64,000 nucleotides of DNA from an uncultured Bacilli bacterium (lineage in GTDB: Bacteria > Bacillota_I > Bacilli_A > RF39 > UBA660): contig CANQZC010000002.1 of the NCBI GenBank assembly GCA_947628235.1, positions 62,001-126,000 of the forward strand, given 5' to 3'. The position numbers and the translations under genes are program-made. The notes beneath the pieces were generated by a model. The model was not told the DNA's origin and did not search any database. It saw nothing but the letters and a program-made list of their open reading frames with translations. This document shows, piece after piece, positions 1-64,000 of this stretch; within the stretch, counting starts at the first letter, position 1; every line of letters begins with the position of its first letter.

Positions 1-1199
1 AATGTGTTAGAATCTTCTGTTTCTTTTTTAGGAAGATATTTTTCACTATCTTCTTTTCTCATTTTAGAAACATATTGATAAAGAAATTCTTGAGCGTAAG
101 GATCTTTTTGATATCCTCTATCTTGATACATTTGCTGCTGCAATTTACAGGTATAACTTTTATTTGTATGATAGATGTTTTTTACGAAAGGACATCCTGT
201 TTTACAAAGATATAAGTAAGGACAGTTTTCACACGCTTTGGAGAAATCTTCCCGATTATGATTTAGAAAAATTTTCTTTTGAGCGGTTGCCAGAATTTCT
301 TCGATAGAATTTTGATAGATATTGCCATAATAGTAATCTGGATTCTTTTGACCACGAACACAAGAATAGATATCTCCATTCTTTTCTAGTAAGAAAAATT
401 TTTCGCCACAGTTATCACAATTCGTACAATATCCAGGACCAAATTCATCAAACCAAGGACCATTTACGCCAGCATCTAGATCTGTTCCATCAAATTCTTG
501 ATGCATTCTTTGATAGAGAAGCAGTTGTTCTTCTTCCGTCATATGATGAAGTAGTCCACAAGAATTGTAATCAAATCCTATCATAAAGTTAAAGTCATTC
601 ATATCTAGACAAGTATTTTTATGAAGATAACGAATATCTTCGACGATTTCATCTAAATATTGAAAGTGTTCTTTAAAAATGGTGGCAGATACTTTCTTTT
701 TATTAGGAATCTCTCGTAAGAGTTCAATATTCTTTAAAATCTTATCTAAAGTTTTTTCATTTCCTTTCGTAACTCGATATTGATTATGTAAGGAAAGGGG
801 AAGATCTAAACTACCAGAGATAGATACATTATATTTTTTAATCGTATCTATATGCTTTTCTAGTTGATAAAGATTCGTTTTGATATGTGGTCTTCCTATT
901 TTGAAACCACCTTGTTGAATGAGTTCTCTATTTTCTTCATAATAAGTATCAATAAATCGGATGATATCTTCAAATTCTTTTTTAGATAGTGTTGTTACTT
1001 CTCCTCCATGAAGAGAAATATTAAAGGGAATGACATTTTTTTCTTTCATTTTAGAGATGGCATATTGTAATGTTTCTAAACTGGTATGAGGTGTTTTTTC
1101 CTCTTTGGTATTGTCCTCTAAGTAACAGTATTTACACCCCATATTACAAGCCATTGTTGGAACATATAATAAGTGAATATATTTGACTGAATTTTCCAT
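1..1199 (-). CDS. Radical SAM/SPASM protein, C-terminus cut by window edge
   Basis: I translated this from an ATG at 1199 to the window edge; 399 codons are visible with no stop. Residues C18, C22 and C25 form the CX3CX2C motif that binds the radical SAM [4Fe-4S] cluster. A C-terminal Cys-rich region (PGYCTNCDNCGE, then CENCPYLYLCKTGCP) is typical of SPASM auxiliary clusters. The layout resembles anaerobic sulfatase-maturase and peptide-modifying enzymes, but no peptide substrate is visible here. It starts 20 nt after the stop of the upstream LRR gene, behind a G-rich Shine-Dalgarno, so the two probably form an operon. Substrate unknown. Confidence 0.85.
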   Translation of the reverse strand, partial: MENSVKYIHLLYVPTMACNMGCKYCYLEDNTKEEKTPHTSLETLQYAISKMKEKNVIPFNISLHGGEVTTLSKKEFEDIIRFIDTYYEENRELIQQGGFKIGRPHIKTNLYQLEKHIDTIKKYNVSISGSLDLPLSLHNQYRVTKGNEKTLDKILKNIELLREIPNKKKVSATIFKEHFQYLDEIVEDIRYLHKNTCLDMNDFNFMIGFDYNSCGLLHHMTEEEQLLLYQRMHQEFDGTDLDAGVNGPWFDEFGPGYCTNCDNCGEKFFLLEKNGDIYSCVRGQKNPDYYYGNIYQNSIEEILATAQKKIFLNHNREDFSKACENCPYLYLCKTGCPFVKNIYHTNKSYTCKLQQQMYQDRGYQKDPYAQEFLYQYVSKMRKEDSEKYLPKKETEDSNT

Positions 1200-1219
1200 C
1201 GTTTACCCCCTTCGTTAGA

Positions 1220-2911
1220 TTATGGAAGAAATGGTGTCTGCCAATCTCCAAAGTAATAGATTTCGGTTGGACTTTCTTTAAATGCTCTTTCATTGATATA
1301 GACACTACTAGGAATGGTAATACTATATAGACTAGAACATCTACGGAAAGCAGAAGAACCGATTTCTTGTAATTGACTATTCTCTGTAAAGAGAACGACA
1401 GTTAAGTCTTGGCAGTTATAGAAAGCATGTCCGCCAATTCTAGTTACTTTATCTGGAATGATAATCGTTTGTAACTTCTCACAGTTTTCAAAAGAGTTTC
1501 CCCGAATTTCCGTGATATTTTTAGAAAGCGTTACAGTAAGTAGGGAAGTATCATTTTTAAATACTTCTCCTCCCATATAAGTTACCGTATCTGGAACCGT
1601 AATACTCTCTAAAGCACGACAGTTATAGAAGGCTCCACCACCTAGATATTCTAAGTGATCTGGAAGGGTAATAAAACTTAAGTGAATATCATTCTTAAAA
1701 GCTTGTCCCCGAATTTCGGTAACGGTATTAGGAAGATTTACTTCCTCTAAGAATGGCATATTAGAAAAGGCATTTCCACGAATACTTAAAATTGGTTCAT
1801 CGCGATATGTTTCTGGAATGGTAACTTCTTTAAAGTTCGTGAGTCCAAAAGCATAGAAACGAAGAGCATATCCACCATCTATTTTTTCATAGAACGCTCT
1901 AGGTTCAATGAAAAGAAGAAGGGAAATTACAATAGCGCTAATTGTTGCTGGAACAAAAATCTTTTTCGAATCATCTTTGACTAAGGTCTGTTTCGTACTC
2001 ATTAAAATATTCATAATCTTTTCGTTAGGACGAGCTTTGACTTCTTTAGATAAGTATTTTACTAAGTTAAAGCGATTGGTCATCCAGTAAGCACTGAGTA
2101 GGAGGATAAGACCTACAATATAAGTAGCGATAGGGAAGTGGAAAAAGATAAGAGAAACATAGATAAAGACAAGTAAAGCAAATAATACATATAAGAATTT
2201 CTTTCTTTTAAGTTGTGATTGAGGAATCATTTTAGGATATTGATAGACTCCTATTTTTTCTAATTCCTTGGTTAAGAAAAGAGATAATAGTTCTTTTTCT
2301 GATTTGTTATAGATAGGATCAAATTGGGATACTTGAACATAGTCTTGAGTGGGAGGGGTAATAGGTGTTACAGCAGATACAACGACATTATCTCCATCGA
2401 AAGGAGCACCACATCCAGAACATACTTTTTCATCCATCTTAAAAGGTGTACCACAATAAGAACATCTTGCAAGAATGGTATTTTGTGATTGAGTGGCAGC
2501 ATTCTTTTGAGAGGCTAGTTGAACGACCGTATCGACAGTATTCTTACTAGAAGTCGCAGCTGTAATCGGAATGACAATGAAAGCTCCTATAAAAACCGCA
2601 ATGAAGTCTACAATCGCAATACCAGGACAAATAAAGTCTAAAATAACTAATAGGATAACTCTTGTGAAAAATATTTTTAAGAAAGCTGCCGTAGTATTTT
2701 CAGGAGCTAAGAAATGCGATAGTGGAAAATAGACAAACAAGGACATGTGAATACTAACGAATGCTTCCATTAAAATAGCAAATGCAATTGGCATACCCTC
2801 TACAGCATTTCCTATCAAGAACGCAAAAAGAATATATAATCCACTAATGATTGCCATCACTATATGGATTTTATGATTTTCTTCTTTATTATTTTTTAAG
2901 TTTTGAAACAT
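1220..2911 (-). CDS. Zinc-ribbon membrane protein with BspA-type leucine-rich repeats
   Basis: The 563-aa protein begins with about four hydrophobic segments in the first 125 residues. A double-CxxC zinc ribbon (CSYCGTPF...CSGCGAPF) follows near residues 148-170, then two more membrane segments around 240-285 and one near 315-335. From about 365 to the end there are repeated LRR_5/BspA-like units with phrases such as ITLPDHLEYLGGGAF and ITVPDTVTYMGGEVF. The repeats probably face outside and bind protein or polysaccharide. The start is supported by AGGAGA upstream. It precedes the radical SAM gene on the same strand. Precise role unknown. Confidence 0.8.
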   Translation of the reverse strand: MFQNLKNNKEENHKIHIVMAIISGLYILFAFLIGNAVEGMPIAFAILMEAFVSIHMSLFVYFPLSHFLAPENTTAAFLKIFFTRVILLVILDFICPGIAIVDFIAVFIGAFIVIPITAATSSKNTVDTVVQLASQKNAATQSQNTILARCSYCGTPFKMDEKVCSGCGAPFDGDNVVVSAVTPITPPTQDYVQVSQFDPIYNKSEKELLSLFLTKELEKIGVYQYPKMIPQSQLKRKKFLYVLFALLVFIYVSLIFFHFPIATYIVGLILLLSAYWMTNRFNLVKYLSKEVKARPNEKIMNILMSTKQTLVKDDSKKIFVPATISAIVISLLLFIEPRAFYEKIDGGYALRFYAFGLTNFKEVTIPETYRDEPILSIRGNAFSNMPFLEEVNLPNTVTEIRGQAFKNDIHLSFITLPDHLEYLGGGAFYNCRALESITVPDTVTYMGGEVFKNDTSLLTVTLSKNITEIRGNSFENCEKLQTIIIPDKVTRIGGHAFYNCQDLTVVLFTENSQLQEIGSSAFRRCSSLYSITIPSSVYINERAFKESPTEIYYFGDWQTPFLP

Positions 2912-3024
2912 AGATATCTTCTCCTCTTATCAATTCTTCTCTATTCTAAGATTCATTATAACATAAAAGGAAAGAATATTCGATAAATTTCGCGACTATC
3001 CCACAAAAAAAGATAGAATGCTTT

Positions 3025-3228
3025 CTATCTTCCGTCATTGATATGTTGAAAAAGGATACCAATGTTAATTAGCCCAGTAATTCCTACAACAATATAGATA
3101 AGATTTCGAATAGCAATCATATCTCCTGTAAGAAAAGTTACTAAATTAAAATCAAATAGGCCAATTAGTCCCCAGTTTACTGCCCCAATAATGGTAAATA
3201 TAAGGGCAATTTTTTGTAATGTTTCCAT
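3025..3228 (-). CDS. DUF378 family small membrane protein
   Basis: This 67-aa protein has two transmembrane segments. The opening METLQKIALIFTIIGAVNWG and the following GLFDFNLV match the DUF378 (YuzA-like) family, whose function is not established. An AGGGAGG Shine-Dalgarno lies directly upstream. It stands between the LRR membrane protein and the helicase gene, all on the minus strand. Confidence 0.85.
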   Translation of the reverse strand: METLQKIALIFTIIGAVNWGLIGLFDFNLVTFLTGDMIAIRNLIYIVVGITGLINIGILFQHINDGR

Positions 3229-3266
3229 ATTTTCCCTCCTATTACTAATAGTGTTATCGATATTTT

Positions 3267-4967
3267 TTATTTTATACTCAAAATTTCTATTTGTTCTTTA
3301 AAATCTCGTAGCAATTCTTTGACAAAAATCGATTCTTTAGAAAAAGGAGTAAGAAGATAGACTTCTCCTTTGGTTCTAGTAAGCGCTACATAGAAAAGGC
3401 GGCGTTCTTCTTCATAGGCAAAGGTTTCTTGTTCTAATTCTAAAAAACGGAAAAGAGGACTTTCTTCAATTTGATTTGGAAATCCTAAAAAAGCATTCTC
3501 TAGATGAAGAAGAATGACGGTTTCTTCTTCTAATCCTTTCGCTTGATGAACAGTTAGGTATCTCCAAATTAATTCTTGGTAAGGATATTCTTCGTTGATA
3601 GAACCATTTTGAATCTCCTGTAGATCTTTTTGATTTCTACCTAGAACTAAAACTCGTTTTTTCCCTTTTGTAAGAAGGTAGTCTAAAAGATGAAAAAAAG
3701 TTTCCTTTTCGTTTTGATAGTAGATGATTTTAATCGGTTTGAAAAGATGCTTTTGTGAGAACAATTGCTTCTGTATTTGTTTTTTATTTTTCATCATAAA
3801 AGAACCGGCGATTTGAATTAATTCTTGACTATTCCGATAAGTATTGGGAAGAAATAAGACTTCAGAATTCGGAAAATAGGAAGAAAAGTGAAGAAAGGTA
3901 GAAAGATTGCATCCGGTAAAGCGATAGATGGATTGAAAATCATCTCCTACTACCATTAGTTTAGCCGAACTTCTTTTTAAAATACTTTGAAGAAATTGAA
4001 CTCGAAGAAGGGAACTATCTTGAAATTCATCGACAATAAGATATTGATATGGTAGCATTCTTTCTTCTTTTTCTAAGGTTTGAGTTGCTTTTCGTAACAT
4101 ATCATCAAAGTCGATTTCCCAATTTGCTTCTAGTTCTTGTAAGTAGAGTGTGTAGATAGCAAGAATATGGAGAAAAAAGAGTTTTTCTTCCTTCCCATAA
4201 GCTTTTTGATAGTACGAAAAAAGAAGATTATCTTCTCTTTTATTCGCCCGAAAAAGATGAATAAAAGTGGTTATATTTTTCTGAAAACGAAGAAACTTTG
4301 GTTCTTTGAAAAGAGAAAAATATTCTTCTTTCTTTTTCTGAAAGAAAAGAAGGGTAAGATGAAAAAGAGAAGGAATTTGTAAAAGTAATGCATGATAAAA
4401 TTCATCGATGAGATATTCTAAACTATCCCTTCTAGCTACTTGATAAGAACTATCTTTTAAAATTCGTAATGCCATTTGATGAAAGGTAAGAACCTCTACC
4501 GAATAACCTTCTTTTTCTATTTTTCCTTTTAAACTTTTAGAAGATGCTTGCGTAAAGGAAAGACAAAGAATTCTTTTTTCGAGGATCCCTTTTTCTTCGA
4601 TTAAGTATTTTACTTTTCCAACAATCGTTAAGCTTTTTCCCGAACCTGCTCCAGCAATGACAAGAAGAGCATCTTCTTCATTTAATACACATTCTTGTTG
4701 ATAACTATCTAGGGAATAACCTTGAATCGACTGAAAGAAGTGAGCATACTTTTCCTTTTCTTTTTGATAGAAGATACGGTTGTTCTCTTCTCGTTTTTGG
4801 GATGCTTTTTGATAGGAAAAAAAGAAATGACGAAAAGAGGGAAAAAGAAGTAGGTATTTTCTTTTTTGAATTTTTTGATAGGTGGGAAGATACTCTTCTA
4901 ATAGACTCGTTAGTTCCTTCTTAGTAAGATAGTAATCTCCTTTCCATAGATTGATAAATTTTTGCAT
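3267..4967 (-). CDS. UvrD/Rep-type (helicase IV-like) superfamily 1 DNA helicase
   Basis: This 566-aa ATP-dependent DNA helicase has Walker A GAGSGKS at residues 106-112, motif II VDEFQDSS near 310, the motif V-region phrase TVHQAKGLE and motif VI VALTRTKGEVYLL near the C-terminus. The N-terminal 90 residues before motif I resemble HelD/helicase IV more than UvrD, which puts the Q-motif almost at the start. It is shorter than PcrA/UvrD (about 720 aa), with small 1B and 2B insertions. Likely role in DNA repair or recombination. The ATG at 4967 lacks a clear Shine-Dalgarno. Confidence 0.85.
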   Translation of the reverse strand: MQKFINLWKGDYYLTKKELTSLLEEYLPTYQKIQKRKYLLLFPSFRHFFFSYQKASQKREENNRIFYQKEKEKYAHFFQSIQGYSLDSYQQECVLNEEDALLVIAGAGSGKSLTIVGKVKYLIEEKGILEKRILCLSFTQASSKSLKGKIEKEGYSVEVLTFHQMALRILKDSSYQVARRDSLEYLIDEFYHALLLQIPSLFHLTLLFFQKKKEEYFSLFKEPKFLRFQKNITTFIHLFRANKREDNLLFSYYQKAYGKEEKLFFLHILAIYTLYLQELEANWEIDFDDMLRKATQTLEKEERMLPYQYLIVDEFQDSSLLRVQFLQSILKRSSAKLMVVGDDFQSIYRFTGCNLSTFLHFSSYFPNSEVLFLPNTYRNSQELIQIAGSFMMKNKKQIQKQLFSQKHLFKPIKIIYYQNEKETFFHLLDYLLTKGKKRVLVLGRNQKDLQEIQNGSINEEYPYQELIWRYLTVHQAKGLEEETVILLHLENAFLGFPNQIEESPLFRFLELEQETFAYEEERRLFYVALTRTKGEVYLLTPFSKESIFVKELLRDFKEQIEILSIK

Positions 4968-5031
4968 GTTTTCAGAATAGCAAGAAGTTAGGAAAAAGGC
5001 AAACTTTTAAAATTCTATTTTTGCACAAAAG

Positions 5032-5056
5032 AAAAGGCAGTTTCCTGTCTTTTTCT
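5032..5056 (-). terminator. Rho-independent terminator of the Cro-like gene
   Basis: The stem AAAAGGCAG/CTGTCTTTT with loop TTTC, read on the minus strand, is followed by TTTTCTTTT. It lies about 45 nt after the stop of the 5098-5346 gene. Confidence 0.6.
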
Positions 5057-5097
5057 ACTCATTTTTTAAAATATGGTTTCTAAGAAGAAGTAAAAAA

Positions 5098-5346
5098 TTA
5101 ATTTTCATCATTGGGAACATATTCAACAATATGATCTAGTCTGCAATCAAAATAGTCACAAAGTCTAGCAAATACCGTAACATCTATTTTGACTAATTCT
5201 CCTCGTAAAATTCTTTTTAATACTTTAAAATCGGTATTGGTATCACGCATTACTTTATTGATACTAACTTTACTGGTATTCATTAAATCATCTAATTTAA
5301 AAAGATAATAACCATTTTCTACATCTATTTTTACCATCGTAAGCAC
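5098..5346 (-). CDS. Cro/C1-type helix-turn-helix regulator
   Basis: This 82-aa protein is essentially a single HTH domain. The segment SINKVMRDTNTDFKVLKRIL forms the helices, followed by the typical tail VFARLCDYFDCRLDHIVEYV. This is the HTH_26/YozG-like type of small Firmicutes regulator. It is divergent from the P-type ATPase gene, with about 90 nt between them, so it could act on that intergenic region, but no operator is evident. The translation start could be the second ATG three codons in. Confidence 0.8.
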   Translation of the reverse strand: MLTMVKIDVENGYYLFKLDDLMNTSKVSINKVMRDTNTDFKVLKRILRGELVKIDVTVFARLCDYFDCRLDHIVEYVPNDEN

Positions 5347-5436
5347 CTGTAGCTTTCTAATTTAATGATAGCAATTTTAAGGTTCTTTCAACTATTGGCT
5401 GATGAACCATAACTATTCCCTTTTTCTAGAAAAACA

Positions 5437-5445
5437 TGGTATACT
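5437..5445 (+). promoter_or_regulatory. Extended -10 promoter of the P-type ATPase
   Basis: TGGTATACT lies over the ATG at 5436. AGAGGG and the ATG at 5463 follow, which decides the start. Confidence 0.7.
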
Positions 5446-5462
5446 TATATAAGAGGGATAGC

Positions 5463-7790
5463 ATGATAGAGAGAATAGAACCAAATATCCATATGGGATT
5501 AAATAGAGAACAGGTAGAAGAAAGAGTTAAGCATCATCAAGTTCATTCGAATACGATGGTAACAACGAAAAGTATTAAAGAAATTATTCTTTCTAATGTC
5601 TGTACACTTTTCAACCTTGTAAACCTAATCTTAGGTTGTTTTATTGTGTTTACTGGTTCTTATAAAAATCTCCTTTTTTTAGGAGTTGCTTTCTGTAATA
5701 CTATCATTAGTATGTACCAAGAAATTCATGCAAAACATATTATCGATAAATTAGCGATTATTTCTTCTTCGAAAGTAACTTTATTGCGTAACGGAAAAGA
5801 AGAAAAACATCCTGTAGAAGATATCGTGCTAGATGATATCATTCTTTATGCTGTTGGCAATCAAGTTGTTGTCGATTCTCTTATTCGCGAAGGAACGGTA
5901 GAAGTAGATGAATCTTTCATTACCGGAGAAAGCGATAGCGTCATGAAAGAAAAAGGGGAAATGTTACTTTCTGGAAGTTTTATCATCGGAGGAAGTTGTT
6001 CTGCCCAAGTTGAACATATCGGAGAAGAAAACTATGCGAATAAAATCTCTAAGGAAGCAAAATATATCAAACAGATCAATTCGGAAATTATGAAGACGAT
6101 GAAAAAAATTATTAAAGGGATTTCTATCGTTATTTTTCCTTTAGGTTTTCTTTTATTTATGCAGCAGTTACATTTGGATGGAAATACGCTTCAAGAAAGT
6201 ATTATCAATACTGTTGCTGCTTTAATTGGAATGATTCCGGAAGGATTAGTTCTTTTAACAAGTACGGTATTAGCCGTTAGTTCTGTTCGGTTAGCACGAA
6301 AAAAAGTTCTCGTTCAAGAACTTTACTGTATTGAGACTTTAGCGCGTGTAGATACCATCTGCTTAGATAAAACAGGAACGATTACGGAAGGGAAAATGGA
6401 AGTTATTGATATGATTGAACTTGTAGAAGATGCTCCTTTATTCGATATCTTTACTGCTTTAGCGTATTATAATCAAGATAAAAATGCGACTTCGATGGCG
6501 ATACGAGAAAAGTTTCGTGGTAAGTCTAAGTATGAATTAGTAGATGCGATTCCTTTTTCCTCCAAACGAAAATATTCAGGGATGACTTTCCGGAATGGAG
6601 ATACCTATTTGTTAGGCGCTCCAGAACTTTTAACGAAAGAAGAAAGCGTATTAGAAAAAGTAAAAGAATATTCCGAATATCGTGTTGTTCTTTTAGTAAA
6701 GACACATCATAATTGTCAAGAACCAGTTCAAGATACGATTCCGTTAGCGATTCTTTTAATTCGTGATAAAATTCGTAAGAGTGCAGCTAAGACTTTAGCG
6801 TATTTTAAATCTCAAGGGGTCGATATCAAGATCATTTCTGGAGATAGTGTAGGAACCATTTCTAAAATTGCTAAGAGAGTAGGGTTAGAAGAGGTAAAAG
6901 GAATCGATATGTCTACTGTTACTACCGAGATGAATCTAAAAGAGATAGTCGAAGAAAATACTATCTTTGGAAGAGTGACACCGAGTGGAAAAAAAGATTT
7001 GCTTTTAGCTTTAAAAGCGAATGGACATACGGTCGCTATGACAGGAGATGGAGTCAATGATGTTTTAGCGTTAAAAGAAGCAGATTGTAGTTTAGCGATG
7101 GCAAGTGGTAGTGATGCAGCAAGAAGTGTTAGTCAATTAGTACTACTAGATTCTAATTTTGATTCTATTCCTAAAATTGTCAATGAGGGAAGAAGAACGA
7201 TTAACAACCTAGAAAGATCAGCTACTTTATTTCTTACGAAGACCCTTTATTCTACTTTACTAGCAATCCTCTTCATCTTTATTGAGAGAAGTTATCCATT
7301 CCAACCAATTCAACTTAGTTTAAATAGTATTGTAACGATTGGTATTCCTTCTTTTATTTTAGCGTTAGAACCAAATCATCAACGCGTACAAGGAATCTTT
7401 ATTATCAATGTGATTCGCAAATCCATACCGGCAGCTCTTACGATTATTGTCAATATTATTAGTGTTATGGTCTTTAGTTCTTTATTTTTTTTCTCTGAAG
7501 AACACACTTCAACCATGGCCATGATATTACTTGCTTTTTCTGGTTTCTTATTATTATTTAAAATTTGCTACCCATTTAATTATCTTCGTGGTATACTATT
7601 TGGGACATTGGTGGGAATTTTCCTTGGAGGAGCGATTGGATTAAATAAATTATTTGAGTTTGTTTTATTAACACCATCGATGTTCCTCTTTGTCGGTATT
7701 CTATGTTTACTAGATATCCCACTTTTCAAAACATTGACAAATTTATGTGAGAAAAAGATATTTAAATATCAGGAAAGGATTGTAAAATAA
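5463..7790 (+). CDS. CtpE-like P-type cation ATPase
   Basis: This 775-aa integral membrane ATPase has the actuator motif TGES at residues 154-157, phosphorylated Asp302 in DKTGT, and TGDGVND at 527-533. The membrane motif PEGLVLLTS followed by LVQELYCIETLARVD is characteristic of the CtpE subgroup, linked in mycobacteria to calcium uptake; substrate assignment here is by family only. An upstream ATG at 5436 overlaps the -10 box, so the start is taken at 5463, preceded by AGAGGG. The ZIP transporter begins 1 nt after the stop, giving a metal-transport operon. Confidence 0.88.
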   Translation: MIERIEPNIHMGLNREQVEERVKHHQVHSNTMVTTKSIKEIILSNVCTLFNLVNLILGCFIVFTGSYKNLLFLGVAFCNTIISMYQEIHAKHIIDKLAIISSSKVTLLRNGKEEKHPVEDIVLDDIILYAVGNQVVVDSLIREGTVEVDESFITGESDSVMKEKGEMLLSGSFIIGGSCSAQVEHIGEENYANKISKEAKYIKQINSEIMKTMKKIIKGISIVIFPLGFLLFMQQLHLDGNTLQESIINTVAALIGMIPEGLVLLTSTVLAVSSVRLARKKVLVQELYCIETLARVDTICLDKTGTITEGKMEVIDMIELVEDAPLFDIFTALAYYNQDKNATSMAIREKFRGKSKYELVDAIPFSSKRKYSGMTFRNGDTYLLGAPELLTKEESVLEKVKEYSEYRVVLLVKTHHNCQEPVQDTIPLAILLIRDKIRKSAAKTLAYFKSQGVDIKIISGDSVGTISKIAKRVGLEEVKGIDMSTVTTEMNLKEIVEENTIFGRVTPSGKKDLLLALKANGHTVAMTGDGVNDVLALKEADCSLAMASGSDAARSVSQLVLLDSNFDSIPKIVNEGRRTINNLERSATLFLTKTLYSTLLAILFIFIERSYPFQPIQLSLNSIVTIGIPSFILALEPNHQRVQGIFIINVIRKSIPAALTIIVNIISVMVFSSLFFFSEEHTSTMAMILLAFSGFLLLFKICYPFNYLRGILFGTLVGIFLGGAIGLNKLFEFVLLTPSMFLFVGILCLLDIPLFKTLTNLCEKKIFKYQERIVK

Positions 7791-7791
7791 T

Positions 7792-8550
7792 ATGACACCA
7801 CTTATTTTAACTTTGTTTGTTGGACTGTTTATCCTAGGCGGAATGGTTCTTGGATTCTGCTCTAAAAATAATAAAAAAATTACGCTTTTATCGATTGGAA
7901 TTGCTTTTGGAATAATTGTTTCATTGATGCTCTTAGAACTCTTTCCCGAAGCGTATGAAAATTTAACTGCGGATTCCAAATGGAAAGGAATCGCGATGTT
8001 TCTGGCGACGATGGGAATTGGTCTTTTACTCATGAGTATTTTAGATGACTTTGTTCCTCATCATGAACATGAAAGTAAGCATCATCATAAACATAAAGAT
8101 GATACTTGTCATCAAGAACATCTAAACCATATCGGTATTTTAACGACCGTAGCGTTAGTTCTTCATAATGCCATTGAAGGAATGACTCTTTTCGTTTCTT
8201 CTTTAGCGTCTATGTCCTCTGGATATTTGCTTTGTGTCGGCATTGGACTTCATAATATTCCCTTAGGACTTTTAGTTGCTGGAACTCTGACTACCAAAAA
8301 AGAGACGATCATCACCGGATTCTTCCTTACGATTTCTTCCTTTATTGGAGGAATTATGATGCAGTTATTACTTCCTATTATCGATGATTTCTTAGTCGGA
8401 TTATTGATTGCGTTTACTTTAGGAATGTTAATATATATTGCCTTTATCGAGTTATTAGGACAAATTATCCATAGTGAGAATAAAAAACTTAGTATCTTCG
8501 GATGTGGAATAGGAGTTGCGATTTTCCTGGTTAGTCGATTTATGGGATAA
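7792..8550 (+). CDS. ZIP family divalent metal transporter
   Basis: This 252-aa membrane protein has about eight hydrophobic segments. HNAIEG at residues 125-130 and GLHNIPLG with His154 are the paired metal-binding helices of ZIP (ZupT/GufA-like) transporters, which import zinc, iron or manganese. A His-rich cytosolic loop (residues about 85-112, many H and K) is a typical metal-sensing or binding loop. It is co-transcribed with the upstream P-type ATPase, and GGAAAGG lies before the start. Metal specificity cannot be read from the sequence. Confidence 0.9.
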   Translation: MTPLILTLFVGLFILGGMVLGFCSKNNKKITLLSIGIAFGIIVSLMLLELFPEAYENLTADSKWKGIAMFLATMGIGLLLMSILDDFVPHHEHESKHHHKHKDDTCHQEHLNHIGILTTVALVLHNAIEGMTLFVSSLASMSSGYLLCVGIGLHNIPLGLLVAGTLTTKKETIITGFFLTISSFIGGIMMQLLLPIIDDFLVGLLIAFTLGMLIYIAFIELLGQIIHSENKKLSIFGCGIGVAIFLVSRFMG

Positions 8551-8551
8551 A

Positions 8552-8582
8552 AGAAAGAAAAAAATTCTTTCTTTTTTTTTTA
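8552..8582 (+). terminator. Terminator after the ZIP transporter
   Basis: AAGAAAG, a seven-A loop, then CTTTCTT followed by a long T run immediately after the stop. Confidence 0.7.
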
Positions 8583-8598
8583 TGTAAACATTTGTTTG

Positions 8599-8607
8599 TG
8601 CTATAAT
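8599..8607 (+). promoter_or_regulatory. Extended -10 promoter of dinB
   Basis: TGCTATAAT lies inside the longest reading frame. GGTGG and the ATG at 8623 follow, so the leader is only about 9-10 nt. Confidence 0.7.
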
Positions 8608-8622
8608 GAAATTGGTGGTAAT

Positions 8623-9822
8623 ATGAGGATTATTATGCACATAGATGTCAATAATGCTTTTCTTTCTTGGACAGCTGTTGAATTACTACAACAAGGATAT
8701 CCAGTCGATATTCGTACGATTGAAGCTGTCATTGGCGGAGATGAGTCCATGCGTCATGGCATCGTTTTAGCAAAGTCTCCGATTGCGAAGAAAAAAGGGG
8801 TCAAGACAGCAGAGACATTACGCGAAGCAAGAAGAAAATGTGATCATCTAAAAATTTTTCCACCCAATTATCCTTGGTATCAAAAAATGTCTCAAAAAAT
8901 GTTTGATGTGATAGCTAAATATACTCCTGATTTTGAAATAATTTCTATCGATGAATGTTTTATTGATTATACTTTAGTACATCGTTTATATGGTGATCCT
9001 ATCGCTTTTGCCCATCGCCTTAAAGACGAAATTTATCAAACATTAGGATTTACTGTCAATGTGGGAATTGCGAATAACAAATTGTGTGCGAAGATGGCAT
9101 CTGATTTTGAAAAGCCAAATAAAGTTCATACTTTATGGAAAGAAGAAATACCTGAGAAGATGTATCCTTTAGAAATAGGGGAACTTTATGGGGTTGGAAA
9201 AAAGACAGCGATGAAACTAAGAGAACTTTCTATTACGACGGTAGGCGAGTTAGCGCATGCCGAGGAAACTTTCTTAAAAAGATATTTTAAGAATCAAGCA
9301 CTCCCTCTCATTTTAAAAGCGCAAGGAATCGATGAGAGCCCTGTTGTTTCCGAATCTTCTGAAAGTAAAGGAATCAGTACTTCTCGTACTTTTGCTTACA
9401 ATTTAAGAGAATTACCAGTCATTTATCAAAACCTACAATTATTAGTTGAGAAAGTAGCGAATTCTCTTCGTGAAAGTAACCGTTATGCGAAAGTCGTAGG
9501 AGTAACGATTCGTGATAAAAATTTTAAAACTTATTCTCATCAAAAGAGATTATTAAATGCGACTTCTCATACAGAAGAGATTTTAAAGACGGTAAAAGAA
9601 TTGTTTTTAGAACTTTGGGATGAAGAACCAATTCGTCTTTTAGGAGTTAGTTTAACAGGACTGACTAGTTCTTTAGAAAGACAACTTTCCCTCTTTGAAG
9701 AAGAGGAGATAGTAGAGAAATCCTCTTCCTTAGATAAGGTCTTAGATGAATTAAAAAAGCAGTATGGAGAAGACATTATTAAAAAGGCCTCTTTGCTTGA
9801 TCATAATCTTTCTAAAAAGTAG
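8623..9822 (+). CDS. dinB: Y-family DNA polymerase IV (DinB)
   Basis: This 399-aa translesion polymerase has Asp8 in HIDVNNAF and the catalytic pair Asp110-Glu111 in SIDECFIDY, which bind the metal ions. A helix-hairpin-helix thumb region (LYGVGKKTAMKLREL) and a little-finger domain follow. QLSLF at residues 354-358 is an ideal beta-clamp binding motif. A longer frame from 8596 is rejected because it runs through the promoter. It stands alone between terminator and promoter, and no LexA box is evident. Confidence 0.93.
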   Translation: MRIIMHIDVNNAFLSWTAVELLQQGYPVDIRTIEAVIGGDESMRHGIVLAKSPIAKKKGVKTAETLREARRKCDHLKIFPPNYPWYQKMSQKMFDVIAKYTPDFEIISIDECFIDYTLVHRLYGDPIAFAHRLKDEIYQTLGFTVNVGIANNKLCAKMASDFEKPNKVHTLWKEEIPEKMYPLEIGELYGVGKKTAMKLRELSITTVGELAHAEETFLKRYFKNQALPLILKAQGIDESPVVSESSESKGISTSRTFAYNLRELPVIYQNLQLLVEKVANSLRESNRYAKVVGVTIRDKNFKTYSHQKRLLNATSHTEEILKTVKELFLELWDEEPIRLLGVSLTGLTSSLERQLSLFEEEEIVEKSSSLDKVLDELKKQYGEDIIKKASLLDHNLSKK

Positions 9823-9831
9823 GATTAAAAG

Positions 9832-9860
9832 TTGAATTTCCAAGGAGAGTCTAGTATAAT
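9832..9860 (+). promoter_or_regulatory. Promoter of the NfeD-like gene
   Basis: TTGAAT, 17-nt spacer, TATAAT at 9855-9860. The GTG at 9869 is only 9 nt from the -10, so the ATG at 9878 is preferred. Confidence 0.65.
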
Positions 9861-9877
9861 GGAGGTAGGTGAAGTCT

Positions 9878-10372
9878 ATGATTTGGATTTGGTTAGGCGT
9901 CGTTGTTTCGCTTTTATTAATAGAGTATATGTCAAAGAATTTTACAGCGATTTGTTTCGCGATTAGTGGAATGGTTGCTTGTGTGATGACGAAGTTTCAA
10001 GAAAAGTATAATATGCAGTTACTAGTCTTTTTAGTACTCGGTATTTTTCTCATTTTAGTTCTTCGCCCTGTCTTTTTAAAATGGTTAGAGAAAAAAAGAG
10101 AAAAGGTAGAAGTATCGCCCAAAGTAACGATTGTTTGTTTCTTTATTTTAGGAGTTATTACGACGATTTTCGCACCTATGAAAAACCTTTATCGTATCTG
10201 CTTTTCTATTGCTTTAGGTCTCTTTCTTTTATTAGGACTTATCATTTGTTATTGGAAGAAAAAAAGACATCCTAAAAAAGAACTAGAAAAGCATCCGGAA
10301 GAAGAGAAAAAGATAGTTTCCAAAAGGGAATCGACTTCCCATTCAAAAACGAAGAAAAAGAAGAAAAAGTGA
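9878..10372 (+). CDS. NfeD-like small membrane protein
   Basis: The 164-aa protein opens with MIWIWLGVVVSLLLIEYM, matching the first helix of NfeD family proteins (IWLG...IE), and retains a conserved LRP after the third helix. NfeD proteins usually end in an OB-fold. Here the second half is instead two further membrane segments and a highly basic Lys-rich tail, so this is a divergent or all-membrane relative. AGGTG precedes the ATG at 9878. Function uncertain; NfeD proteins are linked to membrane quality control with stomatin partners, none of which is seen here. Confidence 0.6.
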   Translation: MIWIWLGVVVSLLLIEYMSKNFTAICFAISGMVACVMTKFQEKYNMQLLVFLVLGIFLILVLRPVFLKWLEKKREKVEVSPKVTIVCFFILGVITTIFAPMKNLYRICFSIALGLFLLLGLIICYWKKKRHPKKELEKHPEEEKKIVSKRESTSHSKTKKKKKK

Positions 10373-10388
10373 GATTTTTCTTCTTTTG

Positions 10389-10397
10389 TGTTATAAT
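10389..10397 (+). promoter_or_regulatory. Extended -10 promoter of the hydrolase-murF-ddl group
   Basis: TGTTATAAT lies 17 nt before the hydrolase ATG at 10415; GGTGAT is the Shine-Dalgarno. Confidence 0.65.
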
Positions 10398-10414
10398 AAG
10401 ACTATGGTGATACA

Positions 10415-11146
10415 ATGCAAGAAAAGATAACAAATGGAATACATTATGTAGAGTATGGAAACAAAGAAGGAAAACCAATTCTTTTTTTGCATGGTTGGGG
10501 ACAAAATATAGAGATGATGAAACCGGTAGGCGATGGTCTTCAAAAAGATTATCGTATTCTCATTGTTGACTTACCAGGATTTGGAAAGAGTGAAGAACCA
10601 AAAACCGTCTGGACTTTATACGATTATGTCGAAGAACTTCATAAGTTGATGATGGCGTTAGGCGTTTCTCATCCAATTTTATTTGGACATTCTTTTGGAG
10701 GAAAAATCGCTCTTCTCTACGCTAGTAAATATCCGGTTTCAAAATTAGTCGTTTGTGGTAGTCCTTATCGGAAAGAAATAAAAAAAATATCCATGAAAAC
10801 AAAAATATTAAAAGGTCTAAAAAAAGTACCAGGATTGAATGCTTTATCAAACACAGCTAAAAAACATATTGGATCGAAAGACTATCGGGATGCGAGTCCA
10901 CGGATGCGAGAGATTTTAGTAGAACATGTCAATCTTGATATTACAGAAGAAGTAAAAAAAATTTCTTGTCCAACACTCATTATTTGGGGTACAAACGATG
11001 CGGCTGTTCCTTTAGAATGTGCGTATGAATTAGAGAAATACATTTCTGATGCTGGGGTTGTTATCTATCCAGAAGCTACGCATTATGCCTATTTAGAAAA
11101 CTTAAAAAAGACCATTAATGTAGTTCGTGTATTCATAGAAAGTTAG
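10415..11146 (+). CDS. Alpha/beta-fold hydrolase
   Basis: This 243-aa cytosolic protein has the oxyanion motif HGWGQN at residue 26, the nucleophile elbow GHSFGG at 91-96 (Ser93), an acid in GTNDAAVP and the catalytic His in THYAYLE. This is a complete Ser-Asp-His triad of the alpha/beta hydrolase (MhpC-like) superfamily, and the substrate cannot be inferred. The murF-like gene starts 8 nt after its stop and ddl follows, so it belongs to a cell-wall operon, possibly by accident of position. Confidence 0.85.
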   Translation: MQEKITNGIHYVEYGNKEGKPILFLHGWGQNIEMMKPVGDGLQKDYRILIVDLPGFGKSEEPKTVWTLYDYVEELHKLMMALGVSHPILFGHSFGGKIALLYASKYPVSKLVVCGSPYRKEIKKISMKTKILKGLKKVPGLNALSNTAKKHIGSKDYRDASPRMREILVEHVNLDITEEVKKISCPTLIIWGTNDAAVPLECAYELEKYISDAGVVIYPEATHYAYLENLKKTINVVRVFIES

Positions 11147-11154
11147 GTGATACG

Positions 11155-12738
11155 ATGGCGTTATTTCTCGCCTCAATCCTTCCATATGCGATGTTTTCTT
11201 TGTTTAAACTAAAGAAAGCGATTCATATGTTACAGCAAAATTATTATGATGAATCTAATCGTTACTTTCTTTGGATTTTAAAAAATCCACGAAAAGTTTG
11301 GTTAGAATTAGATATTACCTTTCCTTTATTAGGACTTTTATTCCTTTTAAAAGGAAATCTTTTATGTATTACTTTTGGTGTTTTTTATACATTATTAGCA
11401 GCCGAATATCATGTTCGGAGAAATCAAGAACAAGTTAAGAAACCACTCGTGGTAACGGCTCGTGTAAAACGATTGATGATAACGATATTCCTTCTTTATG
11501 TTATCATGATACTACCAATGATTCTTACTTTTGAAGAGGCAAGTATTCCTTTTTACTATCTTTATTTAGGACTGGTTTCTTACCTTAGTTATTTCTTAGT
11601 GATGTTAGCGAATTTCTGTAATCAACCAATTGAAAAATTCGTGTTCCTCTACTATCGTAAGAAGGCCATGAAAAAGATGGATATGATGAAGATTCCTGTC
11701 ATTGGAATTACTGGTAGTTATGGAAAAACAAGTAGTAAGAATATTATTTATGATATATTAAATGTAAAATACAATGCTTTTGTAAGTCCGAAAAACTTTA
11801 ATACACCTTATGGATTAATTCTTTCTATCAATAACTATTTAGATAAATTTGAAGATTATTTTATTGCCGAAATGGGAGCGTTTAAAGTAGGAGAAATCAA
11901 AAAGAATTGTGAGTTAATGAAACCTACTTATGGTGTTTTAACGGTGATAGGGGAAGCTCATTTAGAGAGTTTCGGTAGTCGTGAAAATATTCAAAAAGGA
12001 AAGTTTGAACTTGTAGAATCTCTTCCTAAAGATGGATTTGCTATCTTAAATGGAGATGATCCTTATCAAAGAAATTATAAGATTCGAAATCATTGCGGTA
12101 TTTACTGGATAGGAATTCATAACCATGAAGTAGATGCGTATGCGACGAATATTCGAACAACTTGGAAAGGAAGTTCCTTTGATATTAAGTTTCAAGGAGA
12201 CGATACTTTTTATCCATTTACGACAAAGTTATTAGGATATCACAATATCTATAATATTTTAGCGGGTGTTTTATTAGGTAGAAAACTAGGAATGAGTATT
12301 GCGGATTTAGAGCGTGGTGTTTCTAGAATTATGCCGATAGAACATCGATTAGAACTTAAAAAAGTGGGAAATCTAAATATTATAGATGATGCGTATAATT
12401 CTAATCCAGTAGGAGCTTCTATGGCGTTAGATGTCCTAGGAATGATGCCAGGAAAAAAGATTATAGTAACACCGGGAATGATTGAACTAGGAGAAAAGCA
12501 GTATGAAGAGAATAAACTTTTTGGACAGAAAATTGCATCTAAAGCAGATTATGTCATTTTAATTGGAAAAGAACAGACAAAACCTATTCTAGATGGATTA
12601 GAAGAAGAACATTTTAATCCAGATAAAATCCTTGTTTTAAACGATGTAAAAAGTGCTTTTCCAGTCATTCAAAGAATGCAAGAAGAAGAGACTTATGTCT
12701 TATTAGAAAACGATTTACCTGATTTATTTAACGAGTAA
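11155..12738 (+). CDS. murF: MurF-type Mur ligase with N-terminal membrane domain
   Basis: The C-terminal 345 residues form an ATP-dependent Mur ligase. GITGSYGKT at residues 184-192 is the P-loop, EMGAFKVGEI the following active-site segment, and IDDAYNSNP the MurF signature. MurF adds D-Ala-D-Ala to the UDP-MurNAc tripeptide. The first 180 residues contain about four to five transmembrane helices absent from classical MurF (about 450 aa), so this enzyme is predicted to be membrane-tethered. The ddl gene, which makes its substrate, starts 13 nt downstream. Identification as MurF is supported by both motif and neighbour. Confidence 0.85.
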   Translation: MALFLASILPYAMFSLFKLKKAIHMLQQNYYDESNRYFLWILKNPRKVWLELDITFPLLGLLFLLKGNLLCITFGVFYTLLAAEYHVRRNQEQVKKPLVVTARVKRLMITIFLLYVIMILPMILTFEEASIPFYYLYLGLVSYLSYFLVMLANFCNQPIEKFVFLYYRKKAMKKMDMMKIPVIGITGSYGKTSSKNIIYDILNVKYNAFVSPKNFNTPYGLILSINNYLDKFEDYFIAEMGAFKVGEIKKNCELMKPTYGVLTVIGEAHLESFGSRENIQKGKFELVESLPKDGFAILNGDDPYQRNYKIRNHCGIYWIGIHNHEVDAYATNIRTTWKGSSFDIKFQGDDTFYPFTTKLLGYHNIYNILAGVLLGRKLGMSIADLERGVSRIMPIEHRLELKKVGNLNIIDDAYNSNPVGASMALDVLGMMPGKKIIVTPGMIELGEKQYEENKLFGQKIASKADYVILIGKEQTKPILDGLEEEHFNPDKILVLNDVKSAFPVIQRMQEEETYVLLENDLPDLFNE

Positions 12739-12751
12739 AAGGAGTGATAAT

Positions 12752-13942
12752 ATGAAGATTAAAGTAGGTGTCATTTTTGGTGGAGAGACAGTAGAACATG
12801 AGGTTAGTATCATTTCTGCGTTACAAGCAATTGAAAATATGAATCGTGATAAATATGAAATTGTTCCTATCTATATAGCAAAAGATAGAACTTGGTATAC
12901 AGGACATATGCTTTTTGATATTGAAGTCTATAAAGATTTTAAAGATTTAAAGAAGTATGCAACTCCTTGTACATTAGTAACAAGGGGAGGAAAATTTTAT
13001 CTAGAACGCATGAAAGGATTCTTTCGTAAGACGATTACTGATTTAGATATCGCTTTTCCTATCGTACATGGAAATAATGTGGAGGATGGAACACTTCATG
13101 GATATTTAAAAACAGTAGGAATTCCTTTCGTTGGAAGTGGCGTTTTAGGATCTGCTTTAGGTCAAGATAAAGTGGTTATGAAACAAGTTTTTTCTTCTAT
13201 GAATTTACCAATTGTGGATTATGTATGGTTCTATGATACCGAATATACCGAGTCTTTTAACGATATTGAAAAAAGAATTGAAAGAATGGGATTTCCTGTC
13301 ATTGTAAAACCAGCTACATTAGGAAGTAGTGTCGGAATCTCTTTTGTAAAGGAAAGAAAAGACCTAGAAAAAGCCATTGAAGAGGCGATTCAGTACGATC
13401 AAAAAATTATCGTTGAAAAAGCCGTTTCTAACTTAGTAGAAGTAAACTGTAGTGTCTTTGGAAACTATTCTCATCAAGAGACAAGTGAAATTGAGGAAGT
13501 TTTATCTACGGAAGAGTTCTTAACTTATCAAGATAAATATATTGGAGGAAGTAAAGGAAAAGCTAGTAAAGGAATGGCTAGTGCGAGTAGAATTATTCCT
13601 GCTAGAATCGATGAAGCAACTGAAAAAGAAGTTCGGGAACTTGCTTGTGAAGTTTTCCGTGCTTTAAACTTAAGTGGGGTATGTCGGATAGATTTCTTAA
13701 TTGATAAAGAAACGAAGAAGGTTTATATCAATGAACCAAATACGATTCCTGGAAGTTTATCTTTCTATTTATGGGAACCAGCAGGAAAGAAATATCGTGA
13801 ACTTTTAGATGATTTACTTACTCTTGCTATTAAGGATTACAAAGAAAAATCAAAGAAAATTTACTCATTTGATACCAATATTTTAAGTGGCTATATAATG
13901 GGTAGTAAGGGATTAAAAGGAGCAAAAGGAAAGTTAAAATAA
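12752..13942 (+). CDS. ddl: D-alanine--D-alanine ligase
   Basis: This 396-aa ATP-grasp enzyme joins two D-Ala molecules for peptidoglycan. The N-terminal VIFGGETVEHEVSIISA matches the Ddl signature, KPATLGSSVGI is the ATP-binding loop, and the metal-binding end is IDFLIDKETKKVYINEPNT followed by IPGSLSFYLW. It is somewhat longer than typical Ddl (about 310-370 aa). The MurF-like ligase using the dipeptide lies just upstream. AGGAG precedes the ATG. Nothing indicates a D-Lac or D-Ser (Van) variant for certain. Confidence 0.92.
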   Translation: MKIKVGVIFGGETVEHEVSIISALQAIENMNRDKYEIVPIYIAKDRTWYTGHMLFDIEVYKDFKDLKKYATPCTLVTRGGKFYLERMKGFFRKTITDLDIAFPIVHGNNVEDGTLHGYLKTVGIPFVGSGVLGSALGQDKVVMKQVFSSMNLPIVDYVWFYDTEYTESFNDIEKRIERMGFPVIVKPATLGSSVGISFVKERKDLEKAIEEAIQYDQKIIVEKAVSNLVEVNCSVFGNYSHQETSEIEEVLSTEEFLTYQDKYIGGSKGKASKGMASASRIIPARIDEATEKEVRELACEVFRALNLSGVCRIDFLIDKETKKVYINEPNTIPGSLSFYLWEPAGKKYRELLDDLLTLAIKDYKEKSKKIYSFDTNILSGYIMGSKGLKGAKGKLK

Positions 13943-13968
13943 CTATCAAGGAAATGTAAACAAAAAGA

Positions 13969-13992
13969 AAAAGAAGCTAGACTTCTTTTTTT
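13969..13992 (+). terminator. Terminator after ddl
   Basis: AAGAAG, loop CTAGA, CTTCTT and a run of T residues. Confidence 0.65.
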
Positions 13993-14006
13993 GTTCTTTT
14001 TTAATA

Positions 14007-14015
14007 TGATATAAT
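14007..14015 (+). promoter_or_regulatory. Extended -10 promoter of the DUF3048 gene
   Basis: TGATATAAT, 22 nt before the ATG at 14037. Confidence 0.65.
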
Positions 14016-14036
14016 GAACTAGAAAGTGGGGATAAC

Positions 14037-15104
14037 ATGAAACCAAAAAGAAAGAAGAAAAAAAGTGGAAAAGTTTTTCTCCTTCTCTTCATCGTAGTGC
14101 TTTTAGGAGTAGGTGCTTTTACTGCTGTTCATTTGCTTTCTAAAAAGCCAGAAGAAACAAAGAAGGAAGAGAAGAAGGAAGAAACAATCGTCGAGGAAAA
14201 GAAATTACAGATTGTTGATCCAGAATCGAAAAGTCGTAATATTGCTGTTATGTATAACAATATCTCAACAGTTTGGGGATATCAATCTGGTCTACAAGAT
14301 GCTTACCTTGTCTATGAGATGTTAGTGGAAGGTGGCTATACAAGACTTATGGCAATCTTTAAAGATAAAGATACTGCTCGGATAGGAAGTGTTCGTAGTT
14401 CTCGTCCATATTTCTTAGATTATGCTTTAGAAAATGATGCGATGTATGTCCATTTTGGAGGAAGTACGAAAGCTTATTCAGACATTAAGAGTTTAGGAAT
14501 TAATAACATGGATGGAATGAGTTATAGTGCTGGATACTGGCGTGATAAGTCTTTAGGACTCGCTACTGAGCATACTGCCTTTACATCGATGGAAAGAATT
14601 CAAAAAGGCGCTACGAAGTATAACTATCGAACTACAACAGATCAAAAATTATTATTAAACTATAGTGTGGATGAAATTGACTTATCTACTTTAGAAGGAG
14701 CCATTCCTGCGAATAAAGTATATCTTAGTTTCTCTAGTAGTAGGTCTACTACCTTTGAATACGATAGTGTAAATAAAGTATATTTGCGTTCACAAGGAAC
14801 AGCAAAAGGAAATTATTCCCATGAAGATTATGAAACCAAAAAACAATATACAGCTAAAAATATTATCATGTATCAAATTCCAACAAAGACAATTGATTCT
14901 AAAGGAAGACAAGAAATGAATACGACAGGAGCAGGAGAGGGATACTTTATTACGAATGGATATGCTGTTCCTATTACTTGGGAAAAGAGAACTAGAAGTT
15001 CTCAAACCATCTATCGTTTATATAGTGGTGAAGAAATCAAAGTAAACGATGGAAATACCTATATTGAAATTCAACCAACAGGAAAGAAATGGACCATTGA
15101 ATAG
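14037..15104 (+). CDS. DUF3048 (YerB-like) membrane-anchored protein
   Basis: The 355-aa protein has a Lys-rich N-terminus and one membrane helix at about residues 14-34, then a Lys/Glu linker and an extracellular DUF3048 domain. Phrases such as IAVMYNN, AYLVYEMLVEGGYTRLMAIF and RIGSVRSSRPYFLDYA are characteristic of the YerB family. YerB is a surface lipoprotein of unknown function; this member is held by a transmembrane anchor rather than a lipobox. Single-gene unit with its own promoter and GGGG Shine-Dalgarno. Confidence 0.85.
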   Translation: MKPKRKKKKSGKVFLLLFIVVLLGVGAFTAVHLLSKKPEETKKEEKKEETIVEEKKLQIVDPESKSRNIAVMYNNISTVWGYQSGLQDAYLVYEMLVEGGYTRLMAIFKDKDTARIGSVRSSRPYFLDYALENDAMYVHFGGSTKAYSDIKSLGINNMDGMSYSAGYWRDKSLGLATEHTAFTSMERIQKGATKYNYRTTTDQKLLLNYSVDEIDLSTLEGAIPANKVYLSFSSSRSTTFEYDSVNKVYLRSQGTAKGNYSHEDYETKKQYTAKNIIMYQIPTKTIDSKGRQEMNTTGAGEGYFITNGYAVPITWEKRTRSSQTIYRLYSGEEIKVNDGNTYIEIQPTGKKWTIE

Positions 15105-15132
15105 ATAGTCAATTTGCTATTTTTATTCATTG

Positions 15133-15141
15133 TGGTATAAT
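15133..15141 (+). promoter_or_regulatory. Extended -10 promoter of the HD-domain gene
   Basis: TGGTATAAT followed by GAGGAGAG and the ATG at 15166. Confidence 0.65.
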
Positions 15142-15165
15142 GTTGATGTTTGAGGAGAGAGAAAA

Positions 15166-15687
15166 ATGGACAGAATAATTCAAGATGAAGAATACAATGA
15201 TATCGTTTCTTCCATCTTATCCAAGAAAGAATTTAGTGAGCAAATGAAACAGATAAAACACCATGATAGTACGCGACTAAATCATTTATTAAAGGTATCT
15301 TATTATTCTTATAAGATTGCAAAATATTTACGATTAGATTATCAAGAAGTAGCTCGTGCTGGACTTCTTCATGACTTTTATTTAGATAGTGTTTATGATC
15401 AGGATACAATCAAAGATAAAGTATTACTTTATACGATGAGACACCCTGCAGATGCTGTAGAAAATGCGAAGGAATATTTCCAACTCAGTGAAAAAGAGGA
15501 AGATATTATTCGTACGCATATGTTTCCTTTAGATGTAAAAGTACCTAAGTATGCAGAAAGTTGGGTAGTCAATATCGTGGATAAGGGAATTAGTACCGTG
15601 GAGTTTGGACATAAGTTTAGTCATCAGTTATCTTATATGGTAAATTTATACTTAATTATATTTTTATACATGATGAGAATAGGTTAG
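15166..15687 (+). CDS. HD-domain phosphohydrolase-like protein
   Basis: This 173-aa cytosolic protein has the metal-binding pattern of HD hydrolases: H in SYYSYK upstream helix context, HD in GLLHDFYLD, and a distal H in IIRTHMFPL with D in NIVDK. The nucleotide or other phosphoester substrate is unknown. The C-terminus runs into a terminator hairpin whose stem overlaps the last codons and stop, which is compact but plausible. The end LYLIIFLYMMRIG is hydrophobic and may be natural rather than a frameshift. Confidence 0.75.
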   Translation: MDRIIQDEEYNDIVSSILSKKEFSEQMKQIKHHDSTRLNHLLKVSYYSYKIAKYLRLDYQEVARAGLLHDFYLDSVYDQDTIKDKVLLYTMRHPADAVENAKEYFQLSEKEEDIIRTHMFPLDVKVPKYAESWVVNIVDKGISTVEFGHKFSHQLSYMVNLYLIIFLYMMRIG

Positions 15688-15705
15688 AAACTATTCTCTT
15701 TTTCT
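15675..15705 (+). terminator. Terminator overlapping the HD gene stop codon
   Basis: GAGAATAG, 8-nt loop, CTATTCTC and CTTTTTC; the stem begins before the stop at 15687. Confidence 0.75.
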
Positions 15706-15727
15706 TTACAAAGAAACGAAAAAAAAT

Positions 15728-15733
15728 TATAAT
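15728..15733 (+). promoter_or_regulatory. -10 box of the 15751 gene
   Basis: TATAAT, then GGTGG. The ATG at 15751 is therefore preferred over the GTG at 15742. Confidence 0.55.
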
Positions 15734-15750
15734 GTTAATAGGTGGTTTTG

Positions 15751-16374
15751 ATGTTGAAGTTAGAAGAGTATGCAATGTACAGTTTAGAAGAAATAGAAGC
15801 AGAACCTAACGATATCTTAAGACATCAACTACTTACTTTACGCAATTTTGATATTCAAAAATTATGTGAAGATCACTTTGCTAGAAAGATTGTAGAATCT
15901 TGTTATCAATGTTCTATCTACGAGATAGAAGAGACTTTAGAACTTGCTTCTTATCATCATGAAAGTCAATCCTTATTTCCAGGACAGATTGTTCTTTTAT
16001 ATCCTAGAATTACCGAACAAAAGGCAAGTAGAGAAATTACTTGTGACATCTATGGAGGAAGAATTCGTATCGGCAGTTACTATTTACGATATCAAGCTTT
16101 TATGGATAATCTAACGAATGGAAAAAAGTATGTCTTAAAAAGACCTTGGGTTGCTGAAATTGGAACTTATGACTTTTTTCCAAAGGATATTTCTGAGATG
16201 GATCATCTAGATATTGCCCTTCGTAACTCTTATGATTTAGATTCTAGTTATTCTCCATATGATTATTATGCGATTTCTACAAGAATCGGGGATGGTGTAC
16301 AAGTGACTACGCTAGGACCTAAGAACAAAGTTCGTAAGAAAATTCGTGAGCAAAGAAAAAAATTAGGTCTCTAA
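15751..16374 (+). CDS. Conserved-looking protein of unknown function
   Basis: I do not recognise this 207-aa soluble protein. It has no signal peptide or membrane segment. The N-terminal third is helical and acidic, with a CYQC pair. The middle contains the beta-rich stretch REITCDIYGGRIRIGSYYLRY, and the C-terminus is basic (KVRKKIREQRKKLGL), which would suit RNA or DNA contact. The start is set at 15751 by GGTGG and the -10 box. It lies just before tRNA-Arg on the same strand, which may be coincidence. Confidence 0.7.
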   Translation: MLKLEEYAMYSLEEIEAEPNDILRHQLLTLRNFDIQKLCEDHFARKIVESCYQCSIYEIEETLELASYHHESQSLFPGQIVLLYPRITEQKASREITCDIYGGRIRIGSYYLRYQAFMDNLTNGKKYVLKRPWVAEIGTYDFFPKDISEMDHLDIALRNSYDLDSSYSPYDYYAISTRIGDGVQVTTLGPKNKVRKKIREQRKKLGL

Positions 16375-16381
16375 TTTTCTT

Positions 16382-16457
16382 CTCCTCATAGCATATTTGG
16401 ATAGTGCGCGCCCCTCCTAAGGGTGAAAGGCAGGTTCGAATCCTGCTGGGGAGACCA
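16382..16457 (+). tRNA. tRNA-Arg (anticodon CCT)
   Basis: It folds as a complete cloverleaf. The acceptor CTCCTCA pairs with TGGGGAG, discriminator A and CCA are encoded, the D stem is GCAT/GTGC, the anticodon stem CGCCC/GGGTG carries loop CTCCTAA (anticodon CCT, decoding AGG), and the T arm is GCAGG-TTCGAAT-CCTGC. It starts 7 nt after the upstream stop codon. Confidence 0.95.
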
Positions 16458-16468
16458 TTTTGCTTATA

Positions 16469-16495
16469 AACCCTTTATTTTAAAGGGTTTTATTT
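16469..16495 (+). terminator. Terminator after tRNA-Arg(CCT)
   Basis: AACCCTTT, loop ATTTT, AAAGGGTT then TTATTTTTC. Confidence 0.8.
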
Positions 16496-16513
16496 TTCTC
16501 TTTGGTTAGTCAG

Positions 16514-16542
16514 TTGACATTTGTTTTTATAAGTGATACGAT
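16514..16542 (+). promoter_or_regulatory. Strong promoter of the small RNA
   Basis: Consensus TTGACA, 17-nt spacer, extended -10 TGATACGAT. No reading frame follows before a terminator, so it drives an RNA. Confidence 0.8.
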
Positions 16543-16545
16543 AAT

Positions 16546-16683
16546 CTAGGAGTTGGGGGTAAACCCAACGCCTAGATGTTGTAACCTTAGTTAATCTCTT
16601 TAACCTGGATACACTAAGGCTATTTTTATTTTTCCAGACTGGCAAGACCAGTATAGAAAGAATCCCTTTTTAGGGATTTTTTC
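16546..16683 (+). ncRNA. Unassigned structured small RNA, about 135 nt
   Basis: The region lies between a consensus promoter and a clean terminator and has no ORF. Three hairpins can be drawn: CTAGG-A-GTTGGG closing on CCCAAC-G-CCTAG with loop GGTAAA; CCTTAG...CTAAGG enclosing GTTAA/TTAAC; and ACTGG-CAAG-ACCAGT. I checked for SRP (no GGAAGCAGCC loop), tmRNA, 6S rod and common riboswitch cores and matched none. The next gene has its own promoter, so it could be a stand-alone RNA or a leader. Family unknown. Confidence 0.7.
16661..16683 (+). terminator. Terminator of the small RNA
   Basis: AATCCCT, loop TTTT, AGGGATT, then T residues. Confidence 0.85.
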
Positions 16684-16715
16684 GTGTGGAAAAGGATGCC
16701 TTTCCAAGAGATTTA

Positions 16716-16724
16716 TGATATACT
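16716..16724 (+). promoter_or_regulatory. Extended -10 promoter of the 16748 gene
   Basis: TGATATACT; the longer frame's ATG at 16715 sits on it, so translation starts at 16748 behind AGGTGAG. Confidence 0.7.
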
Positions 16725-16747
16725 TAAGAAGAATAGTAGGTGAGTCT

Positions 16748-17743
16748 ATGGAACCAAAGAAAGGAAAATGGAATCTAGGAGATATACTTTTCTTTCTCCT
16801 CCTTTTTGGAATCCTTCTTTTTTTAATTCCTTTTTATTCCTCTTTAGGAGAAATTTTTTGGTTAGCAGTTCAATTTGAAGTAGGAACAGATACCTATATC
16901 AGTATTTTAGGGTTTCTTTTATGTGTCTTTATTCTATTTTTAGGAATAAAGCATAAGAATAGTATTACGAAGATTTTTTCGCTTCTACTTGCCTTTGTCT
17001 TTTTGTTAGGCCCTTTTTGGGGATATTTTGAAGAAAAGCCTTATCTCAATCAGATATTCTCTAGTTATCGCTTTAAAAAGATTAAAGTGATCCCTCCCGA
17101 AGAATGTGAGTTAGATAAGAATGTACAGGAACATATTTCTAACAAGTTAGAACAAGAATATGGCGAAGATATGCACATAGATGTGGAAACAATGAAACCG
17201 ACTAATACAAGGAAATCTGTCAAAGATAAAATCCGTTGTATGCCATCTCATACGCATTATACATATTTGATTGAATATAAAGATACGGCGGGAGAAAAAA
17301 GAACAATTGTCTATGATGGAAAAGATACTTTCTATGATAATATGTTAGAAGATTCGTTTGAAATTACTTATGCTAGTGTAGGAGCTTATTTTAAACAAAC
17401 TTCTACGGAGAGAAATGTTAGTTATCGGTTTTATCTTTATAAAGATAAAAAACTAGTAGAAATGACAAGAGGAAATGTCATTTCTGAAAAACTTTCTTTT
17501 CCTTATCCTTCCGAGGTATCGATTCAAAACTTCAATCAAGATACGAGAATGGTTTTAGATATTACCTTTAGTATCTTAGTAAAACAAGCAGAAGCACATA
17601 GCAGAGTGGAGAAGTTAGAAGAGGAGACAAGATACCCACTTCATGCCATTATTCACTATGGAAAAACAGTAGAGTATTATGCCGGGGGAAAATGGTATTC
17701 TAGCGAAGCTGATTTTTTAAAGAAATTAGAGGATAACAATTAA
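16748..17743 (+). CDS. Membrane protein with extracellular domain, function unknown
   Basis: The 331-aa protein has three hydrophobic helices in the first 95 residues (about 14-34, 46-70 and 76-92), then a soluble region predicted outside the cell. A CysX~50Cys pair (PPEECELD and KIRCMPS) could form a disulfide. No family is recognised. It lies downstream of the structured small RNA but has a separate promoter. The end HAIIHYGKTVEYYAGGKWYS is beta-rich. Confidence 0.7.
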   Translation: MEPKKGKWNLGDILFFLLLFGILLFLIPFYSSLGEIFWLAVQFEVGTDTYISILGFLLCVFILFLGIKHKNSITKIFSLLLAFVFLLGPFWGYFEEKPYLNQIFSSYRFKKIKVIPPEECELDKNVQEHISNKLEQEYGEDMHIDVETMKPTNTRKSVKDKIRCMPSHTHYTYLIEYKDTAGEKRTIVYDGKDTFYDNMLEDSFEITYASVGAYFKQTSTERNVSYRFYLYKDKKLVEMTRGNVISEKLSFPYPSEVSIQNFNQDTRMVLDITFSILVKQAEAHSRVEKLEEETRYPLHAIIHYGKTVEYYAGGKWYSSEADFLKKLEDNN

Positions 17744-17775
17744 TATTTTTTAATAGAAATTTCACCTTTTTTTGG

Positions 17776-17804
17776 TTGACAGTAAAAGGGGAGAATGTTA
17801 CAAT
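17776..17804 (+). promoter_or_regulatory. Near-consensus promoter of the ABC transporter
   Basis: TTGACA, 17-nt spacer, extended -10 TGTTACAAT. Confidence 0.75.
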
Positions 17805-17849
17805 TAGATAGGTATAAATGGTAATAACAAGAGAGAAAGGATGATTCTC

Positions 17850-20405
17850 ATGTTAAAGTTAAAAGGAATAACAAAAGTCTATGATATGGGAGATACGAAA
17901 ATAGAAGCTTTAAAAGGAATTGATATTACTTTTAGAGAGTGTGAATTCGTATCTATTTTAGGACAAAGTGGGTGTGGAAAAACCACTTTATTAAACATTA
18001 TTGGAGGCCTTGACCGTTATACGAAGGGAGATTTAATCATCAATGATAAATCTACAAAAAGATTTACCGATAGAGATTGGGATACTTATCGAAACCATTC
18101 GGTTGGATTTGTTTTTCAAAACTATAATTTGATTCCTCATCAAACAGTTTTAGCGAATGTTGAATTAGCGCTTACTCTTTCTGGCGTCTCTAAGGCAGAG
18201 AGAAGAAAAAGAGCGCTTGCAGTTTTAAAAAAAGTAGGACTAGAAGATCAAATTAATAAGAAACCAAATCAAATGTCTGGTGGACAGATGCAGAGAGTAG
18301 CGATTGCTCGTGCTCTTGTAAATGATCCAGATATTCTTCTTGCCGATGAACCAACAGGAGCCCTAGATTCTGAAACTAGTCTTCAGATTATGGAGTTGTT
18401 AAAAGAAATCGCACAAGAGAAACTTGTTATTATGGTTACCCATAATCCTGATTTAGCGGATGATTATTCTACTCGTATTATTAAATTGTTAGATGGAGTA
18501 GTAACGGATGATTCTCATCCTTACGATGGAAGAAAAGAAGAAAAAGAAGAATCTTCTCTAAAGACCAAGAAAACATACATGTCTTTTATGACTGCGTTAT
18601 CTCTTAGTTTAAATAACTTGATGACGAAAAAAGGAAGAACGATTTTAACGGCATTTGCAGGTTCTATCGGAATTATTGGAATTGCCTTAATCCTTTCTCT
18701 TTCTAGTGGAGTGAGAGGATATATCAGTAGGGTAGAGGAAGATACTTTATCTTCTTATCCAATTCAGATTGATGAAGCAACCATTGATATGACAGCGATG
18801 ATGGATGTTATGTCGGGAAATCGTGATAATGATGATCATGGACTTGATAAGATTTATTCTAATGATATTTTAGGAGATATCGTTAGTTCAGTAACTTCCC
18901 AAATTAGTCAGAACAATTTAGTTCGTTTTAAACAATATATTGAGGGAGATAGTACCGATATCAATCAATATGTGAATGCGATTCAATATTCTTATAATCT
19001 TGATTTACAACTTTATAATCCAGATACTTCCAAGGAAATTATTCAAGTGAACCCAAGCCCTATTATGGATAAGATAGGATTTGGAAATGAAGCGATGTCT
19101 TTCACTATGGATCAATATAATGTATGGCGAGAATTAATGGATAATGAAGAGTTACTAAAAACACAATATGATGTCGTTGCTGGAAAATGGCCAACGAAGT
19201 ATAATGAAGTAGTACTAATTGTCGATGAGCATAATAATATTAGTGACTATACTCTTTATACTTTAGGATTAAAAGACCAAAAAGAAGTAGAAGATCTCTT
19301 TAAGAAAGTAGCGACGGGAGATAAGTTTACTTTTGAACCAACGAGTTATGAATTTGATGAATTAGTAGGACTTCGTTTTAAACTCGTTTTAAATACAGAT
19401 TATTATCAAAAACAATCTGGTATTTGGATTAATCGCAAAGATGATTATGACTACATGAAAAAAGTACTAGAGAAGGCAGAAGATTTAACCATCGTAGGTA
19501 TTGTTCGTCCAAATGAAGAAGCGATTGTAGCAGCTAGCCATGGAGAAATTGGATATACCAAAGAACTTACTGAATATGTGATTGGAAAAATTAATGAGAC
19601 GGATATTGTCAAAGAGCAATTAGCGAACCCAGAAATTAATGTCTTTACAGGATTAAAATTTAATACGGAAAATAAGAACTTTGATATGACTGCCTTAACA
19701 CCTGAACAACAGGCTTATTTAGCAAGTTTATCACAAGAGGAATTAGCGCAAGTAATTTCTAATTATATGGATACTTATGGAGCAACTTATGAGGATAACT
19801 TATTAAAGTTAGGAATTGTCGACTTAGAAAGTCCAAGTTCTATCATTATCTATCCAAAAGACTTTGATTCTAAAGAAGCTATCACGGATATTATTGCGGA
19901 TTATAATGATATGGTAAAAGAAGAAGGAAAAGAAGACGATGTAATTAACTATACAGATGTTGTTGGTATCATGATGTCTGGGGTAACTACGATTGTAGAT
20001 ATCATCAGTTATGTATTAATTGCCTTCGTTTCTATTTCCTTAGTAGTATCTAGTATTATGATAGGAATTATTACTTATATTTCCGTTTTAGAGAGAACAA
20101 AAGAAATTGGTATTTTAAGAGCAATTGGAGCTAGTAAGAAAGATATTTCTCGTGTCTTTAGAGCAGAGACAATTATTGAAGGATTTGCGGCTGGTGTCTT
20201 TGGAATCTTAATTACTATTATCTTAAATGTTCCAATTAATATGATTATTAAACATGTAACAGGAATCTCTGGAATTTCTAAATTACCAGTAGCCGGTGCG
20301 ATTATCTTAGTTACTATTAGTGTATTACTTACGGTAGTAGCAGGATTATTCCCAGCTCGTATGGCATCTAGAAAAGACCCAGTAGAGGCACTTAGAACAG
20401 AATAG
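17850..20405 (+). CDS. MacB-like ABC transporter, ATPase-permease fusion
   Basis: This 851-aa protein joins a LolD/MacB-type ATPase (residues 1-230) to an FtsX-type permease. The ATPase has Walker [10 protein letters not shown], signature [14 protein letters not shown], Walker [15 protein letters not shown] and the H-loop VTHNPD. The permease has a first helix near 270-290, a large extracellular domain of about 400 residues, and three C-terminal helices with [19 protein letters not shown]. Such mechanotransmission transporters act in peptide or antibiotic efflux, or on envelope enzymes. The start is moved to 17850 because AAAGG abuts the ATG at 17841. Single-gene unit. Confidence 0.9.
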
Positions 20406-20427
20406 ACACTTCGGTGTCTATTTTTTT
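20403..20427 (+). terminator. UUCG-tetraloop terminator
   Basis: TAGACAC-TTCG-GTGTCTA followed by seven T; the stem includes the transporter's stop codon. Confidence 0.9.
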
Positions 20428-20447
20428 ATGAAAAAGAGAAAAAACTA

Positions 20448-20476
20448 TTGACAGAGAAATATCTTTTTAATATAAT
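20448..20476 (+). promoter_or_regulatory. Promoter of the pncA-pncB-nudix-nadE operon
   Basis: TTGACA (20448-20453), 17-nt spacer, TATAAT (20471-20476). The sequence around the -10 is nearly identical to the prs and 30503 promoters. Confidence 0.85.
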
Positions 20477-20481
20477 GTTAA
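20467..20481 (+). promoter_or_regulatory. Predicted NAD-regulon operator (site A1)
   Basis: TTAATATAATGTTAA is a 15-bp palindrome with one mismatched pair and covers the -10 box. The same 15 bases occur at 25556 and 30418. The regulator is inferred to be an NrtR-type protein encoded at 31029. Confidence 0.65.
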
Positions 20482-20521
20482 TAACAAGGACAAATAGTCC
20501 TTCCAATTTTCAATTCACTTA

Positions 20522-20536
20522 TTAATATTTTGTTAA
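20522..20536 (+). promoter_or_regulatory. Second operator-like site in the pncA leader (site A2)
   Basis: TTAATATTTTGTTAA differs from site A1 at two central bases and starts 55 bp downstream. A small hairpin (AAGGAC/GTCCTT) lies between them. Confidence 0.5.
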
Positions 20537-20552
20537 AAAGAAAGAGGGAATA

Positions 20553-21212
20553 ATGATGAAAAAAGTAAAAATAGAAGAAATGGAAGAATTAGTAATTGTA
20601 GTAGATATGGTAAATGGTTTTGTAAAAGGGGGAGTGATGGCTGATCCTTATATCATGCACATAGTACCACCTATTCGTGCCTATATGGAAGAGGCTTTAG
20701 AAAATCCTCATAAAGGAGTGGCTGTTATTAAAGAATATCATGACGAAGAGTCCGTTGAGTTTCAAATTCATCCAAAGCATTGTATCAAAAATACTTGGGA
20801 AGCAGAACTAGTCGATGAATTAAAAGATTTAGAAACATATTGTTATCCCTTTTTAAAGAACTCTACTAGTGCGATATGGGCTCCTGAATTTACGGATTTT
20901 ATCAGAGAAATATTAAAGAATCCAACTTTCAAAAGAATAACGATTATGGGATGTTGTACTGATATCTGTGTGATGGATTTAGCGATTCCTCTAAAAAAAC
21001 TATGTGATGAACTCAATATTGCGTTAGAAGTAGTCGTTCCGAAAGATGCTGTAGAGACTTATGAGTTAGAACCAAATCTTTATGATGAAGAAGGACATCT
21101 AGAAAAAGAGGGTATTCATGACCGAAAAGAATGGAATCAAATGGCATTTCGTTTTATGAAACAAGCAGGAATTGAAGTAGAAGAGAAAGGATACCAAAAG
21201 GTATTAGAATAG
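20553..21212 (+). CDS. pncA: Nicotinamidase (isochorismatase family)
   Basis: This 219-aa cytosolic hydrolase converts nicotinamide to nicotinate. The catalytic triad is visible: Asp18 in VVDMVNGF, Lys102 in FLKNSTSA and Cys139 in CCTDICVMD. The zinc-site pattern of nicotinamidases is plausible (DxH-type positions in KEYHDEE). It is the first gene of the pncA-pncB-nudix-nadE operon. An ATG three bases later is also possible; GAGGG lies upstream. Control by the NAD operators at its promoter is inferred. Confidence 0.88.
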   Translation: MMKKVKIEEMEELVIVVDMVNGFVKGGVMADPYIMHIVPPIRAYMEEALENPHKGVAVIKEYHDEESVEFQIHPKHCIKNTWEAELVDELKDLETYCYPFLKNSTSAIWAPEFTDFIREILKNPTFKRITIMGCCTDICVMDLAIPLKKLCDELNIALEVVVPKDAVETYELEPNLYDEEGHLEKEGIHDRKEWNQMAFRFMKQAGIEVEEKGYQKVLE

Positions 21213-21220
21213 GTGATAGC

Positions 21221-22777
21221 GTGAAAACAGTAGAAGAAATCAAGCAATGGCTTGGAATTATCAATCCTGAGATTACGACTTGGGAACAATTAAAAGAAGA
21301 AATAGAACATCAACAAAAACCTAATTTAGCGTTATTGACAGATTTTTATGAATTTACGATGTCACAGACATTCTTTCTAGCAGGAGATCAAAATAAGGTT
21401 GTCTACTTTGATGTCTTCTTCCGTAGTAATCCTTTTGAAGGAGGATATACCATTCATGGAGGACTAAAAGAAATTATTGAATTCGTACAAAATTTTCATT
21501 ATACCAAAGCAGATATTGACTATTTAAGAAGTACTGGACAATTTCAAGAAGAATTTTTAACATACTTACAAGATTTACGGTTTCATGGAGATATGTGGGC
21601 TATCAAAGAAGGAACACCTATTTTTCCAAATGAACCAGTAATTACCGTAAGAGCAAATATAATAGAAGCCCAATTACTAGAGTCTTTGATGTTAGCGTAT
21701 TTTAATCAAGGTTCTTTAATTGCTACTTCGACGAAAAGAATTACGACATCAGCAGGAACGATTCCAGTTTCTGACTTTGGACTTCGTCGTGGTCATGGAG
21801 AAGGGGTTATCCATGGTTCTAGATATGCGATGATTGGTGGTGCGAAATCTACTTCGAATACCTTGACAGGAAAACTAGAAAATGTTCCTGTCTCTGGGAC
21901 AATGGCGCATGATTTAATTCAATTTTATGGAAATGATTATGATGCCTTTTTAGCGTATGCGAAAGCGAATCCTAATAACTGTGTCTTCCTAGTAGATACC
22001 TTTGATACCTTACGAAAAGGGGTACCAGCAGCGATTCAAGTAGCTAGAGATTATCTACTTCCAAATGGATATGCCTTAAAAGGAGTTCGGATTGATAGTG
22101 GCGATTTAGCGTACTTATCAAAAGAGACAAGAAAACAATTAGATGAAGCAGGATTTTCTAGTACCAAAATTTTTCTTACGAATGGATTAGATGAAGAAAA
22201 GATTGATTCTTTAAAACAACAAGGAGCTTCGATGGATGCGATTGGAGCAGGGGATAATGTATTAGCGCCCAAAGAAAGAATGAATGGGGTTTATAAATTA
22301 GTAGCTGTAGAAGAAGACGGTCATATTTCTCCTCGTATTAAAATAAGTAATGATACGATAAAGACGACCAATCCAGGATATAAGAGAGTTTATCGGTTCT
22401 ATGATAAGAAGACAGGATATGCGAAGGGAGATGTCGTCGCTCTTGCGGAAGAAGTTATCCCACAAGATCACTATCGGTTAATTTCTCCAACCGAAGAATG
22501 GAAGATAACCGATTTAAGAGATTATCATGTCCAAGAACTACAAGTTCCTATCTTTCAAGGTGGAAAACTTGTTTATAAAGTTCCTAGTACCTTAGAAACA
22601 GCAGCCTATGCCGAAGAACAATTCCAAACTCTTTATCCAGAAATCAAGAGAAGAATAAAACCACATGGATACTATGTAGACTTAAGTGAGAAGTTATTAA
22701 AACTTAAAAAAGAACTTTTAAAGGAATATCAGGAAGATTCTTTCAAAGAAAAGAAGATAGGACAGTATCATGCGTAA
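21221..22777 (+). CDS. pncB: Nicotinate phosphoribosyltransferase
   Basis: This 518-aa enzyme condenses nicotinate with PRPP, usually with ATP hydrolysis, to give NaMN. LLTDFYEFTMSQTFF near the N-terminus, DFGLRRGHG, SGTMAHDLI and VRIDSGDLAYLSK are NAPRTase signatures, and the length fits the long NAPRT type also found in eukaryotes. GTG start with AGGTGAT in front, 8 nt after pncA. The next gene starts inside its last codons. PRPP would come from the prs gene under the same operator motif. Confidence 0.92.
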   Translation: MKTVEEIKQWLGIINPEITTWEQLKEEIEHQQKPNLALLTDFYEFTMSQTFFLAGDQNKVVYFDVFFRSNPFEGGYTIHGGLKEIIEFVQNFHYTKADIDYLRSTGQFQEEFLTYLQDLRFHGDMWAIKEGTPIFPNEPVITVRANIIEAQLLESLMLAYFNQGSLIATSTKRITTSAGTIPVSDFGLRRGHGEGVIHGSRYAMIGGAKSTSNTLTGKLENVPVSGTMAHDLIQFYGNDYDAFLAYAKANPNNCVFLVDTFDTLRKGVPAAIQVARDYLLPNGYALKGVRIDSGDLAYLSKETRKQLDEAGFSSTKIFLTNGLDEEKIDSLKQQGASMDAIGAGDNVLAPKERMNGVYKLVAVEEDGHISPRIKISNDTIKTTNPGYKRVYRFYDKKTGYAKGDVVALAEEVIPQDHYRLISPTEEWKITDLRDYHVQELQVPIFQGGKLVYKVPSTLETAAYAEEQFQTLYPEIKRRIKPHGYYVDLSEKLLKLKKELLKEYQEDSFKEKKIGQYHA

Positions 22778-23363
22778 AGAAAAATTAAAGGAATTGACAA
22801 CCTATTTAGAAGAGTTAAAGACTCTTCAATTTCGTCCCATAGAAGGTTCTTCTTTTCTAACGAGTGAAACTTATGAATGTCATTTAAAATGTGGTCGAGT
22901 TATCGTAAGAGAAAAACTATTAAAAGGAAAAAAAGAGGGAAGTGCGGCTATTATTTTCGCTCTTACCAAATCAGGAGAAGTATTACTGAATATAGAACCT
23001 AGAGTATTTACGAAAGAAACTGTACTATTAGGATTTCCATCTGGCTATATAGAACCTTTCGAACAACCAGAAGAAGGGGCTAGAAGAGAACTTTTAGAAG
23101 AACATGGATATCAGGCCGGAAAGATGATTCTCCTCGATTCTTTTTATCAGGATGAAGGATGTTCTTCTGCGTATAATCATATCTTTTTAGCAACTTCTTG
23201 TGAAAGAGTAGGATCCCAAAAACTAGATACGGATGAGATTATCCATCCCTTCTTATGTACTTATGAAGAGACTTTAGAACTAGAAGAATTAGGATACTTT
23301 AAAAGTGCGAATAGTAAACTTACCTTAGAACGAGTAAAACAATATCAGAAAGGAAGATTGTAA
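22770..23363 (+). CDS. Nudix hydrolase, ADP-ribose pyrophosphatase-like
   Basis: This 197-aa enzyme has an intact Nudix box: G-YIEPF-E-QPEEGAR-RELLEEHGY fits GX5EX7REUXEEXGU. The layout resembles ADP-ribose or NAD-derived pyrophosphatases. It overlaps pncB by 8 nt and its stop TAA shares a base with the nadE ATG, so it is translationally embedded in the NAD operon. Substrate inferred from context only. In contrast to the two NrtR-like proteins downstream, it should be catalytically active. Confidence 0.85.
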   Translation: MRKEKLKELTTYLEELKTLQFRPIEGSSFLTSETYECHLKCGRVIVREKLLKGKKEGSAAIIFALTKSGEVLLNIEPRVFTKETVLLGFPSGYIEPFEQPEEGARRELLEEHGYQAGKMILLDSFYQDEGCSSAYNHIFLATSCERVGSQKLDTDEIIHPFLCTYEETLELEELGYFKSANSKLTLERVKQYQKGRL

Positions 23364-25300
23364 TGTTACAAAAATATGGATATGTTAGAGTAGGGGCTTG
23401 TGTCCCTGAAGTAAAAGTAGGAAATGTTTCTTTTCATGGCGAAGAGATGATTCGTCAAATTAAAAAAGCATCCAAAGCAGGAATTCAAATCTTAACTTTT
23501 CCAGAACTTTCTTTAACAGGATATACTTGTAATGATTTATTTCACCAAGAAATTCTTTTAAAAAAATGTGAAGAAGAACTAGGAATAATTTTAAAAGAAA
23601 CGAAAGAACTTCCTATCGTTGTTATGATTGGAATGCCTCTTTCTTTGGATAATCAACTCTTTAATGTCGCAGTCATCTTTCAAAAAGGACATCTTTTAGG
23701 AGTTGTTCCTAAAACTTATATTCCAAATTATAGTGAGTTTTATGAAAAAAGATGGTTTGCTTCCTCTTTAAATGCGATTAGTGATCATGTCTTTCTCTTA
23801 GGAGAAGAAGTTCCTTTTGGAACTAATCTTCTTTTTCGAGAAGAAAAAAAGAAAGAGATCTGTTTTGGTGTAGAACTCTGTGAAGACTTATGGAGTATTC
23901 AACCTCCTAGTAATGAACATGCCCTAAATGGAGCCTTCCTTCTCTTTAATTTATCGGCTTCGAATGAGATTATCGGAAAATATGAATATCGAAAAGATTT
24001 AGTAAGAATGCAGTCTGCAAAAACTATCAGTGCGTATATCTATGCTTCTGCAGGAGTAGGAGAATCTAGTACAGATGTTGTTTTCTCAGGACACGCTATT
24101 ATCGCCGAAAATGGTTCTATTTTGAAAGAAAATGAGCGTTTTCAAACATCTTCTAACACCATCGCAATGGATATCGATATCGAAAGACTAAGAAATAGTC
24201 GATATAAAGATAGCAGTTATATGGGAGTCAAACCTACAGTAGAATATCGTTATATTTCTTTCTCTTTAGAGGATTGTAATACAAAACTTCTCCGTCATTA
24301 TCCGATGTATCCATTTGTTCCTAAAGAAGAAGTAGAAAGAAATGCTAGATGTTCGGAAATTTTTAATATTCAGTCTTCTGGCTTAGTAAAGAGATTAAAG
24401 CATACAGGAATCCAAAAGACAGTAATTGGTATTTCTGGTGGATTAGATTCTACTCTTGCTTTTCTAATTATCATAGAAGCTTATAAGAAACTAGGAATCA
24501 ATCCTAAAAATATCATTGCAGTTACGATGCCTGGTTTTGGAACTACCGATAGAACTTATCAGAATGCTGTCAAATTAGTTCAAGAGTTTGGTGCTACTTT
24601 AAAAGAAATCTCTATTCGAGAATCTTGTCTTCTTCATTTTCAAGATATTGGACAAGCGAAAGATACCTTCGATATTACCTATGAGAATGCCCAAGCCCGA
24701 GAGAGAACGCAAATCTTAATGGATATCGCTAATAAAGAGGGGGGATTAGTGATTGGAACAGGAGATTTATCAGAACTCGCTCTTGGTTGGTGTACTTATA
24801 ACGGGGATCATATGAGTATGTATGCAGTCAATACTTCTATTCCTAAGACTTTAGTTCGATATTTAGTGAAGTGGATTGCGGATACTCATGAAAATACAAA
24901 GGAAACAATTTATGATATTTTAGATACGCCAATTAGTCCAGAATTACTTCCTCCTACGAAAGATGGAAAGATTGCGCAAAAGACAGAGAGCAGTGTTGGA
25001 CCTTATATTCTACATGATTTCTTTTTATATCACTTTTTAAGAAATGGCTTTTCTCCAAGAAAAATTTATTTTCTTGCTAAAACGACTTTTGATGGAATGT
25101 ATGAAGAGAAAGAAATTGAAAAATGGCTTCGTTTCTTTATCCAAAGATTTTTTACTCAGCAGTTTAAAAGAAGTTGTATGCCAGATGGACCAAAAGTAGG
25201 AACAGTCAGCCTTTCTCCTCGAGGAGATTTAAGAATGCCTAGTGATGCCGATAATTCTATATGGTTACAAGATTTAGAAAATTTAGAAAAGAATGCATAA
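23363..25300 (+). CDS. nadE: Glutamine-dependent NAD+ synthetase
   Basis: The 645-aa two-domain enzyme amidates NaAD to NAD. The N-terminal nitrilase-type glutaminase has Glu in FPELSLTGYTCND, Lys in VVPKTYIPNYSEFYE and Cys173 in VELCEDLW. The C-terminal synthetase has the PP-loop SGGLDS starting at residue 358, and later GTGDLSELALGWCTYNGDH. Last gene of the operon. The length matches the glutamine-dependent type rather than the short ammonia-dependent NadE. Confidence 0.95.
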   Translation: MLQKYGYVRVGACVPEVKVGNVSFHGEEMIRQIKKASKAGIQILTFPELSLTGYTCNDLFHQEILLKKCEEELGIILKETKELPIVVMIGMPLSLDNQLFNVAVIFQKGHLLGVVPKTYIPNYSEFYEKRWFASSLNAISDHVFLLGEEVPFGTNLLFREEKKKEICFGVELCEDLWSIQPPSNEHALNGAFLLFNLSASNEIIGKYEYRKDLVRMQSAKTISAYIYASAGVGESSTDVVFSGHAIIAENGSILKENERFQTSSNTIAMDIDIERLRNSRYKDSSYMGVKPTVEYRYISFSLEDCNTKLLRHYPMYPFVPKEEVERNARCSEIFNIQSSGLVKRLKHTGIQKTVIGISGGLDSTLAFLIIIEAYKKLGINPKNIIAVTMPGFGTTDRTYQNAVKLVQEFGATLKEISIRESCLLHFQDIGQAKDTFDITYENAQARERTQILMDIANKEGGLVIGTGDLSELALGWCTYNGDHMSMYAVNTSIPKTLVRYLVKWIADTHENTKETIYDILDTPISPELLPPTKDGKIAQKTESSVGPYILHDFFLYHFLRNGFSPRKIYFLAKTTFDGMYEEKEIEKWLRFFIQRFFTQQFKRSCMPDGPKVGTVSLSPRGDLRMPSDADNSIWLQDLENLEKNA

Positions 25301-25325
25301 AGAATGTTCTTCTTTTCTTTTTTTA

Positions 25326-25334
25326 TGGTATACT
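25326..25334 (+). promoter_or_regulatory. Extended -10 promoter of a small ORF
   Basis: TGGTATACT, then GAGGTAG and an ATG at 25355. Confidence 0.5.
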
Positions 25335-25354
25335 AATGGTGTATTGAGGTAGCT

Positions 25355-25540
25355 ATGAAGAAGAATTTCTATGAAAAAAGAGAAAAGAAAAGTAAAGAAG
25401 AGAAATCTTCCTCTTTTAAGGAAGTCTTTCAAGGTGCCTTTTTCTGTTTAAAAAGTAGTTGTTTTTGCCCAAAAGAGTTTAGAGAAAATCTAAATTCTTT
25501 TTATATTCTACTTTTTAAATATTTGTTAAGAACATATTGA
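25355..25540 (+). CDS. Small basic Cys-containing protein, uncertain
   Basis: The 61-aa frame is preceded by a good extended -10 box and GAGGTAG at correct spacing, which argues that it is translated. The product is rich in Lys and Glu at the start, has three Cys (CLKSSCFCPKE) and ends in a hydrophobic stretch. No family is recognised. Its 3' end overlaps the prs promoter -35, so its transcription would run into prs. It may be a real small protein or a leader; moderate doubt remains. Confidence 0.4.
   Translation: MKKNFYEKREKKSKEEKSSSFKEVFQGAFFCLKSSCFCPKEFRENLNSFYILLFKYLLRTY
25515..25529 (+). promoter_or_regulatory. Weak operator-like site upstream of prs (site B2)
   Basis: TTAAATATTTGTTAA matches 12 of 15 bases of site A2 and starts 41 bp before site B1. 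Confidence 0.3.
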
Positions 25541-25565
25541 CAAAAGAATATCTTTTTAATATAAT
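25537..25565 (+). promoter_or_regulatory. Promoter of prs-nadD
   Basis: TTGACA, 17-nt spacer, TATAAT. The longest frame opens inside this promoter, so the coding start is set downstream. Confidence 0.85.
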
Positions 25566-25570
25566 GTTAA
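25556..25570 (+). promoter_or_regulatory. Predicted NAD-regulon operator (site B1)
   Basis: TTAATATAATGTTAA, identical to sites A1 and C1 and overlapping the -10 box in the same register. Confidence 0.65.
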
Positions 25571-25608
25571 TAACAAAAGAAAATTGGGTTTTATTGGTAG
25601 GAGGATAT

Positions 25609-26685
25609 ATGGAAAGTAATATAAAACTAATTGTACTTGATAATTTTAAAGAAGTAGGAGAGAAAGTAGATAAGGAATTACAAAAAATGAAGAGAAAAAA
25701 ATCTTATCTAACGAAGATCTCTAATAGTCGTTTTGCGAATGGCGAAGGAAAGGTTCGAATTGATGAGACAGTTCGTCATCAAGACTTATTTATTCTATGT
25801 GATGTTGGTAATTATAGTATTTCTTATCCATTGCATGGAGTACCTCACTATATGTCTCCCGATGAGCATTTTCAAGATGTCAAAAGGATCATTGCAGCTA
25901 CGAGTGGACGAAGTGAACATATCACCCTAGTCATGCCTCTTCTTTACGAATCTAGACAACATAAGAGAAAAGGAAGAGAATCTCTAGACTGCGCTGTCGC
26001 TCTTCAAGAGTTAGAAACTTTAGGAGTCGACGCTATTGTTACTTTTGATGCTCATGATCCAAATGTCGCAAATGCCATTCCCAATTTACCTTTTGAAAAT
26101 TTTTATCCAACCCATATTATCTTAGAAGAGATGTTAGAAAGAGAAGAATTAGATAATCTATTAGTCGTTAGTCCAGATATGGGAGCTATGGAAAGATCTA
26201 GATATTATGCAGAACTTTTAAGATGTGATGTTGGTGTCTTCTATAAAAGAAGAGACTTAAGTAAAGTAGTCAATGGAAAGAATCCTATCGTGGATCATAT
26301 CTATATGGGTGCCGATGTGAAAGGAAAGACCATTCTGGTTGTCGATGATATGATTTCTTCGGGAGGTTCTATTTTAGAAGTATCCCAAGAATTAAAAAAT
26401 AGAGGTGCGAAGAAAGTCTATTTAATCGCTACTTTTTCCCTTTTTACGGAAGGCGTAGAATCTTTTTCCAAAGCATATCAAGAAGGTTTATTCGATGCTC
26501 TTTATACGACCAATCTCTCTTATGTACCAGAAGAGATTAAATCTTTACCATGGTTCCAAGAAGTAGATTGTTCTAATTATATTGCGCGGATTATTGATAC
26601 TCTTCATCGTGGTCAATCGATTGCTACTTTACGAAATGGGAAACAGGAAATGTTTCAAAAAATTCAAATGAAATTAGACTTGTAA
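25609..26685 (+). CDS. prs: Ribose-phosphate pyrophosphokinase (PRPP synthetase)
   Basis: This 358-aa enzyme makes PRPP from ribose 5-phosphate and ATP. FDAHDPNVANAIPN is the PRPP synthetase divalent-cation/nucleotide loop, VVDDMISSGGSI is the PRPP-binding loop, and SRFANGEGKVRI is the N-terminal flag region. It is a little longer than typical Prs (about 315 aa) and divergent. AGGAGG precedes the ATG at 25609. Sharing an operator with pncAB and nadD suggests that it feeds NAD salvage specifically; another housekeeping Prs may exist elsewhere. Confidence 0.85.
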   Translation: MESNIKLIVLDNFKEVGEKVDKELQKMKRKKSYLTKISNSRFANGEGKVRIDETVRHQDLFILCDVGNYSISYPLHGVPHYMSPDEHFQDVKRIIAATSGRSEHITLVMPLLYESRQHKRKGRESLDCAVALQELETLGVDAIVTFDAHDPNVANAIPNLPFENFYPTHIILEEMLEREELDNLLVVSPDMGAMERSRYYAELLRCDVGVFYKRRDLSKVVNGKNPIVDHIYMGADVKGKTILVVDDMISSGGSILEVSQELKNRGAKKVYLIATFSLFTEGVESFSKAYQEGLFDALYTTNLSYVPEEIKSLPWFQEVDCSNYIARIIDTLHRGQSIATLRNGKQEMFQKIQMKLDL

Positions 26686-26703
26686 TAAAAGGAAAGTGAT
26701 TTT

Positions 26704-27294
26704 ATGAAAATAGGCATTATTGGTGGGAGCTTTAATCCTCCCCATCTACTTCATAAGCAAATGGGAATAGAAGTCTTAAAACACCATTTAGTAGAGAAAG
26801 TAATCTATGTTCCAACAGGAGATGGATATCCTAAAAATCATCTTTTAAAGGGAAATACTCGTTATGAAATGGTAAAAAGAATGTGTAAAGATATTCCCAA
26901 TATGGAAGTATCTGATTATGAAATTCAAAAAGGACAAAGTTATACTTATGAAACCTTAGACTATTTTCAAAAACAGTATCCTCAGGATGACATCTATTTT
27001 ATTCTATCGATGGATTTACTATTGGATATAGAATCTTGGAAAAAACCAGACTATATACTATCTCATTATCATCTAATTGGATTACAAAGAAAAGGGTGGG
27101 AAGGACATCCTCTTCCAAAGATCTATTCTCAGTATCTAGATAGAATCCAAATCTATGATTTTGATCTAGCAGAATTATCTTCTACTCAAATTCGTGATAG
27201 AATGGAAAAGAAAGAAGATGTAAAAGAATATTTAGATAAAAGAGTCTATGACTACATCTTTGAAAATCATCTTTATGAGTCTTTCTTTTTTTAA
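26704..27294 (+). CDS. nadD: Nicotinate-nucleotide adenylyltransferase
   Basis: This 196-aa nucleotidyltransferase forms NaAD from NaMN and ATP. IGGSFNPPHLLHKQ (GSFNPPHxxH) is the nucleotide-binding signature, and the C-terminal ELSSTQIRDRM contains the (S/T)STxxR motif. It lies 18 nt after prs in the same operon, with AGGAAAG in front, linking PRPP supply to NaMN adenylation. The usual companion yqeK is absent here. Confidence 0.93.
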   Translation: MKIGIIGGSFNPPHLLHKQMGIEVLKHHLVEKVIYVPTGDGYPKNHLLKGNTRYEMVKRMCKDIPNMEVSDYEIQKGQSYTYETLDYFQKQYPQDDIYFILSMDLLLDIESWKKPDYILSHYHLIGLQRKGWEGHPLPKIYSQYLDRIQIYDFDLAELSSTQIRDRMEKKEDVKEYLDKRVYDYIFENHLYESFFF

Positions 27295-27346
27295 AAGTTC
27301 TTATGAACAATTAGATAATAAGATAATGGAAAGCAAATGCTTTTTA

Positions 27347-27355
27347 TGATAAAAT
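27347..27355 (+). promoter_or_regulatory. Extended -10 promoter of pncC
   Basis: TGATAAAAT, then GGGAGG and the ATG at 27373. I see no copy of either NAD operator motif here. Confidence 0.6.
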
Positions 27356-27372
27356 GAGAAGGGAGGAAACTT

Positions 27373-27846
27373 ATGAAAGAAGTTGTTGATTTATTAATTG
27401 AAAGAAAAGAGACGGTAGCAACGATGGAATCTTGTACAGGCGGGTTTATCGCTCATTCTATTACGAATGTGGAAGGAGCCAGTGCGATTCTTCTTTTTAG
27501 TGCGGTCACTTATTCTAATGAATATAAAATAAAAATGGGTGTCAAGAAAGAAACTATCGATACCTATAGTGTATATAGTGAAGAAGTAGCAAGGGAAATG
27601 AGTTATCAAATTCATCAATTCGCCCATTCTACTTATGGAATAGGAATTACGGGAAAGATGAATCGTCAAGATCCAAACAATGAGCGAGGAGAAGAAAATG
27701 TCGTCTACTTTAGTATCTATGATTCTGTGAAAGATATTTATTATCCTAAGAAAATGATATTACCAAATTTAGATAGACAACATGGTAAGGAAATGATTTT
27801 ACAAGAAATCAAAAAAGTATTTCAGGAGATACTATTATCCAAATAG
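27373..27846 (+). CDS. pncC: CinA C-terminal family, nicotinamide-nucleotide amidase-like
   Basis: The 157-aa protein is a stand-alone CinA C-terminal domain. ATMESCTGGFIAHSIT is the family's catalytic Ser segment, followed by VTYSNEYKIKMGV and GIGITGKM. PncC deamidates NMN to NaMN, which would feed NadD and NadE in this window. Single-gene unit with its own promoter. Function assigned from family and from its place among NAD genes. Confidence 0.8.
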   Translation: MKEVVDLLIERKETVATMESCTGGFIAHSITNVEGASAILLFSAVTYSNEYKIKMGVKKETIDTYSVYSEEVAREMSYQIHQFAHSTYGIGITGKMNRQDPNNERGEENVVYFSIYDSVKDIYYPKKMILPNLDRQHGKEMILQEIKKVFQEILLSK

Positions 27847-27850
27847 ATTA

Positions 27851-27878
27851 GGAGAAACGAATCGTTTCTCCCTTTTTA
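27851..27878 (+). terminator. Terminator after pncC, containing an operator-like palindrome
   Basis: GGAGAAACG-AAT-CGTTTCTCC followed by CTTTTT. The inner 15 bp recur at 28954. Confidence 0.75.
27854..27868 (+). promoter_or_regulatory. Palindrome upstream of the XRE gene
   Basis: GAAACGAATCGTTTC has 7-bp perfect arms. It ends 23 bp before the TATGAT at 27892-27897, abutting the -35 position. The copy at 28954 has exactly the same spacing to its -10. Confidence 0.6.
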
Positions 27879-27915
27879 TTAGAATTTATAGTATGATAAG
27901 AAAGAAGGAGTAATT

Positions 27916-28953
27916 ATGGATCAGAGTAAAGTAGGTTCTTTTTTAAAAGAACTACGACTAGAAAAAAAGTTTAGCCAAGAAGATTTAGCGGAACAACTTC
28001 ATATTTCTCGACAAGCTATTTCGAAATGGGAAAATGGAAGAGGCATTCCAGATTTAGAAACACTTCAGGATTTAAGTTCTTTTTATCATATTACGATTAA
28101 TGAGATTTTAGCAGGAAGAAGATTTTCTGATAAAGAAGTAGAAAAAGAAAGTGAAAAAGTAACGAAAGAAATTTTAAAAGTACAAGAAACACAGAAAAAG
28201 AAAATTCATCGTTTAGGATTTTTAAGTATTCTTTTTTTCATTATTATTCTTTTCCTTTTCTTGCTATATTATTTTCTTACCTTTTATAATTCTTTTAAAA
28301 TTTATCGTGTCGTACTTGCCGGAGAAAAGTTTTACGATTTTAGTGGCTTACTAATTGTTACAAAGGAAGAAATTTATTTTCAGTTAAATAATATTCAAGC
28401 CAAAGAAGGTGATACGATTCAAAAAGTGACACTCTATTATTTAGAAAATGGCGATCAAAGAAAAATTTATACGGATACCGATACTGTTTTAGCGTACACT
28501 CCGACTTATGGAGGGAAAAATATTTTCTTAATTGGAACGAAGGAAGATAGATTAAAAGATCTTTATCTAGATGTTACCTATGAAGGAGGAATAGAGACAA
28601 TTCCCCTTGAAATCACAGAAATATATACGAATAATCTTCTTTTTTCTTCTAACAAAGATACTTTTCTAAGAGACTTAAAAAAGTATGAACCTCTTACTAG
28701 AAAGATGAATTGTGAAGAAGACTATTGTACTTTATTTTTAGAAAAAGAAAATATCATGTTTTCTTATCAAAAAGAGACGCAAACTTTCTATGTAGATGAT
28801 TTTATGAAAGGATATTCTTGGGTATATCGAAAAGGGGATTATTTAATCTTTTATCATTTTCAAAATCAATCAGAAGAACCCATTTATATAACGGATGAAA
28901 CAGATCCTCTATATCAAAGATTTCAAAAAGAATATTTAGAGAAGTACTTATAG
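27916..28953 (+). CDS. XRE-family transcription regulator with membrane anchor and external domain
   Basis: The 345-aa protein has an N-terminal HTH (residues 7-61: LRLEKKFSQEDLAEQLHISR is the core), a short linker, one strongly hydrophobic helix around 96-120, and about 220 residues predicted outside the cell. It is therefore a one-component transmembrane regulator that could transmit an envelope signal to DNA. The outer domain contains a Cys pair (NCEEDYC) and beta-rich segments, with no recognised family. Identical palindromes lie before this gene and right after its stop, in front of the next gene. Confidence 0.8.
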   Translation: MDQSKVGSFLKELRLEKKFSQEDLAEQLHISRQAISKWENGRGIPDLETLQDLSSFYHITINEILAGRRFSDKEVEKESEKVTKEILKVQETQKKKIHRLGFLSILFFIIILFLFLLYYFLTFYNSFKIYRVVLAGEKFYDFSGLLIVTKEEIYFQLNNIQAKEGDTIQKVTLYYLENGDQRKIYTDTDTVLAYTPTYGGKNIFLIGTKEDRLKDLYLDVTYEGGIETIPLEITEIYTNNLLFSSNKDTFLRDLKKYEPLTRKMNCEEDYCTLFLEKENIMFSYQKETQTFYVDDFMKGYSWVYRKGDYLIFYHFQNQSEEPIYITDETDPLYQRFQKEYLEKYL

Positions 28954-28968
28954 GAAACGAATCGTTTC
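28954..28968 (+). promoter_or_regulatory. Palindrome upstream of the 29015 gene
   Basis: GAAACGAATCGTTTC begins directly after the XRE stop codon and 38 bp before TAGAAT (28992-28997), the same geometry as at 27854. Confidence 0.6.
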
Positions 28969-29014
28969 TAGGAAAAATGGTTTCTTTTTTGTAGAATGAA
29001 ATTAGGAGGTGAAT

Positions 29015-29470
29015 ATGAAAAGAAAATATGTTGTCATACTAGTTGTTTTGGTTCTAGTACTAATCATTGGGATTATAAGTTATAGATTTCTTTTTTCAAA
29101 GAAAGAGAAATCATCAGTTATCAATTATTTAGAAAATGGTTATTTGGAAATTACTCTTCCTGTTTCTGAAAAAGAAGAATTTGCTTTTGAAGATAGGGTA
29201 GATGTCTATTTTTCTTTGGAGGATATTCCTTTAGAAGAACCATTCTTAAAAAACGCAATTGTGGCGATTCCTTCTTCTAAGGTAGAAGGGGATGGAATTG
29301 CGCTATTTGTTCTAAAGGAACAGTATGATATAGTGAATAAAGCTAAACTACTCGTTTTAGGAGAAGAAAAGACATTTCAAATAAAGAGTTCTTCTGTGAA
29401 TCAAAAACAGGTAGAAATGAATGAAGAAATCAAGAAAAAAATAGAAGAAAAAGTGAACTATACGGAATAA
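29015..29470 (+). CDS. Membrane-anchored extracellular protein, unknown
   Basis: The 151-aa protein has an N-terminal membrane helix at about residues 5-24 after a KRK start, then an acidic outer domain with beta-rich phrases. It ends in a Glu/Lys helix. Start set at 29015: AGGAGG overlaps the GTG at 29009 and lies at proper distance from the ATG. The promoter shares the 15-bp palindrome with the XRE gene, so it is probably a target of that regulator. No family recognised; the beta-sandwich-like pattern resembles SAF or flagella-basal-body domains only vaguely. Confidence 0.7.
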   Translation: MKRKYVVILVVLVLVLIIGIISYRFLFSKKEKSSVINYLENGYLEITLPVSEKEEFAFEDRVDVYFSLEDIPLEEPFLKNAIVAIPSSKVEGDGIALFVLKEQYDIVNKAKLLVLGEEKTFQIKSSSVNQKQVEMNEEIKKKIEEKVNYTE

Positions 29471-29483
29471 TGAAGGAGATTTT

Positions 29484-30314
29484 ATGAAAAGAATAAGCAT
29501 TTTTTTAATGATTATGATAATTTTTTTTAGTGTGCATAGCATGAATGCGTATGCGTATGAAGAAGATTCATATTATGTTAATCGCATGGGAGTACATTTT
29601 ACTGAAAGTGAGTATAACGATTTACTTGAAAGATTTGGAATAGGATTCGTTGCGACCGTGTCGAACAAATTGGCTGAAGAAGCATTGCAAAATAAAGAAA
29701 TGATTTTATTGACAGAACCTATTCCAATTTTAATAAATGATAATCCTGCTCCAATATATTATTATCCATGTAGCTTAGGAAATATTGAAAGCAAAAACTA
29801 CGATGATTTCTATGTTTGTGCTAACTATACGGAAAATAGCAGTAATTCCAAATATTATTTTGAACTTTATATAGAATGGAATCCACTTTATATTTCTAGG
29901 ATGGAAAAATATTTTGATATTTTGGCAATGCGTTGGGATTCAAACTTTGTTGTAGAAAGTTATACAGGTGAACAGTTTAATGGAATTTCTGTTGTTAATT
30001 ATTCTAATAATGGAAAAAATTCTAAACGTGCAGCAAATGGTGCAGGAATTTCTATGAATGTCATGGATGATACAAGTGAACTCTTGAGAATGTCAACAAC
30101 ATTAATTGGGCATTACACATCTAAAACTTTAACAACAATTAACATGACTTATGTTCATGCTTATAAAAAAGTTACTTTAGAGCAATCTCAAAGTTATAAA
30201 TTTTCGCCAACAGTAAATGGGCAAGTACTGCAATTTGATAACTCTACAATTAAGTCTTATTATCAAACTCCAGTTCCTATCTATAAGACATTTACACCAA
30301 GATATATAGTTTAA
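29484..30314 (+). CDS. Secreted protein, unknown
   Basis: The 276-aa protein begins with a typical signal peptide (KRISIFLMIMIIFFSV...NAYAYEE; cleavage likely after an Ala-x-Ala near residue 25). The mature part is Asn/Tyr/Ser-rich, with the Cys pair YPCSLGN and YVCANYT. No family recognised. It starts 13 nt after the preceding gene with GAAGGAG, so it belongs to the XRE-controlled module. Its codons use more -A and -T endings and fewer of the neighbours' usual choices, which could mean recent acquisition, but this was judged by eye. Confidence 0.65.
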   Translation: MKRISIFLMIMIIFFSVHSMNAYAYEEDSYYVNRMGVHFTESEYNDLLERFGIGFVATVSNKLAEEALQNKEMILLTEPIPILINDNPAPIYYYPCSLGNIESKNYDDFYVCANYTENSSNSKYYFELYIEWNPLYISRMEKYFDILAMRWDSNFVVESYTGEQFNGISVVNYSNNGKNSKRAANGAGISMNVMDDTSELLRMSTTLIGHYTSKTLTTINMTYVHAYKKVTLEQSQSYKFSPTVNGQVLQFDNSTIKSYYQTPVPIYKTFTPRYIV

Positions 30315-30352
30315 TATAACACTTAGACGCTTTAGTTTATAGTTGCTTGAAT

Positions 30353-30382
30353 AAAAAGAAGTAGAAGTACTTCTTTTTATAA
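30353..30382 (+). terminator. Terminator after the secreted protein gene
   Basis: AAAAAGAAGTA, loop GAAG, TACTTCTTTTT: an 11-bp perfect stem. Confidence 0.85.
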
Positions 30383-30398
30383 AAATGTTAAAAAGATA

Positions 30399-30427
30399 TT
30401 GACATTCTGCATACTTTTTAATATAAT
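30399..30427 (+). promoter_or_regulatory. Promoter of the phosphoribosyltransferase-like gene
   Basis: TTGACA, 17-nt spacer, TATAAT. Confidence 0.8.
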
Positions 30428-30432
30428 GTTAA
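30418..30432 (+). promoter_or_regulatory. Predicted NAD-regulon operator (site C1)
   Basis: TTAATATAATGTTAA, identical to A1 and B1 and at the same position relative to the -10. Confidence 0.65.
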
Positions 30433-30471
30433 TAACAAGAGTAAGAGCTCTATTTGTTTTACTCTATGATA

Positions 30472-30486
30472 TTAATAATTTGATAA
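30472..30486 (+). promoter_or_regulatory. Second operator-like site in the leader (site C2)
   Basis: TTAATAATTTGATAA, 13/15 identical to site A2, starting 54 bp after site C1 (55 bp in the pncA leader). An RNA hairpin (AGAGTAA/TTACTCT) lies between the two sites. Confidence 0.45.
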
Positions 30487-30502
30487 TAAGAGGAGAATAT
30501 CT

Positions 30503-30979
30503 ATGAATGCAGAAATACAAAATGTAGTAAATCAATTTTTAGAGAAATATGTTGGTGGGGAAGAGTTCTATGATGCTTTAGATGAACAGATTCGTATCCA
30601 TGATATTTGGTTATATGCGATGATTGCGCGGATTGAAAAAGAAACATCTTATGATCGATGGATTGTCAGTGGAAAATTTGGAAGAAGATTCTATGAGTTT
30701 GTAAAGACGAATATCGGAGAAGAGGGTGCGCAAAAGATTCTTGTCGCATCCGGAAGTCTTCGTAAAGGAAAGGCAATTGGACTAGAAGAGGAAGACCTTA
30801 CAGGATTAGAATTTCTTTTTATTGATGATAGTTTTTGGTCAGGAAAAACGAGAGATGTTATCCAAAGATATTTAGAGAAAAATCATGCCCATTTAAAGAA
30901 AACTTATGTTTTTTATGATGGTAGTAAAAAGAAGGAAGAGACCGTAGAAAGTTTTTATCGCTATTACGATTACCACTAG
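30503..30979 (+). CDS. Phosphoribosyltransferase-like protein, probably NAD-linked
   Basis: The 158-aa soluble protein carries FLFIDDSFWSGKT, which fits the PRPP-binding loop of type I phosphoribosyltransferases (hydrophobic-DD-x-x-x-[ST]-G-x-T). The rest does not match any particular PRTase that I recognise. It is too short for a NAPRTase or QPRTase. It has the same promoter and operator as pncA and prs, and the NrtR-type regulator and nadK follow, so a role in NAD or PRPP metabolism is inferred. AGAGGAG precedes the ATG. Confidence 0.65.
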   Translation: MNAEIQNVVNQFLEKYVGGEEFYDALDEQIRIHDIWLYAMIARIEKETSYDRWIVSGKFGRRFYEFVKTNIGEEGAQKILVASGSLRKGKAIGLEEEDLTGLEFLFIDDSFWSGKTRDVIQRYLEKNHAHLKKTYVFYDGSKKKEETVESFYRYYDYH

Positions 30980-31008
30980 TTGTTTTGATATTAACTTTAT
31001 GTTATAAT
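30980..31008 (+). promoter_or_regulatory. Promoter of the first NrtR-like gene with operator-like site
   Basis: TTGTTT, 17-nt spacer, extended -10 TGTTATAAT. The spacer contains TTAACTTTATGTTAT (30991-31005), close to the TTAAY-N5-GTTAA motif, suggesting autoregulation. Confidence 0.55.
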
Positions 31009-31028
31009 GAGTTAGAAAGAGGTGGACT

Positions 31029-31853
31029 ATGAGTGAGTTTCAATCAGAAGAAGAATTTTTAAAAGCCTATAATCCTAACGATTATGATCGATTATCCCTT
31101 ACTACAGATATCTTAATTTGTAGTGTATCTAGTGAAGAAGAAGAGAATTATCGAAAGTTAAGTAAAAAGTATTTTAGTATTTTGTTAGTAAAAAGAGATG
31201 ATTATCCTTTTAAAGGAAAATGGTGTCTTCCTGGAGGATTTGTTCGTATTGATGAAGAGTTAGAAGATGCTCCTAAAAGAATTTTAGCGAGTGAGACAAA
31301 CCTTCATAATATTTATTTAGAACAATTATATACTTATGGTTCTTTAGATAGAGATCCAAGAATGAGGGTTATCAGTACTTCTTATATTGCTTTAGTAGAT
31401 AAAAATAGATTACGAGATAAATTACTTCCGAATGCTTCTTGGTTTAATGTTACTTTATTAGAAGATGAAAAGAAGATGAATATTACTCTCGATAATGGCG
31501 AAGAGACTATCTCTCTTGTCATTAAGAAAACTTTAAGAGAACAGACAACAGATCGTTATAAATATACGATTGTAAAGAATGATAAATTAGCGTTTGATCA
31601 TCCATTAGTGATTGCTGCTGGTCTTTCTCGATTAAGGAATAAAGTAAATTATACCGATATTGTCTTTAATATGATGCCAGAATATTTTACTTTAGGAGAA
31701 CTTCAACAAGTATATGAAGTGATTTTAGGAAAGAAGTTATTAGATCCTGCTTTTCGAAGAATTATTGCTAATAAAGTAGAAAAAACAACAAAGGTAAAAA
31801 CGGGTGAGGGACATCGTCCTTCCGCTTTATTCCGTTATAAAGTAACAAAGTAA
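31029..31853 (+). CDS. nrtR1: NrtR-type Nudix-related transcriptional regulator
   Basis: The 274-aa protein has an N-terminal Nudix fold and a C-terminal winged helix ending in GEGHRPSALFRYKV, the layout of NrtR repressors of NAD metabolism, which sense ADP-ribose or related ligands. The Nudix box is degenerate: GGFVRIDEELEDAPK is followed by RILASET instead of REUXEE, so hydrolysis should be lost. It lies just before nadK (1-nt gap) and after a PRTase-like gene with the NAD operator. It is the best candidate to bind TTAAY-N5-GTTAA. The symbol is a working label. Confidence 0.82.
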   Translation: MSEFQSEEEFLKAYNPNDYDRLSLTTDILICSVSSEEEENYRKLSKKYFSILLVKRDDYPFKGKWCLPGGFVRIDEELEDAPKRILASETNLHNIYLEQLYTYGSLDRDPRMRVISTSYIALVDKNRLRDKLLPNASWFNVTLLEDEKKMNITLDNGEETISLVIKKTLREQTTDRYKYTIVKNDKLAFDHPLVIAAGLSRLRNKVNYTDIVFNMMPEYFTLGELQQVYEVILGKKLLDPAFRRIIANKVEKTTKVKTGEGHRPSALFRYKVTK

Positions 31854-31854
31854 T

Positions 31855-32658
31855 ATGGAAAGAATTATTAATCGTGTAAAAATATTTGCGAATCAAAATG
31901 AGGAATCTTTAGAATTAAAAGAAAAAGTAACTTCTTATTTAGAAAAGTATCATTTTGAAATCGTCGAAGAAAACTTTGAATTAGCGATAGCAATCGGTGG
32001 AGATGGTTCTTTCTTACGGATGCTTCGAAACCTACACTTTAATAGTCAAGTCTATTATGTAGGAGTAAATAGTGGAACCTTAGGGTTTCTACAAGAGATT
32101 AAACCACAAGAAGTAGAGTTATTTATTGCTCGTCTTCATAATAATGATTTTAAGGTGGAAGAAGTAGGAATCCAAGAGACAACGGTATCTTCTAAGAAGG
32201 AAGAAGATACTTTCTATTCTTTAAATGAAATTGTTATTCGAGATAAAGAATTAAATACTTCGCATATGGATATTTATGTAGAAAATAATCTATTAGAACA
32301 TTTTGTTGGAGATGGTATTTTAGTATCGACATCGATTGGTTCTACGGCCTATAATTTAAGTTATGGGGGAAGTATTGTCTATGGAACTTTGCATACGCTA
32401 CAGATTACTCCTTTAGCGCCTTTAAATAGTAAGGTGTATCGAACTTTGATGAATTCTGTTGTGGTGCCAGAAAATAAGGAAATTCAAATTCGTCCTGATT
32501 CGATGAGTTCTGACTTTATTTTAACGGTCGATGGAGAAAATAGAGAATATCGAAAAGTAGAAAGAATTAAGACGAAAGTAGGAGAGAAAAAAATCTACTG
32601 CCTTCGTATGAATGAATTTAATTATTCTAATATTATTTATGAAAAATTTTTGAAATAA
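31855..32658 (+). CDS. nadK: NAD kinase
   Basis: This 267-aa enzyme phosphorylates NAD to NADP. AIGGDGSFLRML is the GGDG motif, NSGTLGFL the following NAD kinase signature, and STSIGSTAYNLSYGGSIV the conserved ATP/NAD binding block. It starts 1 nt after the NrtR-like stop, so translation is coupled to the regulator. Full-length and intact. Confidence 0.93.
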   Translation: MERIINRVKIFANQNEESLELKEKVTSYLEKYHFEIVEENFELAIAIGGDGSFLRMLRNLHFNSQVYYVGVNSGTLGFLQEIKPQEVELFIARLHNNDFKVEEVGIQETTVSSKKEEDTFYSLNEIVIRDKELNTSHMDIYVENNLLEHFVGDGILVSTSIGSTAYNLSYGGSIVYGTLHTLQITPLAPLNSKVYRTLMNSVVVPENKEIQIRPDSMSSDFILTVDGENREYRKVERIKTKVGEKKIYCLRMNEFNYSNIIYEKFLK

Positions 32659-32680
32659 GCATAGTTTTATGCTTATTTTC
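32654..32680 (+). terminator. Terminator after nadK
   Basis: AATAAGCATA, loop GTTT, TATGCTTATT then TTC; the stem overlaps the stop codon. Confidence 0.8.
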
Positions 32681-32695
32681 TTGTAAGGAGGAATT

Positions 32696-32938
32696 ATGCC
32701 ATATTATTTTTTAGGAATGAATATCCTCTCTTTTCTTCTTTTTGGAATAGATAAGAAAAGAAGTATTCAAAAGAAATATCGGATTCCTGAGAAGGTCTTG
32801 TTATCCTTTTCTTTTTTAGGGGGATGTTTTGGTTCTTTATTTGCGATGTTCTTCTTTCATCATAAAAATAAAAAGAACAAGTTTTTATTTCTTGTTCCTT
32901 GTAGTTGTCTTCTTTGGACTTTTCTTTTATTTAAATAA
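32696..32938 (+). CDS. DUF1294 family membrane protein
   Basis: The 80-aa protein has two or three hydrophobic segments and the DUF1294 hallmarks NILSFLLFGIDKKRS, RIPEKVLL, GGCFGS and HHKNKKNKF. The function of this family is not known. AAGGAGG precedes the ATG. Its 3' end overlaps the convergent ATPase gene by 12 nt. Confidence 0.85.
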   Translation: MPYYFLGMNILSFLLFGIDKKRSIQKKYRIPEKVLLSFSFLGGCFGSLFAMFFFHHKNKKNKFLFLVPCSCLLWTFLLFK

Positions 32939-34393
32939 TCCTTTGAAGATAGAGTTGCCAATTTTCTTTCCTAGCGTATTCATCGCGGAATTGGTAACTT
33001 TCTCCGCAGCTTTTTCGTCTGCGGATTTTTTCTTCTTGGTGGAAGCTTTCTTTTCTTGCTTTTCTTTTTCTTTGGCGAGTTCTTGCTCTTCTGCTATTTT
33101 TGCTTCCTCTTCTAGTTGTTCTTTTAAGGTTTCATAGGCAGATACATTATCTACTTTGACATCGTATTTACCACGGAATAAACTTTCTTCAATCTTTCTT
33201 TTTCGTTCTTCTTCCGTAATTGTTCCCATCCGACTTTGTGGAGGTAAGATGGTAGCTTCTTCGACCATATTTGGTTCTCCTTCTTCATTTAAGAAAGAGA
33301 TAAGAGCTTCACCGGTTCCGAGCGCTAAAATCGCTTCTTCAGTCGAGATATTCGGATTCGTACGGAAAGAGGTAGCTGCCGCTTTGACAACTTTTTGTTC
33401 TTGCGGAGTATAGGCTCTTAGAGCATGTTGAATACGATTTCCTAGTTGCGCTAAAACCTCATCTGGAATATCTTTTGGACTTTGTGAAATAAAGTAAAGA
33501 CCGATTCCTTTGGAACGAATTAATTTTACAATTTGAATCACTTGTTTTACTAAATAATCTGGCATTTCTTCAAAGAGAAGGTGAGCTTCATCAAAGAAGA
33601 AGACAATCTTTGGTTTCTTTAAATCACCTACTTCGGGAAGGGTATTGTATAAATCCGTTAATAACCAAAGTAGGAAGGTAGCATATAAATCTGGTTTTTG
33701 AAAGAGTTTGACAGCATGTAAGACATTGATATATCCTCTTCCATCTTTCGGATCAAAACGAATAAAGTCTTTGATATTAACGCTTGGCTCTCCAAAGAAG
33801 AAATCTCCTCCCTGACTCTCTAAAACGAGTAAGTTTCGTTGGATAGCGCCAATACTCTGTAGAGAGACATTTCCGTATTCTAAGGTATATTTCTTTCGAT
33901 TATCACCAACATATTGAAGGACTAATCGTAAGTCTTTTAAATCTACTAAATTCCATTGATTATCTTCCGCAATTTTAAAAACGACCGTTAAGACTCCTGC
34001 CTGTGCTTCGGTTAAGTTTAACATTCTAGATAACAATTCAGAACCAATATTGGAAATGGTAGTACGAATTGGATGACCACTTTCCCCATAGATATCCCAA
34101 TAGTGAGTAGGGAATCCTTCTTCTTTAAAATCAGGAAGATCTAAAGAGGCCAGTCTTTTTTCAATCGCATCGTTTCTCTCTAAAGGAAAAGGCATTCCTG
34201 CTAAATCTCCTTTGACATCCGCTAAAAAGACAGGAACTCCCATCGCGGAGAAACTTTCTGCTAGAACTTTTACAGTAACGGTTTTTCCTGAACCAGATGC
34301 TCCAGTAATTAAGCCATGTCGGTTTGCCATCTCGGGTAAGATATAAAGTTCTTTTTCTTTTTTTCCTACTAAAATATGATTATTTCGATACAT
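32927..34393 (-). CDS. DUF853/HerA-like P-loop ATPase
   Basis: The 488-aa protein has Walker A GASGSGKT near residue 34, followed by VFLADVKGDLAGM, and Walker B FFFDEAHLLF. This is the YjgR/DUF853 group of HerA-FtsK-related ATPases, thought to act on DNA. The phrase ALRAYTPQEQKVVKAAATSFR is typical of the family. It ends in a Lys/Glu-rich coiled region. It is divergent from the 34489 gene. AGGAGGA precedes the ATG. Confidence 0.85.
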   Translation of the reverse strand: MYRNNHILVGKKEKELYILPEMANRHGLITGASGSGKTVTVKVLAESFSAMGVPVFLADVKGDLAGMPFPLERNDAIEKRLASLDLPDFKEEGFPTHYWDIYGESGHPIRTTISNIGSELLSRMLNLTEAQAGVLTVVFKIAEDNQWNLVDLKDLRLVLQYVGDNRKKYTLEYGNVSLQSIGAIQRNLLVLESQGGDFFFGEPSVNIKDFIRFDPKDGRGYINVLHAVKLFQKPDLYATFLLWLLTDLYNTLPEVGDLKKPKIVFFFDEAHLLFEEMPDYLVKQVIQIVKLIRSKGIGLYFISQSPKDIPDEVLAQLGNRIQHALRAYTPQEQKVVKAAATSFRTNPNISTEEAILALGTGEALISFLNEEGEPNMVEEATILPPQSRMGTITEEERKRKIEESLFRGKYDVKVDNVSAYETLKEQLEEEAKIAEEQELAKEKEKQEKKASTKKKKSADEKAAEKVTNSAMNTLGKKIGNSIFKGLFK

Positions 34394-34451
34394 AAAACTG
34401 TCCTCCTAATGTAAACTCATTATATCATAAAGGAAAAAAATGAACAATATA

Positions 34452-34460
34452 TGTTATAAT
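34452..34460 (+). promoter_or_regulatory. Extended -10 promoter of the DUF3419-like gene
   Basis: TGTTATAAT. The ATG at 34459 overlaps it and cannot be the start; a GTG at 34489, 10 nt after AGGAG, is preferred. Confidence 0.65.
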
Positions 34461-34488
34461 GATAAAAACAGGTAGGAGTGTGGATGTC

Positions 34489-35523
34489 GTGTTAACAAGA
34501 GAGGCTCAATTATCAGTATATCAAGCATATCAACAAACAATGGATTTTCTAAATAGAAAGAGTCGTTCTTTACTTCGACCTGAGTTTGCGCTACATAGTT
34601 CGATGTATGTTTTTACCACAGAGAATTTACAGGGATATATACGTAAATTAGATGTCAAAAATAAATCTGTTCTTACCGTCACTGCATCCGGAGATCATTT
34701 TTTGAATTTGGCATTGGAAGGAGCTAGTAGAGTAGATAATTTTGATTGTAATAAGAATACCTATTTTATGACTGAGTTAAAGATTGCGGCGTTATCTGCG
34801 CTATCTTATTCTGAGTTTTTAGAGTTTTTTACGGACTGTGAAAGAAGAGATAAGACGGATATGGGAATTGTTGCTACTCAGAAGAAAGTAGGGGATAATC
34901 CCCATTATTTTGATTATAAAACCTATTTAAAAATTCGCCCTTATTTAGAGGAAGATGTTTCTTTATATTGGGATTTTCTGTATGAAGAATTTGAATTTCG
35001 TGGAAAAGAGATGGAAAAGGCAGGGCTCTTCTTCGGTGGTGATAAAGAGGCCGCCATTCGAACGAATAACTATCTAGCAAGTGAAAAAAACTATGAAGTT
35101 TTAAAAGAAAAGATAGAAGATGTCGATAGAAATTACTATTTCTTAGATATTTTAAAGATTCATGAATTACCACATACTTATGATGTCGTATTACTTTCTA
35201 ATATCTATGATTATCTAGTCGATTCTTGGAGTGGAAAGATTACCGAAGAAGAGTTTAATCAGTATGTTGCTTCCAAGATGCCTTCCATTTTAAAGGAAGG
35301 AGCAAAAGTAGCTGCTGCCTATCAATATCATTATAAAACGAGAAATGCCTTTTATCATCCTTCTTTAAAGAATTTATTTCGTGGTAAATATACGCTAGAA
35401 GAAAAAGAATCTTTAGACCGTTTTGGCTTTCGAAAAATTTTAGTACCTTCCGTTATTAGAGAATATCAAGAGACGGGTGGAAAAGATTGTCTTTATGTTT
35501 ATGAAAGTGGAAAAGTACGATAA
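34489..35523 (+). CDS. DUF3419-like protein (BtaA-related, SAM-dependent)
   Basis: The 344-aa protein has a Rossmann-type start SVLTVTASGDHFLNLALEGA followed by FDCNKNTYFMTELKIAAL and LSYSEFLEFF. These match DUF3419 proteins related to BtaA, which transfer the aminocarboxypropyl group of SAM to diacylglycerol in betaine lipid synthesis. The partner BtaB is not seen, so the substrate is open. The start is a GTG chosen from Shine-Dalgarno spacing. Confidence 0.6.
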   Translation: MLTREAQLSVYQAYQQTMDFLNRKSRSLLRPEFALHSSMYVFTTENLQGYIRKLDVKNKSVLTVTASGDHFLNLALEGASRVDNFDCNKNTYFMTELKIAALSALSYSEFLEFFTDCERRDKTDMGIVATQKKVGDNPHYFDYKTYLKIRPYLEEDVSLYWDFLYEEFEFRGKEMEKAGLFFGGDKEAAIRTNNYLASEKNYEVLKEKIEDVDRNYYFLDILKIHELPHTYDVVLLSNIYDYLVDSWSGKITEEEFNQYVASKMPSILKEGAKVAAAYQYHYKTRNAFYHPSLKNLFRGKYTLEEKESLDRFGFRKILVPSVIREYQETGGKDCLYVYESGKVR

Positions 35524-35540
35524 TTTTCTACTTTTTTTTA
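35505..35540 (+). terminator. Terminator after the DUF3419-like gene
   Basis: AAGTGGAAAA pairs with TTTTCTACTT (one G-T), followed by T residues; the stem covers the stop codon. Confidence 0.7.
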
Positions 35541-35548
35541 AATTTCTA

Positions 35549-35578
35549 TTGACAAGTGTATATAATTACACTTATAAT
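35549..35578 (+). promoter_or_regulatory. Promoter of the second NrtR-like gene
   Basis: TTGACA, 18-nt spacer, TATAAT (35573-35578). Confidence 0.75.
35554..35573 (+). promoter_or_regulatory. Operator palindrome AAGTGTA-N6-TACACTT
   Basis: Perfect 7-bp arms separated by TATAAT fill the spacer between -35 and -10. The core GTGTA-N6-TACAC recurs at 36301. Confidence 0.75.
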
Positions 35579-35601
35579 AATAGTGTCAGGTAGGTGATAG
35601 G

Positions 35602-36276
35602 ATGGATGTCTTAAATCCTCGATATCAGAATCAGGGAATTCATGTAATAAGCGCTATCTTTACAGTAGATAAAGGAGTGACGAAAGTATTAATTATTCGT
35701 CGAAAATATGATCCTTATCAAGGAATGTGGTCCTTAGTATCTGGTTCTTTATACAATGATGAAGAAGTATTAGATGGATTAAAAAGAGAAGTGAAAGAAA
35801 AGACGGGAATTGAAAATATTCATCTAGAACTTTTTGATGTCTTTGGAGCTGTCGATCGGTCTCCAGCGATGCGGATGGTTGGACTTGCCTATTTAGGTAT
35901 TGTGGATAAAGAGAAATACCATTTCCTAAAAGAGACGATGAAGACTAGTGATGCTGATTGGGTATCCCTAGATCATTTACCACCCCTTGCTTTTGACCAT
36001 GCTTTGATTTTAGAGAAAGCAAAAGAAGTTTTAAGTGTTCGAATTCGTAAAACCGATATTTTAAAACATTTATATCCGAATGGGTTTACGATGCCAGAGA
36101 TTCAAAAAGTTTATGAAAGTATTTTGAAAAAGACTTTTGATCGGCGCAATTTCCGTAAAAAATTATTAAGTACGGGGATGATTGAAGAAACTTCTAGAGT
36201 AGAAAAGTTTGATGGAAAAAAACCAGCTAAAATTTATATATTTAAAGAAAATATGGAAGATAGAGATGTATTTTAA
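35602..36276 (+). CDS. nrtR2: Second NrtR-type Nudix-related regulator
   Basis: The 224-aa protein combines a Nudix domain (residues about 12-145) with a C-terminal winged helix (about 155-222) ending in FDGKKPAKIYIF. The Nudix box reads G-SLYND-E-EVLDGLK-REVKEKTGI. The last catalytic Glu of REUXEE is Lys, so activity is probably reduced or lost. Its own promoter and the promoter of the next operon share GTGTA-N6-TACAC, which suggests autoregulation and control of the 36331 operon. AGGTGAT precedes the ATG. The symbol is a working label. Confidence 0.82.
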   Translation: MDVLNPRYQNQGIHVISAIFTVDKGVTKVLIIRRKYDPYQGMWSLVSGSLYNDEEVLDGLKREVKEKTGIENIHLELFDVFGAVDRSPAMRMVGLAYLGIVDKEKYHFLKETMKTSDADWVSLDHLPPLAFDHALILEKAKEVLSVRIRKTDILKHLYPNGFTMPEIQKVYESILKKTFDRRNFRKKLLSTGMIEETSRVEKFDGKKPAKIYIFKENMEDRDVF

Positions 36277-36300
36277 TACATTTTTCTAATTGCTTGTAAT

Positions 36301-36316
36301 GTGTATAATTATACAC
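36301..36316 (+). promoter_or_regulatory. Operator palindrome GTGTATAATTATACAC with internal -10
   Basis: A perfect 16-bp palindrome with the same arms and N6 spacing as at 35554. TATAAT at 36304-36309 lies inside, so a bound repressor would cover the -10. Confidence 0.75.
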
Positions 36317-36330
36317 TTGAAAGGAGAACT

Positions 36331-36891
36331 ATGATTTATTTTTTAAGACATGGCGAAGATGATGAGAGTTATATTGGGGGATGGAGTGATGGGGAATTAA
36401 CCAAACAGGGAATTGAACAAGTAAAAGAAATCTGTACGACCTTATCCCATCTACCGATTTCAAGAATTGTTTCTAGTGATATTAAAAGAGCTAGAATGAC
36501 TGCCCAGATTGTAGGAGATGCTTTAAGTCTCCCAGTCACTTATACGAGTGCTTTAAGGGAACAAGATAAAGGATTATTAACGGGGCGAAAGAAAGAAGAA
36601 GCCTACTTAGAATATCCAGATTATCGAACGGTAGATGTTTCTCGGAAGTATCCAAAAGGAGAATCCCTCATGGACTTATATGAGAGAGTAAAAATATTAT
36701 TACAGGAAATAGAAGGGTGGGATGAAGTATTATTAGTCACGCATCGAGGAGTCATCAACATGGTATATTTCTTAATGGAAAATCGTCTTCCAGATCAGGA
36801 TAAAGAACAGTTTCAAGTCACTCATGCTTCTATACATGAATGGCGTCCAAAAGAAAAGAAAATAGAAAGGATATCAAAATGGGACAAATAG
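36331..36891 (+). CDS. Histidine phosphatase (phosphoglycerate mutase-like) family protein
   Basis: This 186-aa enzyme has the catalytic phospho-His in FLRHGEDDE near the N-terminus, the Arg in SSDIKRARMTAQ, Glu in ALREQDKG and the second His in VTHRGVINM. A longer frame from 36301 would start inside the operator, so the ATG at 36331 behind AAGGAGA is used. It overlaps the next gene by 13 nt. Substrate unknown; control by an NrtR-type regulator suggests a nucleotide or sugar-phosphate linked to NAD turnover. Confidence 0.85.
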   Translation: MIYFLRHGEDDESYIGGWSDGELTKQGIEQVKEICTTLSHLPISRIVSSDIKRARMTAQIVGDALSLPVTYTSALREQDKGLLTGRKKEEAYLEYPDYRTVDVSRKYPKGESLMDLYERVKILLQEIEGWDEVLLVTHRGVINMVYFLMENRLPDQDKEQFQVTHASIHEWRPKEKKIERISKWDK

Positions 36892-38027
36892 TTGCGAAAA
36901 TTGTTTTAACAGGAGGGCCTTGTGCCGGAAAGACAACCGCTCTTTCTAGAATTGAACAAGAATTACATGATATGGGATACCGTGTCTTTGTCGTAGGAGA
37001 AAGCGCTACAGAATTAATTAAAGGAGGAATTCGACCTTTCGGAGAAAAAAAGTTTTCAATGATTGATTTTCAAAGATTTATTCTTCAGTATCAAAGAGAA
37101 AAAGAACAAATTTATGAACGAGCCATTTCTTTCTTACCAGAAGAAGAACAATGTGTGCTTTTATATGACCGTGGTTTACTCGATAATAAAGCTTATATTA
37201 CCGATAAAGAATTTCAAGAAATTGTAAAGGAACAAGGATGTTCAGAATTAGATATGTTAGATAGTTATGATATGGTACTTCACTTAGTTACGGCAGCGGA
37301 TGGATGTCCAGAGTTTTATACGCTAGAAAATAATGGAGCGCGTTCTGAATCAGTAGAAGAAGCGATTCGTTTAGATCAAAGAACACAACATGCTTGGACA
37401 GGGCACAATCGTCTAGTTATCATCGATAATACTACGGATTTTGAAACAAAAATAAATCGTGCCCTAGAAAATATTTATCAGGTCGTTCATCGTCCTTATC
37501 AAATCCGTTATCAAAAGAAATATTTAGTAGATATCTCTTCTTCTGATTTTTCTTTCTGTCAAGAAAATGGAGTCCGTATCAGGATGGAACAAACCTATCT
37601 AGAGCACTTAGGATCTTGTGAAATGAGAGTTCGAAAAAGAACCAAGGAAGGAGAATCTACTTACTATTTAACCGTTCAGAAAAAAGATCCGGATGGATTA
37701 AGTAAGATTGTTACGGATAAAAAGATTACGGAAAAAGAATATGCTCGTCTTTTAGAAGGAAAAGTTCTTGGTAGGATTCAAAAAGAGAGAATTACTTTTA
37801 TCTATCAAAAACAGTATTTTAAATTAGATATTGTCCAAGATAAGTCTTTTGCGCTCTTAGAGGTAAATCCACTTTCTAGTCAAAGTGAGATTACTTTCCC
37901 AGAAGGATTAAAAATCGAAAGAGAAGTAACGAATGAGACAGATTTTGATAACGCTACTTTAGCGTGTCAAACTAGTCCTTCTATTGGAAATCACAAAAAG
38001 GTGTATAAAAATAGATTGGGGTTATGA
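36879..38027 (+). CDS. P-loop kinase fused to a CYTH/triphosphate-tunnel domain
   Basis: This 382-aa protein has two domains. Residues 1-180 are an AAA_28/NadR-kinase-like P-loop domain with Walker A GGPCAGKTT, and LLYDRGLLDN and LDQRTQHAW downstream. Residues about 190-380 look like a CYTH/triphosphate tunnel domain with paired basic and acidic strands (RIRMEQTYL, CEMRVRKR, YYLTVQKK, ALLEVNPL). AAA_28 is close to the ribosylnicotinamide kinase part of NadR, so a role in nicotinamide riboside or other nucleoside phosphorylation is possible. Placement after an NrtR operator supports that. Exact activity unknown. Confidence 0.7.
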   Translation: MGQIVAKIVLTGGPCAGKTTALSRIEQELHDMGYRVFVVGESATELIKGGIRPFGEKKFSMIDFQRFILQYQREKEQIYERAISFLPEEEQCVLLYDRGLLDNKAYITDKEFQEIVKEQGCSELDMLDSYDMVLHLVTAADGCPEFYTLENNGARSESVEEAIRLDQRTQHAWTGHNRLVIIDNTTDFETKINRALENIYQVVHRPYQIRYQKKYLVDISSSDFSFCQENGVRIRMEQTYLEHLGSCEMRVRKRTKEGESTYYLTVQKKDPDGLSKIVTDKKITEKEYARLLEGKVLGRIQKERITFIYQKQYFKLDIVQDKSFALLEVNPLSSQSEITFPEGLKIEREVTNETDFDNATLACQTSPSIGNHKKVYKNRLGL

Positions 38028-38033
38028 TATAAT
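38025..38033 (+). promoter_or_regulatory. Extended -10 promoter of polA
   Basis: TGATATAAT; its TGA is also the stop codon of the preceding gene. Confidence 0.65.
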
Positions 38034-38056
38034 AGAGGAACAAAGATGGTGATGAT

Positions 38057-40636
38057 ATGGAAAAAATAATCTTAGTAGATGGAAATAATCTTCTTTTCCG
38101 AAGTTATTATGCGACTGCCTACAATGGTAATTTTATGAAGAATAGTAAAGGATTTCCAACGAATGCTCTATTTGGATTTGTCAATATGATGAATAAAATT
38201 ATTGAGGAAGAACAACCTACGAGAATTTTAGTAGCGTTTGATAAAGGAAAGACTTTTCGTCATGAAAAATATGACTTTTATAAGGGTGGAAGAATAGAAA
38301 CGCCAGAAGAATTAAAACAACAATTTCCAGTAGCGAAGGAACTTTTAGGATATATGGGCATCCAATATTATGAGATAGATTCTTATGAAGCAGATGATAT
38401 TATTGGAACTTTTGCCTCTTACTGTGATAAAGATCCAAACTATGTAGGAACGATTATTAGTAGTGATAAAGACTTACTACAATTACTATCTCCTCAAGTA
38501 GATATTAAATTATTAAAGCAAAAAGATTATATTCGTTATAACCCAACTACCTTTCAAGAAGCTTATGGAATTGAACCAATTCGTATGATTGATTTAAAAG
38601 CGTTAATGGGAGATGCTTCCGATAATATTCCAGGAGTCAAAGGAATTGGGGAAAAGACGGCTTTAAAACTTTTGGTACAGTATGAAACTCTTGATAATTT
38701 ATATGCTCATATTGATGAAATTAAAGGTTCTACTCATGATAAGTTAGTAGCTGGTAAAGAAGATGCTTACATGAGTTATGAGATTGCGACGATTGAACGG
38801 AATGTACCTTTAGAAATTCATATGGAAGATATTCTCTATCGAGAAGAAGATACCGAAAAATTAAATGCTTTATATGAAGAATTAGAATTTTATTCTTTTC
38901 TAAAGAAGAGAGAAAAAAAGAAAGTACAAGAAGATACTTCTTATATCGTGGTAGAAGATGGAAGCAAGTTAGATTCTATCGAGGAATGCGCTATCTACTT
39001 AGAGACAACAGCTTCTAATTATCATCGGACAGATATTTTAGGAATGGGTGTGTATGATGGTAAAAATGCTTACTATGTTCCTTATTCTATCTTAAAAGAA
39101 AATCCTGCTTTCTTATCCAAAGCAAAGAAAAGTACTTATGATGCAAAAAGAGTTACGGTGGCGTTAAAGTGGCATGATATTTTGATTGATCAAATCGATT
39201 ATGATACGATGATTGCTTCTTACTTATTAGAGTATAATCAAAAAGAAGATATTGCCTATTTAGCGAATGAATTGGGATATTCTATTCCTTTTAAAGAAGA
39301 ACTCTATGATAAGAAAAATGGATATGATGAGAAAGCGATAGAACAAGCTTGTATCGAAAAAGCCAAATTTATTTATGAGACAAAAAAACAGTTATTAGAT
39401 TCTTTAGAGAAAGAAGAATTACTAAAATTATTTTATGAAATTGAGATGCCATTATCGAATGTTTTAGCGACGATGGAATATAATGGTATCTATGTCAATA
39501 AAAAGACATTACAAGAAATGGGAGAAGAAATACAAATTAAGATTGACTTAATCAAGACAACCATCTATAATTATGCGGGTGGGGAGTTTAATATTTCTTC
39601 GCCAATTCAATTAGGGGAAGTACTTTTTGAAAAGTTAAATCTTCCTCATGGAAAGAAAGGAAAAAATGGGTACTCAACAGCTGCTGATGTCCTTGAAAAA
39701 TTAAAAGATAAACATCCTATTATTCCAGAGATTTTAGAATATCGTATGCTTACGAAACTCTATACGACTTATATTGAAGGATTAATCGATATGATTATGG
39801 AAGATTCTAAAATTCATACGATTTATACTCAGACTTTAACGAGAACAGGTAGACTATCTTCGATAGAACCAAATCTTCAAAATATTCCGATTCGTCATGA
39901 GTATGGAAAATTGATTCGAAAAGCCTTTGTTCCAAGTCCTCATTCTTTGATCGTAAGTAGTGATTATTCCCAAATTGAACTTCGTATTTTAGCGCATGTC
40001 GCACATATTCCAGGATTGATTGAAGCCTTCCAAAAGGGAGCTGATATCCATAGTAAGACAGCGAGTGATATCTTTGATGTCGAAGAACAGGAAGTAACGA
40101 AAGATATGCGAAGAGTAGCGAAAGCCGTAAACTTTGGAATTATCTATGGAATTAGTAGTTATGGTTTATCGGAGAATATTGGTGTTACACCGAAAGAAGC
40201 CCAAGCCTTTATTGACAATTATATGAGAAATTATCCAGGCGTTCAAAACTATATGGATGAGACGATTCAAAAAGCTCATCAAGATGGATATGTACGAACC
40301 ATGTTCCATCGTAAAAGAACGATACCAGAACTAGAAAATAAAAACTATATGATTCGTCAAGGCGCTGAAAGAATGGCTTTAAATACACCAATTCAAGGAA
40401 CTAGTGCGGATATTATTAAGAAGGCAATGGTCGATATTGATGCTGCCTTCCAAAAAGAAAAGATTCAATCGAAAATGATTGTTCAAGTACATGATGAATT
40501 AGTCTTTGACTGCTTAGAAAGTGAATTTGAGAAAGTCAAAGAAATTGTGACAGAGTGTATGGAAAATGTATTCCCACTCGATGTTCCACTCAAAGTAGAA
40601 ATCGAGTATGGCAGTGATTGGTACCAAGCAAAATAG
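38057..40636 (+). CDS. polA: DNA polymerase I
   Basis: The 859-aa enzyme has an N-terminal 5'-3' nuclease (LVDGNNLLFRSYY, YEADDIIGT, SSDKDLLQL, ALMGDASDNIPGV), a middle exonuclease-fold domain and a C-terminal polymerase with motif A SSDYSQIELRILAH, motif B RRVAKAVNFGIIYGIS and motif C VQVHDELVF. The exo I motif, normally DxE, reads IYLETT, so the first metal ligand is missing and proofreading is probably inactive, as in several Bacillus Pol I enzymes. It functions in Okazaki fragment processing and repair. Confidence 0.95.
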   Translation: MEKIILVDGNNLLFRSYYATAYNGNFMKNSKGFPTNALFGFVNMMNKIIEEEQPTRILVAFDKGKTFRHEKYDFYKGGRIETPEELKQQFPVAKELLGYMGIQYYEIDSYEADDIIGTFASYCDKDPNYVGTIISSDKDLLQLLSPQVDIKLLKQKDYIRYNPTTFQEAYGIEPIRMIDLKALMGDASDNIPGVKGIGEKTALKLLVQYETLDNLYAHIDEIKGSTHDKLVAGKEDAYMSYEIATIERNVPLEIHMEDILYREEDTEKLNALYEELEFYSFLKKREKKKVQEDTSYIVVEDGSKLDSIEECAIYLETTASNYHRTDILGMGVYDGKNAYYVPYSILKENPAFLSKAKKSTYDAKRVTVALKWHDILIDQIDYDTMIASYLLEYNQKEDIAYLANELGYSIPFKEELYDKKNGYDEKAIEQACIEKAKFIYETKKQLLDSLEKEELLKLFYEIEMPLSNVLATMEYNGIYVNKKTLQEMGEEIQIKIDLIKTTIYNYAGGEFNISSPIQLGEVLFEKLNLPHGKKGKNGYSTAADVLEKLKDKHPIIPEILEYRMLTKLYTTYIEGLIDMIMEDSKIHTIYTQTLTRTGRLSSIEPNLQNIPIRHEYGKLIRKAFVPSPHSLIVSSDYSQIELRILAHVAHIPGLIEAFQKGADIHSKTASDIFDVEEQEVTKDMRRVAKAVNFGIIYGISSYGLSENIGVTPKEAQAFIDNYMRNYPGVQNYMDETIQKAHQDGYVRTMFHRKRTIPELENKNYMIRQGAERMALNTPIQGTSADIIKKAMVDIDAAFQKEKIQSKMIVQVHDELVFDCLESEFEKVKEIVTECMENVFPLDVPLKVEIEYGSDWYQAK

Positions 40637-40643
40637 GTGAGTT

Positions 40644-41519
40644 ATGAAAAAAAATAAAGTAGCGAGAGTGATGTTGGTGAGTGTTGTTACCAATATCTTT
40701 CTTGCTGTTCTAAAAATTTTATCGGGAATTCTTTTTACTTCGACTGCTTTGATTGCTGATGGAATTCATTCCTTTAGTGATTTAGTGACAGACTTCTTTG
40801 CTATCATAGGAAGTCATATCTCTCAAAAGCCAGCCGATTTAGAGCATCCTTTTGGACATGGCAATGCCGAGTATTTAACGAGTCTTGGTATCAGTATTAT
40901 CATTCTAGGAGTAGGACTTTCTGTTATTTATAATGCTTTTGTGAGTAAGGCCCAAGTCTCTAGTGCGATTGTCATTGCTGTATCTAGTTTTACGATTCTT
41001 GCGAAATATGCGTTATCTACCTTTATTATTCATAAAGGTACGCAATATAAAAATGCCATTTTATTATCGAGTGGGAAAGAAAGTAAGACGGATGTCATTA
41101 GTTCTATTGTCGTTTTGATATCTTCTATCTTGATTCATTTTAGTGATACGATTCCTATTCTTCTTTATGCAGAAAAAATAGCGGCTATTATTATCGGTTT
41201 ATTTATTTTGGGAGTAGGAATTGGAATTATGAGAGAGAATGTGAGTACGCTCCTAGGCAAAAGAGAAGTCAATGAAGACTATTTAGGAAGACTAAAGAAA
41301 TTGATAGAAAAAGAAAAGATTGTCACTTCCGTGAAGGATATCGTATTGATGCGTTATGGCGCTGTTGCTACATTAAATCTAGTGATTACGATGCCAGGCG
41401 AGACACCATTAAAAAGATCTCATGATATCGCTGATAAATTAGAGATGAAAATTAAACAATTTAGTCATTCCATTCAATATATCAATATTCATATTGAACC
41501 AGAAGAGAGGAAATCTTAA
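40644..41519 (+). CDS. Cation diffusion facilitator family transporter
   Basis: The 291-aa protein has about six membrane helices. ALIADGIHSFSDLVTDF carries the HxxxD zinc-site motif of helix II, and DVISSIVVLISS the helix V site, followed by a C-terminal cytosolic domain. HPFGHG is the conserved loop after helix II. This exports Zn, Fe or Mn by proton exchange. It starts 7 nt after polA with AGGTGAG in front. Confidence 0.9.
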   Translation: MKKNKVARVMLVSVVTNIFLAVLKILSGILFTSTALIADGIHSFSDLVTDFFAIIGSHISQKPADLEHPFGHGNAEYLTSLGISIIILGVGLSVIYNAFVSKAQVSSAIVIAVSSFTILAKYALSTFIIHKGTQYKNAILLSSGKESKTDVISSIVVLISSILIHFSDTIPILLYAEKIAAIIIGLFILGVGIGIMRENVSTLLGKREVNEDYLGRLKKLIEKEKIVTSVKDIVLMRYGAVATLNLVITMPGETPLKRSHDIADKLEMKIKQFSHSIQYINIHIEPEERKS

Positions 41520-41538
41520 AACGGCCACTTTCCATTTA

Positions 41539-41567
41539 TTGACAAGCGAATTCTTTCGTGATAAAAT
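41539..41567 (+). promoter_or_regulatory. Promoter of the serS T-box leader
   Basis: TTGACA, 17-nt spacer, extended -10 TGATAAAAT. Confidence 0.8.
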
Positions 41568-41574
41568 AACTCTA

Positions 41575-41770
41575 GAAATTGAGGACGAAGACTAGTAATA
41601 ATCGGAAGATGCGAAGAGAGTTCCCGTTTGGTGAAAGGGAAACATCAGAAAATTATGAATCTACTTCTGAGAGAAATGTAAACATTTTCGGGTCATTCCG
41701 TTATCAAAACAATTAAGACCAAAGTAGGATGGTACCGTGCTACGCACTCCTATACTTTTGGTCTTTTTTT
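41575..41770 (+). promoter_or_regulatory. T-box leader controlling serS
   Basis: The leader has the conserved T-box sequence TGGTACCGTG at 41730-41739 and a terminator whose strands are AAGACCAAA and TTTTGGTCTT with a T run. The Stem I specifier region reads GAA-TCT-AC at 41657-41664, so the specifier codon is TCT (Ser), consistent with the serS gene that follows. Uncharged tRNA-Ser is expected to stabilise the antiterminator and allow serS transcription. Confidence 0.92.
41714..41770 (+). terminator. T-box-controlled terminator
   Basis: AAGACCAAA...TTTTGGTCTT followed by seven T; competes with the antiterminator containing the T-box. Confidence 0.85.
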
Positions 41771-41805
41771 ATTCGTTAGAGCTCAATCAAAGAAAGGAAG
41801 AGAAT

Positions 41806-43089
41806 ATGATAGACATTAAATTAATTAGAGAGAACAAAGAACTAGTCAAAGAAAATATCAAGAAGAAATTTCAAGATGAAAAATTAGGTCTCGTAGATGA
41901 AATTTATGATTTAGATTGTAAATATCGTGATACGAAACAAAAAATGGACGAGGAAAGAGCGGAGAAGAATCGTCTAAGTGATCAAATTGGTCAATTGATG
42001 AGAGATGGTAAAAAAGAGGAAGCTATGTCCATCAAAGAAAAAGTTTCTAAGATGGGAGAAGAAATTGATCGATTAACCAAAGAAGAAGAAGAACTTAGTA
42101 AGACAATCAAAGAAAAAATGATGGTCATTCCAAACATCATTGCCGAGGATGTACCAATCGGTAAAGATGATACTGAAAATGTAGAATTAAAACGGTTTGG
42201 AGACCCTGTCGTACCAGATTATGAAATTCCATATCATGCAGATATTCTAGAAAGTTTTAATGCATTAGATAAAGAAGCTAGTGGAAGAACGAGTGGAAAT
42301 GGTTTCTACTATTTAATTGGAGATGCTGCTAGACTTTCTAGTGCGATGTTAGCGTATGCAAGAGATTTTATGATTGATAAAGGATTTACTTACTGTATTC
42401 CTCCATTTATGATTCGTAGTGATGTTGTAACAGGTGTTATGTCTTTTGCTGAAATGGATGCAATGATGTATAAAATTGAAGGGGAAGACTTATATTTAAT
42501 TGGTACTTCTGAACATTCTATGATTGGTAAATTTAAAGATCAAATTTTAAAGAAAGAAAGTCTTCCTATTACGATGACTTCTTACTCTCCATGTTTTAGA
42601 AAAGAAGTAGGAGCTCATGGTATTGAAGAGAGAGGAATTTATCGTGTTCACCAATTTGAAAAACAAGAGATGATTGTTATCTGTGAACCAGAAGACTCTG
42701 AAGAATGGTATGAAAAAATGTGGCAATATACCGTAGAATTATTCCGTAGTCTAGATATTCCTGTTCGTCAACTAGAATGTTGTAGTGGAGATTTAGCAGA
42801 TTTAAAATATAAATCTTGTGATATTGAAGCATGGAGTCCACGTCAACAAAAATACTTTGAGGTAGGATCTTGTTCTAACTTAACCGATGCTCAAGCAAGA
42901 AGATTAGGAATTCGTGTTAAGAGTGATAAAGGAAATTACTATTTACATACTCTAAATAATACGGTATTAGCGTCTACTCGTGCTTTAATAGCGTTACTTG
43001 AAAACAATTATCAAGAAGATGGTAGTGTTAAAATACCAAAAGTATTACAACCATATATGGGTGGTAAAGAAAAAATCGAGAAGTGTTAA
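41806..43089 (+). CDS. serS: Seryl-tRNA synthetase
   Basis: The 427-aa class II synthetase has an N-terminal coiled-coil arm (residues about 30-100: MDEERAEKNRLSDQI and neighbours), motif 2 SPCFRKEVGAHGIEERGIYRVHQ split around the loop, and motif 3 TLNNTVLASTRALIALLEN. The longest frame begins inside the T-box terminator, so the ATG at 41806 behind AAAGGAAG is correct and gives the normal SerRS length. Confidence 0.96.
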   Translation: MIDIKLIRENKELVKENIKKKFQDEKLGLVDEIYDLDCKYRDTKQKMDEERAEKNRLSDQIGQLMRDGKKEEAMSIKEKVSKMGEEIDRLTKEEEELSKTIKEKMMVIPNIIAEDVPIGKDDTENVELKRFGDPVVPDYEIPYHADILESFNALDKEASGRTSGNGFYYLIGDAARLSSAMLAYARDFMIDKGFTYCIPPFMIRSDVVTGVMSFAEMDAMMYKIEGEDLYLIGTSEHSMIGKFKDQILKKESLPITMTSYSPCFRKEVGAHGIEERGIYRVHQFEKQEMIVICEPEDSEEWYEKMWQYTVELFRSLDIPVRQLECCSGDLADLKYKSCDIEAWSPRQQKYFEVGSCSNLTDAQARRLGIRVKSDKGNYYLHTLNNTVLASTRALIALLENNYQEDGSVKIPKVLQPYMGGKEKIEKC

Positions 43090-43118
43090 AAAGAAGAAGC
43101 AATGGCTTCTTCTTTTAT
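43088..43118. terminator. Bidirectional terminator between serS and the sortase gene
   Basis: AAGAAGAAGC, loop AATG, GCTTCTTCTT with A and T runs on the two sides. Confidence 0.85.
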
Positions 43119-43951
43119 TTGTATTGAATTTTAATTAATTTAGCATGAACTACTAATTTTTCTTTTTCATTATAACAAGTAGAGAGGGTTAAGATTTTAT
43201 CACTTACCTCTACTTTGGTGGAGAAATCATAGACACTTCTCTTTTGAATTTTCTTTAAGAAAGATTGATATTCCTCTGCCGTTGAAAAAGAAGTCGTTAA
43301 ATAATCGCCAGTTGTTGGAAGATGGTAGACACTAAAGATTTGCCAAAGCGTATTTTGATGCTCTGTTGATATTTTGATGATATGGTTATCCTTATTCTTT
43401 AACCAACTTGTTTTTAAAAGATTCTTTAAGGTTCCAAACATAGTTCTATCATATCTACCATGACCATAAATAATGGTATGAAGATTTAAACTTTCTAAAT
43501 TATTTCGAGAATCTAGAAAAATCCATCCCGCACTATTCTTCTTTTTATTAAAAGCATGATTTAAGTAATAATCATTATTATCTGTCTGTACAAAAGGGTA
43601 GTTTACATTTGTATTAGGAACTTGAATCCAACCAACAACATCACTATTTTCTTTTTTTAATTCTGAAAAGTCGACATCTACTAAATTCATTTGAATATAG
43701 TCCCAATAAGGATCAAACTCTTCCGTATCTTTGGGAGGCTCAATAATTTCTATCTCTTCTGTTTCTTCCTCTTCCATAACTTCTTCTACAGAAACTTCTT
43801 CTTGAACATGAGAAGAAAGATTTTGAATTTCCCTTGTTTCTCTTGAATACTTGATAAGATGGGCAAGAGAGACTACAAAAAGAGCAAAACTAAGAAGAAA
43901 AATAAGGATTAAAAGAATTTGAAAGATTCTTTTTTGTTGCTTTTGACTCAT
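43115..43951 (-). CDS. Class B-type sortase, catalytic Arg position changed to Lys
   Basis: The 278-aa protein has one N-terminal membrane helix (about 11-33), an acidic linker, and a sortase domain with VGWIQVPNTNVNYPFVQ, catalytic His in IIYGHGRYDRTMFG and Cys in LTLSTCYNEK. Sortases normally carry Arg after the Cys (…GRFVVHAKL in class B). Here the aligned segment is EKLVVHAKL, so the Arg is Lys. Either activity is altered or the alignment differs by one residue. No pilin or NPQTN-type substrate is adjacent. AGGTGAT precedes the ATG. Confidence 0.85.
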   Translation of the reverse strand: MSQKQQKRIFQILLILIFLLSFALFVVSLAHLIKYSRETREIQNLSSHVQEEVSVEEVMEEEETEEIEIIEPPKDTEEFDPYWDYIQMNLVDVDFSELKKENSDVVGWIQVPNTNVNYPFVQTDNNDYYLNHAFNKKKNSAGWIFLDSRNNLESLNLHTIIYGHGRYDRTMFGTLKNLLKTSWLKNKDNHIIKISTEHQNTLWQIFSVYHLPTTGDYLTTSFSTAEEYQSFLKKIQKRSVYDFSTKVEVSDKILTLSTCYNEKEKLVVHAKLIKIQYK

Positions 43952-44055
43952 GAAATCACCTGTTCCTTATTGTACTCTATAATTTTTAAAAAGTCTAACC
44001 CATTGTCATTTTTTAGAAAATATGATATCCTATTAGAGAATAGAGGAGGAATAAA

Positions 44056-44472
44056 ATGAAAAAACAAATTACTATTTTGTCTATGTTACTAGTATGTGTT
44101 TTATTAGTAACAGGTTGTGGAAAGGGAAAAACATTGAAATGTAAAATGACATCTGCAGAGTTTGGAGATGTAGAACTATCTACGAAATTCGATAAAGATA
44201 AGGCTGTTTCTCAAAAAATGACAATGACAGTAGATGCTCAAACAGAAGCACAAGCCCAATCTACAAAAACAGTATTAGATACTATGTTAGAGGCTCAATA
44301 TAACCAACCAAATATTAAGTATGAATCTAAAGTAAATGGTTCTAAAGTGGTAGTTACGGTAGAATTTGATGCAAAAGACTTAACAGATGAAGAAAGAGAA
44401 GACCAAAATTTAACAGGAACTTACGAAGACTTGAAAAAAGCATTTGAAGATCAAGGCTATACTTGTGAATAA
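44056..44472 (+). CDS. Small lipoprotein, unknown
   Basis: The 138-aa protein has a lipoprotein signal peptide ending in the lipobox LVTGC with Cys at about residue 21, then a domain similar to small DUF1307-type lipoproteins (KMTSAEFGDVELSTKF, a KYESKVNGSKVVVTVEFD strand, and a final DLKKAFEDQGYTCE). It is predicted on the outer face of the membrane. The -10 TATCCT (extended) and AGGAGG support the start. The zinc-ribbon membrane protein follows 27 nt downstream. Confidence 0.8.
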   Translation: MKKQITILSMLLVCVLLVTGCGKGKTLKCKMTSAEFGDVELSTKFDKDKAVSQKMTMTVDAQTEAQAQSTKTVLDTMLEAQYNQPNIKYESKVNGSKVVVTVEFDAKDLTDEEREDQNLTGTYEDLKKAFEDQGYTCE

Positions 44473-44499
44473 GAAATTTTAAAAGAAAAGAGGTAGAAC

Positions 44500-45297
44500 A
44501 TGAATTGTAGAAGTTGCGGGACACCTATTTTACCAGGAGAATCCGTTTGTAGAAATTGTGGAACCCCAGTAGTGCAACCAGTAAGTACACCTCAAGTACC
44601 AAATCCAGCGACTGTACAGAATACACCTACTTTGGTTCCTTTAACCCCTTTAGAGGAGAAGAAAGAACCAGTAGTAGAGCCACCTAAAAAGGGCAAAGGA
44701 AAGATTTTAGTAGCGCTTCTTTTAGCGGTTATTATCGTTGTAGTAGGAGTGTTGGTAGTTCCAAAATTAATGAATCAAAAAGGAAAAGAAACATCTTCTC
44801 AAGGAAGTAATACAGAAGAATCAAATACCAATACAAATAAGCCATTAGAAACTACTTTTGAAGTGATTATGGGTGACTTTATCTACAATATTCCACTTTC
44901 TTATGCTGTCAATGTAGAAAATGGTATGTTAAATGTCTATGATGATTCTACTAGTCCAAGTGTCAGAATGGCGATTGGTTCTAAAGAGGGTAGTTTTGAT
45001 AGTTTAATCACTTTAAGTAGTGAAGAAATTCAAAATGAATTTCTTCAAAAGGGTGCTGTCAGTGCTTCCGTAAATAAGCAAACCGTCAATGGAAAACAAT
45101 ATATTGTTGTAAACCTTACCAAAGATGGTCAAAATATCATCTATGCTTGTACGAAAGCTAATGCTGAAAATCTCTTTTATGCTTATATTTCTACCGATGA
45201 TAATACTTTTGGTACAAGATACTTAAAGGAATTAGATGTTATCTTTGTAGGCGCTTTAGCTTATGAACAAGAAGTAAGTTTACCTACATTTGAATAA
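44500..45297 (+). CDS. Zinc-ribbon membrane protein with external domain
   Basis: The 265-aa protein starts with a double-CxxC zinc ribbon (MNCRSCGTPILPGESVCRNC), followed by a Pro-rich linker, one membrane helix at about 70-90, a Ser/Asn/Thr linker and an outer domain of about 145 residues. This zinc ribbon-TM-sensor layout is common in Firmicutes envelope proteins of unknown role. It is the second of three zinc-ribbon membrane proteins in the window. Likely co-transcribed with the lipoprotein. Confidence 0.75.
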   Translation: MNCRSCGTPILPGESVCRNCGTPVVQPVSTPQVPNPATVQNTPTLVPLTPLEEKKEPVVEPPKKGKGKILVALLLAVIIVVVGVLVVPKLMNQKGKETSSQGSNTEESNTNTNKPLETTFEVIMGDFIYNIPLSYAVNVENGMLNVYDDSTSPSVRMAIGSKEGSFDSLITLSSEEIQNEFLQKGAVSASVNKQTVNGKQYIVVNLTKDGQNIIYACTKANAENLFYAYISTDDNTFGTRYLKELDVIFVGALAYEQEVSLPTFE

Positions 45298-45330
45298 AAA
45301 AGAAAGTTATTTTGTAAACTTTCTTTTCTT
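45296..45330. terminator. Bidirectional terminator between convergent genes
   Basis: AAGAAAGTT...AACTTTCTT with A and T runs; it overlaps the glycosyltransferase C-terminus. Confidence 0.75.
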
Positions 45331-46389
45331 TTGAATTTTTTTGGCATTTTGAAGTAATCGTTCATCCTTAGGAAGAATTTTTAAAGCATGATTTACTGCT
45401 AGATAAGAAAAATCATATAAACCTACTTCATAAAAAGCAATGGATAAAAGATCATAGATCGTTTCTGTTCTGGAGAAAAATTCATTGATGTAAGTCATCT
45501 TTTTATGTGGAATAGAAAGAGATTTTAATCCCATTTCTAGAAGACTCCACCAATCTTTTTCTCCATAAGCAATCATGGCTCTTTCCATATAAGGTTCTCT
45601 TAGATAGGGAGCCTCTTTTATGGCCTTCATCGCCCATAACTTTGCTTCTTCTAGTTGATTTAAATAAAAGTAAGAACGAGCAATAAAACGCATTGATGCA
45701 CATCTTTCATCTTTCCAAGTAGCGTTTTTTAAAGAGAGGTGTTTTTGTAAGGTCGTAATTGCTTTTTCATACTCTTGATGGTACATGTATTCTCTTCCTA
45801 GGTAGTGCATATTCCTATCATCTAATGGATCTTCTTGAACAGAAAGTTCTAAAAGTGGAAGATAACTACTTCTAGATTTCTCTTCATCAGGATAGTGATG
45901 TACAACAATCTCCTCGAGGACTTGAATTTGTTCCTTATCTCCTTGATAGGTTAAAACTTCATGCACAGGATGCGTCCAACTATATCCTTTTCTTCGATGA
46001 ATTTTTTGAATATAGAAGCTGATGATAGGATGATCGTTTTTATCTAGTTTCCAATGATAAGTATAAGAAACTCTAGTCGTTTCAGGAAGAACATTCTCTT
46101 CTAATTGCTTTCTCCATCCAGGAAGAAATACTTCATCTAAATCTGTACAGACACAGAAATCCGCATCTTCGTCTACTAGTTTTAAAGATTCATTTCTAGC
46201 AACATCAAATCGCCAAGGAACAATCTTTTTTTGAACAACATGAACTCCTAAATCTGTTAATTCTTTTACTGTATTATCTGTAGAACCCGTATCAAGCACA
46301 TAGATTTCATCGGCTTCTTTCATCGAGTTATACCATCTTTGAACAAACTTTTCTTCATTCTTAGAAATCGCATAAACGATAATTTTCAT
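45307..46389 (-). CDS. Family 2 glycosyltransferase with TPR-like C-terminus
   Basis: The 360-aa cytosolic enzyme has a GT2 fold: YAISKNEEKFVQRWYNS at the start, LDTGSTDNT, and the metal-binding DxD in CTDLDEVF near residue 88. From about 190 on there are helical TPR-like repeats. Such enzymes often glycosylate proteins. The ATG lies only 5 nt after the stop of the collagen-like 3' segment with no clear Shine-Dalgarno, so translation is probably coupled to that gene. Likely substrate: Thr residues in the Gly-Pro-Thr/Gly-Glu-Thr repeats (inference, by analogy with glycosylated exosporium collagens). Confidence 0.8.
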   Translation of the reverse strand: MKIIVYAISKNEEKFVQRWYNSMKEADEIYVLDTGSTDNTVKELTDLGVHVVQKKIVPWRFDVARNESLKLVDEDADFCVCTDLDEVFLPGWRKQLEENVLPETTRVSYTYHWKLDKNDHPIISFYIQKIHRRKGYSWTHPVHEVLTYQGDKEQIQVLEEIVVHHYPDEEKSRSSYLPLLELSVQEDPLDDRNMHYLGREYMYHQEYEKAITTLQKHLSLKNATWKDERCASMRFIARSYFYLNQLEEAKLWAMKAIKEAPYLREPYMERAMIAYGEKDWWSLLEMGLKSLSIPHKKMTYINEFFSRTETIYDLLSIAFYEVGLYDFSYLAVNHALKILPKDERLLQNAKKIQKKRKFTK

Positions 46390-46394
46390 GAATT

Positions 46395-48201
<1,807 letters not shown>

Positions 48202-48268
48202 AAAAATTTTATAAATACTTGACTTTCCTAGTTCAAATGTATTAAACTCAAAGGGAAGGTGTAGATAA

Positions 48269-48385
48269 GTGAGAAATGTGATGATGAGAAGAACAACGAA
48301 AATAAATTTTGGTAAAGTAGACATGTTAAGAAATGCCTTCCTTGTCGTTTCTTCTTTTTCATCTGTTCCATTTTGTGCGTTTTAA
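48269..48385 (+). CDS. Putative leader peptide of the uracil operon
   Basis: A 38-codon frame (GTG start, AAGGTG 7 nt upstream; an ATG at 48281 is an alternative) ends with TAA overlapping the first bases of a terminator stem. Its last 17 codons are U-rich (TTC CTT GTC GTT TCT TCT TTT TCA TCT). This matches the layout of the enterobacterial pyrBI leader, in which low UTP slows RNA polymerase in U-rich DNA so that the trailing ribosome blocks the terminator. Function inferred from arrangement and the downstream uracil genes. Confidence 0.5.
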   Translation: MRNVMMRRTTKINFGKVDMLRNAFLVVSSFSSVPFCAF

Positions 48386-48413
48386 AAAAGTGTCTTTGGG
48401 GGGCACTTTTTTC
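48384..48413 (+). terminator. Attenuator-type terminator before the uracil permease
   Basis: AAAAAAGTGTC, loop TTTGGGG, GGCACTTTTTT. It separates the leader peptide from the permease gene. Confidence 0.8.
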
Positions 48414-48468
48414 GTATCTTAAAGGATATACACTAGTTACATCTTTCTAAGTGTTTGAAGGAGGTTTT

Positions 48469-49959
48469 ATGAAAAATCGAAAAATGACAATTGATGTCGA
48501 TGAAAAGCCACCAGTAGCGAAGTGGATTATTCTTGCTTTCCAACATGTATTTGCCATGTTTGGAGCGACTATTTTAGTTCCTATTCTTGTCAATAGCGCT
48601 GCTGGAGAGGAAGTTTTAACTATTCCTGTTGCTTTAGTTACTTCAGGAGTAGGAACCTTAATTTATATTTTATGTACGAAAGGAAAATCCCCAGTTTATT
48701 TAGGTAGTTCTTTTGCCTTTATCGCACCGATAGCTGCCGCTTATTTAAAAGGTGGAATATCAGGTGCAATGACAGGAATTATGGTAGTTGGTTTGATTTA
48801 TGTAGTAGTTGCTACCATCATTCATTTTGTAGGAAAAGAATGGATTCATAAACTATTACCCCCAGTCGTTATTGGTCCAATGATTATGATTATTGGATTA
48901 GGTTTAGCGCCTTCTGCGATTTCCCAAATAGGAATAGGAGAGGGAATGGCACTAGATTGGAAAGTACTAGTAGTAGCAGTTGTTTCCTTCTTAGTAACAG
49001 CCTTAATGATGACAAGAGCGAAAGGGTTCTTAAAAGTTATTCCTTTCCTTATTGGAATTGCTGCTGGGTATGTTGTCGCAGTCATTGTAGGACTTGTTAA
49101 CTTTGACCCAGTATTAGAAGCAAGTTTCTTTAGTTTACCAAAGTTTGTCGTACCATTTATTAGTTATACTCCAAGTTTTTCTGCCTTGATTACGATTGCC
49201 CCAATTGCTTTAGTAACCATGTGTGAACACATTGGAGATCATACTTCTTTAAGTCATATCATTGATAAAGATTTATTAAAAGATCCAGGGTTAGATAGAA
49301 CCTTATTAGGAGATGGAGTTGCTACTTTTGTAGCCGGAGCTTTAGGAGGACCAGCCAATACGACTTATGGAGAAAATACTTCTGTTGTCGGAATGACGAA
49401 AGTAGCTTCTGTATGGGTCATTGGACTTGCTGCTATCTTTGCTATCATCATTGGATTCTTAGGTAAGTTTACGGCTTTAGTACAGACGATTCCAAATGCT
49501 GTTTTAGGAGGAGTATCTTTACTACTTTATGGATTTATTGCTGTTAATGGATTAAAGGTATTAATTAAAAATCAAATTGATTTTGAAAAGCCAAAGAATG
49601 TCGTTGTTGCTTCTACCATGTTAGTTTTAGGACTCGGAGGAGCAGCTATCGCTATTACAAGTGGAAACTTATCTGTTACCATTTCTGGAATGAGTTTAGC
49701 GGCTATTATTGGAATTCTATTAAATTTCATTCTTCCAGATGAAAAAGAGGAGAGAGTTCTAGAAGAAGTAGAAATAGAAGTGATTTCAGATCCTGCGAAG
49801 AAAGAAAAGAAAGTAGAAAGAAAAGTAGAAGTGAAAAAGAGTCCTTCTAAGAGTTCTAAAAAAGAAGAGACAAAGACATCTACAAAAAAGAAACCTGTCA
49901 AAAAGGAAACTACCAAAACTAAGAAAACAACTACTAGAGCCAAAAAACAAAATCAGTAA
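48469..49959 (+). CDS. uraA: NCS2 family uracil permease
   Basis: The 496-aa protein has about 12-14 membrane helices. FQHVFAMFGATILVP, SSFAFIAPIAA, and the segment MCEHIGDHTSLSH...LGGPANTTYGENTSVVG with the substrate-binding Glu/His residues identify a UraA/PyrP-type uracil:proton symporter. The final 75 residues form a Lys/Glu/Thr-rich cytosolic tail not typical of UraA. The start is at 48469 behind GGAGG. It is followed by upp, giving uptake and conversion of uracil to UMP in one unit. Confidence 0.92.
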   Translation: MKNRKMTIDVDEKPPVAKWIILAFQHVFAMFGATILVPILVNSAAGEEVLTIPVALVTSGVGTLIYILCTKGKSPVYLGSSFAFIAPIAAAYLKGGISGAMTGIMVVGLIYVVVATIIHFVGKEWIHKLLPPVVIGPMIMIIGLGLAPSAISQIGIGEGMALDWKVLVVAVVSFLVTALMMTRAKGFLKVIPFLIGIAAGYVVAVIVGLVNFDPVLEASFFSLPKFVVPFISYTPSFSALITIAPIALVTMCEHIGDHTSLSHIIDKDLLKDPGLDRTLLGDGVATFVAGALGGPANTTYGENTSVVGMTKVASVWVIGLAAIFAIIIGFLGKFTALVQTIPNAVLGGVSLLLYGFIAVNGLKVLIKNQIDFEKPKNVVVASTMLVLGLGGAAIAITSGNLSVTISGMSLAAIIGILLNFILPDEKEERVLEEVEIEVISDPAKKEKKVERKVEVKKSPSKSSKKEETKTSTKKKPVKKETTKTKKTTTRAKKQNQ

Positions 49960-49973
49960 GAAAGGAATAAAAA

Positions 49974-50600
49974 ATGAAGACAATCGAATTAAATCATCCT
50001 TTGATTGAACATAAATTATCCGTCTTACGGGATAAAAAGACAGGGACGAAAGAATTTCGAGAAATTATTGGTGAGATTGCTATGTTCTTATGTTACGAAG
50101 CGATGAGAGATGCCAAGTTAGAGAAAGTAGAAGTTACGACGCCAATTGAAAAGATGAAAAGTGGAAAGTTAGATGAAGATAAGTACGCTTTTGTTCCTAT
50201 CTTAAGAGCTGGAATGGGAATGTTAGAGGGAGTTATTCGAGTGATTCCTAATGCCAAAATTGGTCATATTGGAATGTATCGAAAAGAAGATACTTTTGAA
50301 CCGGTAAATTATTTCTTCAAAGTTCCAAAAGGAATTGAAAAAAGAGAAGTAATTATATTAGATCCGATGTTAGCGACGGGAGGTTCTGCAATTGATGCAA
50401 TTGACTTACTAAAAAGTAAGGGGGTAAAAAAGATGAAATTCTTATGTATTATAGCAGCCCCAGAAGGTCTTCAAAAAGTAGAAGAAAAGCATCCAGATGT
50501 TCCTATCTATTGTGCTCACATTGATAAAAAATTAAATTCTAATAAATATATTGTTCCAGGATTAGGAGATGCTGGCGATAGAATTTTTGGAACGAAATAG
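49974..50600 (+). CDS. upp: Uracil phosphoribosyltransferase
   Basis: This 208-aa enzyme makes UMP from uracil and PRPP. PILRAGMGMLEG, LDPMLATGGSAIDAI (PRPP loop) and the C-terminal uracil-binding YIVPGLGDAGDRIFGT are all intact. It lies 14 nt after the permease with AAGGAA in front. Confidence 0.95.
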   Translation: MKTIELNHPLIEHKLSVLRDKKTGTKEFREIIGEIAMFLCYEAMRDAKLEKVEVTTPIEKMKSGKLDEDKYAFVPILRAGMGMLEGVIRVIPNAKIGHIGMYRKEDTFEPVNYFFKVPKGIEKREVIILDPMLATGGSAIDAIDLLKSKGVKKMKFLCIIAAPEGLQKVEEKHPDVPIYCAHIDKKLNSNKYIVPGLGDAGDRIFGTK

Positions 50601-50622
50601 GACTAGTATCTAGTCCTTTTTT
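50599..50622 (+). terminator. Terminator after upp
   Basis: AGGACTAG-TAT-CTAGTCCT then TTTTT; the stem overlaps the stop codon. Confidence 0.9.
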
Positions 50623-50680
50623 GATGAGAGAGAAGTTCTTTTTTAAAAACACTATCATATAGGTATTACTAGGTGATGAA

Positions 50681-52099
50681 ATGAATTCTCCAACCGTTGC
50701 CATTTATCTAAGACTTTCGAAAGAAGATTCTTCCAAAGAAGAAAGTGAAAGTATTCAAAATCAAAGACGAATGTTACTAGAGAAAGTAAGAAAAGAAAAT
50801 TGGCTTCTTTTCGATATTTATACGGATGAAGATTACTCGGGAATAGACTTAAATCGTCCTGAATTTAACCGACTCTTAAAAGATTGTGAAGAAGGGAAAA
50901 TAGATATTGTTTTATGTAAAAATCAATCCCGATTTTCTAGAGATGCCCAAGTCATAGAAAAATATATTCATCGGCAATTTGTCAATTGGCATATTCGTTT
51001 TATTGGACTAGTAGATAATGTAGATACAGAGATTCTAGAAAATAAAAAATCAAGACAAATTAATGCCTTAGTGAATGAATGGTATTTAGAAGATATGTCT
51101 TTAAATATTCGAAAGACACTAAGAAGTAAAAAGGAAAATGGGCTTTATACAGGACCATTCGCTCCATACGGATATCAAAAAGATCCCCAAAATAAAAATC
51201 ATTTGCTCATTGATGATGTGGTCGCCCCCATTATTCAAAAGATATTTATGCTTTATCAAAAAGGATATAGTTATCGTAAAATTAAAGAATATCTAGATAG
51301 CAAAAAGATATTATCTCCTTATCAATATAAGAAAGAATGTGGTTCTTCTTTCTTTTTACCAAAAGCATCTTCTTCCTGGAGTGAAAAAACAATTGCTGAT
51401 ATTTTATCTAATCCTACTTATTTAGGACATCTAGTACAAGGAAAGTATCAGAAACTTTCTTATCGTGATAAGAAAGTATTTCAAAAAAAGAAGGAAGATT
51501 GGATTATTACCTATCATACACAAGAAGCTATCATTGATGAAAAAACTTGGGAATGTGTCCAACAAAGAAGAAAAGAAAAAAGTAGGGTAGAGAGAAAAAG
51601 TCAAGAAGTTTCTCCTTTCCATCGAAAAGTATACTGTCATATTTGTGGTTCTTCTTTTGAAAAGAATCAGGAATATTTTATTTGTCGAGATCGCAGAAAT
51701 CATTGGCAGAATTGTTCTAACCGAAAATCTATTTCTAGAAAAGAATTAGAAAAAAGGGTATGGGAAGATTTATTTACTCATTTTTCTAAAGAACAAGTTT
51801 TAGAAAAAATATCTTTTCCCAAGACATCTTATCAAAGAGATACTTCCTTGTTAGAAAAAGAATTAGAAAAGAAAAAAAGAGCCTTAAAAAGATGGTATGA
51901 GGAAGGAACCATTATCGAAGTCAAAGAAGAATTAGAAAAAGAAATTGCTTTTTTAGAAGGACAGTATCAAGAAAAAGAAGAACTAGTACCGAAAGAAATT
52001 ACCCTTTCTTATGATTTTATTCATCAATGGGTAAAACGAATTGAGATTGGAAAGCAGGTTTCTCAAGAAAGAGAAATTTTTATTTCTTGGAATTTTTGA
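50681..52099 (+). CDS. Large serine recombinase of the collagen-gene element
   Basis: The 472-aa protein has an N-terminal resolvase/invertase catalytic domain with nucleophile Ser13 in YLRLSKED and the active-site arginines around KNQSRFSRD, then the Recombinase domain ([31 protein letters not shown]), a zinc ribbon (CHICGSSF...[11 protein letters not shown]) and a coiled-coil segment (about 390-440). This is the architecture of large serine integrases and of SpoIVCA-type excisases. The stop codon lies inside the right attachment arm, so the gene sits at the element's edge. AGGTGATG precedes the ATG. Confidence 0.92.
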
Positions 52100-52487
52100 C
52101 AAAGAGAAAAGAAACAGTTGCTCCCGTAGGTCCAGTTACTCCCTGTACGCCAGGAATTCCTTGTGGACCCGTAGGTCCTGTAGCTCCAACAACTCCGGGA
52201 ATTCCTTGTGGTCCTTGTGGACCCGTAGGTCCCGTAGCTCCTGTTTCTCCGGCAGGAATGACAAAGTTTAAAATATTATTTTCATTCGTACCAGTATTGA
52301 TAACAGCAGCAGGAGTTCCTGGAAGACCAGTCGTTGTAACACCAACCGTTACAGTAGCAGGACCTTGAGGTCCGGTAGGTCCAGTAGGACCAGTCGCGCC
52401 TCGACCGCCACCACAGCATCCAGTCGGTTTAAATCTACTATCGCATTCAATTCTCGCTAAGGCATTTTGATATAATTCTTCATTCAT
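52080..52487 (-). CDS. Collagen-like protein, 5' part of an interrupted gene
   Basis: The 135-codon frame begins with a non-repeat head ([21 protein letters not shown]), a short Gly-X-Y block, a cap-like domain ([22 protein letters not shown]...[10 protein letters not shown]) and further Gly-X-Y units. It leaves collagen at [14 protein letters not shown], where the last 12 residues come from element DNA. AGGAGGT lies 8 nt before the ATG, so this part has the translation signals that the 3' part lacks. The CCGGG Cys pair may cross-link subunits. Its 3' end overlaps the convergent recombinase gene by 20 nt. Confidence 0.85.
52096..52133. other. Right attachment junction of the serine-recombinase element
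   Basis: Inner arm TTGACAA...GAAACA (52096-52116), central GT at 52117-52118, outer collagen arm TGCTCCCGTAGGTCC (52119-52133). Confidence 0.8.
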
Positions 52488-52506
52488 AAATTTTTACCTC
52501 CTACGA

Positions 52507-52536
52507 TAGAATATGCATCTTTCTATTTCTGAATAG
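52507..52536 (-). promoter_or_regulatory. Possible mother-cell (SigE/SigK-like) promoter of the collagen gene
   Basis: On the minus strand CATATTCTA fits the CATAnnnTA -10 of late mother-cell sigma factors. CTATT lies 16 nt upstream, near the SigE -35 consensus. No good SigA promoter is obvious. Weak, sequence-only evidence. Confidence 0.3.
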
Positions 52537-52555
52537 GGAAGGAGTTTAGAGAAAA

Positions 52556-52579
52556 AAGAAAAAGCCAAAATTGGCTTTT
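52556..52579 (-). terminator. Terminator of the SecA2-like gene
   Basis: AAAAGCC-AATTTT-GGCTTTT read on the minus strand, followed by TTCTTTTTTC; it overlaps the stop codon. Confidence 0.75.
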
Positions 52580-55500
52580 ATTTTGCTTTTGGACTATCTC
52601 CATCTGTCCATTCTTGGACTCTCCTTCTTTCTTCTTCCATATCGGCTGCTAGTTTTTGATCAAAGTCTCGACTAACGGTTGTAAGACCGGAAGCAAGAAC
52701 TCTCACTGGAATTAATTCCGTTCTTGGATTAGCGATTTTTTTTCGGTATTCCGGATGAAGAATTTCTCTTACCATCATCGCTCTTTGTGATTCAATGGCA
52801 TGATGGAAAGCAATCGCTACTTGAGATGGAATATCAATTTTTACATTATATTTAGAGACAGCATTGATTCTCTTTTGAGCCTCTAGTGCTTCCATATAAC
52901 CTTCAAATTCACTCCATGCTCTATTAATATGAATATCGACAATCTTTTTGGCTTCCTCTTCTAATTGATCTTGTCCTTTTTCTTCTACTAAACGATAGAA
53001 TCTTTCAATACTTTTATCGGTTAGAAGAGAAGTTAAATCACCAATTGTCCCACAAGCAAGAATTTCACTTTCGGTCATTTTAACTCCTAAGAATTCATCA
53101 CATAAAGAGATAAACTCTTCGACATCTAAACTCTTTCGTGAAAGTTTTCTAGAACTTTCTACAAATTCTTGGAAGTAAGGAGCAGAGTCAATGACAATGG
53201 CTTGGGCCGTTTTTTGAACCATTGCTTCTACCGATTCGGTATAATTTTTAGATCGTTTAATAGAATCTTTTTCTTCTCTAAATTCATTTCGATAGTGGGC
53301 AATGGCACGAGCTGTTTCTTGTTCGTATTTAATACTATCAAAAGTAGCAGATTCAAATCGAGTTTGAGCCTCATAGATACAATCACTAAGAGGAGTACGA
53401 TGCATATCTGGTGTTTCTTCGATTGGTTTTCCTCCTTGTACCGCTAATAACTTTTGAGTAAATGCTTTTGGAATTCCTAATTCTTCTAGATCGCTAGGAT
53501 CACTAAAGAAAATTACTTCTCCTACATTTCCTTGTCTACCACATCGACCTTTGACTTGATCATCTACTCTAGAGAATTGGAAATGTCCAGATCCAATAAT
53601 TTTTAAACCATTGGCATCTAAGATTTGTTTTTCCATCTCTGCTTTCATTTTCATTAAATTTCTATGATAACTTAATACTTCTGATTCTAATAATCCTTTA
53701 TTGACATCAAAAATTTCATTTAATTTTGCTCGCATAGCGGCTTCATTTTGAGGAGTAATTTTTCCTTTGGCACGAAGGGCTTGCATAGCTTCTTCTACCC
53801 GGCTTATCTTTAGTTGTTGCATCAATTCTTCTGGGCTAGGAACTTCTCCTCCTAATTTGATATCGGTACCACGACCAGCCATCTCTGTACAAATTGTAAT
53901 CTGTCCTGGCATACCAGCCTTGGCAACAATTTTAGATTCTTGTTCAATATCTTGAATTTCAGCATTTAATACGGGAATAGAAATTAAAATTCCTTCCTGT
54001 TGAAATCTACGACTTAAGAATTGATAAAGCATTTCACTTTTATTTTTACTTGTGGTAGAAATTAAAACAGGTTGTTTCTTTAAGTAAGAACGATAAGCTT
54101 CTTGGAAAATCGCCTCGAATTTACTATCCGTATCGGGATAGAGTCTTTCTCCATGATCTGTTACGGCTTTTGGAATATTTCTTGGTACTTCATAAGTCTC
54201 TAACCCATAAAGATTTTTAAAAGCATCAATCGCTGCCGTACCTGTCATACCACCGACTTTTTCATATCTTTCAAAGAAAGAAGCGGTAGGAATCGAAGCA
54301 AGCGTATTAGAAAGGGGAGTTTCTTTAATTCGAATTTGTTGTCTTAAAGATTGTTCTTTTCTTTCAACTGCTTGATGTAATCCATTCGAATAAACTCTAC
54401 CTTTGGCTGTTCTACCATCTTTAATTACTTGAACACTAAATTCATTTCCTTCTTGAACTAAATCATAGTCTTTTCCTCGTTCTAAGAGGAACCACGCTCT
54501 AATCGCATTATCAATCTCTTGATGAGTGTCAATCATCTCATGCATTTGATAATCTTCATAAAGTCTTTTAAATTCTATAAAATCATCACTCTCTACTAAA
54601 TCTAAAACCGTTCTAGGTGAAAGTAAAAGACGATGATCTTTCGTATATTCAAAATCTCTTCCTTCTTTAAAACCTTCGACGATTTCTTTTTGATATTTTT
54701 GAATTAAGGCTTGTAGTTGAGAAGCACGGTATTGCATAAAGATGATAACATCTCCTAAAGGCGTAATTTCATACCGTTTCGTTTGAGCATCAAAGATAAG
54801 GGCTTTAGTTCTTTGAAGTTCATCTTCATAAGGCGCTTCTTTTAAGAACTTATCATAGTCTTGTTTATTAGAATAGAAATGAAGAATACTTGCTCCTGGA
54901 CGAATACTTGCCATATGCTTGTCTTCTAAGAAAATACGAAATATCGCACGATTTGCTTGATCCATTCTTCTTTTCGCTTCTAGTTGATCTTCATCGGTAA
55001 TCGCTAAAAGTTCATCTTCTTGTCTTCCGGAGATATTAAAAGGAGTTCTAGCATCTTCAAATAAAACAGCATCGACTTCATCAATAATAGCAAAATTTGG
55101 TTTTCCTGGCCGTTGAACCATAAAGTCAGGATTCGTTTCTAGGTCATCATAAAGATAATCGAAAGCAATCGCCGATGAAGAACCATAGATAATATCTGCT
55201 AAATAAGCCTTTTTTCTTTCTAATGCTTTCTTTTTCTTTAGATAGGCAAAAGCTTCTCTTCTAGCATTTAAAAGAATTGTTGGATTATTAAAGAAGATAC
55301 TTCTTCGTTTATCAATCAAGGCTTTATTTTTAATACCGGTAACACTTTTTTGAAATTGAGCATTTAAGATTTGGGTTGCTAATTCCGTTACTTCTTCTTT
55401 AGATACATTTCTACTTTCATTGATAAGACTACAAGTAAGACCCATTAAATTATAGAGTTCACTCATCTCTCTTTGGTCACGAGCGGCTAAATAACCATTC

Positions 55501-55952
55501 GGAGTAATTACTTGTACTCCTTTTCCAAGAAGAGCATTTAAGTAAGCGGGAAGGGTAGCTGTTAAAGTTTTTCCTTCTCCAGTTGCCATCTGTGATACAT
55601 AACCATCATTTAATAGAATTCCTCCTATTAATTGAACATCATAATGAGGTTTATTCCATAAAAATTTACTAGCGGCTTTGACCGCTGCATAAGCTTCTGG
55701 TAAAACTCTTTTTAGGGCATCTTCTTCGGAATATCCCCGTGCGATATAAGTTTGAATTAGTTTTCTTAATTCTTCTGTTTTTGCTTGAAAAAAGGCAGCA
55801 GCCCGTTTTCTATCTTCTTCCTTTAAAGGACTTAGATTTCCTAATTCTCTTAAATTTCTTTCATAAATTGTATTAATTTCTAAGACAGTAGAATCTATGT
55901 CTCTTTTCATTCTTCCTGTCAATTGTAAAGGTTCTTTTTTCTTCCTGCTCAT
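52578..55952 (-). CDS. secA2: SecA2-like preprotein translocase ATPase
   Basis: The 1124-aa protein is clearly SecA. It has QLIGGILLNDGYVSQMATGEGKT (Walker A), IIDEVDAVLFEDARTP, MTGTAAID, ITICTEMAGRGTDIKLG and GRCGRQGNVG. It is about 250-300 residues longer than housekeeping SecA. An insertion of about 60-70 residues sits between CSLINES and ADIIYGSSSAIAFDYL, and the C-terminal scaffold is long and charged. The zinc-binding CxCx8CH tail of SecA1 is missing. It resembles an accessory SecA2 for selected surface proteins. Proximity to the collagen-like gene and glycosyltransferase suggests a cargo, but it has its own promoter. Confidence 0.85.
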   Translation of the reverse strand: MSRKKKEPLQLTGRMKRDIDSTVLEINTIYERNLRELGNLSPLKEEDRKRAAAFFQAKTEELRKLIQTYIARGYSEEDALKRVLPEAYAAVKAASKFLWNKPHYDVQLIGGILLNDGYVSQMATGEGKTLTATLPAYLNALLGKGVQVITPNGYLAARDQREMSELYNLMGLTCSLINESRNVSKEEVTELATQILNAQFQKSVTGIKNKALIDKRRSIFFNNPTILLNARREAFAYLKKKKALERKKAYLADIIYGSSSAIAFDYLYDDLETNPDFMVQRPGKPNFAIIDEVDAVLFEDARTPFNISGRQEDELLAITDEDQLEAKRRMDQANRAIFRIFLEDKHMASIRPGASILHFYSNKQDYDKFLKEAPYEDELQRTKALIFDAQTKRYEITPLGDVIIFMQYRASQLQALIQKYQKEIVEGFKEGRDFEYTKDHRLLLSPRTVLDLVESDDFIEFKRLYEDYQMHEMIDTHQEIDNAIRAWFLLERGKDYDLVQEGNEFSVQVIKDGRTAKGRVYSNGLHQAVERKEQSLRQQIRIKETPLSNTLASIPTASFFERYEKVGGMTGTAAIDAFKNLYGLETYEVPRNIPKAVTDHGERLYPDTDSKFEAIFQEAYRSYLKKQPVLISTTSKNKSEMLYQFLSRRFQQEGILISIPVLNAEIQDIEQESKIVAKAGMPGQITICTEMAGRGTDIKLGGEVPSPEELMQQLKISRVEEAMQALRAKGKITPQNEAAMRAKLNEIFDVNKGLLESEVLSYHRNLMKMKAEMEKQILDANGLKIIGSGHFQFSRVDDQVKGRCGRQGNVGEVIFFSDPSDLEELGIPKAFTQKLLAVQGGKPIEETPDMHRTPLSDCIYEAQTRFESATFDSIKYEQETARAIAHYRNEFREEKDSIKRSKNYTESVEAMVQKTAQAIVIDSAPYFQEFVESSRKLSRKSLDVEEFISLCDEFLGVKMTESEILACGTIGDLTSLLTDKSIERFYRLVEEKGQDQLEEEAKKIVDIHINRAWSEFEGYMEALEAQKRINAVSKYNVKIDIPSQVAIAFHHAIESQRAMMVREILHPEYRKKIANPRTELIPVRVLASGLTTVSRDFDQKLAADMEEERRRVQEWTDGDSPKAK

Positions 55953-55977
55953 AGTACACCTCTATTATTCTATCTTT

Positions 55978-55986
55978 ATTATATCA
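55978..55986 (-). promoter_or_regulatory. Extended -10 promoter of secA2
   Basis: TGATATAAT on the minus strand; GAGGTG then precedes the ATG at 55952. Confidence 0.65.
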
Positions 55987-56074
55987 TGTCTCGTTCAAAT
56001 ATGGAATGAATTTATTTTTTCACACAAAAAAACTTGCTGACGAGAAGAAAACAAGTTAAAAAATTTCATATTCG

Positions 56075-56130
56075 TAATAACATAAAAACATACTTTTATC
56101 AAGAATGTTTTTCCATCCACATGGTGCACT
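56075..56130. repeat. Direct repeat, degenerate copy of the tRNA-Arg(TCT) 3' flank
   Basis: About 54 bp matching 56477-56532 at roughly 85% by eye, including TTTTATCAAG and ACATGGTG (the complement of the encoded CCA end). Confidence 0.7.
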
Positions 56131-56176
56131 AAAGAAAGAAGTCCAACAACTTTTTAACAAAACATCACCCGAACAC

Positions 56177-56206
56177 TTGTTTTTTGTACGTAATAAATAG
56201 TATACT
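56177..56206 (+). promoter_or_regulatory. Promoter of the toxin-like mRNA
   Basis: TTGTTT, 18-nt spacer, TATACT (56201-56206). Confidence 0.55.
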
Positions 56207-56237
56207 TTTTACAGGGAATATCAGTTGTTGAGTGTCT

Positions 56238-56263
56238 ACCTCCAATCTTTATAGAAAGGAGGT
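56238..56263 (+). promoter_or_regulatory. Hairpin hiding the toxin Shine-Dalgarno
   Basis: ACCTCC (56238-56243) pairs with GGAGGT (56258-56263), the ribosome binding site of the 30-aa ORF. Confidence 0.7.
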
Positions 56264-56272
56264 TTGGTAAAA

Positions 56273-56365
56273 ATGAAAACTAAGACTTTTATTTTAAAAG
56301 TTCTCAAGCTCATTGCTATCATTTTATTTCTCCTTATCATTATGATAGTAGTTATAAAAAAATGA
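56273..56365 (+). CDS. Type I toxin-like hydrophobic peptide, 30 aa
   Basis: The 30-residue peptide begins MKTKTFILKVLKL and continues as one very hydrophobic helix (Ile/Leu/Val/Phe) ending in KK. This is the form of membrane-active type I toxins (Fst, TxpA/BsrG, Ldr classes). A strong Shine-Dalgarno is locked in a hairpin. The mRNA 5' end (56227-56240) can pair over 14 bp with its 3' region (56405-56418). A convergent antisense RNA gene overlaps the 3' UTR. No sequence family is recognised. Confidence 0.6.
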   Translation: MKTKTFILKVLKLIAIILFLLIIMIVVIKK

Positions 56366-56389
56366 CACTCATTCGCTAGAATAAGTGTC
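56364..56389 (-). terminator. Terminator of the antisense RNA
   Basis: GACACTTATTC-TAGC-GAATGAGTGTC on the minus strand (one mismatch) followed by A and seven T. Confidence 0.8.
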
Positions 56390-56409
56390 TAACACAATAT
56401 AGTGGGTAG

Positions 56410-56445
56410 ACATTCAACACGAAAAAACTGAATGTTCCCTTTTTT
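56410..56445 (+). terminator. Terminator of the toxin-like mRNA
   Basis: ACATTCA, 12-nt loop, TGAATGT then TCCCTTTTTT. The upstream strand is also part of the 5'-3' mRNA pairing. Confidence 0.7.
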
Positions 56446-56476
56446 ATTTTATGCAAGTTTCCTTGACATATATTTA

Positions 56477-56532
56477 TTATAACATAAAAACGCACTTTTA
56501 TCAAGTGCGCTTTTCTATCAACATGGTGTCCC
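56477..56532. repeat. Direct repeat, intact copy at the tRNA-Arg(TCT) 3' end
   Basis: Partner of 56075-56130. It contains the tRNA terminator hairpin (GCGCACTT/AAGTGCG, minus strand) and the promoter of the antisense RNA. Confidence 0.7.
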
Positions 56533-56600
56533 AGAAGGGATTCGAACCCCTGACACTCGCCTTAGAAGGGCGATGCTCTATCCAGCTGAGCTACTGAGAC
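56524..56600 (-). tRNA. tRNA-Arg (anticodon TCT)
   Basis: Read on the minus strand, acceptor GTCTCAG pairs with CTGGGAC (one T-G), discriminator A and CCA are encoded, the D arm is GCTCAGCTGGATAGAGC, the anticodon loop CTTCTAA gives TCT (AGA), and the T arm is AGGGG-TTCGAAT-CCCTT. A terminator follows at 56512-56485. Confidence 0.96.
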
Positions 56601-56646
56601 ATACCCGTTCCCAAGGAACAAGTCCATTATACAATAAAAAAACTGA

Positions 56647-57603
56647 TTATTCAAGAGATTTTAAATCAGTTTTGGCAATTTCTTCTTCCTCTACTTCGAA
56701 GATAACTTCTTCTACTTCATAATTATCGTAGATAGAAAGAGAAATCGTATAGAGGACTTCTTCTAAAATATCTTTACTTTCTAAATCATTAAAAATACTA
56801 TCATCAAAACAGACAATCATCTTTTCATCTTCTATGGCATAAGAAAGAAGATGGGCATTACTATTTAAGAAACTCATTAAATTTTCTTTGGGAATACTAC
56901 TTCCTAGTTCATCAATAATAATTTCAATTTTTTCTCTAGAATCATTACTAATGGTAGTGATAGGGGTATAGAAAAAGTCATCGTTATATTTATGAAGGTA
57001 ATAGATAGTAGTAGATTGAATATCTTTGGTACTGGTTAAATGATAATCTTTATTGATTCCGATGTCTCTATTCAAAGTGGAAGGGAGAGTAATTTTATTT
57101 TGGGGAAGAAAAGTAAGTAGTTTTCCATCTTGATAGAGAAGAAGATAGTTTACTTCTTCTATACTAGTCATCGTATAAACAATAGCTTCGATGACTTTTT
57201 CTTCTAGTTCTTTAGAGACTTCTAAAAATTCTTTTGATAGATCAATTTTTAAAGTATCCCCTTGAAAAGAAATGGCATTGATTTTGGTATCGTTGGGAAG
57301 AATGGCTCGAAATCCACTCGGAATTTGATCACTATTTTTTCCTTCCATTATCATAGTTTCTAAAAGCTCATGTGCTAAGGACTCCGTTTTTTCTTCCGTA
57401 ACTTTGATAGAAGTTTTACTAAGATAGTTATGATTATCTAAAAGGTAGATTGTATGGGTTTTAATATCTTGATTGACATATTGAATGGTCGTTTTGATGG
57501 GAAGGTTTTTTTCTTCTGGATTAGGAATTAAGCAAAGAAGGAGTAAAATAAAAAGGACAATAGAAGAGGTAACAATTTTTTTAATAGACATTCGCTTTAA
57601 CAT
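56647..57603 (-). CDS. gerM: GerM-type sporulation protein with two GerMN domains
   Basis: The 318-aa protein has an N-terminal membrane helix (after MLKRMSIKK) and two tandem GerMN domains, each with phrases like AISFQGDTLKIDLSKEFLE and IEAIVYTMTSIEEV. GerM is required for septal peptidoglycan remodelling around the SpoIIIA-Q channel and for germination. The longest frame begins 15 codons upstream, but GAGGTGG directly precedes the ATG at 57603. It has no lipobox, unlike Bacillus GerM. It follows gerE on the same strand. Confidence 0.8.
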   Translation of the reverse strand: MLKRMSIKKIVTSSIVLFILLLLCLIPNPEEKNLPIKTTIQYVNQDIKTHTIYLLDNHNYLSKTSIKVTEEKTESLAHELLETMIMEGKNSDQIPSGFRAILPNDTKINAISFQGDTLKIDLSKEFLEVSKELEEKVIEAIVYTMTSIEEVNYLLLYQDGKLLTFLPQNKITLPSTLNRDIGINKDYHLTSTKDIQSTTIYYLHKYNDDFFYTPITTISNDSREKIEIIIDELGSSIPKENLMSFLNSNAHLLSYAIEDEKMIVCFDDSIFNDLESKDILEEVLYTISLSIYDNYEVEEVIFEVEEEEIAKTDLKSLE

Positions 57604-57649
57604 AACCCACCTCAATAAACTATATGAAAAAAATGCATAAAAATGCATT

Positions 57650-57856
57650 TTATAGAGAAATTTCTCCTAATCTTAACAATTCTACAACCGCCGCGGCTCT
57701 TCCTTTCACACCAATTTTTTGAATGGTATTAGAAATATGATTGCGAACTGTTTTTTCACTAATTTTCAACTTCATGGCAATTTCTTTTGTCGTATAGTTT
57801 TGAATTAGTAAATCAAATACTTCTTTTTCTCGATTGGTTAAAATATTTTTTCTCAT
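57650..57856 (-). CDS. gerE: GerE-like LuxR-family regulator
   Basis: The 68-aa protein consists of a single LuxR-type HTH: LTNREKEVFDLLIQNYTTKEIA, KLKISEKTVRNHISN and the final KIGVKGRAAAVVELLRLGEI. Size and position among sporulation genes fit GerE, the late mother-cell regulator that acts with SigK. It lies between spoIIIAH and gerM. Orthology to GerE rather than to another short LuxR protein is supported by context, not proven. Confidence 0.75.
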   Translation of the reverse strand: MRKNILTNREKEVFDLLIQNYTTKEIAMKLKISEKTVRNHISNTIQKIGVKGRAAAVVELLRLGEISL

Positions 57857-57937
57857 TACTCCCTCACTTCCTGATAGGGTGGTTTATAATATTCATAATA
57901 TTCTATGAGAGAAAAATATTTTGGTGTCTAAGAAAGC

Positions 57938-58429
57938 CTACTTTTGAAATTTTACGGTAATATTTTTAGAAGTATCAAAAGATTCTTGAACGCTTCTCAT
58001 AATGTTGTTGGCAAGGGAGGCATCATGCGTATCTTTTTGAACGATTACTTCGATGTTATTTCCTTCTATTTGAATGAAAGATTTTAATTGATAAGTAGCT
58101 TCTATTTTTGCTTCTAATTCTTCTTCCATACTTCTTGTAGAATTTAGTTCTTTGATTTTTTCAAAGGCCTCATTTTTTTCTTCGACTGAACTATCAGCAC
58201 TACTAATGATCTTTTTTAAGGAAGTAATTTCTTCTTCCATCGTTTCATCCGCTTCTACCCGGAGCGCTACTAAGATGCTACTTTCTTCGACATTAGCAAC
58301 TGGAAGGGAATTCTCTTCTTTTTTAGAACTGTTAATAAAGAGTTCTGGGGGCATTGTAATGTAGTAGACACTAAGTACTAAAATGAGACTAAATAAGGTT
58401 AAAAACCATACTCCTTTTTTATTTATCAT
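57938..58429 (-). CDS. spoIIIAH: SpoIIIAH-like stage III sporulation protein
   Basis: The 163-aa protein has one N-terminal membrane helix with the typical SpoIIIAH start (INKKGVWFLTLFSLILVLSVYYI), then an acidic linker rich in Glu/Ser and a C-terminal YscJ/FliF-like ring-building domain (FIQIEGNNIEVIVQKDT...SLANNIMRSVQE). SpoIIIAH in the mother cell contacts forespore SpoIIQ to form the feeding channel. The other spoIIIA genes are not next to it. AGGAGGAAG precedes the ATG. Confidence 0.82.
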   Translation of the reverse strand: MINKKGVWFLTLFSLILVLSVYYITMPPELFINSSKKEENSLPVANVEESSILVALRVEADETMEEEITSLKKIISSADSSVEEKNEAFEKIKELNSTRSMEEELEAKIEATYQLKSFIQIEGNNIEVIVQKDTHDASLANNIMRSVQESFDTSKNITVKFQK

Positions 58430-58510
58430 ATCTTCCTCCTCGTTTTCAGTAACATCGTATGTAAAATAGTAAGTTATTATTCCGAAAATCTTCTTTTTTC
58501 CTAAAAAATA

Positions 58511-59773
<1,263 letters not shown>

Positions 59774-59778
59774 GGAAG

Positions 59779-59952
59779 ATGCAACACGACTTAATGGGTA
59801 GTAGTAAAGATCCACATATGAAAAATCCAACGCCAAAGTATATACTAATCGCAGTTATTGTTCTACTATTAGTAATCTTTGTCGCTCCACAGATTTATAA
59901 AATCTATCAAAATAACTTAGATGATACAGAAAATAGGGCAGAAAATAGTTAA
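59779..59952 (+). CDS. Small single-pass membrane protein, 57 aa
   Basis: Translation from 59779 gives a 57-residue protein with a polar Met/Lys/Pro-rich head, one helix (YILIAVIVLLLVIFVAP, residues about 21-37) and a polar Asn/Glu-rich tail. GGGAGG lies in the end of eno and AAGGAAG closer to the ATG. The terminator follows its stop directly, so it is the last cistron of the eno transcript. Function unknown. Confidence 0.65.
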   Translation: MQHDLMGSSKDPHMKNPTPKYILIAVIVLLLVIFVAPQIYKIYQNNLDDTENRAENS

Positions 59953-59972
59953 ATCTATTTTCTTTTTTTCTT
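59941..59972 (+). terminator. Terminator after the eno operon
   Basis: GAAAATAG-TTAAAT-CTATTTTC then TTTTTTTC; the loop contains the stop codon. Confidence 0.8.
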
Positions 59973-59990
59973 CTCTAAGTTTTTATTTTG

Positions 59991-59999
59991 TGATATACT
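59991..59999 (+). promoter_or_regulatory. Extended -10 promoter of ftsK
   Basis: TGATATACT; AGGGTGAGG and the ATG at 60017 follow. Confidence 0.65.
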
Positions 60000-60016
60000 T
60001 AAGTTAGGGTGAGGAT

Positions 60017-62320
60017 ATGGCAGATAAGAAAAAGAAAAAGAAAAAAGAAACAAATCAAGAAAAAGCAACCAATTTATCTGAATTAAAAGGATTCGGATTA
60101 TTATTAATTGCCATTATTGGATGTTGTCCTTTCGGAATTGTAGCGGATATTATTAAAGGGTTTGCCGCCTTCTTAGTAGGAACTTGGTGGGCTCTTTTAC
60201 TTGTGTTTGTAGGTATTTGTGGTATTTTTATGATTATGAAAAGGGAACGACCAGACTTTTTAAATATTAAGTTTTTAGGACTTTATATTATGATTGTTTG
60301 TGTTTTAGTACTTTCTCATACCGCTTATTTAAATGAATTAACAAAACAAGAGATTGTCGATGTAAATCATTTTCGTTTTATGGATGATACGATTACGGTT
60401 GTAAAGACAACGGTAGATAGTATTATAGGATTTATTCGTAGTAATGAAAATACGCTTTTGATGTCAATGGCAAATCTAGGTGGAGGTTTAATTGGCGCTA
60501 TCTTCTCTAGTATTTTTGTTGCTCTTTTAACACTCAATGGAGCGATTGTTGTCTCTATTGCCCTTATTGTCTGCGGATTTATGATGTTTACTGGTTTCTC
60601 TATTTATGATTGGGTTGTAAAAGCCAAAGAAAGAATGAATAAAGTAGCAAGCACTAGACACCATAAGAAAGAGGATGAGGAAGACGATGAAGAAGACGAA
60701 GATGAGGAGGATGAGGAAGAGGATGAAGATGTTGTAGATCATCGAAAAGTCATTCCAAGAGAAGAACTTCATCAAACTCATGTAGAGACTGTCGTCAATG
60801 AAGAAACAGGAGAAGTTACAGAAGTAGAAGTAATAGAAGAAAATCGAAACTGGGAATATCCTCCATTAAATTTACTTTCTAAGACAGAGAAAAATAATAA
60901 TAAAGAGAATCAAGATGCGATTAAGAAAAATATTCCAACTTTAGAGCAAGTATTACGCGATTTTGGAATTGAAGGAAAAGTAGTTCGGGCGAAAGTAGGA
61001 CCTGCCGTAACACAATATGAATTAGAGATTAGAGCAGGAACAAGAGTTAGTAAAATATTAGGATTAAACCGTGAAATAGCGCTTTCTTTAGCAGCCAAAG
61101 ATGTTCGTATTCAAGCTCCTATTCCAGGAAAGAATACGGTCGGAATTGAACTTCCTAATCCAACCATTTCTATGGTCGGAGTAAGAGAAGTATTAAAAGC
61201 AGCCAATGAAGCCGATAAATCTTTAAATAAGAAATTATTAGCGGTTTTAGGAAAAGATATTGAAGGGGAATGTCGTTTCTTAGAGATTAATAAAATGCCT
61301 CACTTATTAGTAGCAGGTTCTACTGGTAGTGGTAAATCTGTATGTATCAATAGTATTTTAGCGTCTATTTTAATGCGTACTAAACCAGATGAAGTAAAAC
61401 TAGTATTAGTAGACCCTAAGAAAGTAGAATTATCCGTTTATAATGGAGTACCTCATTTACTTACTCCGGTAGTTACTGATCCAAAAAAAGCAAATGTCGT
61501 TTTACAAAAAATTGTTCAAGAAATGGAAAATCGTTATGATACATTTGAACATAGTGGTACGAAAAATATTGAAAGTTATAATGAATACTTAAGAAAAGAA
61601 AATGAATCTAAACCAGATGGTGAAAAAGTAAAACTAATGCCATATATCGTTGTTATCATTGATGAGTTAGCAGATTTGATGTTAGTAGCTGCCAAAGAAG
61701 TAGAAGATTCTATCATGAGAATTACGCAAATGGCTCGTGCAGCAGGAATCCATTTAATTGTTGCTACGCAAAGACCATCTACAGATGTCATTACGGGAGT
61801 CGTAAAAGCAAATATTCCATCTCGTATCTCTTTTGCAGTATCATCAGGAATTGACTCTAGAACAATTTTGGATATGATAGGTGCAGAAAAATTACTTGGA
61901 AAAGGAGATATGCTTTTCTTACCACAAGGAATTAATACTCCAATTCGTATTCAAGGAACTTTTATCTCTGAAGAAGAAACAAAAGCAATTGTAGATTTCG
62001 TATGTAAACAACAAAAAGCTAATTATGATGCTAGATTAGAACAGACCATGGAAGAAGAACATGCGATTACTGGGGTAGAAAGTAAATCAGATGCTTTAGA
62101 AGAACCTCTTTATGATGAAATTGTAGACTTTGTCGTAGAACAAGGAAAAGCAAGTACTTCTTTAATACAAAGAAGATTCCGATTAGGATATAATCGTGCT
62201 GCTCGTTGTATCGATTTACTAGAAGAAAGAGGAATTGTTGGACCTCAAAATGGATCTAAACCAAGAGAAGTTCTTGTAAAATATGGAGATGGAACTTCTA
62301 GTGATGGAGAAGAAGAATGA
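60017..62320 (+). CDS. ftsK: FtsK/SpoIIIE DNA translocase
   Basis: The 767-aa protein has a four-helix N-terminal membrane domain (about 25-200), a long Asp/Glu linker (about 215-245), and a translocase motor with Walker [12 protein letters not shown] and Walker [12 protein letters not shown], followed by the RecA-like end DMLFLPQG. The final 65 residues are the gamma winged helix ([24 protein letters not shown]). It moves chromosomal DNA at the septum; in a sporulating organism it may also serve as SpoIIIE. The next gene repeats the gamma domain. Confidence 0.94.
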
Positions 62321-62649
62321 AAAGAGATTTTAAAAAGATAGGAAAGTGTATACTTTCTTTATCTGCTATTTTTGCAATCCTTTATGTACTTTCTTCTAAA
62401 AGAAGGAAGAAAAGAGAAAAATATAAACTTCCAAGAAAAACAGGATTAGAGGGAATAGAAGAATCCCTTTATGATGAATTAGTAGACTTTGTCGTAAGAA
62501 GAAAAGAAGTAAGTGTTTCTTTAATACAAAGAAAATTTCACTTAGGATATAATCGTACTCTTCATTGTCTTGACCTTTTAGAGAGAAATGGTATTGTTGG
62601 ACCAGAAAAAGGTTATCATGTAAGAAAAGTACTAATTAATTTCAATTAA
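62317..62649 (+). CDS. Stand-alone membrane-anchored FtsK gamma-domain-like protein
   Basis: This 110-aa protein has one membrane helix (residues about 11-25: [15 protein letters not shown]), a basic linker, and a winged helix (about 48-106) very similar to the FtsK gamma domain just encoded: [24 protein letters not shown] versus the same pattern in FtsK, and [20 protein letters not shown] versus [20 protein letters not shown]. It overlaps ftsK by 4 nt (ATGA). It looks like a duplication of the 3' end of ftsK that gained its own anchor. Possible role: binding KOPS/SRS-like DNA at the membrane or modulating FtsK. Confidence 0.8.
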
Positions 62650-62653
62650 AAAG

Positions 62654-62690
62654 AAAAGGAATATGAAAAAAATCATATTCCTTTTTTTTA
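62654..62690 (+). terminator. Terminator after the FtsK gamma-like gene
   Basis: AAAAGGAATATGA, A-rich loop, TCATATTCCTTTTTTT; it ends at the left inverted repeat. Confidence 0.9.
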
Positions 62691-62717
62691 TCGTATAACT
62701 TATAATTATGCGATATT
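62691..62717 (+). repeat. Left 27-bp inverted repeat of a candidate invertible segment
   Basis: The repeat is identical to the reverse complement of 63751-63777. Internally TCGTATAA and TTATGCGA (7 of 8 matching as inverted arms) flank the 7-bp CTTATAA, the form of a tyrosine recombinase crossover site. Confidence 0.85.
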
Positions 62718-62822
62718 TCTTAATACCTAAAATATACCATAATTTGGTAAATATTGGAATATTTTTCCTAAATTATTCCCAATAAATTTATTTTATGAAA
62801 ATATAAGAAATGGAGGTGTTTT
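62718..62822. other. AT-rich leader of the tyrosine recombinase gene
   Basis: No ORF. It contains an inverted repeat ATTGGAATA...TATTCCCAAT (62753-62783 region), possibly an operator, and GGAGGTG before the recombinase ATG. Confidence 0.4.
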
Positions 62823-63752
62823 ATGAGAGTAAAAAAGTCGATGACTTATAATGAGATTTTAAAACTTTGGTTAACTAGTAAAACGGATATAAAAATACAA
62901 TCTAAATTCAACTATGAAAGCTTGATTCTAAGATATATAAAAGATTCTATTGGAATCTTACCTATTCATAAAATTCGAAAAGAAGATATCCAAATTTTTA
63001 TAGATTCTTTGCAAAATAAATTAACTATATCTACCCAGAAAAAATTGATTTATATTATTAAAGCAAGTTTATCTTATGCTTACCATAATCATTATTGTAA
63101 TTATTTAGATTTATTGGATATGAAACTGAAAACCTCAAAGAAAACGATTTTTGTTTTATCTAGAGAAGAACAAAATACTTTAGAATCTATCTTAAAAGAA
63201 AAAATAAATATTCGGAAAATTTGTATCTTACTTTGTTTATATACAGGACTTAGATTGGGAGAAGTTTGTGGATTAAAATGGGAAGATATCAATTTTAGTA
63301 GTAAATCTCTTGTTATTAGAAGAACTATTATTAGAGTTAAGAATTCGGATTACAATAGTCCTCAAAAGACAATTTTAATGGAAAGTACTCCTAAAAGTGA
63401 AACTTCTAAAAGAATCATTCCCATTCCTAACTTTATTATCGAATTATTAGGTAGATATAAACAAAAAGAAAATTATTTTCTTCTATCGAATAGTGAGAAA
63501 TTATATGATCCAAGATATTTAGAATCGTTTTATGCAAGGATATTACAAAAATGCCATATTAAAAATCATAAGTTTCATACTTTAAGACATACTTTTGCAA
63601 CTCGTTCAATTGAATCTAAAATGGATGTGAAAACATTGAGTGAACTTTTAGGACATTCTTCTATTGAAATAACATTAAAACTATATGTTCATCCTACCGA
63701 TGAAATGAAAAGAACTTCTATTGAAAATTTAGTTGAATTTATGGCTATTTAA
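62823..63752 (+). CDS. Tyrosine recombinase enclosed by inverted repeats
   Basis: The 309-aa protein has an N-terminal SAM-like core-binding domain (about 5-95) and a catalytic domain with Arg144 in TGLRLGEVCGLKW, the HxLRH box HTLRHTFATR, LLGHSS, and nucleophile Tyr288 in LKLYVHP. It is full-length and of phage-integrase/Tn916-type form. Its stop TAA lies at the edge of the right 27-bp repeat, so the gene fills the segment between the repeats. GGAGG precedes the ATG. Confidence 0.92.
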   Translation: MRVKKSMTYNEILKLWLTSKTDIKIQSKFNYESLILRYIKDSIGILPIHKIRKEDIQIFIDSLQNKLTISTQKKLIYIIKASLSYAYHNHYCNYLDLLDMKLKTSKKTIFVLSREEQNTLESILKEKINIRKICILLCLYTGLRLGEVCGLKWEDINFSSKSLVIRRTIIRVKNSDYNSPQKTILMESTPKSETSKRIIPIPNFIIELLGRYKQKENYFLLSNSEKLYDPRYLESFYARILQKCHIKNHKFHTLRHTFATRSIESKMDVKTLSELLGHSSIEITLKLYVHPTDEMKRTSIENLVEFMAI

Positions 63753-63777
63753 TATCGCATAATTATAAGTTATACGA
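63751..63777 (-). repeat. Right 27-bp inverted repeat of a candidate invertible segment
   Basis: Perfect reverse complement of 62691-62717. Confidence 0.85.
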
Positions 63778-63802
63778 CAATTTCATAGGAAGGAGTGAGA
63801 AA

Positions 63803-63997
63803 ATGAAATATATGAGTACAAAAGAGGCAGCGGAAAAATGGGGAGTTACTCAAGCAACTGTCTCAAAATGGTGTAGAGAAGAGAAAATTATTTTTACTGC
63901 TATGCCTGAAAAAGTTGGTGGTCAGTGGAGAATACCAGTAGGTGCTAAATATCCAACAATATTAGAAAAGAAACAAAATAAAAAAGTAAAAATATAA
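63803..63997 (+). CDS. Excisionase-like HTH protein
   Basis: The 64-aa protein has a MerR/excisionase-type HTH: YMSTKEAAEKWGVTQATVSK, then WCREEKIIFTAMPEKVGGQWRIP, the pattern of Xis or helix_turn_helix_17 proteins. It lies just outside the right inverted repeat. AAGGAGTG precedes the ATG. It could direct the recombinase (directionality factor), or be the first gene of a further accessory region beyond the window. Its promoter would lie within or across the repeat. Confidence 0.75.
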   Translation: MKYMSTKEAAEKWGVTQATVSKWCREEKIIFTAMPEKVGGQWRIPVGAKYPTILEKKQNKKVKI

Positions 63998-64000
63998 GAA

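Follow-up and report, generated by a model that had tools for sequence, protein, structure and literature searches.

A predicted promoter switch in an uncultured Bacilli bacterium encloses the gene of its own tyrosine recombinase

We analysed a 64-kb stretch of DNA from an uncultured Bacilli bacterium (the window, meaning all 64,000 nucleotides). One locus in it is, very probably on the sequence evidence, a self-contained phase-variation switch in which a tyrosine recombinase would flip its own gene together with an outward promoter, with the window holding the OFF orientation. Inversion of the segment by the enzyme it encodes, as the original prediction had proposed, is well supported by sequence comparison with relatives, which provided spacer identity within site pairs, both orientations, three flank-swapped pairs of loci and a pile-up of contig ends at the sites. 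Site identity, spacer covariation, the occurrence of both orientations in nature and the positions of the terminator, ribosome-binding-site and promoter-like motifs can be read directly from the DNA. The features of the window locus are as follows.

62650-62689, strand not applicable: intrinsic terminator hairpin, stem AAGGAATATGA/TCATATTCCTT, directly outside the left site
62691-63777, strand not applicable: whole invertible segment (putative inverton), 1087 bp counting both sites
62691-62717, + strand: left inverted repeat (IRL), putative crossover site, matching the right repeat perfectly, with arms and spacer as in 26 homologous loci
62731-62759, - strand: predicted outward promoter-like element (-35 TTCCAA, 17-nt spacer, extended -10 TATATT)
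62823-63752, + strand: tyrosine recombinase gene, 309 aa (PF00589, E 2.7e-25; N-terminal PF14659)
63751-63777, - strand: right inverted repeat (IRR), overlapping the recombinase stop codon
63803-63997, + strand: first cargo gene, 64-aa helix-turn-helix (HTH) protein (PF12728, E 1.5e-9)

In the mechanism that we infer, the recombinase of the window would bind the two inverted sites bounding its own gene and catalyse strand exchange within their common 7-bp spacer, so that the 1.09-kb segment, carrying the gene and an active outward promoter, would flip. In the assembled orientation the promoter would point left into the terminator, leaving the cargo operon silent or low; once flipped, it would drive transcription across the right site to the ribosome-binding site of the operon, turning the operon ON. 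Since the recombinase stays intact either way round, the switch should be reversible, and the strain would be switching at present.

The site pair is exact. IRL reads TCGTATAA-CTTATAA-TTATGCGA, followed by TATT, and is identical to IRR at 27/27 positions in inverted orientation (97% complementary when lengthened to 30 nt), with an intact gene between them; the predicted perfect 27-bp repeats around a recombinase gene, and their division into 8-bp arms and a 7-bp spacer, were thus both borne out. The two 8-nt arms, TCGTATAA and TTATGCGA, share 7/8 positions across the 7-nt spacer. Searched with up to 3 mismatches, the 25-nt core occurs at two places only in the window, namely IRL and IRR, where shuffled sequences are expected to yield none, and the whole 1.6-Mb assembly holds no third place. 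Action in trans on site copies elsewhere in the genome was considered and rejected on this same search.

The gene between the repeats had been taken for a tyrosine recombinase, and the protein bears this out: alongside PF00589, the catalytic R...K...HxxR...H...Y signature is present as R144, K191, H252, R255, H278 and Y288, all invariant in a 29-member family alignment, and the fold agrees. The enzyme consists of a SAM-like core-binding domain (PF14659), at which it begins, and the catalytic domain, without an N-terminal arm-binding domain. Its AlphaFold model has a pLDDT of 83, and the nearest solved structures are the Tn1549 integrase (6emy/6emz) and XerA, with 6emy matching at E 2.4e-15 by sequence and E 2.3e-15 by fold. 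The domain search found no Resolvase domain (serine recombinase) in the protein, placing it outside the Hin/Gin serine class. A prophage origin was also considered and rejected, as no relative turned up in viral contigs.

Seven rabbit-gut Bacilli MAGs carry recombinases 59-87% identical to that of the window, and searches widened by genus, family, order and class extended the family to about 40. The same arrangement, which the original prediction had suggested looking for in relatives, recurs: most of these recombinases are bounded by an inverted repeat pair, and segments across 29 homologous loci measure 1058-1235 bp. Across 26-29 homologous loci, inverted repeats bound a segment adjoining an operon that it would regulate. 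Among more distant relatives (31-40% identity, other families of the class), 10/25 show correspondingly placed repeats that are at least 16 nt long; of 200 flank pairs made by shuffling one locus, 3.5% reached 15 nt and none 18 nt. The arrangement is not universal, because six related recombinases (L040, L042, L043, L046, L063 and L064) showed no detectable site pair. Four recombinases of about 40% identity (L024, L029, L055 and L071) are likewise enclosed by inverted repeats (21-29 nt), and three of them (L024, L029 and L055) bear an additional N-terminal arm-binding-like domain; the arrangement thus extends beyond the short recombinase form.

A model of the site over these loci comprises an outer arm (approximately TCGTAkAA), a 7-nt spacer and an inner arm (approximately TTmTryGA). 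Scoring on the arms alone, with the locus under test left out, located both sites in 26 loci. The left spacer equalled the right spacer in all 26, although 20 distinct spacers occurred between loci; 182/182 spacer letters matched, against a maximum of 126/182 in 20,000 permutations. Strand exchange across a spacer demands identity, so spacers identical within a locus are as expected and would otherwise be hard to explain. Four loci (L012, at 1265-1367, L066, L038 and L021) have two direct-orientation sites on one side, with terminator or promoter-like sequence between them, a doubling that would permit nested inversions of differing lengths.

The two outer flanks of the segment differ, one usually carrying a hairpin and T run and the other a ribosome-binding site and gene, and orientation could be assigned by an automated ORF/terminator search (in L034, by homology of the cargo leader). 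In 17 loci, including that of the window, the cargo flank adjoins the 3' end of the recombinase gene, and in 10 it adjoins the 5' end; both orientations are therefore present between relatives. The recombinase tree requires at least 9 orientation changes, and the flipped label clusters no more than shuffled labels do. In the L032/L033 pair the 1089-bp segments are 92% identical and colinear, yet both outer flanks are homologous and swapped: the right outer flank of one matches the left outer flank of the other in reverse (78% over 99 bp, E 8e-18), and the remaining flank is likewise swapped (79%, E 3e-11). In L007 and L027 the outer flanks have likewise changed places while the segment stays colinear (130 bp, E 6e-17, and 40 bp), and a third swap, between L050 and L051, involves 529 bp of cargo (E 1e-41). 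Metagenome misassembly can make flips, but not repeatedly the same flip with conserved outer flanks. Contig ends also crowd at the sites: of the 16 lying up to 1340 nt from a site, 8 are no more than 200 nt away (p 0.001), a pattern to be expected if the assembler was faced with two versions of the junction. Both ends of contig L061 bear the same cargo flank, differing slightly in the outer arm, for which a strain mixture is another possible source.

The module itself is mobile. In six congeners, ftsK is followed by SPOR and radC genes within about 200 bp (FtsK being 94% identical in one of them, G009), a spacing that makes the module of the window an insertion of about 5.4 kb. A close copy in another genome (G007, locus L008) has the same lipoproteins (92% DNA identity) and adjoins a Mob_Pre relaxase; the relaxase and a serine recombinase (by eye), at 4532-5791 and 12468-12926, flank the switch and cargo there, and this copy probably sits in an integrative mobilizable element. 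The L011 copy adjoins a large serine recombinase.

The hairpin outside the left site folds at -15.7 kcal/mol on the - strand and -18.5 on the + strand (z about -5.5 and -6.0) and should halt transcripts leaving the segment leftward; most loci have a terminator-like hairpin and T run just outside one site, opposite the cargo side. The predicted outward element lies upstream of the recombinase start, in the interval bounded by the 5'-side site, and its -10 in the window ends 17 nt inside the left site. The best outward score belongs, in 22/29 loci, to an element that stops 11-26 nt within the site on the recombinase 5' side, and best scores average z +1.2 outward and -0.1, which is background, in the sense direction; several loci have a poor -35, and single-locus z-scores are modest. 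The TATAAT-like letters that the original prediction saw in each repeat are present, but they fall in the spacer region and the conserved promoter-like element lies 17 nt further inside. The repeats are unlikely to act as the promoter. The original prediction also held that a flip may alter transcription towards either the FtsK side or the gene at 63803. The FtsK side is terminator-capped, which leaves the HTH/lipoprotein operon from 63803 onward as the side that would be regulated.

As assembled, the predicted promoter aims at the terminator, and inversion would turn it towards the ribosome-binding site at 63778-63802; from its sequence, then, the window orientation is more likely OFF than ON. 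The same inversion could be read the other way, with the recombinase's own promoter reading through IRR into the cargo in the window and the flipped form being OFF at the terminator. In the window, no terminator separates the recombinase stop codon from the ribosome-binding site of the cargo, the window orientation is the commoner one (17 vs 10), and the segment of L012 has promoter-like sequence at the end facing the cargo. This assignment was demoted because an outward promoter-like element was found; that element is conserved in position, whereas sense promoter scores do not rise above background, and we regard an ON window as unlikely. A strain in which a formerly active inverton is now locked is slightly less likely still. 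It would fit the unbroken 183-kb contig C2, which crosses the window locus in a single orientation, and the two nearest relatives (L007 and L008, 87% identity), which are oriented like the window, the opposite orientation being known from other species. Against it, the recombinase open reading frame and catalytic residues are intact and the 27-bp repeats are perfect, though decay would be expected there first.

Both of these alternatives accept that the segment inverts or once did. It is very improbable that the repeats are instead the ends of a small recombinase-carrying transposable element and the two orientations independent insertions, even though the module is mobile, is missing between ftsK and SPOR/radC in the six congeners and neighbours a Mob_Pre relaxase in L008. 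Loci of opposite orientation share homologous outer flanks on both sides (the terminator side and the cargo leader), which independent insertions would not yield. The conserved outer arm and the terminator straddle the ends of such an element or fall beyond them, left and right spacers agree strictly at every locus, and the unit inserted in the window includes the cargo and so exceeds the segment bounded by the repeats.

The cargo begins directly after IRR with the ribosome-binding site of the HTH gene. Downstream, the window genome encodes the 64-aa HTH protein (28.9 bits against TIGR01764 'excise', cut-off 28.8), 139-aa and 333-aa lipoproteins, a 76-aa membrane protein and a 594-aa zinc-ribbon/TPR membrane protein, the lipoprotein and zinc-ribbon assignments being judged by eye from the sequence. 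Cargo in relatives includes an Ig-like/Listeria-Bacteroides-repeat surface protein, secreted proteins of 192-199 aa and PF02397 sugar transferases (E 1e-61 to 1e-69). Lipoproteins, secreted or surface proteins and sugar transferases are typical targets of phase variation. In L062, L065, L066 and L038 the first cargo gene is a PF02397 sugar transferase, which suggests phase-variable capsule or exopolysaccharide operons. The idea of the cargo as an anti-phage defence system was dropped after PADLOC gave no match.

Among known systems, the arrangement resembles Hin/fljBA of Salmonella, where hixL and hixR bound an invertible segment of about 1 kb with the invertase gene and an outward promoter for the adjacent operon (PMC9368917); PMC5903667 names Hin to illustrate an invertase located within the segment that it flips. 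Here the recombinase gene likewise lies inside the segment, and an outward promoter is predicted. Hin is a serine recombinase under a Fis-bound enhancer (PMC3798978), whereas the window enzyme is a tyrosine recombinase predicted to act on sites with 8-nt arms and a 7-nt spacer. The window switch would work like Hin, but outside the Hin family.

The RecV switches of Clostridioides difficile (cwpV/Cdi1 and flgB/Cdi4) are tyrosine-recombinase inversions at short inverted repeats (21 bp for flgB) upstream of surface-structure operons (PMC5386303). There, one gene serves several switches with short segments (154 bp for flgB), whereas the window enzyme lies inside its own segment, with a single site pair in the genome. 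In the cod locus of Streptococcus pneumoniae, the gene of the tyrosine recombinase PsrA lies among the inverted repeats that it recombines (PMC4948785, PMC7096588); those repeats are within other genes, and PsrA recombines hsdS coding sequences, changing methylation specificity, and flips no promoter. The window switch has enzyme class and type of target in common with RecV and PsrA; unlike these, the window enzyme would flip a promoter along with its own gene. The Tn1549/Tn916-family integrases, although closest among solved structures by sequence and fold, are characterized by an N-terminal arm-binding domain and direct-repeat attachment sites, whereas the 309-aa core family has no such domain and its sites are inverted. 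The fim recombinase genes lie outside the 314-bp fim segment. FimB/FimE of type 1 fimbriae are tyrosine recombinases that flip the promoter segment of a surface operon (PMC9993118); the NCBIfam models for tyrosine-type DNA invertases of this fim type score the window recombinase far under cut-off (23.2 bits vs 221, and 20.3 vs 222).

A search of the open-access literature yielded no clear precedent for a promoter inverton that contains the tyrosine recombinase acting on it, and the novelty of this architecture is provisional. The published tyrosine-recombinase promoter switches that we found keep the enzyme outside the segment, whereas the window locus would be a portable one-gene ON/OFF switch. 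The switch is present in several genera of a gut family that has received little study, and its position before lipoprotein, surface and capsule-type sugar transferase genes predicts phase-variable surface traits in these uncultured bacteria. We lean, by a small degree, towards a broader view in which widespread, autonomous and transferable modules of uncultured gut Bacilli, each made up of a recombinase, a diversifying site pair and an outward promoter, stand before unrelated surface, lipoprotein or capsule operons, with co-diversification of the spacers preventing cross-recombination. If so, the often-private spacers of each locus would stop copies in one cell from recombining together. The 20 spacers and their cognate recombinases are candidate orthogonal recombinase/site pairs.

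Two other genes of the window stand apart from the switch. At 62317-62649, overlapping the ftsK stop codon, is a stand-alone 110-aa FtsK gamma-domain protein (PF09397, E 1.6e-19), of which L007 has a diverged version (5519-5776); it is missing after ftsK in the six congeners with no switch at that place and from switch loci other than the window and L007. FtsK gamma activates XerD, and a link between this protein and the recombinase is conceivable. A 1124-aa protein encoded at 52578-55952 on the - strand looks by eye like a SecA-type ATPase.
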